Assembly: GCA_030681515.1 (NCBI GenBank)
Contig: JAUXSE010000003.1
Location: 1-38,032 of the forward strand
DNA length: 38,032 nucleotides
Reading direction: 5' to 3'
Origin: Geothrix sp.
Lineage (GTDB): Bacteria > Acidobacteriota > Holophagae > Holophagales > Holophagaceae
Of this stretch, positions 1 to 38,032 are shown in pieces; positions within the stretch are counted from its first letter, which is position 1, and every line of letters begins with the position of its first letter. The translations under genes were made by a program, and so were the position numbers. The notes beneath the pieces are model-generated. The model did no database searches. It was not told where the DNA came from and saw nothing but the letters and a program-made list of their open reading frames with translations.

Positions 1-85
1 TCGCCCGAGGCTTGAATCCCAACTCCAGCTTCGCCTGGATCATTGCTCGTTCCTCGCAACTCAGATGTGTGTAGTGTTTTCCCAT
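1..85 (-). CDS. IS30-family transposase, N-terminal fragment cut by the window edge
   Basis: Reading leftward from the ATG at 83-85, the first 28 codons give MGKHYTHLSCEERAMIQAKL, then ELGFKPRA. The Y/H-x-H-L-S-x-E-E-R start followed by a short helix-turn-helix is the usual beginning of IS30-family DDE transposases, which bind the element's inverted ends and cut and join DNA. Only this start is inside the window, so I cannot say whether the gene is intact. The next bases to the right look like the outer end of the same element. The family call rests on the N-terminal motif alone. Confidence 0.7.
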   Translation of the reverse strand, partial: MGKHYTHLSCEERAMIQAKLELGFKPRA

Positions 86-132
86 GCAACCATTCTTTCT
101 GAAGAATGTTGCACTTGGGGATTGAGCGCGCC
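1..132 (-). mobile_element. End of an IS30-like insertion sequence
   Basis: The transposase start is followed outward by about 47 bases ending near GGATTGAGCGCGCC at about 119-132. A short noncoding end of this length carrying the terminal inverted repeat is typical of IS30 elements. The adjoining DNA at 133 is an arm of the ATCCTGTTA repeat, so the element appears to have inserted into or against that repeat. The exact end is uncertain because the other end lies outside the window. Confidence 0.5.
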
Positions 133-209
133 AGGATTAAAGCAATTGTTTTTTATCTTTAATCCTGTTAATCCTGTTAATCCTGAAAAATCCTGTTCAT
201 CCTGTCCTT
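133..209. repeat. ATCCTGTTA-type 9-bp tandem array with hairpin
   Basis: AGGATTAAAG (133-142) pairs perfectly with CTTTAATCCT (157-166) across a 14-base loop. From 161 the sequence continues as 9-bp units of ATCCTGTTA that decay to ATCCTGTTC and ATCCTGTCC. The same array type occurs at 1291-1420, 14640-14730 and 15133-15176. The array stops about 18 bases before the TPR gene, so it forms that gene's leader. Any left arm has been replaced by the IS30 end. Confidence 0.8.
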
Positions 210-226
210 GTTTTTCGAGGTGCCCC

Positions 227-1306
227 ATGCTCCTCCCCGCCCCTGCCATCCTGTTGGCCCTCCTCCAGACCCAGGCCCCCGCCTTCCGCGCCGACCTGGA
301 CGCCGGGCACTACCTCAAGGTGCTGGGGGAAGCCGACCACCGGCTGCGCCAGGATCCCAAGGACGCCCTGGCCTGGGCCGCCAAATCCCAGGCCCTGTCC
401 AGCCTCCAGCGCTTCGGCGAAGCCCGCGCCGCCGCGGACCGCGCCCTCGCGCTGCAACCCCGCCTGGCCGATGCCCTGCTGGCCCGGGGCCTGGCGCGGG
501 CGGGCGAAGCCATCCGTCAGCGGGATCTCTCCAGCCTGCGCGGCGCCCTCGGCGCCCTGGACGATCTCCGCGCCGCCACCGAGGCCGATCCCGCCCTGGC
601 CCCCGCCTGGATGAGCCTGGGCCTGGCCTACGAAATGCTGCCGGGCCTGCTGGGCGGCTCCACAAAGCAGGCGTTCCGCTGCGCCGACCGCCTGCGGGCC
701 GTGGCCCCCGCCCGGGGCGATCTGCTGCAGGCCCTCATCCTGGTGGAGGAGGACAAGTGGCGCGAGGCCGAACCCCTCTTCCAGCGCGCCCTGGCCCAGG
801 CCCCCCGGGATCCCGAAGTGGTGGGCCAGTGGCTGGAGGCCCTCCAGCGCCGCCCCGCCCGGAAGGCCCTGGGCGAAGCCGGGAAGAATGCCCGCCTGCG
901 GGCCGAGGCCCCGCGCCTGCTGCCCGGCGTGCGCACCCGCGCCCGGGGCGTGGCCGCCGTCAGCGATGCCTATCTGCATGGCGGCCAACCCGAGCTCGCC
1001 TGGACCACCGCCCAGGAGCACCTGTCCCAGGTGGACGCCCCCAGCCTGCTGCGCCTGCAACTGGGCAAGGTGGCCGCCAGCGGCGGCGTACACCGCGCCG
1101 AAGGCCTCGCCGCCCTGGACCAGGTGCTGCGCGAACCCCTGGAAGGCGGCTCCTCCGGCTATGCCGGCGCCTGGTGGCGCAAAGGCCAGATCCTCTACGA
1201 CCTGGCCCGCAAGGCCGAAGCCCGCCAGGCCGCCCAGGAAGCCCTCAAGCTCGACCCCAGACATCGCGGGGCGCGGGAACTCATGAAAAGGCTGGGACAG
1301 GATTAA
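227..1306 (+). CDS. TPR-repeat protein, probably exported
   Basis: The protein has 359 residues. I place the start at ATG 227 (MLLPAPAILLALLQTQAP), preceded by GAGGTG, because upstream codons fall in the 9-bp repeat and read NPVNPVNP. The N-terminus is a short hydrophobic stretch with a possible signal cleavage near residue 20. The remainder is alanine- and leucine-rich paired helices with TPR-like spacing, for example residues 30-75, 105-135 and a final EARQAAQEALKLDPRHRGA unit. TPR proteins are scaffolds for protein contacts, and no enzyme motif is visible. The last codons, GQD and the TAA stop, lie inside the repeat that starts at 1291, so the C-terminus may have been reset by the repeat. 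Confidence 0.75.
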   Translation: MLLPAPAILLALLQTQAPAFRADLDAGHYLKVLGEADHRLRQDPKDALAWAAKSQALSSLQRFGEARAAADRALALQPRLADALLARGLARAGEAIRQRDLSSLRGALGALDDLRAATEADPALAPAWMSLGLAYEMLPGLLGGSTKQAFRCADRLRAVAPARGDLLQALILVEEDKWREAEPLFQRALAQAPRDPEVVGQWLEALQRRPARKALGEAGKNARLRAEAPRLLPGVRTRARGVAAVSDAYLHGGQPELAWTTAQEHLSQVDAPSLLRLQLGKVAASGGVHRAEGLAALDQVLREPLEGGSSGYAGAWWRKGQILYDLARKAEARQAAQEALKLDPRHRGARELMKRLGQD

Positions 1307-1420
1307 CAGGATTAAAAGCTGGATTGAAAGGATTAAAGCCAGGTACTTTTAATCTTTAATCCTGTTAATCCTTGAGAATCCTGTTCATCCTGTCCTCGCT
1401 TTTGCGGTCATCCTGTCCCC
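1291..1420. repeat. Inverted pair of ATCCTGTTA-type arrays with no gene inside
   Basis: The left arm (1296-1338) reads GACAGGATTAACAGGATT followed by GGATTGAAA and GGATTAAAG units. The right arm (about 1347-1396) reads CTTTTAATCTTTAATCCTG and so on, the reverse complement with small changes. A degenerate TCCTGTCCTCGCTTTT / TCCTGTCCCCGCTTTT doublet follows. Bases 1291-1313 are identical to 14640-14662 beside pilT. The TPR stop codon TAA (1304-1306) lies in the left arm. The pair could form a long hairpin in RNA and may end TPR transcription, but there is no clear U-run. Confidence 0.8.
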
Positions 1421-1513
1421 GCTTTTCTCGAATCCCCACCTGAACACCCTTCTGGCTCCAGGCTGTGGAATGAGACTGTGAGAAGCTGTTTTTTTAGATC
1501 TGGGAGATCGAAC

Positions 1514-2059
1514 ATGAGCCTTCCCGAACTGAAACACCCCGGATACACCGTGGAAGATTGGAAGCTGTGGGATGGACGCTGGGAGATCATCAATGGCGTG
1601 GCCTATGACATGACGCCAGCTCCCACCCTTGAACATCAGCGGATTTCCTCGAAGCTGCATCTGGCCATCGGGAACGCCCTGGAGGCCATCAGGCGTTCGG
1701 CGGAGGGGGGCGAGTGTGAGATCTTCGCGGCTCCGGTGGATGTCTACCTGGGGGATGCGGTGGTTCAGCCGGATCTGCTGGTGATCTGTGATCCTGCGAA
1801 GAAATCAGAACGCGGCATCGAGGGGGCCCCCGACCTGGTGGTGGAAATCCTGAGCCCCAGCACCGCGAGCAAAGACTACAGCCGCAAGCGATGGACCTAT
1901 GAAGCCGCTGGCATCCCGGAGTACCTGATCATTGATCCCGATGAGCGGTTCGGGTTGCTGCTCTGCCTGGACGCGGGCCGCTACGTGGAGACCGCCCGGG
2001 TGGAGTGGGGAGCTGTCGTGGCGCTCCTCGACGGGAAAGTGGGCCTGACCCTGGGCTGA
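1514..2059 (+). CDS. Uma2-family (DUF820) endonuclease-like protein
   Basis: The protein has 181 residues starting at ATG 1514 (MSLPELKHPGYTVEDW) behind GGGAG. Family features in order are the opening WxxxDGxxEIINGVxYxM region, a segment with VVQPDLLVI, then DLVVEILSPSTASKDYSRKR and AGIPEYLIIDP. In Uma2/DUF820 proteins these carry the Asp, Glu and Lys of a PD-(D/E)XK-type nuclease core. The family is abundant in cyanobacteria, acidobacteria and other multicellular or soil bacteria, and its biological role is not established. The gene stands alone between repeats and toxin-antitoxin remnants. Family membership is firm; activity is inferred. Confidence 0.85.
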   Translation: MSLPELKHPGYTVEDWKLWDGRWEIINGVAYDMTPAPTLEHQRISSKLHLAIGNALEAIRRSAEGGECEIFAAPVDVYLGDAVVQPDLLVICDPAKKSERGIEGAPDLVVEILSPSTASKDYSRKRWTYEAAGIPEYLIIDPDERFGLLLCLDAGRYVETARVEWGAVVALLDGKVGLTLG

Positions 2060-2200
2060 AGCCTGAGCCCATTCGGGGATGGGAATCTGCGTGAGCTTCC
2101 CGCCAACGTCCGCGAGGCTCTCATCAAGGCCTCGTCTTCCGTGAAGAGCCTCCCGGTGCTGATGGCCCTTTCGTCCCGCCTTGGGCCTGGAGAAGTCTGA
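2060..2200 (+). pseudogene. 3' remnant of a gene, possibly AbiEii-like nucleotidyltransferase
   Basis: Directly after the Uma2 stop, the same frame stays open for about 46 codons (GDGNLRELPANVREALIKAS and onward, ending LSSRLGPGEV) to a TGA at 2198-2200. That stop overlaps the ATG of the next gene as TGATG, the arrangement of two coupled genes, but no start codon of its own is visible. I read it as the tail of a gene whose front was lost. The next small gene resembles ones I recall beside AbiEii-type nucleotidyltransferases, which suggests but does not prove its identity. Confidence 0.35.
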
Positions 2201-2499
2201 TGGATCAAGCCGCCCATGACATGCTTCGAGCGGATGCTGCCCGCTACATCTGGTGGGAATCGCCAGATGAGGCGATGCGGCGCCCTGCAAGGGTGATCGC
2301 CCAGGTGATGAATATCGGTGATCTGGACGACGTTCAGGATCTCCTCCGTTCGGTGGGCGAGGCATCCTTCCGGGAGGTCCTGGGAAACGCTGAACCGGGA
2401 TGGTTCAACGAAAGATCCTGGCACTACTGGCACCATGCGCTTGGAGTGTGCCATCCGGGCGAGACTGTCCCCCAGATGCCTGCCCGGCGGTTCAACTGA
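2200..2499 (+). CDS. Small protein of unknown function, antitoxin-like context
   Basis: This 99-residue protein has an aromatic-rich N-terminus (ARYIWWESPDEAMRRPARVI), then VMNIGDLDDVQDLLRSVG and a tail with WFNERSWHYWHHALGV. It is coupled to the remnant upstream (TGATG) and to the following short reading frame (stop TGA 2497-2499 overlapping ATG 2499). From memory, proteins with the YxWW...DLDDVxxL...FxxRSWxxWHxxLG pattern are common in acidobacteria and proteobacteria beside nucleotidyltransferase genes. I cannot name a Pfam family. Its role as an antitoxin partner is inference from context only. Confidence 0.6.
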   Translation: MDQAAHDMLRADAARYIWWESPDEAMRRPARVIAQVMNIGDLDDVQDLLRSVGEASFREVLGNAEPGWFNERSWHYWHHALGVCHPGETVPQMPARRFN

Positions 2500-2630
2500 T
2501 GCCCCGTCCCATCGCCCTTTCGAGTCCATGGAAGGATCTGGCCGAAAAGCTGGGAGGGGTGGGTGAACTGGCCCGGTCGCTGGGGGGTGTGGATCCTGAC
2601 GGGCCCACACAGCTCAGCTTCCTTTGTTAG
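2499..2630 (+). pseudogene. Truncated helix-turn-helix-like reading frame
   Basis: This 43-codon frame (MPRPIALSSPWKDLAEKLGG, then VGELARSLGGVDPDG) overlaps the previous gene by four bases. The W-x-x-L-A-x-x-L-G-G-V-x-x-L-A-x-x-L pattern is the first part of an XRE-like helix-turn-helix, but the recognition helix and the rest are missing. The frame ends at TAG 2628-2630, which overlaps the vapC stop on the other strand (2627-2629). The truncation therefore coincides with the vapBC boundary, as if vapBC replaced the 3' part of the gene. Confidence 0.45.
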
Positions 2631-3028
2631 GTGCCGGGGTAGGCAACCCTGAGCCCAAGGTGGGTGACAAACGGGTCAAAATCCTTGTCGCTGTGAAGCA
2701 AGATCAAACCGCTATTTATGCAACGCGTGGCAATCAATGTGTCGATGGTCTTTCTTACGGTGACGCCATGTCCACGCAAGGTTCGAAAGTTCCTTGCGGC
2801 CTGGATCGCGATATCCCTGCCAGCGATTTCAATCATTTCAAAAGACATCAGAAGTTGCTTCGCCTGATTGAAATCTCGCTCACCCTGAAAGCCTTGCAGC
2901 ACTTCTGCCAGAATCAGATCGCCCACGACAAGTGGCTCGTTCCCAAGCAAGGCATCAAGCATTTCAGATTGGGGCGTTGCTTCCCCTCTGAAGTAGTCGA
3001 TCCAAACGCTCGAATCGACCAAGATCAT
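2627..3028 (-). CDS. vapC: VapC-type PIN-domain ribonuclease toxin
   Basis: The protein has 133 residues, the usual VapC length. It opens with MILVDSSVWIDYFRG, the first PIN aspartate in a VDSSVWIDYFRG motif typical of VapC. Glu in LAEVLQGF, then KTIDTLIATRCI and LLHSDKDFDPF, supply the other acidic residues of the Mg-dependent active site. VapC toxins cut tRNA or rRNA and are held inactive by VapB. The ATG overlaps the vapB stop as ATGA, so the two are translationally coupled. No defect is seen and the module looks functional. Confidence 0.93.
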   Translation of the reverse strand: MILVDSSVWIDYFRGEATPQSEMLDALLGNEPLVVGDLILAEVLQGFQGERDFNQAKQLLMSFEMIEIAGRDIAIQAARNFRTLRGHGVTVRKTIDTLIATRCINSGLILLHSDKDFDPFVTHLGLRVAYPGT

Positions 3029-3219
3029 TTATCTCTCCTCATTGCTTCAAGATCCCCGTCCCATTGGAGTTTGCCCCGAAATTTTCGAACCGCCTCCTGC
3101 TTCCTAAGGCGTACAAGGGTGCGAAGACCTAGCTCAACAGCCTCTTTCTTGGTCTTCAATCCCGTAACCCTAAGCGCGTCACGCATAAGACTATCATCAA
3201 TAACAATATTCGTTCTCAT
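3025..3219 (-). CDS. vapB: VapB-type antitoxin
   Basis: The protein has 64 residues. I choose ATG 3217-3219 (MRTNIVIDDSLMRDALRVTG) because AGGAG lies nine bases upstream. An earlier ATG at 3240 would add seven residues across that Shine-Dalgarno. The MRTNIVIDD start with a ribbon-helix-helix (LKTKKEAVELGLRTLV) matches the VapB/DUF2191-type antitoxins that bind their own promoter. The C-terminal RGKLQWDGDLEAMR is the segment that usually occupies the toxin's active site. It lies in an operon with vapC, with a likely promoter at 3249-3277. Confidence 0.9.
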   Translation of the reverse strand: MRTNIVIDDSLMRDALRVTGLKTKKEAVELGLRTLVRLRKQEAVRKFRGKLQWDGDLEAMRRDK

Positions 3220-3248
3220 GGTGTGTATCTCCTTTCTCATGCATACAC

Positions 3249-3277
3249 ATCATACGATCCACAGCCTGGCCCCGCAA
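3249..3277 (-). promoter_or_regulatory. Likely vapBC promoter
   Basis: On the minus strand TTGCGG (3272-3277) and TATGAT (3249-3254) are separated by 17 bases. The vapB ATG follows about 30 bases later, with AGGAG between. The AT-rich patch stands out from GC-rich surroundings. Repeated GTATG/GCATAC words around the -10 could be VapB binding sites. This is a pattern match only. Confidence 0.5.
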
Positions 3278-3554
3278 CCCGGCAAGCACCTAACCTTGAC
3301 AGGCAACACACCACCTCGCTCAATTCGGACCCCGCCTGCATGGCCTTCCGTTCTCAGCTTCCCGCTTCCTCGGCTCCGTTCAGCGCCTCGGTGCAGGCGG
3401 GGCCGGTCAGCTTCTTTGGATGGACGCAGGGGAGCCGCTGGGTGCCGCGCCGCGTCAGGGGCTTGACGGCCCTGGGGGGTTTCACCCATCCCGCCTGAGA
3501 CCGGGAATCACCCAAACCCAGGGGCGGGGCGGGTGAAGCCTTCCCCTTGGCCTT
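3278..3554. other. Intergenic stretch with no recognised gene
   Basis: Between the vapBC promoter and the pilA promoter I find no frame with family motifs or a good ribosome site. The short frames here are arginine- and proline-rich shadows of GC-rich DNA. The stretch probably holds pilA regulatory DNA, such as sites for an enhancer-binding activator, but I could not identify a specific operator. Confidence 0.4.
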
Positions 3555-3570
3555 TGGCACAGGGCTTGAT
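3555..3570 (+). promoter_or_regulatory. Sigma-54-like promoter of pilA
   Basis: TGGCAC (3555-3560), five bases, then TTGAT (3566-3570) matches the spacing of the -24/-12 sigma-54 consensus (TGGCAC-N5-TTGCW). The usual C at the -12 element is an A here. A start about 10 bases further would give a leader of about 30 bases to the pilA ATG. In Pseudomonas, Geobacter and Myxococcus, pilA is driven by sigma-54 with PilR. No pilS or pilR gene is in the window. Confidence 0.6.
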
Positions 3571-3607
3571 AAGGTTCCCTGCGGCCACCGCCCATAGGAG
3601 ATCACCC

Positions 3608-4156
3608 ATGAAGAGCCAGAAGGGCTTCACCCTCATCGAGCTGCTGCTCGTGCTCGCCATCATCGGCATCATCAGCGCCATCGCCATCCCCGCCCTGCTG
3701 GGCCAGCGCGCCCGGGCCCGGGATAAGAGCGCCCAGGAGAACGCCACCAGCATCTTGTCCGATATCGTGGCCACCTACGACAAGGCCAAGGAAGTGGGCG
3801 CGGATGTGTCCACTCCCGCAGCTTTGACGCTCGTTTGCACCGTTGGGACGGGCATGACCCCAGTGGTCCCCCAGATCCCCCAGCTCCTGGATGCCAAGAA
3901 TCCCTGGAACGGCACCGTGCCGGTTCCCCTGGCCTATGCCCCTGCGGTTGTGGCTATCGCCGATGGGCTGCCTGCCACGATCCGCGGCATGTCCACGGCC
4001 GCCGACCTCGGCCAGGTCCAGATGGGCTTCCTGGCTCCCAACCCTGCCACTGCCGCCCCCGGCACGGTGGCCACCTCCGTCTACCTCCAGGGCACCTTCA
4101 CCGACCCCGTTGCCGGTGTCACGCACATCTTCTACAAGGTCGGCAACGTGGACTAA
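3608..4156 (+). CDS. pilA: Type IV major pilin (PilA-like)
   Basis: The prepilin has 182 residues, starting at ATG 3608 with AGGAG seven bases upstream. MKSQKG|FTLIELLLVLAIIG shows the prepilin-peptidase site after Gly6, the conserved Glu5 of the mature protein and the long hydrophobic assembly helix. PALLGQRARARDKSAQ continues this helix. The globular part (about residues 60-182) is rich in Ala, Pro, Thr and Val and differs from the short Geobacter pilin. A strong promoter-like element and terminator suggest high expression from its own unit. The motor genes lie 7 kb away on the other strand. Calling it the major pilin rests on these signals; a pseudopilin is less likely. Confidence 0.88.
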   Translation: MKSQKGFTLIELLLVLAIIGIISAIAIPALLGQRARARDKSAQENATSILSDIVATYDKAKEVGADVSTPAALTLVCTVGTGMTPVVPQIPQLLDAKNPWNGTVPVPLAYAPAVVAIADGLPATIRGMSTAADLGQVQMGFLAPNPATAAPGTVATSVYLQGTFTDPVAGVTHIFYKVGNVD

Positions 4157-4161
4157 GTCCG

Positions 4162-4219
4162 ATCCGTTCGCCGAAAGCGGGGGTCCATCCGGGCCCCCGC
4201 TTTTTGTACGCCCCCCGCC
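4162..4219. repeat. 58-bp direct repeat, copy 1 (contains the pilA terminator)
   Basis: This 58-base segment directly after pilA recurs at 4457-4514 with 56 of 58 bases the same. The duplicated part contains the whole terminator hairpin and the following TACGCCCCCCGCC. The HEPN gene fragment lies between the two copies. Confidence 0.9.
4174..4205 (+). terminator. Rho-independent terminator of pilA
   Basis: AAAGCGGGGG pairs with CCCCCGCTTT around a short loop, followed directly by TTTTT. It lies 17 bases after the pilA stop at 4154-4156. The stem is nearly all G-C, as expected for a strongly expressed structural gene. Confidence 0.92.
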
Positions 4220-4309
4220 CCAAGTCCCAGCCGGAACGCTCGGCCCCGCCCCCACCGGCCCGGGGTGCGCCCGCCGCGCATCCGGAAAATCCAGATCCTG
4301 AGGAATGAG

Positions 4310-4462
4310 TCAGGCCTTTATCGCCTTTTCGGCGGCTTGCTGGGCCTGAAAGCACAGGTCTTCCACCACGATGGGCGCTTCGGGTTTCCTCGCCGCCATG
4401 GCAAAGGCGCTGAGTGCCCTCACCAACCACTCGTCGGCGGTGCCATGGTTCGGCGCATCCGT
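4310..4462 (-). pseudogene. Fragment of a HEPN-domain toxin gene
   Basis: Read leftward, the frame gives ADEWLVRALSAFAMAARKPE, then APIVVEDLCFQAQQAAEKAI and KA-stop. The D-E-W-L-x-R-A...A-x-x-A-x-x-x-P and EDLCFxAQQAAEKAxKA patterns are the N-terminal half of HEPN proteins, normally about 120-130 residues with an R-x4-6-H RNase motif further on. A TGA at 4310-4312 ends the frame after about 45 recognisable residues, the RNase motif is absent, and no in-frame start exists. It is thus a remnant. It sits between the two copies of the duplicated pilA terminator. Confidence 0.7.
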
Positions 4463-4514
4463 TCACCCAAAGCGGGGGTCCATCCGGGCCCCCGCTTTTT
4501 GTACGCCCCCCGCC
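4457..4514. repeat. 58-bp direct repeat, copy 2 (duplicated pilA terminator)
   Basis: This differs from 4162-4219 at two positions. The hairpin AAAGCGGGGG...CCCCCGCTTTTT (4469-4500) is intact, yet no plus-strand gene ends just before it. On the minus strand it abuts the 5' side of the HEPN fragment. Recombination or replication slippage during insertion of that fragment would explain the duplication. Confidence 0.9.
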
Positions 4515-4521
4515 GGCGGCA

Positions 4522-4585
4522 CCCGGCGGGCCGCTGCCGCCGGGGGATCGGGCCCCGACGATGCGATCCCCATGGGCCTGCGACC
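4522..4585. repeat. 64-bp dispersed repeat, copy A
   Basis: This segment begins CCCGGCGGGCCGCTGCCG and ends CATGGGCCTGCGACC. It recurs at 6029-6092 with one difference in 64. It contains a CCGGCGG/CCGCCGG stem with a seven-base loop. Both copies lie just after a G/C hairpin (the pilA-type terminator here, a GGCGGGGGG/CCCCCCGCC stem there), so hairpin plus 64-mer may be the real unit. Confidence 0.9.
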
Positions 4586-4613
4586 GGGAAGGGGTCGGAA
4601 CCCAGTCTGGTAA

Positions 4614-4636
4614 CCTAAGCGGCTTAGGATTATGAT
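4614..4636 (+). promoter_or_regulatory. Promoter with operator-like palindrome for the nucleotidyltransferase gene
   Basis: CCTAAG-CGG-CTTAGG (4614-4628) is a perfect palindrome directly before a -10-like TATGAT (4631-4636). A weak TGGTAA at 4608-4613 would be the -35 with 17-base spacing, putting the palindrome in the spacer. The ATG follows the -10 after only six bases, so the message would be leaderless or nearly so. The layout suggests autorepression by a module protein. Confidence 0.5.
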
Positions 4637-4642
4637 GGGTGC

Positions 4643-5344
4643 ATGGACGAAACCTGGGAACACCTTCTGCACATCTCTCGAACCCTGACTTCGGAGTACG
4701 GTGATGCCGTATTCATCGGGGGAGTCGCCGTCTCCTGCCACGCCAGCCGCCTGGGGCCGAATTTCCAGGAGTCCAGTCACGACGCCGACCTCTACCTGTC
4801 CTTGGCCGGGAAAGCGGCGATGCGAGACCGGCATGAGGTGTGGCACAACCCGAAGTTGCAGAAGGATTCAGCCCTTATCGAGGGGGAGGAACTCGATATC
4901 TACGTGGAACGCCAGCATTCTCTTGGCGTTCAGTACCCTGAGATCTTCGCGGCCTCGGAAGAGATCGAAGGCATCCGGGTCGCGGCGCTGGAGCACCTGC
5001 TCATCCTGAAGCTGGATGCGGCCAAAAGCCGCTGGGGCTCAGGGAAAGGCGACAAGGATGTGCGCGATCTGGCCCGGATCGTGGCCCTATTGGACAAGCC
5101 GGAACATGAATGGCTCGCCCCCCACTTGAACGCCGTCAGGCTGGAAACCCTCGACAGGGCGATGGGGCGCAATGATCTCCCCCGGTTGTTGGGGCTGAAT
5201 CACCATGAGGGTGGCAAGTTCCGCGCTTGGCTCGATATGAACCTGGTAAAAATCGCTCGGGGGAACCAGGCCCCTCCTCAGGCTCCGCCTGAAGAACCGC
5301 CACCGCCACCGCCACCCAGGCCCGCCTCCGGTCGCAGGCGATAG
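4643..5344 (+). CDS. Nucleotidyltransferase-fold protein (AbiEii/MNT-like)
   Basis: The protein has 233 residues. FIGGVAVSCHASR (Gly26-Gly27), then SSHDADLYL (Asp47 and Asp49) and LDIYV (Asp85), match the G-G...D-x-D...D pattern of the DNA polymerase beta-like nucleotidyltransferase fold found in AbiEii toxins and MNT antitoxins. The middle (VAALEHLLILKLDAAKSRWG, GDKDVRDLARIVALL) resembles the helical part of AbiEii-like proteins, where such residues define which substrate is used. The last 25 residues are proline-rich and low-complexity and look like added tail. There is no Shine-Dalgarno; the ATG lies six bases after a -10-like box. The next gene starts on the base after its stop. Whether it is toxin or antitoxin cannot be told. 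Confidence 0.7.
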   Translation: MDETWEHLLHISRTLTSEYGDAVFIGGVAVSCHASRLGPNFQESSHDADLYLSLAGKAAMRDRHEVWHNPKLQKDSALIEGEELDIYVERQHSLGVQYPEIFAASEEIEGIRVAALEHLLILKLDAAKSRWGSGKGDKDVRDLARIVALLDKPEHEWLAPHLNAVRLETLDRAMGRNDLPRLLGLNHHEGGKFRAWLDMNLVKIARGNQAPPQAPPEEPPPPPPPRPASGRRR

Positions 5345-5839
5345 ATGAACTCGAAGCCCGCCCCTGCCCATTCGTTCGCACCTTGCGGTGCCGATCTGGA
5401 GATCCCGTCGCCGTTGCCCCTTGGTGGCGTGGAGCGGGCAAGGGCCCTGCGCCTGCGGGCCCGGACCATCGTGGAAGTGTGCTTCGAGGCCGGTGTGCGG
5501 TGCCGTGTTACCGGCGGTCCGGCACCCCACCTGGTTCTATGGGATTCGCCACACCATGGATACACGGTGGATGACGCCGGGATGCCGTTCTATGCGGTAT
5601 CCAGGATCGGGCTGCCTCAGCGCAAGCAACCACGCGCCCTGAAAATCCTGGAGATCCTTGCGTACGGTTTCCAGGACTACATTGCCCGTGCATCGGTATG
5701 CGGCCGGGGTTTTTTCATCTACCCAGTCACCCCCGAGTCCGGCCGGGTCTGGCTTGCTGAAATCGGGAAACGAGGGGGAACGATTCGTTCGGCGGCGAAG
5801 TCGGTGGCTTCCGCCAACAACGGAAGGACACGGGCTTGA
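5345..5839 (+). CDS. Unknown protein, probably frame-shifted from a BrnA-like C-terminal domain
   Basis: The protein has 164 residues and starts immediately after the upstream stop (TAG ATG), which indicates coupling. I do not recognise the N-terminal part. GGPAPHLVLWDSPHHGYTVD and ILAYGFQDYIARASVCGRGF suggest a small globular domain. It ends in a basic SAAKSVASANNGRTRA tail at TGA 5837-5839. Starting within a few bases in the +1 frame is a BrnA-like segment (5841-5981). A single-base change near 5835 would join the two into one protein of about 210 residues with a DNA-binding tail. It could be the partner of the nucleotidyltransferase. Confidence 0.5.
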   Translation: MNSKPAPAHSFAPCGADLEIPSPLPLGGVERARALRLRARTIVEVCFEAGVRCRVTGGPAPHLVLWDSPHHGYTVDDAGMPFYAVSRIGLPQRKQPRALKILEILAYGFQDYIARASVCGRGFFIYPVTPESGRVWLAEIGKRGGTIRSAAKSVASANNGRTRA

Positions 5840-5840
5840 A

Positions 5841-5981
5841 CCCCAGAAGACGCCCACCAGGGAGCTGGTCTCCATCCGTCTCTCCCGCGATGGGGTGGCG
5901 TCCTTCCGCGCCTCCGGCAACGGCTGGCAGACTCGCTTGGACCGTGCCCTGAAGGACTGGCTCAGGACCCATCAGCCAGGC
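5841..5981 (+). pseudogene. BrnA-like antitoxin C-terminal segment, out of frame
   Basis: The frame gives KTPTRELVSIRLSRDGVASF, then RASGNGWQTRLDRALKDWLR and THQP. The V-S-I-R-L...F-R-A-x-G-x-G-W-Q-T-R-L-x-x-A-L-x-x-W-L pattern is the C-terminal ribbon-helix-helix of BrnA-type antitoxins. No start codon precedes it in this frame. It runs into the repeat at 5962-6007 without a stop, whereas the second copy of that repeat (7110-7152) has a TGA right after THQPV. Both ends are therefore frame-disturbed. Confidence 0.55.
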
Positions 5982-6007
5982 CTGAGCCGCCGGGAGGCGG
6001 GGGGGCC
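5962..6007. repeat. Direct repeat of about 45 bp, copy 1 (BrnA tail plus hairpin)
   Basis: TCAGGACCCATCAGCC, then a variable base or two, then TGAGCCGCCGGGAGGCGGGG, recurs at 7110-7152. The first half codes for the RTHQP end of the BrnA-like segment and the second is a G-rich run that starts a hairpin with CCCCCCGCC at 6012-6020. The HigBA-like pair lies between the two copies. Confidence 0.85.
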
Positions 6008-6028
6008 TTCCGCCCCCCGCCCGCGGCC

Positions 6029-6092
6029 CCCGGCGGGCCGCTGCCGCCGGGGGCTCGGGCCCCGACGATGCGATCCCCATGGGCCTGCGACC
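6029..6092. repeat. 64-bp dispersed repeat, copy B
   Basis: This is identical to 4522-4585 except for one base. It follows the GGCGGGGGG/CCCCCCGCC hairpin at about 5997-6020. No gene covers it. Confidence 0.9.
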
Positions 6093-6135
6093 CGCCAACG
6101 ATCACCGCCCCGGGGAAGCCTGCAAAGCGCAGCGA

Positions 6136-6176
6136 CCCTCAAGACGGAGGGCTCCCTCTGGGAGGCCGCCTTGAGG
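6136..6176 (-). terminator. Hairpin downstream of the HigBA-like pair
   Basis: CCCTCAAG (6136-6143) pairs with CTTGAGGG (6169-6176), and GGCTCCC/GGGAGGCC pairs inside. It lies about 80 bases after the antitoxin stop. There is no clear U-run, so a role in termination is a guess. Confidence 0.35.
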
Positions 6177-6254
6177 GCTTGCGGGCTTCACCCGGAGGCG
6201 CAGCATCCTCGCCTGGACGGGAATGGAGCGAGCGATTCTCACGCGGGGATAGCC

Positions 6255-6566
6255 CTATCGGGTGATGGCGGCGGCGACCATTTCGCGAGTACCACCCAGG
6301 CCCAGGATCGAGCGGATGAGTAGGTCCACCGTGACGGTTTTGTCGGCCAATTCCATCTTCGCCACGCGAGATTGGCTGGAATGAAGGCGCTTCGCGGCTT
6401 CCACTTGGGATAGATGCTGATCGACCCTGCGTTCTCGTAACGTGGCAGCGAGAGCAACCTTCATGTCAATAAAGGCCTCGTCCTCGGCGGAGAGGTTGAG
6501 GAACTCCTTGGGAGTGCCGACGACCCAGCCAGCGGATTCTAACTTCGCCTGCTTCGCCCTGTCCAT
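6255..6566 (-). CDS. XRE-family antitoxin (HigA-like)
   Basis: The protein has 103 residues. The centre, TLRERRVDQHLSQVEAAKRL then HSSQSRVAKMELADKTVTVD, is an XRE helix-turn-helix with the L-S-Q-x-E-A-A...S-Q-S-R-V-A-K-x-E pattern seen in antitoxins that pair with RelE/HigB-type toxins. The N-terminal 40 residues (VGTPKEFLNLSAEDEAFIDM) are of the kind found in such antitoxins (phrase DFLGLSPEEEAxIDxK). It starts nine bases after the toxin stop, in toxin-first order as in higBA. It probably binds the toxin and represses the operon. Confidence 0.88.
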   Translation of the reverse strand: MDRAKQAKLESAGWVVGTPKEFLNLSAEDEAFIDMKVALAATLRERRVDQHLSQVEAAKRLHSSQSRVAKMELADKTVTVDLLIRSILGLGGTREMVAAAITR

Positions 6567-6575
6567 GTCGTCCTC

Positions 6576-6941
6576 CTATCGAATCGCTTTGAGATAGCGA
6601 GCCAGCCTCGCTTTGCACTCGTCGATCACAAGCTGGGGTGTTGCTCTGTCCTTCTTCTTGAAGACTTCCAGAATCACGATCGCGTCGGGTTCGATCCGGT
6701 AGATGATTCGCCAGATCTTGTCCTTGTCGGTAATCCGAAGCTCATGGCAGCGGGTCCCGATCGTCGGCATCGGCCTGGAGTGGGGTAGCTCAAGGAGTAC
6801 GCCTTGTTGGAGTTGCCGCAGCAAAGCTCCAGCTTCTCTCCTCGCCTCTTGGGAAAAGGGAGGGGTGGTGATTGTGTCTCTGAGCCAGATCAAAACCTTG
6901 TCTTCTTTTCTGGCACCATCAGGATATGTCCGATCTGACAT
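6576..6941 (-). CDS. RelE/HigB-like toxin (Gp49 type)
   Basis: The protein has 121 residues. KVLIWLRDTITTPPFSQEAR, then LLRQLQQGVLLELPHSRPMP and CHELRITDKDKIWRIIYRIE, then AIVILEVFKKKDRATPQLVI follow the phage-derived Gp49/HigB-like toxin pattern, in which the L-R-x-x-D...R-I-I-Y-R...F-x-K-K-x core makes the small RNase fold. These toxins cut mRNA on the ribosome. It starts at ATG 6939-6941 with GGAGG ten bases upstream, in an operon with the downstream antitoxin. No defect is visible. Confidence 0.88.
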   Translation of the reverse strand: MSDRTYPDGARKEDKVLIWLRDTITTPPFSQEARREAGALLRQLQQGVLLELPHSRPMPTIGTRCHELRITDKDKIWRIIYRIEPDAIVILEVFKKKDRATPQLVIDECKARLARYLKAIR

Positions 6942-7070
6942 CTTGTCAAAACCTCCTTCTGAAGCGAGAGCCCCCTCTGTGCGCCCGATCCCGTGGAATC
7001 AGAGAGGGCGTCCGCGCAAATCTCTATGCCTTCATCCTGGGGGTTCCAAGAACCTCTCTGCAATCCGTGC

Positions 7071-7113
7071 CTCCGTGGTGGATCCTTCATTTTTGAACGC
7101 GAACCGGTATCAG
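7071..7113. repeat. 43-bp inverted repeat, left copy
   Basis: CTCCGTGGTGGATC to AACCGGTATCAG matches the reverse complement of 11141-11183 at about 36 of 44 aligned positions, including 12 identical bases at the AACCGGTATCAG end. The pair brackets the DUF4143 ATPase and the ABC exporter genes. The upstream CTCTCTGCAATCCGTGC looks like more degenerate copies of the same CTCCGTG word. Confidence 0.7.
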
Positions 7114-7152
7114 GACCCATCAGCCGGTCTGAGCCGCCGGGAGGCGGGGGGC
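7110..7152. repeat. Direct repeat of about 45 bp, copy 2
   Basis: This is the second copy of 5962-6007. Here the BrnA-type frame reads RTHQPV and then a TGA, probably the original end of that gene. It abuts the DUF4143 ATPase stop codon at 7154 and overlaps the end of the 43-bp inverted repeat by a few bases. Confidence 0.8.
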
Positions 7153-7153
7153 T

Positions 7154-8404
7154 TCAGGTGCCGGGGGCCACTCCCCAGAGCGCCTGGATGGGCAGGGCCC
7201 ACAACCCTTTCCCGAAGGGCAGGATCTCCCGGCCCCCATAGAGCACCACGCCACAGCGCAGGCGGTCGCTCACGGCGGCCTGAAGGGCGCGCAGCCCCTT
7301 GAAGTCGGCTTCGGACAGGCTGAGGCCGGCCTTCACCTCGACGCCCACCAGTTCCCGCCGGCGGTTCTCCAGAACGATATCCACTTCCAGTCCGGCGCTG
7401 GTGCGCATGTGGTAGAGGCTGGGCCGAGCCTGGGACCAGGCCACCAGCTTGGTCAGCTCCATGACCGCGAAGTTCTCGACCACAGGGCCAAAAGGGGTGG
7501 GGTGGTGATCGAGCGTTCCGGGGTCGAGGCCCAGGAGGTACCCGAGGAGACCGGCATCGTTGACGTAGAGCTTCGGGGTCTTGGCGAGGCGCTTGCCCAG
7601 GTTCTCGAACCAGGGTGGGAGCTGCTTCACCAGGTAGAGGCGCTCGAAGAGGGTCAGGTACCGCTTCAAGGTCACCTGGTTCAGGCCCAGGGTCCGGCCG
7701 AGGTCGGCCAGGTTCAGGGGGCTGCCCACCCGGAGGGCCACGGACTGGAGCAGGCGGGGCAGCGCGGCCACCCCCTCGATGGCCGCAAGGTCGCGCAGAT
7801 CCCGTTGGATCAGGGTGGTCAGGTAGGCCTCGAACCAGCGCGTGCGCGCGCTGTGGCGTTTCCGGGCCACGGCCTCCGGGTACCCGCCGGCCAGCACCCG
7901 CTCTCGCAGGTCGCGGCGATCCAGCTTCGCGACGATCAGGCGCTGGGGCTCTCCCTGGAAGCAGGCGTCCACGAACCCGGATTCCACGCCATCGAGTTCC
8001 GACTGGGCGAGGGGCCACAGGGTGAGGATCTCCATCCTGCCGGCGAGACTCTCCGCGACCTTCGGGAGGGTGAGGATGTTGGCCGACCCGGTGATCAGGA
8101 AGCGCCCGGGAATCCGATGGCGATCCACCGAGGCCTTGATGGGCAGCAGCAGCTCGGGGGCGCGTTGGATCTCGTCCAGGACGGCGCGTTCCCCCATGGA
8201 GGCGATGAAGCCTTCGGGATCGGCCTTGGCCGCGCCGAGCGTCCCCAGATCGTCGAAGGTCCGGAAGACCACCGCAGGGGCATCGTTTCCCAGGTGGGCC
8301 TGCACCAAGGTGCTCTTGCCGGTTTGCCGGGCACCGGCCAGGAAGACGACCGGTGTATCTTCCAGGGCAGCGCCGAGATTGGCGGCGAGAGATCTTGAAT
8401 ACAT
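7154..8404 (-). CDS. AAA-type ATPase with DUF4143 domain
   Basis: The protein has 416 residues. FLAGARQTGKSTLVQ is the Walker A motif near residue 20, RAVLDEIQRAPELL the Walker B region and FLITGSANIL the sensor region. The second half (AGGYPEAVARK, LAIEGVAALPRLLQSVALRV, NDAGLLGYLLG, VDIVLENRR, GVEVKAG) is the DUF4143 domain with its nuclease-like fold. These proteins are widespread and poorly understood, with proposed regulatory or defence-like roles. I start at ATG 8402-8404 because a good promoter ends seven bases upstream. ATG 8444-8446 has AGGAG but would add 14 AT-rich codons across the promoter. Confidence 0.87.
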   Translation of the reverse strand: MYSRSLAANLGAALEDTPVVFLAGARQTGKSTLVQAHLGNDAPAVVFRTFDDLGTLGAAKADPEGFIASMGERAVLDEIQRAPELLLPIKASVDRHRIPGRFLITGSANILTLPKVAESLAGRMEILTLWPLAQSELDGVESGFVDACFQGEPQRLIVAKLDRRDLRERVLAGGYPEAVARKRHSARTRWFEAYLTTLIQRDLRDLAAIEGVAALPRLLQSVALRVGSPLNLADLGRTLGLNQVTLKRYLTLFERLYLVKQLPPWFENLGKRLAKTPKLYVNDAGLLGYLLGLDPGTLDHHPTPFGPVVENFAVMELTKLVAWSQARPSLYHMRTSAGLEVDIVLENRRRELVGVEVKAGLSLSEADFKGLRALQAAVSDRLRCGVVLYGGREILPFGKGLWALPIQALWGVAPGT

Positions 8405-8411
8405 GTTTGAT

Positions 8412-8439
8412 AATATACCACCAAATGTTATATTTTCAA
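8412..8439 (-). promoter_or_regulatory. Promoter of the DUF4143 ATPase, possibly leaderless
   Basis: On the minus strand TTGAAA (8434-8439), 16 bases, then TATATT (8412-8417) is close to the sigma-70 consensus. The ATG lies seven bases after the -10, where transcription would begin, so translation may start on a leaderless message. This AT-rich patch is unlike anything nearby. An imperfect inverted repeat (AATATAACA / GGTATATTAT) overlaps the boxes and could be an operator. Confidence 0.65.
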
Positions 8440-8561
8440 CCACCATGAAATGCTCCTGGTCCGCTTTCCAGTTGTCCCGGGTGCCCGCGATGTGCGATAG
8501 GTGATGGGGTGGCGGGCCCACCTGCGCTGCGCGGCCCGCGATCCCTCTGGAGACTGACCCC

Positions 8562-9461
8562 ATGGACCATGTCATTTCGACCCAGGGCCTGACCCGGCGC
8601 TACGGGGCCCGGACGGTGGTGGCGGGGCTGGATCTGCAGGTGCGAACCCAAGCCATCACGGGCTTCCTGGGGCCCAACGGCGCGGGCAAGACCACCACCA
8701 TCTCCCTGCTGCTGGGGCTGCTCCAGGCCCATGCGGGCAGCGCCGAGGTGCTGGGTCTTCCCCCCGGTGACCCCGCGGCCCTGGCCCAGATCGGGGCCCT
8801 GGTGGAATCACCGTCGCTGTACGACCACCTCACGGGTCTGGAGAACCTCGATATCACGCGGCTCATGCGCGATCTGCCCCGGGTGGAGCTGGACCGGGTG
8901 CTGAAGCTGGTGGACCTGGCCCGGGACGCCCGGCGCCCCGTGCGGGAGTATTCCCTGGGCATGCGGCAGCGCCTGGGTGTGGCTCTGGCCCTGATGGGAC
9001 AGCCCCGCCTGCTCATCCTGGACGAGCCCACCAATGGCCTGGATCCCGCGGGCATCCAGGATATGCGCGAGCTCATCCGCAGCCTGCCGAAGGAAACCGG
9101 CGCCTCGGTGTTCCTCTCCAGCCACCAGCTGGCGGAGGTGGAACAGGTGGCCGACGATCTGGTGGTCATCCACCAGGGGCGGCTGCGGTACCAGGGCCCC
9201 ACCGAAGGGCTGGGCTCCGGTTCCGGGGAGCAGACCGAGATCATGGCGCGGGTGGGCGATGCCGCCCGGGCCCAGGGCGCCCTGCGCCTGCTGGGCTTCT
9301 CCACCCGGGAAGCCGAAGGCCGGGTCTGGATCCAGGCCCCGGCCGCGGAAGCCCCCCGCATCGCCGCCTGCCTGGTGGGGGAAGGCTGCGCCCTGTACGA
9401 GCTGGCCCCCCACAAGGCGAATCTGGAGGCGCGCTTCCTGGCCCTGCTGGAGGAGGCATGA
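8562..9461 (+). CDS. ABC transporter ATP-binding protein (BcrA/CcmA-like)
   Basis: The protein has 299 residues. GPNGAGKTTT is Walker A (about residues 44-53), YSLGMRQRLGVA the signature motif, LLILDEPTNGLD Walker B and LSSHQLAEVE the switch histidine. The layout and the C-terminal extension after residue 220 fit ABC-2 exporters of the bacitracin or lantibiotic self-protection type. GGAG lies nine bases before the ATG. Its stop overlaps the next ATG (ATGA), so it is co-translated with two membrane subunits. The exported substrate is unknown, and no peptide biosynthesis gene is nearby. Confidence 0.93.
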   Translation: MDHVISTQGLTRRYGARTVVAGLDLQVRTQAITGFLGPNGAGKTTTISLLLGLLQAHAGSAEVLGLPPGDPAALAQIGALVESPSLYDHLTGLENLDITRLMRDLPRVELDRVLKLVDLARDARRPVREYSLGMRQRLGVALALMGQPRLLILDEPTNGLDPAGIQDMRELIRSLPKETGASVFLSSHQLAEVEQVADDLVVIHQGRLRYQGPTEGLGSGSGEQTEIMARVGDAARAQGALRLLGFSTREAEGRVWIQAPAAEAPRIAACLVGEGCALYELAPHKANLEARFLALLEEA

Positions 9462-10219
9462 CCTCCCTGGATGCCTTCTTTGCCGCCGAACGGATCAAGT
9501 GGCGCAAGAGCTGGCTGCTGCTCACGGCCCTGCTGGCGCCCCTCTGCCAGACCGGTTTTCTGGCGGTGATCTTCTGGTTTTCGGAAAGCCGGATCCGCAT
9601 GTTCAAGCCGGGCTTCCAGTTCTGGCTGGAGCTGAACTTCGTGACCTGGAACCTGGTGGTCCTGCCCCTGGCCGCGGCCCTGATCTGCGAGCTGTCCTGG
9701 GAGCAGGAGCGGGAGTCGCGGGCCTGGAACCTGCTGCTGATCCAGCCCGTGCCCCGGCACACCCACTACCTGGTGAAGGCCCTCAGTCACCTGGCCCTGC
9801 TGCTGCTGGCCCAGGCGCTGTTCGCGGCCCTGCTGGTCCTGGGCGGTTTCCTGCTCCAGACCAGGGCCGAGCTGCTGATGGGCCCCCTGCCCTGGCCGCT
9901 CTTCGTCCGGTTCGCCGGGTACTCGGTGCTGGCCTCGGTGGCGATGGTGGCCTTCCACACCTGGCTGTCCATGCGCCTTCCCGGCCTCTGGATCGGCCTG
10001 GCGGCGGCCCTGGCGGGCAGCTGGCTCACCCTGCGCCTGGTGGGAACGACGGCCCTGATCCAGCTGCTGCCCTGGGGGCTGTCCGCCTCCATGGCCATCG
10101 TGTTCGAGCGGTGGCGCGTCCTGCCCTGGGCCCTGGTCCCCGGCAGCCTGCTGGTGGCCGCGGCCCTGATCGCGCTGGGAGCCTATGATTTCACGCGGCA
10201 CCGCGAGTCGCGGTCCTGA
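9458..10219 (+). CDS. ABC-2 type permease subunit 1
   Basis: The protein has 253 residues with six hydrophobic stretches. It opens MTSLDAFFAAERIKWRKSWL, and an AERIKWRKSWLLLTALLAP start is typical of ABC2_membrane_4 permeases of bacitracin/lantibiotic-type exporters. ICELSWEQERESRAWNLLLI contains the E-x-x-x-R-x-W-x-x-L-L coupling motif contacting the ATPase. The start overlaps the ATPase stop by four bases. The next subunit begins 10 bases after the stop. It would form the membrane channel together with that subunit. Confidence 0.85.
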   Translation: MTSLDAFFAAERIKWRKSWLLLTALLAPLCQTGFLAVIFWFSESRIRMFKPGFQFWLELNFVTWNLVVLPLAAALICELSWEQERESRAWNLLLIQPVPRHTHYLVKALSHLALLLLAQALFAALLVLGGFLLQTRAELLMGPLPWPLFVRFAGYSVLASVAMVAFHTWLSMRLPGLWIGLAAALAGSWLTLRLVGTTALIQLLPWGLSASMAIVFERWRVLPWALVPGSLLVAAALIALGAYDFTRHRESRS

Positions 10220-10229
10220 GGGGGATGCC

Positions 10230-11144
10230 ATGAACGCCTTCTCCCGACTGCTGGCCGCCGAGGGTCTCAAGCTGCGGCGCTCCGCCGCCCTGCGGCTGGT
10301 CTGGCTGCTGCCCCTGCTGTTCCTGCTCATCGAGTTCACGGCCTTCGAGCGCCCCCTGCTGGGTCTCAAGGCCCTGACGCCCCCGCTCCAGGCCCACCTG
10401 GACACCCTCCAGCTCAAGCTGGTGGTGGCCCTGTGGGGGGGCTTCTTCCACCCCCTGATGCTGGCCCTGCTGCCGGCCCTGATCTTCCGGCCCGAGCACC
10501 GCTTCAAGACCTGGCGCCACCTGCATGCCCTGCCCCTGTCCCGCCGGGGGATCTTCCTGGCCAAGGCCGCCTTCGCCCTGCTGCTGAGCGCGGCCCTGCT
10601 GGCGCTGATCGGCCTGCTGCTCTGGGGGGAACGGACGCTGCTCGGATGGGCGAACCCGGTGCTGGCCCTGCCCTTCCACGGCCTGCGGATGGCGCAGGTG
10701 CTGGGCTGGCTGTGGCTGGGCAGCCTGCCGGTGCTGGGCCTCTACCTGTGGATCTCGGACCGCATCAACAGCCTGGCGGTGCCCGTGGTCTTCGGCCTGG
10801 TGGGCCTGCTGCTCAGCATCGCCCTCACGGGCCAGGAGCAGCCCCAGCCCTGGCGGCGGGATCTCATCCCCTGGGTGCTGCCCTACGCCGCGGCGGAGCA
10901 GGTCGTCCACCAGGGCCCCACCCAGCAGGAGGCGCACCTGGCGGGCACCCTGTTCCAGCCGGAACCGGATGTGCTGCGCCTGCCCAGCGGGAAGAAGATC
11001 AAGACGCGGCAGAACATCCCGGACCACCTGCTCTTTCCGCCCCCGCCGCCCACCCCGGCCTGGGTGCTGGCCGCGTTCAGCCTGGGAGCCGGTGGGGCGC
11101 TGCTCGTCCTGGGCTGGGCCGATGCGAGGCGGAACCGGACCTGA
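10230..11144 (+). CDS. ABC-2 type permease subunit 2
   Basis: The protein has 304 residues, starting at ATG 10230 (MNAFSRLLAAEGLKLRRSAA) after a GGGGG ribosome site. The N-terminal AEGLKLRRSAALRLVWLLPL matches the partner subunit and the coupling motif is FRPEHRFKTWRHLHALPL. It has about six membrane segments, with a larger extracytoplasmic loop around residues 225-270 (EQVVHQGPTQQEAHLAG) before the last one. It completes a three-gene exporter operon. The downstream 43-bp repeat begins right at its stop (11142-11144). Confidence 0.83.
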   Translation: MNAFSRLLAAEGLKLRRSAALRLVWLLPLLFLLIEFTAFERPLLGLKALTPPLQAHLDTLQLKLVVALWGGFFHPLMLALLPALIFRPEHRFKTWRHLHALPLSRRGIFLAKAAFALLLSAALLALIGLLLWGERTLLGWANPVLALPFHGLRMAQVLGWLWLGSLPVLGLYLWISDRINSLAVPVVFGLVGLLLSIALTGQEQPQPWRRDLIPWVLPYAAAEQVVHQGPTQQEAHLAGTLFQPEPDVLRLPSGKKIKTRQNIPDHLLFPPPPPTPAWVLAAFSLGAGGALLVLGWADARRNRT

Positions 11145-11183
11145 TACCGGTTTGCACTCAAAAATAGAGATTCACCACGAGAG
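11141..11183. repeat. 43-bp inverted repeat, right copy
   Basis: This is the reverse-complement partner of 7071-7113 (CTGATACCGGTT and onward). It begins at the stop codon of the last ABC permease gene, as the left copy nearly abuts the stop of the ATPase gene. The rest of the gap to the pilin stop (11184-11262) has only a CCGGGA/TCCCGG hairpin at about 11247-11262. Confidence 0.7.
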
Positions 11184-11262
11184 TTCAGTATGTCTCGCGT
11201 ATTGGCGTAGCCGATACCGAGAGGCCACAGAACCCACGGGGAGACCCGGGAGGGTTCCCGGA

Positions 11263-11715
11263 TCAGTGCAGCCGTTCCAGTTCGGCCCCGCTCTGGTTGG
11301 TCCGGAAGGCCACGGTGGTGACGCTGATGGAGGGATCGAAGGCGGTCAGCCCATAGGCCACGCCGGTGGCGTCAATGGTGACGCTGTAGTTCATCCGGGT
11401 GGCGCCCTGGGGCTGGAAGCCGGGGATCAGGGTGGGGCCCGAGGGATCGCTGCCATCGGCCATCCAGCCGTAGGTGGTGCCGGGCACGCCGTAGAGGCCC
11501 ACTTCGGCCCGGCGGGTCTCCAGGCCCATGCGCAGGACCTGGGTATTGGCGATGGCGTCGCCGATCACCCGGGCCCGCCGCCGCTGGCCCAGGTAGCTGG
11601 GGATGGCGATGGCGCCAAGGATGCCGATGACGGCCAGCACCAGCAGCAGTTCCACCAGGGAGAAGCCGCGGGACCGGGTGGTGCGGGAAGGGATGTAAAA
11701 AAAGGAACGAGACAT
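11263..11715 (-). CDS. Type IV pilin-like protein (second prepilin)
   Basis: The protein has 150 residues. A leader of 17 residues (MSRSFFYIPSRTTRSRG) ends at RG|FSLVELLLVLAVIGI, a prepilin-peptidase site with Glu5 and the hydrophobic helix. The leader is longer than that of PilA. IPSYLGQRRRARVIGDAIAN continues the helix and the globular part is about 90 residues. GGAGG precedes the ATG. It lies 43 bases after pilC on the same strand, so it is the last gene of the pilB-pilT-pilC unit. It could be a minor pilin or an alternative major pilin; the sequence does not decide. Confidence 0.88.
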   Translation of the reverse strand: MSRSFFYIPSRTTRSRGFSLVELLLVLAVIGILGAIAIPSYLGQRRRARVIGDAIANTQVLRMGLETRRAEVGLYGVPGTTYGWMADGSDPSGPTLIPGFQPQGATRMNYSVTIDATGVAYGLTAFDPSISVTTVAFRTNQSGAELERLH

Positions 11716-11758
11716 GGGAGCCTCCGGGGCGTGCCAAGACCTAGCAAGAAGCGTGCGA

Positions 11759-12961
11759 TCAGTCCTTGCCGAACACGTTGGCCAGGTTGAAGATCGGCAT
11801 GTACATGGCCACCACGATGAAGCCGATGATGCCGCCCAGCAGCGCGATCATGACCGGTTCCATGAGGCTGGTGAGGTTGGCCACGGCGTTATCCACCTCG
11901 TCCTCGTAGAAGTCCGCCACCTTGGACAGCATGGCGTCCAGGGCGCCTGTGGCCTCGCCCACGCCCACCATCTGCACCACCATGGGGGGAAACACCTTGG
12001 TCTCGGCCAGGGGGGCGCTGATGCTGCGGCCCTGCTCGACGGCATCCTTGGATTTGAGGATGGCGTTCTGGATGACCATGTTCCCGGCGGTGCGGGCGGT
12101 GATGTCCATGCCTTCGAGGATGGGCACGCCGGAGCTGATGAGGGTGCCCAGGGTGCGGCAGAACCGGGCCACGGCCACCTTGCGCAGCACGTCGCCGATG
12201 ATGGGGATCTTCAGCAGCAGGGAGTCAATCTGCAGCCGCCCGACGGGCACCTTGTAGTACTGGCGCACGCCCACCACGATCAGGACCGTGGCGATGATGA
12301 TGAGCCAGCTGTAGTTGATGAGGGCGCTGGAGATGGCCATGCAGACGATGGTGGGATAGGGCAGTTTGCTGCCCAGGCCGTCATACATGGCCGAGAACAC
12401 GGGGATGACCTTGACCATGATGATGACCACCACGGCGATGGCGATGCTGATGACGGCCACGGGGTAGGTCATGGCGCCCTTGACCTTGGAGGTGAGCTTC
12501 ACGGCCTTTTCGATGTAGCCGGACAGCCGCTGGAGGATCACGTCCAGGATGCCGCCGCTTTCGCCGGCCCCCACCATGTTCACGTAGAGATCGTTGAAGG
12601 CCTTGGGATGCTTGGACAGGGCGGTCTGCAGGGTGGAGCCCTTTTCCACATCCTCCCGGACGGCCTCGATGATGCGCTGGAAGCCCTTGTGGTCCTGCTG
12701 GGCGCCCAGGATTTCGAGGCACTGCACCAGGGGCAGGCCCGCGTCAATCATCACGCTGAACTGCCGGGTGAAGATGGCCAGGGCCTTGGCGGGCACCTTG
12801 CCGAAGGACTTGCCGCCCTGGGCGGCCATGACGCGGACGTTCATGACCTCGATGCCGTTGCGTTTCAGGGTGATGGCGGCGGCATCGCGGGAATCGGAAA
12901 CCAGGACCCCTTCCTGGATCTCCCCCATTCGGTTCTTGCCTTTCCATGCATAAGCGGGCAT
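11759..12961 (-). CDS. pilC: Type IV pilus inner-membrane platform protein PilC
   Basis: The protein has 400 residues, the usual length. It opens MPAYAWKGKNRMGEIQEGVL and has two GspF/PilC repeats: FTRQFSVMIDAGLPLVQCLE (about residues 67-86) and FCRTLGTLISSGVPILEGMD (about 270-290). There are three membrane stretches, including VAVISIAIAVVVIIMVKVIP and MIALLGGIIGFIVVAMYMPI at the end. PilC links the PilB/PilT motors to the pilus base. GAGG lies about six bases before the ATG. The gap to pilT (12962-13434) carries a broken MNT/HEPN pair. Confidence 0.96.
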   Translation of the reverse strand: MPAYAWKGKNRMGEIQEGVLVSDSRDAAAITLKRNGIEVMNVRVMAAQGGKSFGKVPAKALAIFTRQFSVMIDAGLPLVQCLEILGAQQDHKGFQRIIEAVREDVEKGSTLQTALSKHPKAFNDLYVNMVGAGESGGILDVILQRLSGYIEKAVKLTSKVKGAMTYPVAVISIAIAVVVIIMVKVIPVFSAMYDGLGSKLPYPTIVCMAISSALINYSWLIIIATVLIVVGVRQYYKVPVGRLQIDSLLLKIPIIGDVLRKVAVARFCRTLGTLISSGVPILEGMDITARTAGNMVIQNAILKSKDAVEQGRSISAPLAETKVFPPMVVQMVGVGEATGALDAMLSKVADFYEDEVDNAVANLTSLMEPVMIALLGGIIGFIVVAMYMPIFNLANVFGKD

Positions 12962-13031
12962 GCGGACCTCGGCGAAGGGCTGGGAACGGTGGTTGGACTA
13001 GGATAGGCAGGAATGGTCCATCAGGGAAGCC

Positions 13032-13121
13032 TCATTGCCCGGATCGCATCTGTTCGTGGACCAAGACCTCCTGACTTGCCTTGGCCAGCAGGATGCGGAC
13101 TGCTTCAGCCCGCGCGTTCAT
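13032..13121 (-). pseudogene. N-terminal remnant of the HEPN partner of the MNT gene
   Basis: The frame starts at ATG 13119-13121, overlapping the end of the nucleotidyltransferase gene by 17 bases. It gives MNARAEAVRILLAKASQEVL then VHEQMRSGQ and stops at 13032-13034. Helix-rich starts of the MNARAEAxRxLxKAxQ type are typical of HEPN toxins, which follow MNT antitoxins with such overlaps, but the remaining 90 or so residues with the R-x4-6-H motif are gone. I read it as a deleted toxin beside a surviving antitoxin. Confidence 0.55.
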
Positions 13122-13425
13122 ACACCACCTGGCCGTGCCGAGCGGCCTCGAAGAGCGCAGTCCCGGGCTGATCCTTCCAGGTCTCGAACTGCTCGGCATC
13201 CGCGACCATCACATCTACGGGAACCCCAAGGGGACGCAGGCTGGCCCTCAGGCGCACCATCTCGGCCCGCCGGGACTTCAGACCGGTTTCGATCACCAGA
13301 AAGTCCAGGTCGGAATCCTCCCGGGCGGTACCCCTCGCGTAGGATCCAAAGAGGATCACCCGCTGCACAACGGATTGTGCGGCCAACAGCCGGATGGCCT
13401 CCTGGATGGTGTCGTTTGAAATCAC
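13105..13425 (-). CDS. MNT-type minimal nucleotidyltransferase (antitoxin-like)
   Basis: The protein has 106 residues. VILFGSYARGTAREDSDLDF (about residues 24-43) contains the G-S-x-A-R-G-x9-D-x-D motif, and the third Asp is in PVDVMVA. This is the minimal nucleotidyltransferase fold of MntA antitoxins, which add AMP to their HEPN toxin (shown for MntA/HepT of Shewanella). The 3' neighbour is a HEPN start that breaks off after 29 codons. The gene sits between pilT and pilC, which are normally adjacent, and begins 10 bases after the pilT stop. Confidence 0.85.
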   Translation of the reverse strand: MISNDTIQEAIRLLAAQSVVQRVILFGSYARGTAREDSDLDFLVIETGLKSRRAEMVRLRASLRPLGVPVDVMVADAEQFETWKDQPGTALFEAARHGQVVYERAG

Positions 13426-13434
13426 GGTTCCAGC

Positions 13435-14616
13435 TTACGTGTACTTGATGTTGGGATTCCGCCCCCCCAGCGCGGTGCTGGCGGGCTGGGCGGGGGCGTT
13501 GGCCCGGCCCCCGGCGGAACCGACGCCCACGCCACGGTTGATGAGCTCGCGCAGTTCGTCGGTGTTGGAGGAGTACTCGAAGGCCTGTTCCTGGGTGATT
13601 TCCTTGCGGAGCACCAGATCGGACAGGCTCTGGTTGAAGGTCTGCATGCCGTACTTGGTCTGGCCGGCCTGCATGACGCCGTAGACCTGGTGGATCTTGT
13701 CCTCGCGGATGAGGTTCCGGATGGCGGGGTTGGGCAGCATGATCTCCAGCGCCAGGGCCCGTCCCTTGCCGCTGGCCTTGGGGATGAGGCTCTGGCAGAT
13801 GACGCCTTCCAGCACCAGGGAGAGCTGGGCGCGGATCTGGGGCTGCTGATGGGCGGGAAACACGTCAATGATGCGGTTGATGGTCTGCACGGTGCTGTTG
13901 GTGTGCAGGGTGCCAAAGGTGAGGTGGCCCGTTTCGGCGATGGTGAGGGCCGATTCGATGGTTTCGAGATCCCGCATCTCGCCCACCAGCTCCACGTCGG
14001 GATCCTGGCGCAGGGCCGAGCGCAGGGCCTTCTTGAAGCTGTGGGTATCGGCGTGGATCTCGCGCTGGTTCACCAGGGCCCGCCGGTGCTTGTGCACGTA
14101 TTCCACCGGATCCTCGATGGTGAGGATGTGCACCGGCTCCTCGGCGTTGATCTTGTCCACCATGGCCGCCAGGGTGGTGGACTTGCCCGAACCGGTCACG
14201 CCCGTCACCAGCACCAGACCCCGGGGCTTGTCGCAGAGGCCCTGGATGGCGGGGGGCAGCCCCAGCTGCTCGAAGCTGCGGATGTTCTCGGGGATGGTGC
14301 GGAACACGCCGGCGGTGGCGCCCCGCTGATTGAACACGTTGGCGCGGAACCGGGCCACGCCCTGGAGGCCGAAGGAGAAGTCCACTTCGAGATCCTCCTC
14401 CAGGCGGTGCTTCTGCTGATCGGTCATCACGCCGTAGCAGAGCCAGCGGGTCTGCGAGGCGTCGAGGGGCGGCAGCTTGAGGGGCACCATGCGCCCGTCA
14501 ATGCGGATCTGCGGCGCCGAATCCGTGGTGATGTGCAGATCCGTGCCCCCGTACTCCACCAGCGTCTTGAGCAGCTGCTGGAGGGGGGCAACGTAATTGG
14601 CGCCGACTTCGCTCAT
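13435..14616 (-). CDS. pilT: Type IV pilus retraction ATPase PilT
   Basis: The protein has 393 residues, starting at ATG 14614-14616 (MSEVGANYVAPLQQLLKTLV). The upstream frame continues into the 9-bp repeat, so a longer start is unlikely. Motifs include Walker A GVTGSGKST (139-147), the Asp box around TIEDPVEYVH (167-176), Walker B VELVGEMRD (208-216), the His box HLTFGTLHT (231-239) and AIRNLIRE, the hallmark of PilT that is needed for retraction in other species. PilT disassembles the pilus and powers twitching. It is read with pilB upstream, with the repeat-bounded GxxExxY gene between. Confidence 0.96.
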   Translation of the reverse strand: MSEVGANYVAPLQQLLKTLVEYGGTDLHITTDSAPQIRIDGRMVPLKLPPLDASQTRWLCYGVMTDQQKHRLEEDLEVDFSFGLQGVARFRANVFNQRGATAGVFRTIPENIRSFEQLGLPPAIQGLCDKPRGLVLVTGVTGSGKSTTLAAMVDKINAEEPVHILTIEDPVEYVHKHRRALVNQREIHADTHSFKKALRSALRQDPDVELVGEMRDLETIESALTIAETGHLTFGTLHTNSTVQTINRIIDVFPAHQQPQIRAQLSLVLEGVICQSLIPKASGKGRALALEIMLPNPAIRNLIREDKIHQVYGVMQAGQTKYGMQTFNQSLSDLVLRKEITQEQAFEYSSNTDELRELINRGVGVGSAGGRANAPAQPASTALGGRNPNIKYT

Positions 14617-14639
14617 GGGGGCCTCGGGAAAAACAAAAA

Positions 14640-14730
14640 GCTGGGACAGGATTAACAGGATTGAAAGCAGGATTAACAGGATTAGAAAAGGAACTAACAA
14701 GAAGAAGGGCAGGATTAACAGGATTCTGGC
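14640..14730. repeat. Left arm of the ATCCTGTTA-type cassette around the GxxExxY gene
   Basis: GACAGGATTAACAGGATT and further AGGATTAACAGGATT units recur at about 14645, 14669 and 14711. Bases 14645-14666 are the exact reverse complement of 15152-15173, a perfect 22-bp inverted repeat. Bases 14640-14662 equal 1291-1313. The stop codon of the GxxExxY gene (TAA, 14715-14717) lies within this arm. Confidence 0.9.
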
Positions 14731-15113
14731 GGGCGGGGAGATCGGAATTTTTTCTTCACCTGGAGGCTGCGGGTTCCGAAGTTCAGAAGCAGGCCCTGTT
14801 CCAGGCCGGTCGCGGCCAGGTAGTTGACCACTTGAACCTCATGTTCGGGAAGGATGGTCTGCACGGCCTTCAGTTCCAAAATCAAAACGCCTGCCACCAG
14901 GAGGTCTGCTCGATACAGTCCGACCAGTTCGCCGCGGTAGCGGACTTCCAGTTTCACTTCACGCTCGAACGGGATGCCTTCCAGAGCCATTTCCAAGGCC
15001 AGGGCATTCTGGTACACGGCTTCCGTGAATCCAGGTCCGAGCGTCGAATGCACCCGCATCGCCGCCCCGATCACCCGACCCGAAAGCTCATCCAAAGCGG
15101 CACCATCAGCCAT
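14715..15113 (-). CDS. GxxExxY-family protein
   Basis: The protein has 132 residues. LSGRVIGAAMRVHSTLGPGF then TEAVYQNALALEMALEGIPF shows the family-naming G-x-x-E-x-x-Y (GPGFTEAVY, about residues 26-34). VGLYRADLLVAGVLILELKA supplies the D...E-x-K expected of a PD-(D/E)XK-like core, and AAxxLEQGLLLNFGTRSLQVK is the usual end. The family is often multicopy and its function is unknown; nuclease activity is inferred from fold. The last codons (ESC-stop) come from the flanking repeat. The gene lies inside the pilus operon between pilB and pilT, bounded by inverted arrays, and no Shine-Dalgarno stands out. Confidence 0.9.
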   Translation of the reverse strand: MADGAALDELSGRVIGAAMRVHSTLGPGFTEAVYQNALALEMALEGIPFEREVKLEVRYRGELVGLYRADLLVAGVLILELKAVQTILPEHEVQVVNYLAATGLEQGLLLNFGTRSLQVKKKFRSPRPPESC

Positions 15114-15132
15114 TCCAAGAATTCCTTTTTTG

Positions 15133-15176
15133 AAATCCTGTAAATCAATCTTTTCAATCCTGTTAATCCTGTCAAA
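15133..15176. repeat. Right arm of the ATCCTGTTA-type cassette
   Basis: AAATCCTGTAAATCAATC and TTTTCAATCCTGTTAATCCT (to 15170) are degenerate 9-bp units in the opposite orientation to 14640-14730. Bases 15152-15173 form the perfect 22-bp inverted repeat with 14645-14666. The pilB stop (15204-15206) is about 28 bases away, after an AAGATCTTTTTTCTT stretch. Confidence 0.9.
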
Positions 15177-15203
15177 GATCTTTTTTCTTCGAGTGGGCGA
15201 TGC

Positions 15204-17048
<1,845 letters not shown>

Positions 17049-17127
17049 TGGCTGCCTCCGGATGGGGTGTGCCGATGGTATCACCACCGGCACCTGATGG
17101 ATCCGCGACTCATTGTATGCTTTTGCC

Positions 17128-19086
17128 ATGCCCTCCCCAGGAACTCCGCCCCAGCGCCTGCTGCAGGCCCGGCAGCTGATCCGGGAGAAAGGCCTGTCGA
17201 GAACGGACCTGGCGCTGCTGGAAGACATCCTCCGCGAGGGGGCGAGGGATCTGGAACCCCTGCTGGAATCGGCCCCGGAGCGGACCGTGGCCAGTGAGGA
17301 ATCCCCGGCCCAGGCCAGCCTCCGGCGCAACCTCGGCACCTTCCTGGCCTTCCTGCATCATTTCTCGGCCCGCCGCCTGGGCGAGGCCCGGGCCTCCATG
17401 GGACTGGTCCTGCTCCACAGCCTGTCGCGGCTGGGGGATCTGTCCGAGGCGGCCCACCGGGAGCTGCTGGCGGAGCAGCATCAGCCCGAATGGGTATCGC
17501 GGCTGCTGGATCTGCTCGCCTCGCTGCGCGCCATGGCCCTGGCCCCCACGGAGGACAGCGGCAATCTGAGGGTGCTCTGGTCGGCCTTCCTCGCCGATCA
17601 CCGGGACGCCTTCCGCGGAATCCTGTCGGCGCTCCAGGACAGTGAGCCCGGCGCGGCCTCGGTGGCCCGCCTCAATGCCGGGATGAAGGCGGTGAACCGC
17701 GCCATCCAGGGCCAGGGGCGCCTGGAGGAATCCATGGTGCGCCTCGCGGAGCAGATGGAGGCCTGCATTCCCGCGGAGATCCACGCCCGCGTGGAACCCC
17801 TGCTCCTCCTCGAACACGTGATCTCGAATCTGCGCCTGAGCCTGGTGCGCCCGCTGGATCGCGGCATCCACTGGCCCGCGGTCGAGCAGGTGCGGGGCAG
17901 TCTGCGCTGGCTGTGGGACCATCTGGGCTGGTCCCTGCCGCGCATGGACGCCGAGCTGTTCCGGGAGAGCATGCCCCCGGAGTTGCGCCGGCTGCTCCAG
18001 CAGATCCGCCGGGAGAACCGGGCCGAGTTCTCCGTCGTGGCCCGCGCCCTGGCCAGCCATGTCTCGCTGCTGGGCCTGCTGGAATCCCTGGATCCCGCCG
18101 CCAGCGCGGGGCCGCGCGACCGCTATGCGGCGGTTCCCGTTTTCCTGGTGGTCGAATCCGAACTGGGCCGCATGTCGGAACGGGCCTACGACCCGGCCCG
18201 GTGCGCTCTGCTGGATCCCGCCCGGCCCGAGGCCTCCCGGCTGCAGACCTTCCTGCGGCAGGCGGTGCTGGGCCTCCGCCAGGACCAGGGGACCCTGCGG
18301 AGCCTGCTCCAACAGGCCCTCGCGGGCCAGGACGCCGACCAGCTGGCCCAGACCCTCGACAACCTGCGGGGCCTGCTCGTCAACCATCAGCGGCAGCTCA
18401 TGGGCGAGCTGGTGGGCATCTACTCCCCCGATGTGCAGCACCGGCTCTTTCCCGAATCGCCCAGCATGATGGAGGAAGGCGAGCACCTCCGCCTTCGCAT
18501 CCAGCGCCTGTGGGAGCAGGTTCCCCCGCTCCACGGACAGCTGCAGCTCCATCTGGAGCTGCAGGACTGGCCCCGGCTGGCCCTGGGCCTTTCCCACACC
18601 TACCGGCATCTGCTGACCTTCCGCCGCAGTCCCGAGTTCCCCCTCATGCGCCGGCCGGACCGGGAGGAAGCCGAACGCCTCATCGAGGAACTGGGCCGGC
18701 TGCTGGAATCCCCCCAGGATGTGCCCCAGGCCCTGCGGGACGGCATGGATCTGCTGGGGGAGCTGCTGCGGTTCCTGGAACTCTTCCTGCTGCGGATCAA
18801 TGCCCGCGTGCCCTTGATCCGCCAGGATCTGGAAGTGTCCCAGGAGGTCCTGAAGCTCATCGGCGAGCTGCGCTCCGCGCCGGTGGGCCAGGAGCGCACC
18901 CGGATCTCGCACAAGCTCATCCAGACCGCGAAGCGGCTGGGCGTCCGGGATCCCCAGTCCATGGCCCTGCTGAAACGCTGGGTGCGGGCGGAGCGCGGCC
19001 AGCGGGAAGGCTCCCTTCCCTCCCTGGACCAGTTGGCCTCCCACCTGCGCCAGTTGGCCCTGAGGCTGGAAGCCGCGCTGGGTTAA
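17128..19086 (+). CDS. Unknown 652-residue helical protein
   Basis: I do not recognise a family. The start is ATG 17128 (MPSPGTPPQRLLQARQLIRE); an in-frame TTG at 17113 is possible. The protein is almost all predicted helix, rich in Leu, Arg, Glu and Gln, with no signal peptide, membrane segment, Cys cluster or nucleotide-binding motif. It reads as helical bundles separated by short proline-containing turns, for example LVRPLDRGIHWPAVEQVRGS and YDPARCALLDPARPEASRLQ. It is divergent from pilB with an 80-base gap and is followed after 45 bases by a GGDEF gene. That context suggests, but does not show, a regulatory or scaffold role. Confidence 0.75.
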   Translation: MPSPGTPPQRLLQARQLIREKGLSRTDLALLEDILREGARDLEPLLESAPERTVASEESPAQASLRRNLGTFLAFLHHFSARRLGEARASMGLVLLHSLSRLGDLSEAAHRELLAEQHQPEWVSRLLDLLASLRAMALAPTEDSGNLRVLWSAFLADHRDAFRGILSALQDSEPGAASVARLNAGMKAVNRAIQGQGRLEESMVRLAEQMEACIPAEIHARVEPLLLLEHVISNLRLSLVRPLDRGIHWPAVEQVRGSLRWLWDHLGWSLPRMDAELFRESMPPELRRLLQQIRRENRAEFSVVARALASHVSLLGLLESLDPAASAGPRDRYAAVPVFLVVESELGRMSERAYDPARCALLDPARPEASRLQTFLRQAVLGLRQDQGTLRSLLQQALAGQDADQLAQTLDNLRGLLVNHQRQLMGELVGIYSPDVQHRLFPESPSMMEEGEHLRLRIQRLWEQVPPLHGQLQLHLELQDWPRLALGLSHTYRHLLTFRRSPEFPLMRRPDREEAERLIEELGRLLESPQDVPQALRDGMDLLGELLRFLELFLLRINARVPLIRQDLEVSQEVLKLIGELRSAPVGQERTRISHKLIQTAKRLGVRDPQSMALLKRWVRAERGQREGSLPSLDQLASHLRQLALRLEAALG

Positions 19087-19131
19087 CCTGTGCCTGACCC
19101 CCCGCCGATGAACTGATCCACTGGGAGATCC

Positions 19132-20292
19132 ATGGCCCGCATCCACTGGCTGGAAGCCCATCCCTCCGCGGCGGGGGAGGCCCTTCGCGCGGCGCTGGCG
19201 GGATGGGGGCATGAGGCCGTTCCGGGGGCGGGCCAGGGTTCCATCGTGCTGGTGGCCGAGCGCCCGGATATCCGGCTGATCCCCGCGGAGGGCACGGAGA
19301 TCCTGTGGTGGGTGGAACAGGCCGATCCCGAGGAGGTCAGCGCCGTGCTGAGCCTCCGCCCCGGGTGGGTGCTGCTGCAGGACCGCCCCCTGGAGGCCGC
19401 CCGGGAGGCCCTGCTGCACCTGCGGCAGCGGGATCTGGGCAGCGATGGCTGGCTGCGCCAGATGATGCACCTGGCCTCCCTCGACGAGCTGCTGCGCCTG
19501 GTACTGGGCCGGGCCATCCGCCTGTCCGGGGCCCGGGGTGGCGCCATCTGGCTGCGGCGGGACGAACTGTTCTACCAGCGGGCGGGCGATGGGGCCTTCC
19601 CCGAAGCCCCCCTGCCCCGCCAGGAGGCCGCCGAGCTGGTCCGCCGGGGGGAGGCCTTCCTCCTGGCGCCTTCCGAGCAGCTGGGCATTCTGCGGGTGCT
19701 GGATCCCAAAGAACCCGTGGAGGCCTGCCTCATGGGTTTCGCCGATGTGGAGCCCCTGCTGCTCAACGCCTGGCATCTGGAAGAAAGCCGCGCCCTCTCC
19801 TTCAAGGACGATCTCACCGTGGCCCAGAACCGCCGCTGCCTGGAGGCCGAACTCCCCCAGGCCGTGCGGTCCGCCGCCACCAAGAACGAGTCCCTGGCGC
19901 TGCTTTTCCTGGACGTGGACGACCTCAAGCACGTGAACAGCCGCCATGGCCATCCCGTGGGCAGCCTCCTGTTGGAGGCCGTGGCCCGCACCGCCCAGCG
20001 CCTCTGCCGCGCCCATGACCGCCTCTACCGGTACGGCGGCGACGAGTTCTGCATCCTCATGCCAGGCACCACCTCCCAGGGCGCCCGGAAGCTGGGCGAA
20101 CGCCTGCTCCAGGTGGTCCGCGAGCAGCCCCTGGATCTCGGCCACGGCCACCTCACCGTGTCGCTCAGCGCCGGGGTCGCCGCCTATCCCGAACACGCGG
20201 ACGGCGCCGGCCACCTCATCGAGCAGGCCGACCGCGCCCTGTTCCGCGCCAAGGGGGGGGGCAAGGGGCGGGTGGTGGTGGCGGGACTGTAG
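19132..20292 (+). CDS. Diguanylate cyclase (GGDEF) with degenerate receiver-like and GAF-like N-terminus
   Basis: The protein has 386 residues. The C-terminal domain (about 220-386) contains DLTVAQNRRCLEAELPQAVR, LLFLDVDDLKHVNSRHGHPV and RLYRYGGDEFCILMPG. The active-site GGDEF and the metal Asp in DVDD are intact, and RAHD five residues before GGDEF is an inhibitory I-site, so c-di-GMP synthesis with feedback is expected. Residues 1-100 look like a receiver without clear phosphorylation residues, and about 110-215 are GAF-like. GGGAG precedes the ATG. c-di-GMP commonly controls pili, so its place beside the pilus cluster is suggestive. Confidence 0.9.
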   Translation: MARIHWLEAHPSAAGEALRAALAGWGHEAVPGAGQGSIVLVAERPDIRLIPAEGTEILWWVEQADPEEVSAVLSLRPGWVLLQDRPLEAAREALLHLRQRDLGSDGWLRQMMHLASLDELLRLVLGRAIRLSGARGGAIWLRRDELFYQRAGDGAFPEAPLPRQEAAELVRRGEAFLLAPSEQLGILRVLDPKEPVEACLMGFADVEPLLLNAWHLEESRALSFKDDLTVAQNRRCLEAELPQAVRSAATKNESLALLFLDVDDLKHVNSRHGHPVGSLLLEAVARTAQRLCRAHDRLYRYGGDEFCILMPGTTSQGARKLGERLLQVVREQPLDLGHGHLTVSLSAGVAAYPEHADGAGHLIEQADRALFRAKGGGKGRVVVAGL

Positions 20293-20332
20293 GCCGGGGG
20301 GGCCAAGCTGTGGGCGCTGGGCTGAAGGCGGC

Positions 20333-20492
20333 GGGCTTCAGGCTCTAGGCTCTAGGCTCTAGGCTCTAGGGGGGGCTGTGGCGGCCTTTGGCCGCACTTC
20401 CTTTTTCCTTTGGGCCGTTTGGAACGGCGTGGCCGTCCAGAAATGAGTGCCCCCATCTTTCCTGGAGCCTGAAGCCTGAAGCCTGAAGCCTA
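20333..20492. repeat. Inverted heptad arrays between GGDEF gene and dnaJ, no gene inside
   Basis: The left arm (20333-20370) is GGCTTCA followed by four GGCTCTA units. The right arm (20461-20492) reads as three AGCCTGA-type heptads. GGCTTCAGGCTCTAGG on the left pairs with the reverse complement of the right arm at 15 of 16 positions. The 90-base spacer holds GCGGCCTTTGGCCGC (20381-20395) before a pyrimidine run (CTTCCTTTTT), which could stop transcription from the GGDEF side. On the minus strand the right arm begins at the dnaJ stop codon: TAGGCTTCAGGCTTCAGG. Confidence 0.85.
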
Positions 20493-21650
20493 CTTCCGCT
20501 TCTTCTTCCCGCCCTTTTCGGATCCGAACACCTTGGCGAGGAAGCCCTCTTCTTCGCCCTCGGCGGCGTCCCCGTCGAGGCTGCGCCGGAGCTGATCCAC
20601 GAGCTGGCGCTGTTCGGCGGTCAGGGATTTCGGCACCGCCACCCGCAGGTGCAGGTAGAGATCGCCGCGGCCGCTGCCCTGCAGGCGCGGCACCCCGGCA
20701 TTCACCAGCTTCACCACATGGTCCGCGGGCGTGCCCGCCGCCACCTTCACCTTGTCCGTGCCGTAGGGCGTTTCCACCTCCAGGGCGCCGCCGACCACCA
20801 GCAGCGGCCAGTTGATCTCGAGGCGCCGGTGGAGGTCGCTGCCATCCCGCTCGTAGCGCAGATCCGGTTCCACGTCGAAGACCACGTACAGATCGCCCGA
20901 GCGGCCCCCGGAGCGTCCCGCCTCGCCCTGGCCCTGGAGCCTGAGCCGCGTGCCCCGGTCCACGCCCGCCGGGACCTTGAAGCTCACCTTGGATTTCCGA
21001 TGGATGCGCCCCTCGCCATGGCAGGTCCGGCAGGGCTTCGGGATGACGCGGCCCCGGCCCTCGCAGCGCGGACAGGGCGTGAGCATCTGGAAGAAGCCCT
21101 GGCGCACGGCCACCTGTCCCGCGCCCCGGCACTGGGGGCAGGTCTCGGGCCGGGAGCCAGCCTCGCAGCCCGATCCATGGCAGGAGTCGCAGGCTTCCAG
21201 GCGCGGGATGGAAAGCTCCACCGCGTCCTTCCCGAAGATCGCGTCGTGGAAGCTGAGCTTCAGATTGTACTGAAGGTCGGACCCGCGTTCCTCTCCGTTG
21301 GCCCGGCGGCGGCCGCCGCCGAAGAGATCCCCGAACATGCCCCCGCCGAAGAAGCTGCCGAGGATGTCCTCGAAATCGGCGAACTGGTTCGGGTCGAACT
21401 GGAACTGCTGGCCGCCGCCGCCCGCGCCACCCAGCCCCGCGTGGCCGAACTGATCGTAGACCTTCCGCTTCTCCGGGTCGGACAGCACGCTGTACGCCTC
21501 GGCGGCCTCCTTGAACTTCTCCTCCGCCGCCTTGTTGCCCGGATTGCGGTCGGGGTGCAGTTCCATGGCCAGCTTGCGGTAGGCCTTCTTCATCTCGTCG
21601 GCCCCGGCCTCCTTCGGGATGCCGAGCACTTCGTAGTAGTCGCGTTTCAT
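20490..21650 (-). CDS. dnaJ: Chaperone DnaJ
   Basis: The protein has 386 residues. I start at ATG 21648-21650 (MKRDYYEVLGIPKEAGADEM); an earlier in-frame ATG would read through the S23-like gene's tail. The J domain (1-70) has HPD in MELHPDRNPGN, followed by a Gly/Phe-rich stretch (GGAGGGGQQFQFDPNQFADF). Four zinc-binding repeats are intact: CDSCHGSG, CPQCRGAG, CPRCEGRG and CRTCHGEG. The C-terminal substrate domain ends in a basic EKGGKKKRK tail. DnaJ delivers unfolded proteins to DnaK and stimulates its ATPase. The TAG stop opens the heptad array downstream. Confidence 0.97.
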   Translation of the reverse strand: MKRDYYEVLGIPKEAGADEMKKAYRKLAMELHPDRNPGNKAAEEKFKEAAEAYSVLSDPEKRKVYDQFGHAGLGGAGGGGQQFQFDPNQFADFEDILGSFFGGGMFGDLFGGGRRRANGEERGSDLQYNLKLSFHDAIFGKDAVELSIPRLEACDSCHGSGCEAGSRPETCPQCRGAGQVAVRQGFFQMLTPCPRCEGRGRVIPKPCRTCHGEGRIHRKSKVSFKVPAGVDRGTRLRLQGQGEAGRSGGRSGDLYVVFDVEPDLRYERDGSDLHRRLEINWPLLVVGGALEVETPYGTDKVKVAAGTPADHVVKLVNAGVPRLQGSGRGDLYLHLRVAVPKSLTAEQRQLVDQLRRSLDGDAAEGEEEGFLAKVFGSEKGGKKKRK

Positions 21651-21657
21651 GGGTTGG

Positions 21658-22092
21658 TCAGTCCTCTGGCGCTTGGCTTCTGGCTTCTGGCTTCTGGGGA
21701 GATCTTGGTTCGGGATGGCGTGGTGATTCAGGTGTCTGAGAAAGGGCCTGCCGGCGAGCATTGACGAGCCCCGACACCAGTCGGGCCACATCCTGAGACA
21801 AACCGATCAGATGTCCATTCTCCCCTAAAAAGCCCAGTTCCCGCGCTAGGTCCAGTTGGAATTCCAGCTCACAGGCCGATCCAAGTGCCATGTCCAGGAA
21901 CCGGAGGTAGTCACGCTCGCTTTGCCGCGCGCACCCTTCCACCAGATTGGATGGGACCGATACGGCTGAACGCCGGATCTGGGAAGTCAACCCGAACAGC
22001 TCTTCCCGTGGGAACCGTGAAGTAGCTCGATAGACCTCCAAGGCCAGTTCCCTGGCCTTGGTGAAAGCGACCAGCTTTCGATGATCCCGCAT
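21658..22092 (-). CDS. Four-helix-bundle protein (S23 / TIGR02436 family)
   Basis: The protein has 144 residues, starting at ATG 22090-22092 (MRDHRKLVAFTKARELALEV) with GGAGG seven bases upstream. YRATSRFPREELFGLTSQIR then RSAVSVPSNLVEGCARQSER is the diagnostic S23 pattern, followed by DYLRFLDMALGSACELEFQL. The family includes proteins encoded in 23S rRNA intervening sequences and the Avd accessory protein of diversity-generating retroelements; its role when alone is unknown. The last 15 or so residues (RSPQKPEARSQAPED) come from the flanking heptad array. It lies between dnaK and dnaJ inside inverted arrays and stops eight bases before dnaJ. Confidence 0.92.
   Translation of the reverse strand: MRDHRKLVAFTKARELALEVYRATSRFPREELFGLTSQIRRSAVSVPSNLVEGCARQSERDYLRFLDMALGSACELEFQLDLARELGFLGENGHLIGLSQDVARLVSGLVNARRQALSQTPESPRHPEPRSPQKPEARSQAPED
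21672..21697. repeat. Left heptad arm of the S23-like cassette
   Basis: Three GGCTTCT heptads plus GG occupy 21675-21697. They pair with 22133-22155 as a 23-bp inverted repeat with one mismatch. The arm is translated as the C-terminus of the S23-like protein. Confidence 0.9.
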
Positions 22093-22130
22093 GATCGGAA
22101 CCTCCAACCTGGGGGCCTCCGGCCCCGGGA

Positions 22131-22189
22131 AGCCAGAAGCCAGGAGCCAGAAGCCTGAAGCCTGAAGCCTGAAGCCTGAAGCCTGAAGC

Positions 22190-22192
<3 letters not shown>
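22131..22192. repeat. Right heptad arm of the S23-like cassette
   Basis: CCAGAAGCCAGGAGCCAGAA (22133-22152) and onward mirrors the left arm. It is followed by five or more GAAGCCT heptads up to 22192. On the minus strand it reads TAGGCTTCAGGCTTCAGG from the dnaK stop codon (22190-22192). The first 27 bases are identical to the start of the array after the dnaJ stop. Confidence 0.9.
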
Positions 22193-24055
<1,863 letters not shown>

Positions 24056-24176
24056 GGGTGGTGCTCCGGTGGGATCGCGGCTTCATGGTACCGAATTCTC
24101 GACTTGGCATCCAGCGCAAGAATTGGATGCGACTAGGATTTTCCCGGAAGCCGGGCGCCTGTCCATGGATCTGGAT

Positions 24177-24199
24177 TCTCCGCGCGCATCGCGCGGAGA
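24177..24199 (-). terminator. Hairpin after grpE
   Basis: TCTCCGCGCG (24177-24186) and CGCGCGGAGA (24190-24199) form a perfect 10-bp stem with a three-base loop, just six bases after the grpE stop. No U-run follows, so it may weaken rather than stop transcription into dnaK, or protect the hrcA-grpE message. Confidence 0.5.
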
Positions 24200-24204
24200 G
24201 CAGC

Positions 24205-24894
24205 TCAAAGCCGATTCACCACCACCCGGGCGGCCCGCAGGAGCTGTCCCCGGAGGTTGAAGCCCCGCTCGTAGATGGCCGCCACCGCGCCATCGGGAAG
24301 GCCCGGATCGGTGAAGGTCGTGAGGGCCTCCGCATGGAGGGCGTCGAAGGGCTCGCCCACCTGCAGGGGCAGCGCCTCGACATGGAGCCGGCGCAGGGCT
24401 TCCAGGAACTGCCTCTGGATCAGCTCGACGCCCGAACGGAAGGACTCGACGTCAAGGTAGGTGGCGCTCAGGCCCCGGTCGAAATTGTCGAGGACCGGCA
24501 GGAACTCGAGCAGGATCTTGCGCTCGGCCTGTTCCACCGACAGGGAGATGTCCCGCTGGACGCGGTTGCGGAAGTTGTTGAAGTCCGCCGCGAGCCGCCG
24601 CTGCTGGTCCATCAGCTCCGCCTCGCGGCGCAGCAGCTCCTCCATCTGGCCCTCGGCCTCGGTCAGGGCCGATTCCAGATCCACCCGCGTCTCCGGCGCC
24701 GCCTCGGGCTGAAGGAGATCCGGCAGATCCATTTCGGGTACCACCTGGGTGTGGTATCCGGAGGCCACTTCATCCGCCACGGACTGGAGATCGCCATCCG
24801 GCGTCTCGTCCAGATTGAGGTCCACCATATCCTCGACCTCTCCGATCGGGGCGGCGGGCTGGGCATCCGGTTCACGGGGAGTCTCGATGGGCAT
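24205..24894 (-). CDS. grpE: Nucleotide exchange factor GrpE
   Basis: The protein has 229 residues, longer than most because of an acidic N-terminal extension of about 90 residues (MPIETPREPDAQPAAPIGEV and onward). The long paired helix follows: LLRREAELMDQQRRLAADFN then NFRNRVQRDISLSVEQAERK. The beta domain has EALPLQVGEPFDALHAEAL and GLPDGAVAAIYERGFNLRGQ with the usual LLRAARVVV ending. GrpE releases ADP from DnaK. It lies 28 bases after hrcA on the same strand. Confidence 0.95.
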   Translation of the reverse strand: MPIETPREPDAQPAAPIGEVEDMVDLNLDETPDGDLQSVADEVASGYHTQVVPEMDLPDLLQPEAAPETRVDLESALTEAEGQMEELLRREAELMDQQRRLAADFNNFRNRVQRDISLSVEQAERKILLEFLPVLDNFDRGLSATYLDVESFRSGVELIQRQFLEALRRLHVEALPLQVGEPFDALHAEALTTFTDPGLPDGAVAAIYERGFNLRGQLLRAARVVVNRL

Positions 24895-24922
24895 CGCAGC
24901 AGTATAAGCACTTCAAAGGGAA

Positions 24923-25972
24923 TCAGGACAGATCCCGCCGCCGTTGCACCTGGCCGGACCACCAGCGCAGGCCGCCCATGACGAGGCCGTAATCCATGCG
25001 GAGGGGCCCCACCAGGGCGAAGGTGACGAAGCCCGCCGGCCCCAGGGCGACGGTCCGGACCGCCGTGGCCAGGGGCCAGCCCTCGAAGAAGGGATTCTCG
25101 GATCCCAGCAGCAACTGGACATCCTCCGAGGCGCGGTCCGCGAAGGCGTTCAGCAGCCGGGCCAGCCGGCCATGTTCTTCAAAAGCCGCCACCAGGCCGC
25201 GGAACCGGGCCAGGTCCTCGAATTCGGGGAAACCGCCCAGGCGCCCCAGGCCCGATACCAGCACCTGGGGATCGGCGGCGCCGGGATCCTCCGGCCAACA
25301 GGCCGCCAGATCCCGCAGCCGACCCCGGAGGGATTCCCCCTCCTGGGCGCCCGCTTGCAGGGCCTCCAGCAGCCGGGACCGCATTTCCACCAGGGTCAGC
25401 CCCGCGAAATGGGCCGTGGCGTAGTTCCCGAGTTCCGTAAGCACGGTCTGGGGGTAGTTCCCGGGATTCTCCACGAGCCGGTGATCCACCTCGCCCTGGC
25501 TGCCCACCCATATGGCCACGAGGCGTCCGGGCCCCACCGGAACGAATTCCAGGCGCACCAGACGGCTCCGGGTGAGGGGGAGGGGCAGGGCCAGGCAGAC
25601 GCCCCCCATCACCTCCGCCAGAGTCCGGCTGGCGTGGCGGGCCCAGGTTTCCGGGTCGAGATCCATGCCATCCAGGGCCGCGGAAAGCCTCCCTTCCATC
25701 TCCGGCCCCGGCGGAAGCGCGTTCAGCCAGCGGTCCACATAGTACCGGTAGGCGCGTTCCGTGGGGACGCGCCCCGCCGACGTGTGCGGCTGGGCCACCA
25801 TGGATTCCTCTTCGAGATCCGACAGGACGCTGCGGATCGTGGCGCTGGACAGCGGCTCCGGGTAGCGTTTCGCCAGCAGCCGCGAACCCACGGGTTCCCC
25901 GGCCTCGAGGTAGGTCTCGATGAGGGTGCGCAGCACGGATTCGCCGCGGGGGTTGAGGTGGGGTCGGGCCAT
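24923..25972 (-). CDS. hrcA: Heat-inducible transcription repressor HrcA
   Basis: The protein has 349 residues. The N-terminal winged helix reads MARPHLNPRGESVLRTLIET, then YLEAGEPVGSRLLAKRY and LSSATIRSVLSDLEEESMVA, then QPHTSAGRVPTERAYRYYVD. This matches HrcA closely, including PxTSAGRxPTxxGYRxYVD. The C-terminal dimer domain ends with GFVTFALVGPLRMDYGLVMG and GGLRWWSG. HrcA represses chaperone genes through CIRCE (TTAGCACTC-N9-GAGTGCTAA). I find no CIRCE at hrcA, grpE, dnaK or dnaJ here, so its target is probably elsewhere, for example groESL. It heads the operon and is divergent from the lipoprotein gene. Confidence 0.95.
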   Translation of the reverse strand: MARPHLNPRGESVLRTLIETYLEAGEPVGSRLLAKRYPEPLSSATIRSVLSDLEEESMVAQPHTSAGRVPTERAYRYYVDRWLNALPPGPEMEGRLSAALDGMDLDPETWARHASRTLAEVMGGVCLALPLPLTRSRLVRLEFVPVGPGRLVAIWVGSQGEVDHRLVENPGNYPQTVLTELGNYATAHFAGLTLVEMRSRLLEALQAGAQEGESLRGRLRDLAACWPEDPGAADPQVLVSGLGRLGGFPEFEDLARFRGLVAAFEEHGRLARLLNAFADRASEDVQLLLGSENPFFEGWPLATAVRTVALGPAGFVTFALVGPLRMDYGLVMGGLRWWSGQVQRRRDLS

Positions 25973-26034
25973 GGATGGGTCCCTGCTCGGGATGTCATAC
26001 TATACGGCACCCCACCCACCCACCTGGAGGTCCC

Positions 26035-26877
26035 ATGCACCCGCTGTTCCCCCGTCTCTCCCTCGCGGCGGTCCTCGCTTTCTCCCTGGCCTGCAACCCG
26101 AAGAGCGCGGCGGCCATCCAGGCCGAGGAGGCCGCCAAGGCCGCCGAGGCCAAGGTGGCCCTGCTTGAGCAGCAGCTGGCCGAAGCCAAATCCGGCAAGG
26201 CCACCGGCGCGGATGCCGAGACCGTCCAGCACGTCACCAAGTCCCAGGTGAAGGCCCTCGAACGCCAGGTCGCGGACGCCAGGAAGCGGGCCGCGGTGAA
26301 GCAGCAGGAAGCCGTCACCCTGGCCCAGGCCCCGGTGGCCAAGGAAGCCCCCAAACCGGTGGTGGTCGAGGTTCCCACGGGCACCAAGCTCGAGATTTCC
26401 CTGGCCCGCGAACTGACCACCGAAAAGGATCAGGCCGGCGACCCCTGGGAAGGCACCCTGGCCTCGGATGTGGTCCAGGAGGGCAAGCTGGTCTGGAGCG
26501 CGGGCAGCCCCGCCCGGGGCGTCGTCACCCAGAGCGCCGCCGCCGGCCGCCTGAGCAATGGCCAGGGCGCCCTGGGCATCCGGCTCACGGAGATCGCCGG
26601 CCTTGGCATTGATGCGGACACCCATGTGGTGGTGGCCACGGCCCGGGGTGAGCGGAACGCCAAGTACATCGGGGGCGGCGCGGCCCTGGGCGCCCTCATC
26701 GGCATCCTGTCGGACAAGAAGAACAAGAACGACCACGCCCTGGGTGGCGCGGCCATCGGGGCCGCCGCCGGCACCGCCGCCGCCGCCGGCACCGCCGACA
26801 CCATCATCCGCATCCCTTCGGGCAAGCCCGTCTCCTTCAGCCTGACGGCGCCGGAAAGGGTGACCCTCAGGAAGTAG
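26035..26877 (+). CDS. Lipoprotein with coiled coil and glycine-zipper segment
   Basis: The protein has 280 residues, starting at ATG 26035 with GGAGG five bases upstream. MHPLFPRLSLAAVLAFSLAC is a signal with a possible lipobox ending at Cys20. Residues 25-100 are an alanine- and lysine-rich coiled coil. A beta-rich section follows (VPTGTKLEISLARELTTEKD, then GKLVWSAGSPARGVVTQSAA) that resembles outer-membrane or periplasmic stress lipoproteins. GGGAALGALIGIL and GGAAIGAAAGTAAAAG are glycine-zipper stretches. Function is unknown. The stop TAG (26875-26877) opens the heptad array with TAGCTATCGG. Confidence 0.75.
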   Translation: MHPLFPRLSLAAVLAFSLACNPKSAAAIQAEEAAKAAEAKVALLEQQLAEAKSGKATGADAETVQHVTKSQVKALERQVADARKRAAVKQQEAVTLAQAPVAKEAPKPVVVEVPTGTKLEISLARELTTEKDQAGDPWEGTLASDVVQEGKLVWSAGSPARGVVTQSAAAGRLSNGQGALGIRLTEIAGLGIDADTHVVVATARGERNAKYIGGGAALGALIGILSDKKNKNDHALGGAAIGAAAGTAAAAGTADTIIRIPSGKPVSFSLTAPERVTLRK

Positions 26878-26977
26878 CTATCGGCTATCAGCTATCGGCT
26901 ATCAGGAAACAGAAGCGGGAGGCAGGCCTCCTGCTTCTGTTTTTTTTACTGAGAGCTGAGAGCCGACAGCTGACAGC
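26875..26977. repeat. Inverted heptad arrays around a two-way terminator
   Basis: The left arm (26875-26906) repeats GCTATCG/GCTATCA four times, beginning in the stop codon of the lipoprotein gene. The right arm (26949-26977), read on the minus strand, is GCTGTCAGCTGTCGG then GCTCTCAGCTCTCAG, a diverged copy of the same heptads. The pair encloses only the terminator hairpin at 26906-26947. It lies between convergent genes. Confidence 0.85.
26906..26947. terminator. Two-way terminator between the lipoprotein gene and prfA
   Basis: AACAGAAGC...GCTTCTGTT with an inner GGAGG/CCTCC stem is followed by TTTTTTT on the plus strand, and the mirrored GGAAAC side gives a weak run on the other strand. 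It would end the lipoprotein message and possibly prfA. Confidence 0.85.
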
Positions 26978-26981
26978 CCCC

Positions 26982-28055
26982 TTAAGCCTCCAGCGCCTGC
27001 AACCGCTCTGCCTCGAAGGCGGCCCGCAGGGGTTCGATGATGGGCTCGATCTGACCACCCATGAAACTCTCGATCTGATGGATGGTGACGCCCACGCGGT
27101 GGTCCGTGACCCGGCCCTGGGGGAAGTTGTAGGTGCGGATCTTTTCGCTGCGGTCGCCGCTACCGACCTGGGACTTGCGCATGGCCGAATGGACCGCGTG
27201 GGCTTCGTCCTGGGCTTTCTGGAGCAGGCGGCTGCGCAGCACGGTCATGGCCTTGGCCATGTTCTTGATCTGGCTGCGCTCGTCCTGGCACTGCACGACG
27301 GTGTTCGTGGGCAGGTGGGTGAGGCGCACGGCGGAATAAGTGGTGTTCACGCTCTGCCCGCCCTTGCCCCCGGAGCAGAAGGTGTCCACGCGCAGATCCT
27401 TCTGGTGGATCTCGACATCCACTTCCTCGGCCTCGGGCATGACGGCCACGGTGCAGGCGGAGGTGTGGATGCGTCCCTGGGTCTCGGTCTTGGGCACGCG
27501 CTGGACGCGGTGGACGCCGCTTTCGAAGCGGAACAGCGAGTAGGCGCCCTCGCCCTGGATCTCGGCCACCACTTCCTTCAGGCCGCCCTGTTCCGCCCCG
27601 TTCTCGTCCAGCACCGTGACCTTGAAGCCCCGGCGCTCGGCGAAGCGGACGTACATGCGGAAGATCTCCGCGGCGAAGAGCGCCGCCTCCTCGCCGCCCG
27701 TGCCGGCGCGGACTTCGAGGATCACGTTCTTGGCGTCGGCGGGATCCTTGGGGATCAGCAGCCGCTTGATCTCCGCCTCGCCCTCCGCGATGGCCTTCTT
27801 CAGTCCGGGGATCTCCATCTCGGCCATCTCGCGGAAGTCCGCATCCATGGACTTGTCGCCCAGGATGGACTCGGCCTCGTCCAGCTGCTTCTGGCGCGCG
27901 CGCTGGGCCTGGAAGGCCAGGACCACCGGCTCCAGTTCGGCGCGGAGCTTGGATAATTCGCGGAGGCGCCTGGGATCGGAGACCACGGCGGGATCCTGCA
28001 GCTGCGCCTCCACTTCCTGGAAGCGGGCTTCGACGGCTTCTAATTGGTCAAGCAT
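26982..28055 (-). CDS. prfA: Peptide chain release factor 1
   Basis: The protein has 357 residues. It opens MLDQLEAVEARFQEVEAQLQ, has VRAGTGGEEAALFAAEIFRM and carries the catalytic GGQ in FCSGGKGGQSVNTTYSAVRL near residue 230. VGSGDRSEKIRTYNFPQGRV and TDHRVGVTIHQIESFMGG complete the family pattern. RF1 reads UAA and UAG stops. The long N-terminal domain, RTYN and the TDHR phrases favour RF1 over RF2, and no programmed frameshift is present. It lies after rpmE on the same strand, a common pairing. Confidence 0.96.
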   Translation of the reverse strand: MLDQLEAVEARFQEVEAQLQDPAVVSDPRRLRELSKLRAELEPVVLAFQAQRARQKQLDEAESILGDKSMDADFREMAEMEIPGLKKAIAEGEAEIKRLLIPKDPADAKNVILEVRAGTGGEEAALFAAEIFRMYVRFAERRGFKVTVLDENGAEQGGLKEVVAEIQGEGAYSLFRFESGVHRVQRVPKTETQGRIHTSACTVAVMPEAEEVDVEIHQKDLRVDTFCSGGKGGQSVNTTYSAVRLTHLPTNTVVQCQDERSQIKNMAKAMTVLRSRLLQKAQDEAHAVHSAMRKSQVGSGDRSEKIRTYNFPQGRVTDHRVGVTIHQIESFMGGQIEPIIEPLRAAFEAERLQALEA

Positions 28056-28074
28056 GGCCCACCTTTTCGGCTAT

Positions 28075-28105
28075 CTCCAGATTTCGGCGAAGCCGAAATC
28101 TGGAG
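28075..28105. repeat. Perfect 14-bp stem hairpin upstream of prfA
   Basis: CTCCAGATTTCGGC, GAA, GCCGAAATCTGGAG is a perfect inverted repeat of 14 bases with a three-base loop. It ends about 20 bases before the prfA ATG (28053-28055) and occupies its leader. With no U-run it is more likely a regulatory or mobile-repeat hairpin than a terminator. Confidence 0.8.
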
Positions 28106-28111
28106 CAGATG

Positions 28112-28147
28112 AAAAAAAAGACGGGCCGATGACTCGGCCCGTCTTTT
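28112..28147 (-). terminator. Rho-independent terminator of rpmE
   Basis: On the minus strand AAAAGACGGGCCGA...TCGGCCCGTC is followed by a run of eight T. It starts 13 bases after the rpmE stop. The matching A-run gives a possible two-way function. Confidence 0.9.
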
Positions 28148-28159
28148 GGAACAGTGCAG

Positions 28160-28444
28160 CTAGGCTTCGGTCGTCGCCGGGGTGGATCCCGTGGCCGTCT
28201 CGGGGGCCGTCTCGGGGGCTGCCTCGGCGATGTCCACCGCGGCCTCCTTCTTCGCGTACTTCTTGTTGAACTTCTCCACGCGGCCCTCGGTGTCCATCAG
28301 GCGCTGCTTGCCCGTGAAGAACGGATGGCAGAGGGAGCAGATTTCCACGCGCATCTCCTTCTTGGTGGAGCGCGTCATGAATTCGTTGCCGCAGGCGCAG
28401 TGAACCTTCACGTCGTGAAGTTCGGGGTGGATCTTGTCCTTCAT
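28160..28444 (-). CDS. rpmE: 50S ribosomal protein L31
   Basis: The protein has 94 residues, starting at ATG 28442-28444 ([20 protein letters not shown]) behind AGGAGG. Cys16, Cys18, Cys36 and Cys39 make the zinc-binding form (C-A-C ... C-S-L-C). [20 protein letters not shown] is the family signature. An acidic, Ala/Thr/Pro-rich tail of about 28 residues ([20 protein letters not shown]) follows the normal end and is unusual for L31. It is probably cotranscribed weakly or not at all with prfA because of the terminator between. Confidence 0.95.
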
Positions 28445-28676
28445 CGCTTCCTCCTGGGACCGACCGGATGCCCCCAGGAGCGGGGTATCTGCAAGCGGCT
28501 TGTCCACGCAAGACAGCCAGTCTACCGCCGGAACCCTTTGGGCTCAAGGGGGATTCCCCCAGCCAGCGAAGCGGGCAGCGCGGAACCCCCGGAGAGAGGA
28601 AGCCGCATCCCGGCTCGCCCGGGAGGCGGCGCGGGGGTCCGGGGGTGTGCGCGCAGCGCGGAACCCCCGGAGAGGA
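28445..28676. other. Intergenic region with short duplicated GC-rich blocks
   Basis: This is the upstream region of rpmE. GCAGCGCGGAACCCCCGGAG occurs twice (about 28579-28598 and 28652-28671), and AAGGGGGATTCCCCC (28548-28562) is a short hairpin. No gene is visible. The duplicated block next to the end of the membrane-protein gene could serve as its terminator. Confidence 0.5.
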
Positions 28677-29435
28677 TTACCCTTGCTCCAGAGGCGTCAG
28701 AACCCGGCGCCCGGCGAGGTGGCGCCTGAGGCGGAGGGCCAGCATCACGCTCAGGAGGAGGGTGGCGTTGAAGCTCAGTTCCAGTGGCACCTTCCACCAC
28801 TCGAACCGGACCCGGCCCAGGACGCCCGCTTCGAGGATGAACATCAGGGCCGTGAATGCCACCGGTTCCAGCAGGGTCTGCCAGAGGGGGCGCGCCTGGC
28901 TGTGGCGCTCCAGCAGGTAGCCCGTGAAGGCCCCGTAGAGCAGGCGGGTGGGCTTGAATCCGTAGAGGGTGGTGAAGCCCAGCGGAATCGAAAGCAGGGA
29001 GGTGATGAGCACGGCCAAGGCCGTGCGCACCCAGGGGCCCTGGCGCAGCCAATGGCGGCGCACCCAGAAGTAGCCGGCACCCACAGCCAGGCCCTGGGCC
29101 GCGGCGAAGGCCATGGCGATGTACCAGCGCCATCCCTCGAACCACATGTGCCCGCCCGTGGCGAGGCCGATGATCATGCCCGCGGCCAGGGCCGTACTGC
29201 CGCGGTGGTTGGCATCCTGGCCCTCCCCCACGGCGAGCTCCTCCGCCAGCAGGCTGGGGTGCTCCTTCTCCGACAGCATGGCCGACATGGCCGATTCGGA
29301 TTCGATGCCCCGGGCCTCGGCCTCATCCAGCAGGTGGGCCTCCAGCTCCCGGATCAGGGTGAGCCGACGCCGCCGCATCAGGCCCTTGAGGCCTGAACCC
29401 ACCTGGGAGAGATAGGCTTCCAGCGCCCGGGACAC
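28677..29435 (-). CDS. Membrane protein with HAAS-like N-terminal domain, PadR partner
   Basis: The protein has 252 residues with a GTG start at 29433-29435, 10 bases after the PadR stop. Residues 1-75 (YLSQVGSGLKGLMRRRRLTL, then IRELEAHLLDEAEARG and SLLAEELAVG) resemble the HAAS domain that follows PadR regulators. The rest has about five membrane segments, including STALAAGMIIGLATGGHMW and WVRTALAVLITSLLSIPLGF. PadR plus HAAS-membrane pairs sense cell-envelope or drug stress in several phyla. No Shine-Dalgarno is obvious, so coupling to padR is likely. Confidence 0.7.
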   Translation of the reverse strand: MSRALEAYLSQVGSGLKGLMRRRRLTLIRELEAHLLDEAEARGIESESAMSAMLSEKEHPSLLAEELAVGEGQDANHRGSTALAAGMIIGLATGGHMWFEGWRWYIAMAFAAAQGLAVGAGYFWVRRHWLRQGPWVRTALAVLITSLLSIPLGFTTLYGFKPTRLLYGAFTGYLLERHSQARPLWQTLLEPVAFTALMFILEAGVLGRVRFEWWKVPLELSFNATLLLSVMLALRLRRHLAGRRVLTPLEQG

Positions 29436-29444
29436 AGGTGACCG

Positions 29445-29771
29445 CTAGGCCCGGGGCCCTACAAAGGCCTGGACCATGTCCACGAACTGGTTCCATTCCT
29501 TCTTCTTGGCGGCCAGGAAGGCCGCGCCCGCGGGCTGGAGGGAGTAGTAGCGCCGCTCGCGCCCGTTCTCCTGGGTCTCCCAGTACGAGGCGATGAATTC
29601 GGTGGCTTCGAGCTTGTGGAGAGCCGGGTACAGAGCCCCTTCCTTCAGCGTGTATGTCCCGCCGGTGCGCTGCCGGACCGTCTCGATGATCTGATAGCCG
29701 TACATGGGCCCCTCGCAGAGGAGAGACAGCAGCAGCAGCGGTGTGCTGCCCTTCAACAGTTCACGATCCAC
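29445..29771 (-). CDS. PadR-family transcriptional regulator
   Basis: The protein has 108 residues. I start at GTG 29769-29771 (MDRELLKGSTPLLLLSLLCE) because GGAGG lies five to six bases upstream; a TTG seven codons earlier is possible. PMYGYQIIETVRQRTGGTYT, then LKEGALYPALHKLEATEFIA and SYWETQENGRERRYYSLQPA, is the PadR winged helix with its GALYPxLxxLE and RRYYxLTxxG motifs. PadR proteins mostly repress exporters and are released by ligands. It lies directly downstream of the MacAB-type exporter genes on the same strand, which are plausible targets. Confidence 0.93.
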   Translation of the reverse strand: MDRELLKGSTPLLLLSLLCEGPMYGYQIIETVRQRTGGTYTLKEGALYPALHKLEATEFIASYWETQENGRERRYYSLQPAGAAFLAAKKKEWNQFVDMVQAFVGPRA

Positions 29772-29829
29772 AGGGGCCTCCGGGTTAGGCAAAGGGACAG
29801 CTTCAATGTGCCTCGCAAAGCGATGGCCG

Positions 29830-29880
29830 TCAACCAGCCTTCATGGCCTCCGTCAGCGGAATGCGGCTGGCGCGGCAGGG
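29830..29880 (-). pseudogene. Tail fragment of a second ABC permease gene
   Basis: About 45 bases repeat the end of the adjacent permease. The frame reads ASRIPLTEAMKAG and then a stop (TGA 29830-29832), against ASRIPLTEAMKGG and a stop for the complete gene at 29890. About 40 of 46 bases agree. It is either a tandem slip or what remains of a deleted paralogous permease. Confidence 0.6.
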
Positions 29881-29889
29881 CCAGCCGCC

Positions 29890-31119
29890 TCAGCCTCCCT
29901 TCATGGCCTCGGTCAACGGGATGCGGCTGGCCCGCCAGGCCGGCAGGAATCCACCCAGCAGCCCCATCACCAGGCTGAAGGCCACGCCCTGGGCCAAGAG
30001 GGCGGGCGTAATGGTGAAGGCGAAGCTCACGTCGCTGAAGGTCTCGAAGCTGGTGGTGCCGGTCTGGATGCCATTGGCGAAGAGGGCCAGACCCGATCCA
30101 AGGATGCCCCCCGTCAGGCACAGGAAAATGCTCTCCCACTGGAAGCTGGCCAGGATCTCCCGCTGGCGGAAGCCCAGGGCCCGCAGGGTGCCGATCTCCC
30201 GGGTGCGCCCGGCCACGGCGGCATACATGGTGTTCATGGCCGCGAAGATGGCGGCGCCGGTGAGGATCAGGGTGATGAGGTTGCCCAGAACCTTGATGGG
30301 ATCCCCGGCCTTGGTGAGCTCCTTGAAGTAGTCCGTTTCGCGGACCACCTCCAGTTTCAGCCGCTTGTCGTCCTCCACGGCCTTCCCGAATCCCTCCAGC
30401 CGTCCGGAATTCTCCAGGCGGGCCAGCATGGCCGAGTAGGATTCCCGCCGGAAGGCCTGCATCACGTCGTTCACGTCGGACCAGACCTCGCTCTCGTAGC
30501 TGGCCCCACCGGCATCGAAGGTGCCCACGATCTGCCAATCCCGGCCACCCATGCGAAGGCTCCGCCCCAGTTCCATCCCGGGGAACCGGCCCTGCATCCT
30601 GCGGGGGACCACCACCTCACTGAGGCCTGGACGGAACCAGCGGCCCTGCAGCAGCCGGACCTGGGGCCGCAGGGTGATGCCCATCCGCTCGAGTCCCCGC
30701 ACCGTCACATTGGTGTCCGTGCCGTCCACCATGGGGAAGAGTTTCACCACCACGACCTCGGCGCTGGCCATGGGGCCCCCTTCATTCCGCTTGAGCAGGG
30801 GATGGATCTTGAGGATGCGCATGCGGTCCCGCTCGATGGAACTGTTCAACTCGAACCGCGCGTTGGGCCGGAGGACGATGGCCTGATCGCCGCGACCGCT
30901 GCTCACGAAGGCCACGGACAATCCCTGGGCGAGGCTCAGCACCACCACGAAGATGCCCACCACCAGGGCGATGGCGGCGGCGGTGCTGAGGCTCGACAGC
31001 TTGCGCTGCCAAAGGGAGCGGAGGTTGTAGCTCAGCGGCACCGGATAGGCCACCAGGGCCCACACCAGCCAGGCCAGGTACGCCGCGAAGGGCAGGATGA
31101 TCAGCAGTCCAAGGATCAT
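29890..31119 (-). CDS. MacB/FtsX-type ABC permease, subunit 2
   Basis: The protein has 409 residues. I start at ATG 31117-31119 (MILGLLIILPFAAYLAWLVW), overlapping the upstream permease stop as ATGA. It has an N-terminal membrane segment, a periplasmic domain of about 220 residues (FELNSSIERDRMRILKIHPL and onward) and three C-terminal segments. GRTREIGTLRALGFRQREIL is the FtsX coupling helix and PAWRASRIPLTEAMKGG the usual end. It pairs with the upstream permease as a heterodimer. It lies in an operon with the adaptor and ATPase genes. Confidence 0.92.
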   Translation of the reverse strand: MILGLLIILPFAAYLAWLVWALVAYPVPLSYNLRSLWQRKLSSLSTAAAIALVVGIFVVVLSLAQGLSVAFVSSGRGDQAIVLRPNARFELNSSIERDRMRILKIHPLLKRNEGGPMASAEVVVVKLFPMVDGTDTNVTVRGLERMGITLRPQVRLLQGRWFRPGLSEVVVPRRMQGRFPGMELGRSLRMGGRDWQIVGTFDAGGASYESEVWSDVNDVMQAFRRESYSAMLARLENSGRLEGFGKAVEDDKRLKLEVVRETDYFKELTKAGDPIKVLGNLITLILTGAAIFAAMNTMYAAVAGRTREIGTLRALGFRQREILASFQWESIFLCLTGGILGSGLALFANGIQTGTTSFETFSDVSFAFTITPALLAQGVAFSLVMGLLGGFLPAWRASRIPLTEAMKGG

Positions 31120-32282
31120 CCGACCGCCTTCAGGCCATCCGTGATGGGGCGTCGCGTGGCGGCATAGGCCGGGATGAAGGTGGCCAGCATGCCAATGGCC
31201 AGAGCGCCCGCCAGGCAGGCGAAGACCGTGTGCGGAAGGATGGCGAAATCCGCGAAGAAGGGCATGGCCGCGCCCAGGGAGCCCCGGATGCCCCCCGCGG
31301 CGAGGTGGGCCAGCATCACGCCGAAGAGCCCGCCCGCGCCCACCAGAAGCACGCCTTCCGACAGCAGCAGGACCAGCACGCGCCCGGCGGAGAAACCCAT
31401 GGCGCGGAACACGGCGATCTCCGTGGCGCGCTCGCGGATGGCCGTGGCCATGGTGTTGCCGGTGACGATGACGATGGCCACCACCACCGCGGCCGTGATG
31501 CCCTGGATGATGGCGCCGATGTTGCCGAGCATCCTCACGAAGCTGAGGTTGAAGGCGTTCTCGGTCTCCGTCAGCGTTTCGTAGGCGCTGTTGGCGAAGT
31601 GCCGGTCCACCCGCTCGATGAGGCGCGGGATGTCCTCCGACCGCCGGGTCCGCGCCCAGAACGATCCCACCAGCCCCTTCATGCGCGGCACGCCCTCTTC
31701 CAGCACCTTGTAGTGGAAGTGCAGCACATTCTCGTCCGAAGGTTTGGGGCTCCGGAAGATCAGGCGGATGGTGAGGCGGGGACTGATGGGGAAGATCGTG
31801 CCGGTCAGCGGAACCACATCGCCCACCTTCCATCCATTCTTCTTCGCCAGGCTCTCGCCCACGATGCATCCGGCACCGTCCCGCAGGTAGTCCTTGATCT
31901 GGGCCTCCGTGATGCCGGAGATTCCGAACTCTTCGCGGAAGGTTTGGAACAGCGTGGTCTCGTCGCTGGCGAAGTTCGCGAAGAAGTTGCGGGGATCCTG
32001 GTAGTAGCCGCCGAACCACTGGATGGCGCAGACCGTTTCCACTTCCGGCTGCTGGCGGAGGTAGGCTTCGTAGCTGCGGGGCAGCATCTGCGTGAGGCCG
32101 CTCTTGTGCCGCACCACCAGCCGGTTGCTGGAATTGGGATTATTGGTCACGGCGTCCAGCGTCGTGAGCAGGCTCTGAAGCACCGCCACGGTGAACACCG
32201 ACAGGACGAGGCTGCCCACGATGAGCAGGGTGCGCCGCTTGGAGCGCATCAGGCTCTTCCAGATGAGCGCCAGCCAGCGCAT
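31116..32282 (-). CDS. MacB/FtsX-type ABC permease, subunit 1
   Basis: The protein has 388 residues. MRWLALIWKSLMRSKRRTLL then IVGSLVLSVFTVAVLQSLLT is the N-terminal membrane segment. The periplasmic part (about 45-265) includes GYYQDPRNFFANFASDETTL. Three C-terminal segments include IQGITAAVVVAIVIVTGNTM, with ATAIRERATEIAVFRAMGFS as the coupling helix. Such heterodimeric MacB-like exporters move lipids, peptides or drugs out of the inner membrane with a HlyD-type adaptor. The gap to the ATPase gene is 18 bases. Confidence 0.92.
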   Translation of the reverse strand: MRWLALIWKSLMRSKRRTLLIVGSLVLSVFTVAVLQSLLTTLDAVTNNPNSSNRLVVRHKSGLTQMLPRSYEAYLRQQPEVETVCAIQWFGGYYQDPRNFFANFASDETTLFQTFREEFGISGITEAQIKDYLRDGAGCIVGESLAKKNGWKVGDVVPLTGTIFPISPRLTIRLIFRSPKPSDENVLHFHYKVLEEGVPRMKGLVGSFWARTRRSEDIPRLIERVDRHFANSAYETLTETENAFNLSFVRMLGNIGAIIQGITAAVVVAIVIVTGNTMATAIRERATEIAVFRAMGFSAGRVLVLLLSEGVLLVGAGGLFGVMLAHLAAGGIRGSLGAAMPFFADFAILPHTVFACLAGALAIGMLATFIPAYAATRRPITDGLKAVG

Positions 32283-32300
32283 CTCAGCGCCCCCGATCCG

Positions 32301-33023
32301 TCATCGGTTCACCTCGACCGTGCGATCGAACACGCCCTTTTCCAGATGGATCTGGTGACGGGCGTGATGAGCAGCCTTCGGGTCGTGGGTGACCATGACG
32401 ATGGTCTTGCCGAGTTCCGTGTTGAGGCGTTCCATCAGGGCCAGCACCTCTTCGGCGTTTTTCGCATCCAGGGCGCCCGTGGGCTCGTCCGCCACCAGCA
32501 GGTCGGGGTCCGTGACGATGGCCCGGGCGATGGCCACGCGTTGTTCCTGGCCGCCACTCAGCTGCCGGGGGTAGCTCCACATCTGGTCCGCCAGGTTCAC
32601 CAGAGCCAGGGCTTGTCCGACCCGCTCCCGGCGCTCGCGGCGCCCTGCCCCCGTGAGCAGCAGGGGCAGCTCCACGTTCTCGAAGGCGTTCAGCACGGGC
32701 ACCAGATTGTAGTTCTGGAAGATGAAGCCCACATGGGCATTGCGCCACGACGCGAGCTCGTCGTCGTCGAGACCGTTCAGCTCGTGGCCGCACACTTCGA
32801 GCGAACCGCCCGTGGGCCGGTCAATGCCCGCGATGAGGTTCAGCAGGGTGGTCTTGCCGCTGCCGGAGGGCCCCATCAGGGCGATGTAGCTGCCCGCCGG
32901 AATCTCGATGTCTATGCCCTGGAGCACGGGAATCTCCTGAGCCCCGCGCCAATAGCTCTTGGCCACGTCGCGCAGGGTGATGATGGGCTCGCCCCCGCCC
33001 AGATCGAAGCGGTCCGCGGTCAT
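32301..33023 (-). CDS. MacB/LolD-type ABC ATPase
   Basis: The protein has 240 residues. [18 protein letters not shown] is Walker [21 protein letters not shown] the Q-loop region, [16 protein letters not shown] the signature, [12 protein letters not shown] Walker B and [12 protein letters not shown] the switch. The [20 protein letters not shown] loop is typical of the LolD/MacB group. It starts overlapping the adaptor stop by four bases (ATGA). With the adaptor and the two permeases it forms a tripartite exporter. No outer-membrane channel gene is in the window. Confidence 0.95.
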
Positions 33024-34120
33024 CCCTTGACCTTCACCCTGGCGCCGGGCTTCAGCGATTCCGGCGGGGCCACGATCAGCTTCGCGTCCTTCGGCAAGCC
33101 GCTCACCTCCAGGCCGATGGGATTCTCCGCGAGAACGGTCAGGGATTTCTGCACCGCCACATCGCCCTCCACCACCCAGGCGTAGGCCTTGCCGCCCTGC
33201 TTCTTCACCTGCTCCCGGCCCAGCACCACCACATCCTGGGGGTAGGGATCGCCCAGGAAGGTGACCTTGGCGCCCATGTCCGGCACCAGCAGCGGGTCCT
33301 TTTCCACCAGGGCCACGCGCACGATGACGACGGCCTTCTGGCGGTTGGAGCTGGGGTAGATCTCCCGCAGCCGGCCCTTCAGAACCGCATGCGCCCCCTG
33401 TCCGTCCAGAGCGTCCACCCGGATCTCGGCCGGCATGCCGCGCTTGAGCCGGGCGATGGAGGCCTCGTTCACCTCCACCTCCACCTCCAGTGTGTCCAGG
33501 TCGGCCATGACGAGGATCGCGTTGATGGCATTGGCTCCGCCCGCGCTGCCGGGGGCGACGGTCTCCCCCACCTCGGACAATTTCTGCGTGACGACGCCGC
33601 TGAAGGGCGCCTTCAACGCCATGCTCTCCAGCAGCGCGTTCTGGTAGGCCAACTGGGCTTCCAGCGTGAGTTTCTGGCTCCTGAGCTTGTCCACGGTGGC
33701 CGCATCCTGGATGCCCTGGGCCTGCAGCTTCGCCGCGCGATCGAGATCCACGGCCGCCTGGTCCAGCTGAGCCTTCACCTGGTCCCGGGCGGCGGCCAGA
33801 TCCGGCGATTCCAGGCGGGCCAGGATCTGGCCCCTGACGACGCGGCTGCCCTCCTGCACACCCAGCCAGCTCACCCGGCCCAGAACCTTGCTGGACAGCG
33901 TGGCCCGGGTTCGCGCGACCAGGTACCCCGAGGCCGTCACCAGCGGATTCCGCTCTCCGGCCTTGAAGACTGTGGGCGAGGAAACGGACACCGGGGTGGG
34001 CGCCCCCTTGGCCGCCAGCAGGGCGCCGAGCGCCACCACGCCGATCCCGGCGAGGATCACCCAGCCCCAGGGAAACCGTTTCCGGATCACGGCGGGTTTG
34101 CGGGCGGGGGACTCGCTCAT
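33020..34120 (-). CDS. HlyD/MacA-type periplasmic adaptor
   Basis: The protein has 366 residues, starting at ATG 34118-34120 ([20 protein letters not shown]). One N-terminal membrane anchor ([20 protein letters not shown]) is followed by the lipoyl half-motif [20 protein letters not shown] and [11 protein letters not shown] helical hairpin ([20 protein letters not shown]) comes next, then the second lipoyl half ([20 protein letters not shown]) and beta-barrel domains. Such adaptors bridge the inner-membrane transporter to an outer-membrane channel. It is the first gene of the exporter unit, 43 bases after the DUF2062 gene on the same strand. Confidence 0.93.
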
Positions 34121-34163
34121 GCGCGATGCTCCAAATATCCAGGAATGACAGGCTATCCGGGGA

Positions 34164-34631
34164 TCAGGGGCAGCGGAAGGTTTTCGGCGTGGCCCGGAAC
34201 AGGGGCGCCAGTCCCCAGGCCAGCAGGACCATGGGGACCGGGACCACCAGCAACCAGGCCATGCCGGCGTGCCAGAGGCTGGTCCAGAACAGGCCCAGCG
34301 CGGCCCAGGCATCCGCCTGGAGCGCCCCCTGGATCACGGCCAAGGAAAGCGGCAGGTGCGGCGCTCCGAAGATCCATTCACCCAGGCGGATGAAGGGGAT
34401 GAGCAGCGCCAGCTGCAGGGGGTAGGCCAGGTAGTTGGCCAGCTGCATGGCGGGCTGGTTCAGGCGGAAGGCCATGGCGGCCCCCGCGCAAAGTGCCGTG
34501 GAGGTGCCGAACAGGGGGATGATCCCCAGGGCCAGTCCCGCCGCCAGGCTCCAGGCCAGACCCTCCGGGCTGAGCCCATGCCGCAGCAGTCCGAGCAGGG
34601 GGTTCCAGACCCGGTTCCGGAGCCAGCCCAT
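34164..34631 (-). CDS. DUF2062 membrane protein
   Basis: The protein has 155 residues. I start at ATG 34629-34631 (MGWLRNRVWNPLLGLLRHGL), which overlaps the desaturase stop as TGATG. SPEGLAWSLAAGLALGIIPL then FGTSTALCAGAAMAFRLNQP and AMQLANYLAYPLQLALLIPF matches DUF2062 proteins (P-E-x-x-A-x-x-x-A-x-G-x-x-x-G...P...N-P). There are about three membrane segments. The family's role is unknown; members often lie beside glycosyltransferase or lipid genes, in agreement with the desaturase here. Confidence 0.85.
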   Translation of the reverse strand: MGWLRNRVWNPLLGLLRHGLSPEGLAWSLAAGLALGIIPLFGTSTALCAGAAMAFRLNQPAMQLANYLAYPLQLALLIPFIRLGEWIFGAPHLPLSLAVIQGALQADAWAALGLFWTSLWHAGMAWLLVVPVPMVLLAWGLAPLFRATPKTFRCP

Positions 34632-35452
34632 CAGGATCTGGCTGAGGCCGGATAGGGCCGGATATCGCGCACGATGCGCACCCAGCTCAGCGCCTTCAGC
34701 GCGTAGTAGGTCGGATCGAACTCCCACCAGCGAATGCCCTGGCGGCAGCTGGCCTGGCAGTGATGATGATTGTTGTGCCAGCCTTCGCCCAGGGTGATGA
34801 GGGCCAGGACGAAGTTGTTGCGGCTCTGATCACCGGTCTCGAAGCGCCGCGTGCCCCAGACATGGGTGAGCGAGTTGATGCAGAAGGTCCCGTGCCAGAG
34901 CAGCACCGTGGAGATGACGAAGCCCCAGACCAGGGCTTCCCAGGCCCCGATGCCCGTCCACGCCCCGAAGGCGAAGGTGGCCGTGCCCAGCAGCCAGGGA
35001 CAGATCCAGTGGTAGGTGTTCAGGAAGCGCAGCTCGGGATACTTGGCGAAATCCTCGATGGTCCTGGTGTCGTAATGATCGTGGGCATCCGAAAGGATCC
35101 ACCCCATGTGGGACCACCAGAAGCCGTCCACCACGGGCGAGTGCAGATCCTGCGGGGTATCCGAGAACCGGTGGTGGTGCCGGTGGTGCGCCGCCCACCA
35201 GAGCACGCCCTTCTGGGCCGAAGTCTGTGCCACGAAGGCCAGCGCGAATTGGGGGACGCGCCCGAGCTTGTAGCTGCGGTGGCTGAAGTAGCGGTGGTAG
35301 CCCGCCGTCACCGCGAACATGCGCACCAGGTACATCACCGCGCACAGCAGCACCAGCTTCCAGGAAAAGGCCAGCCAGACCGCCGCCAGGCAGGCCAGGT
35401 GCAGCAGCACGAAGGAGACCGAGGTGACCGTGACCGAGAAGGGCTTGCGCAT
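34631..35452 (-). CDS. Acyl-CoA (delta-9) desaturase
   Basis: The protein has 273 residues. The three histidine boxes are HRYFSH (about residue 53), HRHHHR (about 90) and HNNHHH (about 227), with GYHRYFSHRSYK and EGWHNNHHHCQASCRQG in the family form. Four membrane segments surround them. The di-iron enzyme puts a cis double bond into saturated acyl chains, adjusting membrane fluidity. It may head the operon through DUF2062 and the exporter. No Shine-Dalgarno is strong; GGGTG lies nearby. Confidence 0.95.
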   Translation of the reverse strand: MRKPFSVTVTSVSFVLLHLACLAAVWLAFSWKLVLLCAVMYLVRMFAVTAGYHRYFSHRSYKLGRVPQFALAFVAQTSAQKGVLWWAAHHRHHHRFSDTPQDLHSPVVDGFWWSHMGWILSDAHDHYDTRTIEDFAKYPELRFLNTYHWICPWLLGTATFAFGAWTGIGAWEALVWGFVISTVLLWHGTFCINSLTHVWGTRRFETGDQSRNNFVLALITLGEGWHNNHHHCQASCRQGIRWWEFDPTYYALKALSWVRIVRDIRPYPASARS

Positions 35453-35595
35453 GGACCACCCTGGGTGAAGGAATCCAGGGTACCCCAGGGGCCGGCGCCC
35501 CGGCCCTATGTGCTCAGAAATTCACGGGGAGGTCACCCGGCCCCATTCCTGGGCACACCCAGCCTTCCGCCGCCACGCGGGACGCTGAAGGCTCT
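35453..35595. other. Gap upstream of the desaturase, no gene seen
   Basis: GGGGCCGGCGCCCC at about 35488-35501 is a short GC-rich palindrome. I see no clear promoter boxes or reading frame with family features. To the right the recombinase pseudogene begins. Confidence 0.35.
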
Positions 35596-36073
35596 GCGCC
35601 GCCGAGGCTCCGTCTGAGGGAGGCGCGTCTCGGGCGATGCACTCGCTGGTTCGACCCCAGGATCATCAACAAAGGCAGGGGGCCGGATGGCAAGTCGCAC
35701 CGTGCCCAGTTCACCAAGAAGGCGTTCCAGCGGGTCTGCGCCAAGCTGGGGCTCGGCAATGTGACCCATTACCGTCTGCGGGCGACTTGCATCTCTACAT
35801 GCCGAGGCGGGCACACCCATCACGGAAATCCAGGGGATGCTGGGGCACCTCAGCGTTCAGACGACCATGATTTACGTGGAGACCAGCCCGGACGCTAAGC
35901 GGAAGGCACAGGAGGCGTTGAGTCTACGGCTTGGGTTCGCGGTGAAGCCGAACACCCCCGCGGCTACCAGTTACTCGCCATACACGTCTCGTTTGAACTC
36001 GGGTGGGGTTCAGCCCTGCCTGAGTCCTTGGAGCGCCTCCAGGGGGTCCAGTGTGAGTCTTTGGGGGACTTGA
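35596..36073 (+). pseudogene. C-terminal part of a tyrosine recombinase (integrase), frameshifted
   Basis: One frame gives RLREARLGRCTRWFDPRIIN, then KSHRAQFTKKAFQRVCAKLG and NVTHYRLRATCIS. The +1 frame then gives LHAEAGTPITEIQGMLGHLS and VQTTMIYVETSPDAKRKAQE. The pieces match the R-box remnant, the H-x-x-R box (HYRLR), the L-G-H box and the Tyr nucleophile (IYV). The shift is near 35795. The first Arg box is too close to HYRLR (about 45 residues instead of about 100), so an internal part is missing too. The last 35 codons do not resemble the family. The gap to 36253 holds nothing I recognise. Confidence 0.75.
35643..35660 (+). other. 18-nt exact match to the tRNA-Arg T-arm (possible att site)
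   Basis: TCGCTGGTTCGACCCCAG equals the T-arm of the tRNA-Arg gene at 37610-37627, but on the opposite strand. It lies in the recombinase fragment, near where its family likeness breaks. Tyrosine recombinases often use tRNA T-arms as attachment sites. The inverted orientation is not that of a simple integrated element, and T-arms of other tRNAs share part of this sequence. Confidence 0.5.
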
Positions 36074-36253
36074 TAGCGAGAATACAAACTCTCGGAGGGC
36101 GTTGAAGAAGCGATGCTTGCCGAGTCGAACAGGTTGATTCGACACGGGTGATCTCCATTGAGCCCCTAATTAGCGCACCCAATAGCGATACGATGGGTCA
36201 CAATGCAAGCAGTTCCATTAAGCCTTTGTATCGTCCCCAGGGAGGATCCAGCG

Positions 36254-37369
36254 ATGAATGTTGAACGCTTGCATGCCATAGCCTCGGCTCTGAGGGCGGA
36301 CATAGAGAAGACCGACCTCATGGCAAATATGCAGAAGCTGATCTCTGGTCTTCAGAATCAAGTAAGCCAACCTGGTCAGCCGCAATTTCAGCAACAGGTC
36401 GGACAAGCACTGGTGGACCTTCAAACCTCGCTCACCAAGTCCGAGGTACACCTTTTCAGCCCCGCATGGCGACAGGTTATGGAGGAACTTGGGGCTTCAA
36501 CGATATTGGGCACGAGCTTAGAAGAGCAGGTTAAGGAAATTTTTGCTCGTAACCAGATAACCCCATCGGTCGCTTTGCAAGACCTACAACGAATACACTC
36601 TGAGCTTCAGAGTCTTGTGACCTCGCTCGATCAACTGCTTTCCTCATTCCGGCAGCTCCATATAGGTGAAGATGAATTAGAAAAGGGAGAAAGTGAGGTC
36701 GGTGTTCTTATTCCACGAGGGTTCGTTAAGAACCAACTTGGCGAATTTTCAGATGAGCTCAAAGAGCTAAATCAAATTTTTGGTGTTTTTTCTGAATTAA
36801 CAATAGGGAGTCGACCTGGTTTTCAGATAAAAACGATATCCTCATCGGATCTTACCGTTTACATTATGACCCCCCCAGCAGTAGCTGCATCAATTGCGGT
36901 TGCAGTGGGATGGATCATTGCAACTTATAAAAATTTATTGGAAATTCGGAAGCTCCAAGGCGACCTTGCAAAGCAGGGGTTAGACAAAAAGGAACTAAAG
37001 GGGATTGAAGACCACTCCAATAAAGTAATGTCAAAAGGTATTGATTTGCTCGTCCTAGAACTGCTAGCTGAAGCTCATAAGGGGCTTGATTCAGGAAGAA
37101 AAAATGAACTGAGTGTTGAATTAAAATATTCACTCACGAAACTAGCGAATCGTGTTGATCGTGGTTTCAATATCGAAGTAAGAATGAGTGCGCCTGAAAG
37201 CCCTGAATCAGAAAACGAGCAAGAACCTGCTGAATTGTCTGAAAAAGCAGTTGAGCACTTTGATAAAATCAAAGCAGCCTCCAAGAACCTTCAGTTTCTG
37301 AAGCTAGTCGGGGAGCCAATCCTCAGTCTTTCAGAAGAGAAGACAGCCAAGAATAAGAAGGCTGAGTGA
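36254..37369 (+). CDS. AT-rich gene of unknown function, membrane-anchored coiled-coil protein
   Basis: The protein has 371 residues, starting at ATG 36254 (MNVERLHAIASALRADIEKT) with GGGAGG eight bases upstream. I recognise no family. Residues 1-145 are mostly amphipathic helix, followed by VLIPRGFVKNQLGEFSDELK and a beta-like stretch (TIGSRPGFQIKTISSSDLTV). One membrane segment lies at about 208-226 (AVAASIAVAVGWIIATYKNL). The C-terminus is charged and coiled-coil-like, ending EEKTAKNKKAE. Codons such as ATA, AAA, TTA and AAT are much more frequent than in neighbouring genes, which indicates recent acquisition. It lies between the broken recombinase and tRNA-Arg. A defence or phage-related role is possible but unsupported. 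Confidence 0.7.
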   Translation: MNVERLHAIASALRADIEKTDLMANMQKLISGLQNQVSQPGQPQFQQQVGQALVDLQTSLTKSEVHLFSPAWRQVMEELGASTILGTSLEEQVKEIFARNQITPSVALQDLQRIHSELQSLVTSLDQLLSSFRQLHIGEDELEKGESEVGVLIPRGFVKNQLGEFSDELKELNQIFGVFSELTIGSRPGFQIKTISSSDLTVYIMTPPAVAASIAVAVGWIIATYKNLLEIRKLQGDLAKQGLDKKELKGIEDHSNKVMSKGIDLLVLELLAEAHKGLDSGRKNELSVELKYSLTKLANRVDRGFNIEVRMSAPESPESENEQEPAELSEKAVEHFDKIKAASKNLQFLKLVGEPILSLSEEKTAKNKKAE

Positions 37370-37563
37370 ACTCAGCTGACCGCAGCGTGACCTTCCATCC
37401 ACCTAGATGTAAGATTAGATCGCCCCCCAATTACCCCATAAAGTAAGGAATGACGCGGCTAATGGACCCGCAAGGGTTGTGTCCATGTTGTGCCCTTGGG
37501 GGCGGGAATGCGTAAAATTGAGGTCCACCTGTGGGTGCTGCGTATTCTTTGGCAGGATAGTGA

Positions 37564-37595
37564 AAGCCCCCAAAACCATTGGGTTTCAGGGGCTT
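37564..37595 (-). terminator. Terminator of tRNA-Arg
   Basis: On the minus strand AAGCCCCTGAAACCC, a short loop, and GGTTTTGGGGGCTT form a long stem starting three bases after the tRNA CCA end, followed by TC-rich sequence. The rest of the gap back to 37370 holds nothing I recognise. Confidence 0.75.
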
Positions 37596-37597
37596 AT

Positions 37598-37674
37598 TGG
37601 TGTACCCGACTGGGGTCGAACCAGCGACCTTTGGCTTCGGAGGCCAACGCTCTATCCAGCTGAGCTACGGGTAC
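37598..37674 (-). tRNA. tRNA-Arg, anticodon CCG
   Basis: Read on the minus strand the acceptor GTACCCG pairs with CGGGTAC, followed by A and an encoded CCA. The D arm is AGCTCAGCTGGATAGAGC, the anticodon loop CTCCGAA gives CCG in a TTGGC/GCCAA stem, and the T arm is GCTGGTTCGACCCCAGT. It has 77 bases including CCA. It reads CGG arginine codons, abundant in this GC-rich genome. Confidence 0.97.
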
Positions 37675-38032
37675 TGCGGTCTTCCATCATGGCTTCGAAC
37701 GGGTTTGGGTTCAAGGTCGGCCTCCGGCCAACGCTCCTCCGCCTGACGGACAGCGCCCCGCGCTGTCCTCCCGCTCCTCGCTTCGCTCGCTCGCGGAGGC
37801 GGAGCCTCCCAGCTGAGCTACGGGTACTGCGGTCTTTCATCATGGCTTCGAACGGTGTTTTGTTCAAGGTCGAGGCCCGGCCAACGCTCCTCCGCCTGAC
37901 GGACAGCGCCCCGCGCTGTCCTCCCGCTCCTCGCTTCGCTCGCTCGCGGAGTCGGAGCCTCCCGCCTGACGGACAGCGCCCCGCGCTGTCCTCCCGCTCC
38001 TCGCTTCGCTCGCTCGCGGAGTCGGAGCCTCC
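37675..38032. repeat. GC-rich tandem repeats with a partial tRNA-Arg copy
   Basis: The tRNA 5' part (19 bases, 37656-37674) recurs at 37809-37827, and the following TGCGGTCT to GGCTTCGAACGG is also repeated. A 70-base GC-rich unit (CTCCGCCTGACGGACAGCGC and onward) occurs three times, at about 37736, 37889 and 37962. It contains GGACAGCGC/GCGCTGTCC around a short loop and GCGAGCGAGCGAAGCGAGG. In the first unit, GAGCGTTGGCC of the tRNA, a 72-base insert and the tRNA 5' part follow each other, so a tRNA-like copy appears split in its D-loop. The repeats run off the window end. Confidence 0.85.

Follow-up and report, generated by a model that had tools for sequence, protein, structure and literature searches.

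A GxxExxY gene between inverted arrays of short tandem words at the pilB-pilT junction of Geothrix sp.: a candidate REP/RAYT-like mobile element

The block between pilB and pilT

We analysed a stretch of 38,032 nucleotides from Geothrix sp. (contig JAUXSE010000003.1, assembly GCA_030681515.1), hereafter the window. Between pilT and pilB it carries a block of about 547 bp that is made up of a left array, a minus-strand GxxExxY gene and a right array in inverted orientation. The features at this locus are:

13435-14616, minus strand: pilT, the downstream neighbour, with a T2SSE domain (named from the preliminary description and context)
14636-15182, minus strand: the whole mobile-element-like block (terminal inverted repeat, gene, terminal inverted repeat), delimited by the end consensus of sister elements
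14636-14725, minus strand: left terminal array, with AAAAGCTGGGACAGGATTAACAGGATT and additional CAGGATTAA words
14715-15113, minus strand: GxxExxY gene, predicted PD-(D/E)XK nuclease with conserved E31, D70, E80 and K82 (profiles, alignment and model)
15136-15182, plus strand: right terminal array, ATCCTGTAAATC...TTTCAATCCTGTTAATCCTGTC
15204-17048, minus strand: pilB, the upstream neighbour, start approximate (named as in the preliminary description)

The preliminary description had the gene enclosed by arrays in opposite orientation, and both are present, with words in the CAGGATTAA orientation at 14647-14725 and in the ATCCTGTTA orientation at 15136-15175. The 22-nt inverted repeat that it reported at 14645-14666 and 15152-15173 is indeed perfect when read by eye, and lies within longer arms (14628-14666 and 15152-15190) that a repeat finder pairs over 39 nt at 85%. 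The left arm also supplies the stop codon of the gene, as had been claimed, the TAA at 14715-14717 (minus strand) falling within the left array. The cassette itself stands, and only its proposed limits (14640-15180) needed correction, to about 14636-15182: in the consensus of 48 ends from 24 sister elements the block limit lies 11 nt outside CAGGATTAA. The right outer end (~15182) is degenerate. Allowing up to two mismatches, the window contains 10 occurrences of ATCCTGTTAATCCTG, whereas 100 shuffled versions contain 0.01 on average. Among the 153 window ORFs (100 codons or more, any frame), only the GxxExxY ORF and the opposite-strand ORF overlapping it have a flank inverted-repeat score of at least 30, a value reached by 0.45% of 2000 random 360-bp intervals. 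Elsewhere in the window, a MNT-like nucleotidyltransferase gene (PF01909) lies just downstream of pilT at 13105-13425, and at the contig end (37656-37963) a 153-bp unit occurs twice in tandem (94% matches).

Profile searches match the product of the gene to TIGR04256 (139.2 bits, cut-off 35) and to PF13366, PDDEXK_3 (138.1 bits, cut-off 22). Its AlphaFold model (pLDDT 93.2, pTM 0.86) has two helices, three strands, a helix and two strands, and the best PDB match of this model is SSO0001 (Foldseek E 3.2e-4; Z 9.3, rmsd 5.0 over 105 residues), which we take to be a Cas4. Below it in Foldseek and VIA come the PD-(D/E)XK nucleases LHK-Exo, MGME1 and lambda exonuclease, in a rank order that is no evidence of function; by sequence, a search of solved structures returned a single weak match (E 0.062). 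Among 36 diverse GxxExxY members E24, D63 and K75 are invariant and E73 is present in at least 90%, and the positions of E31, D70, E80 and K82 are all invariant in a 16-row alignment. Judged by the model, the window protein is predicted to fold as a PD-(D/E)XK nuclease, and the PD-(D/E)XK-like core seen earlier is in agreement with both profiles, the fold and the active-site residues. The putative nuclease is likely to be active. In the profile searches the gene matched PD-(D/E)XK families only, and neither a tyrosine (Y1/HUH) transposase nor a DDE or other known transposase; PADLOC gave no match for the protein. GxxExxY homologues are carried by 8 of 72,556 plasmid records.

Filled and empty sites, flanks and a second gene family

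The preliminary description had suggested comparing the pilB-pilT junction in related genomes. Across 13 genomes of the genus, three are filled at the same place and 10 are empty, and in nine of these 10 the pilB stop and the pilT start are about 8-13 bp apart (read by eye). The tenth (G001) has a spacer of about 40 bp, a possible loss scar, and is the sister of the filled G010. When named relatives are added there are eight filled and 10 empty junctions, which require seven changes on a pilT tree of 18 rows (L143 and L145, second copies of G008 and G010, were left out). Filled and empty labels are no more clustered on this tree than shuffled ones (456 of 500 shuffles as low), and filled and empty sisters occur at two well-supported forks.

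At this site GxxExxY distances track pilT distances (rho 0.64, 2 of 2000 permutations), and the gene is more diverged than pilT in all 28 pairs and more similar in none. Because the gene tracks pilT and is always the more diverged of the two, a recent transfer into pilB-pilT is not indicated, and recent horizontal homing at this site finds no support. We read the block here as a probably ancient, inherited feature that has been lost again and again (or gained on several occasions in the distant past), and not as a recent arrival. Of the claim that the cassette had been inserted, the empty sites bear out the insertion itself; fresh movement at this junction is not borne out, the block appearing old and vertically inherited.

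Similar sites exist elsewhere. When the flanks of 14 elements in four genomes were joined, relatives gave uninterrupted matches, hence empty sites, for three further GxxExxY elements, for the C7 element described below, for the four-helix-bundle element of the window and for a number of gene-less elements. Gene and arms form a single unit in this respect, and are either both there or both missing. In the six junctions that were read, several insertions adjoin a stop codon (for example C30 and C11). Two of the 'empty' sites, L237 and L255, retain arm-like scraps (GAACGCAGAGGACACAGTGATCC in G008, at the site of the C1 element, and GGACAGGATCAGCC in G002), perhaps remnants of loss.

Genomes of the genus have 0-10 GxxExxY matches each. 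In the genome of the window all five GxxExxY genes are flanked by inverted repeats, with scores of 34 to 72, and by eye their words are of different types: ATCCTGTTA, CACGGAGA, CGGTGATT, TTCCGTGTA and CTTCGTGTC. Words vary between elements, yet agree at the two ends of one element. Among loci of the genus and its class, 45/63 have a flank inverted-repeat score of at least 30, as against 0% of shuffled flanks and 3.5% of mismatched flank pairs. Extended to several phyla, the score is reached by 79 of 107 distinct GxxExxY loci and by none of 28 pilT-homologue controls. The 79 comprise 50/68 loci from Geothrix and its class, 10/12 from seven named genomes that belong to other lineages (Verrucomicrobia, Opitutia, Bacteroidetes, Flavobacterium, Bacteroidaceae, Desulfobacteraceae and one other Acidobacteria) and 19/27 from genomes in the same phylum as the Verrucomicrobia genome G031. 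The 107 loci remain from 129, themselves the best matches of larger profile searches plus fetched stretches, after dropping those with less than 200 bp on either side, a profile score of 80 or lower, long N runs or exact repeats; the controls are 28 of 30 pilT-homologue loci, whose genes are longer than GxxExxY and three of which abut the cassette on one side.

The other 28 of the 107 loci have no clear arms. A score of 30 demands an inverted repeat and does not require tandem words, and a few of the 79 reach it through other sequence (e.g., L067, L218, L220). The best word period is 8-10 in 59/79 armed loci, and most elements have an 8-10-bp word of their own. The flank enrichment that the preliminary description proposed to look for is thus present as inverted repeats, and its expectation of the same 9-mer at every locus is not upheld.

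Arm similarity rises with protein identity over the 79 loci (Mantel rho 0.231, 0 of 500 permutations), also when only pairs below 70% identity (rho 0.197, 0 of 500) or below 50% identity (rho 0.12, 1 of 500) are considered. Arm type appears to follow the nuclease tree, also across phyla: in two cases, one in a Verrucomicrobia genome (L150) and one in a Bacteroidetes genome (L152), window-type proteins have ACAGAATTA- and ACAGGATTG-type arms. Common descent of the unit suffices to give this correlation. Outer flanks are common to 60 of the 165 GxxExxY pairs at 55% identity or more, and 42/45 pairs at 70% or more sit at the same site; there is therefore little direct sign of jumping. For pairs without common flanks, similar arms are found in 11% of the 105 pairs at 55% identity or more and in 1.7% of more distant pairs. 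One of the former, L034 (G008) and L001 (G000), with 87% identical proteins, similar arms and no common outer flank, is a candidate for movement as a unit.

The same design recurs with an unrelated gene family, of which the window has one element:

21674-22191, minus strand: four-helix-bundle (23S_rRNA_IVP) gene at 21757-22062 between inverted 7-bp arrays (TGGCTTC / GAAGCCT), with empty sites in relatives

In the same genomes, 13/14 four-helix-bundle genes (TIGR02436, Pfam 23S_rRNA_IVP) reach a flank score of at least 30, and all 14 exceed their own 50 shuffles; these are 14 of 18 matches, four partial or weak ones having been left out. In the phylum of the Verrucomicrobia genome, 19 of 30 loci, taken from a longer list, reach the same score. 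The best period is 7 or 14 in 13/14 of the former and 7 in 18/30 of the latter. The four-helix-bundle (S23/IVP) family, unrelated to GxxExxY, has the same gene-in-inverted-array design with 7-bp words.

Two further places in the window carry heptamers and no gene. At 20334-20497 lies an inverted pair (AGGCTCT / AGCCTGA), likely a short relative of the four-helix-bundle element, and at 26876-26978 a pair of GGCTATC and GACAGCT types surrounds a terminator-like hairpin, with words resembling those of the four-helix-bundle gene at G000:C1:187025.

Gene-less copies and the structure of the ends

Two more features of the window bear ATCCTGTTA-type sequence:

1287-1403, no strand: gene-less sister element with the same ends and a REPIN-like hairpin (fold z -8.3)
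159-205, plus strand: partial ATCCTGTTA array near the contig end

A Uma2-family PD-(D/E)XK gene (PF05685; 1514-2059) adjoins the first of these. Next to the ATCCTGTTA array, window 100-160 and L027 100-160 have a similar TTGCACTTGG at the contig start, as if one IS sits there.

These ends are found again at many other sites, where for the most part they form short inverted pairs without a gene. ATCCTGTTAATCCTG has 99 matches in 11 of 31 genomes, all within the genus, and its reversed control has none. Close opposite-strand ATCCTGTTA pairs (1 kb apart or less) are in one orientation in 28/28 cases, a number that includes some identical sites in different genomes; 20 are spaced by 40-138 bp and eight by 377-690 bp. 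The eight long pairs hold a GxxExxY gene (three, all at pilB-pilT), the PD-(D/E)XK-like gene of C7 (one), a nested GC-rich hairpin (three) and an N run (one). The C7 element (L023 1090-1620) has its PD-(D/E)XK-like gene within ATCCTGTTA arms, with a weak PF11645 match and a weak PADLOC 'homing endonuclease' match (E 0.0047). As a common second family this gene was discarded, being present in G000 and absent from the other 30 of the 31 genomes. The GC-rich hairpins (GGGCCCGCCGAAGGCGGCCTCCGGC...) are nested in or beside L024, L031, L177 and L178, some with CACAGAT or CGCAGAG words around them, a picture of layered insertions.

Beyond the search word, the outer end AAAAGCNGGGA is common to the 48 ends of 24 elements and has a sharp limit: its last three positions are A in 41-43 of the 48, with mixed composition further out. 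These elements were selected by an exact 15-nt word that forms the inner 15 nt of the alignment, so that only the outer 11 nt are informative, and they represent about 16 sites by eye, several repeated across genomes. No clear target-site duplication is seen in the 24 elements, 23 having 3 nt or less and one having 6 nt, with an uncertainty of one or two bases in the placing of the ends.

Left and right ends are no more alike within an element than between elements: for the variable block -12..-1, identity is 0.628 within elements and 0.644 with shuffled partners (block 15..44 was compared without gaps, so that its register may be wrong). A pairing constraint between the arms was accordingly rejected, as the variable positions do not covary inside elements. 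For concerted change of the arms there is a trend only, the within-element match exceeding the cross-species match at 8/10 sites (p 0.084). This comparison supersedes an earlier one in which within exceeded between in 60/60 pairs and which was biased because the arms had been selected as the best-scoring inverted repeats and the longer arm served to normalise lengths. When folded, 18 of 19 gene-less copies give z from -5.1 to -14 and one gives -3.3.

Related words are far more widespread. RCRRAG-type tandem words of the CRCRRAGRRCRCRRAG family (CACGAAGGA, CGCAGAGGA and similar) have 883 matches, spread over 24 of the 31 genomes, compared with 14 matches of the reversed control, and reach up to 185 in a single genome. 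At the listed places in G006, G024 and G030, neighbouring words are oriented +- in 22 cases and -+ in four, the latter all from G030. Within the genus, array number rises with GxxExxY number (rho 0.63, p 0.004; rho 0.41, p 0.08 after subtracting four arrays per gene), and genomes without GxxExxY have fewer CRCRRAGRRCRCRRAG words (0-15) than those with it (p 0.039 after the same subtraction), both uncorrected for kinship; four cassette-borne arrays per gene are assumed in these figures, and overlapping words of one array are counted separately. Solo copies of ATCCTGTTA are commoner in the three genomes with a window-type gene (p 0.028, kinship uncorrected). G016 is a clear exception, with 23 ATCCTGTTAATCCTG matches and no window-type gene among its five GxxExxY matches.

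What may move the arms, and comparison with known systems

We read the feature as one copy of a small REP/RAYT-like mobile element with the PD-(D/E)XK nuclease as its candidate mobiliser, a reading to which we give a probability of roughly 0.5. The element would consist of terminal inverted repeats of ~9-bp words, with an outer end of about AAAAGCNGGGACAGGATTAACAGGAT, around a single GxxExxY gene. The nuclease would recognise its cognate ends, in the form of duplex repeats or of an extruded hairpin, and cut there; excision or copying of the element, and in trans of the gene-less pairs, could then follow, in the manner of RAYT transposase and REPINs but by an enzyme unrelated to RAYT. A second lineage of this class of elements may be formed by the four-helix-bundle (S23/IVP) genes with their 7-bp words. 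The REP/RAYT-like reading is the most economical because gene and arms are linked, gene-less copies exist, the catalytic residues are conserved and the two ends vary independently.

Mobilisation of the arms by the nuclease is a plausible hypothesis, and the main rival concerns precisely this step. The arms could be moved by another enzyme, such as a host or IS transposase, with GxxExxY, four-helix-bundle and other genes as cargo kept, for example, for defence or addiction. GxxExxY may be such a passenger because ATCCTGTTA arms hold a different gene in C7 (if by a weak match) and none in most copies, 20 of the 28 close pairs being too short for a gene; many copies occur in G016, which lacks the window-type gene, and the architecture is also found with the four-helix-bundle family and in gene-less copies. 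Cargo would also fit the four-helix-bundle proteins, which are not known to be nucleases. Against it, word length depends on the family (8-10 in 59/79 GxxExxY loci; 7 or 14 in 13/14 and 7 in 18/30 four-helix-bundle loci) and arm type seems to follow the nuclease tree, whereas cargo is not expected to set the sequence of the ends. We regard this explanation as unlikely, though a serious contender.

A free-standing homing nuclease would instead cut an empty site, such as pilB-pilT, and spread horizontally into it, the arms being secondary. Such a process would fit the patchy filled and empty pattern with its seven changes, and the fact that close GxxExxY relatives mostly share a site (60 of 165 pairs and 42/45 pairs at the two identity thresholds above). 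At pilB-pilT, however, gene distances follow those of pilT (rho 0.64, 2 of 2000 permutations) with no pair more alike than pilT, and the dispersed gene-less copies are left unexplained, making homing of this kind improbable.

We consider it similarly improbable that the arms act as RNA, forming a transcript stem that RNase III would cut, as it does in 23S rRNA intervening sequences, and that would insulate the gene from the pilB-pilT operon, with insertion by unrelated recombination. The arms are complementary and the gene-less copies fold (z -5.1 to -14 in 18/19), and the related S23 intervening sequence of Coxiella, in the available part of its description, bears heptamers and terminal inverted repeats and is excised by RNase III (PMC4990558). 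Selection for pairing is contradicted by the missing covariation between the two arms (0.628 within, 0.644 shuffled), and the elements read here sit between protein genes, outside rRNA. Ends that vary independently fit sites read by a protein, unlike arms selected for RNA pairing. Least likely, and already disfavoured, is that paired tandem words bind global regulators such as IHF/HU, as proposed in the accessible portion of the Geobacter metallireducens paper for classes 1-3 (including TCTCCGTS[Y] and heptamers, on opposite strands at variable distance; PMC2700814), since the blocks are gained and lost, have a common sharp outer end and change their word from element to element inside one genome.

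Returning to the nuclease as mobiliser, a broader proposal is tentative and somewhat harder to sustain than the reading of the single element: GxxExxY genes with ~9-bp words and S23/IVP genes with 7-bp words may define a widespread class of mobile elements, in which the nuclease would be a new mobiliser that reads its own word and spreads gene-less copies in trans, and of which rRNA intervening sequences and the Geobacter 'regulator sites' would be members. The tandem words are tied to two uncharacterised protein families, with a word length set by the family, which makes for a testable system, and the recurrence of the gene-plus-repeat design in several phyla suggests small mobile DNA of a kind not recognised so far. 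Should the nuclease be the mobiliser, this would represent new chemistry for minimal bacterial mobile DNA and a possible common origin of rRNA intervening sequences and putative regulator sites.

In open-licence literature (preprints excluded), as far as its texts were available, we found no paper linking GxxExxY genes to arrays and, for RCRRAG-type words, no printed explanation beyond the regulator-site proposal. Of the open-licence papers that contain the names GxxExxY or PF13366, none is devoted by its title to this family (TIGR04256 / PF13366), and two array sequences have no exact occurrence in that literature. A heptamer repeat has been noted in Beggiatoaceae, according to the part of the source at hand (PMC4679880).

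Several known systems resemble the block in part. The 2009 genome paper of G. metallireducens, in its available sections, predicts classes 1-3 as global regulator sites with possible binding of IHF/HU, and describes tandem 7-9-bp words paired on opposite strands at variable distance, with ISGme8/9 at a fixed distance from class 1 sites (PMC2700814). Its class 2 word, TCTCCGTS[Y], is of the type found in the GxxExxY arms at G000:C30:58824, but those sections draw no link to GxxExxY or S23 genes or to gain and loss of blocks (PMC2700814). MITEs and IS elements share with the block sharp terminal inverted repeats and the coexistence of gene-bearing and gene-less copies, whereas the window block has no known transposase or clear target-site duplication. 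The Coxiella 23S rRNA intervening sequence, as far as the accessible text describes it, has a single small ORF inside terminal inverted repeats, with two or three tandem heptamers GACAGAT preceding the S23 start, and was proposed to be a transposition remnant (PMC4990558). The IVP gene with heptamer arrays at 21757-22062 of the window fits this plan, although the Coxiella copy lies inside 23S rRNA and that of the window between protein genes; the pilB-pilT block has an unrelated nuclease with 9-bp words and no IVP/S23 gene.

REPINs and RAYTs share the general plan. In the portion of the work available, REPINs are dispersed inverted pairs with short spacing, non-autonomous and hairpin-forming, the enzyme gene is flanked by the same sequence, and the RAYT phylogeny is largely congruent with that of the species (PMC3116915). 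Here too, inverted pairs of one short sequence lie between genes, and an enzyme gene has the same flanks. The differences, judged against the same partial text, are that RAYT is a tyrosine transposase whereas GxxExxY is a predicted PD-(D/E)XK nuclease, and that the repeat here is a short tandem array whose word varies by element.
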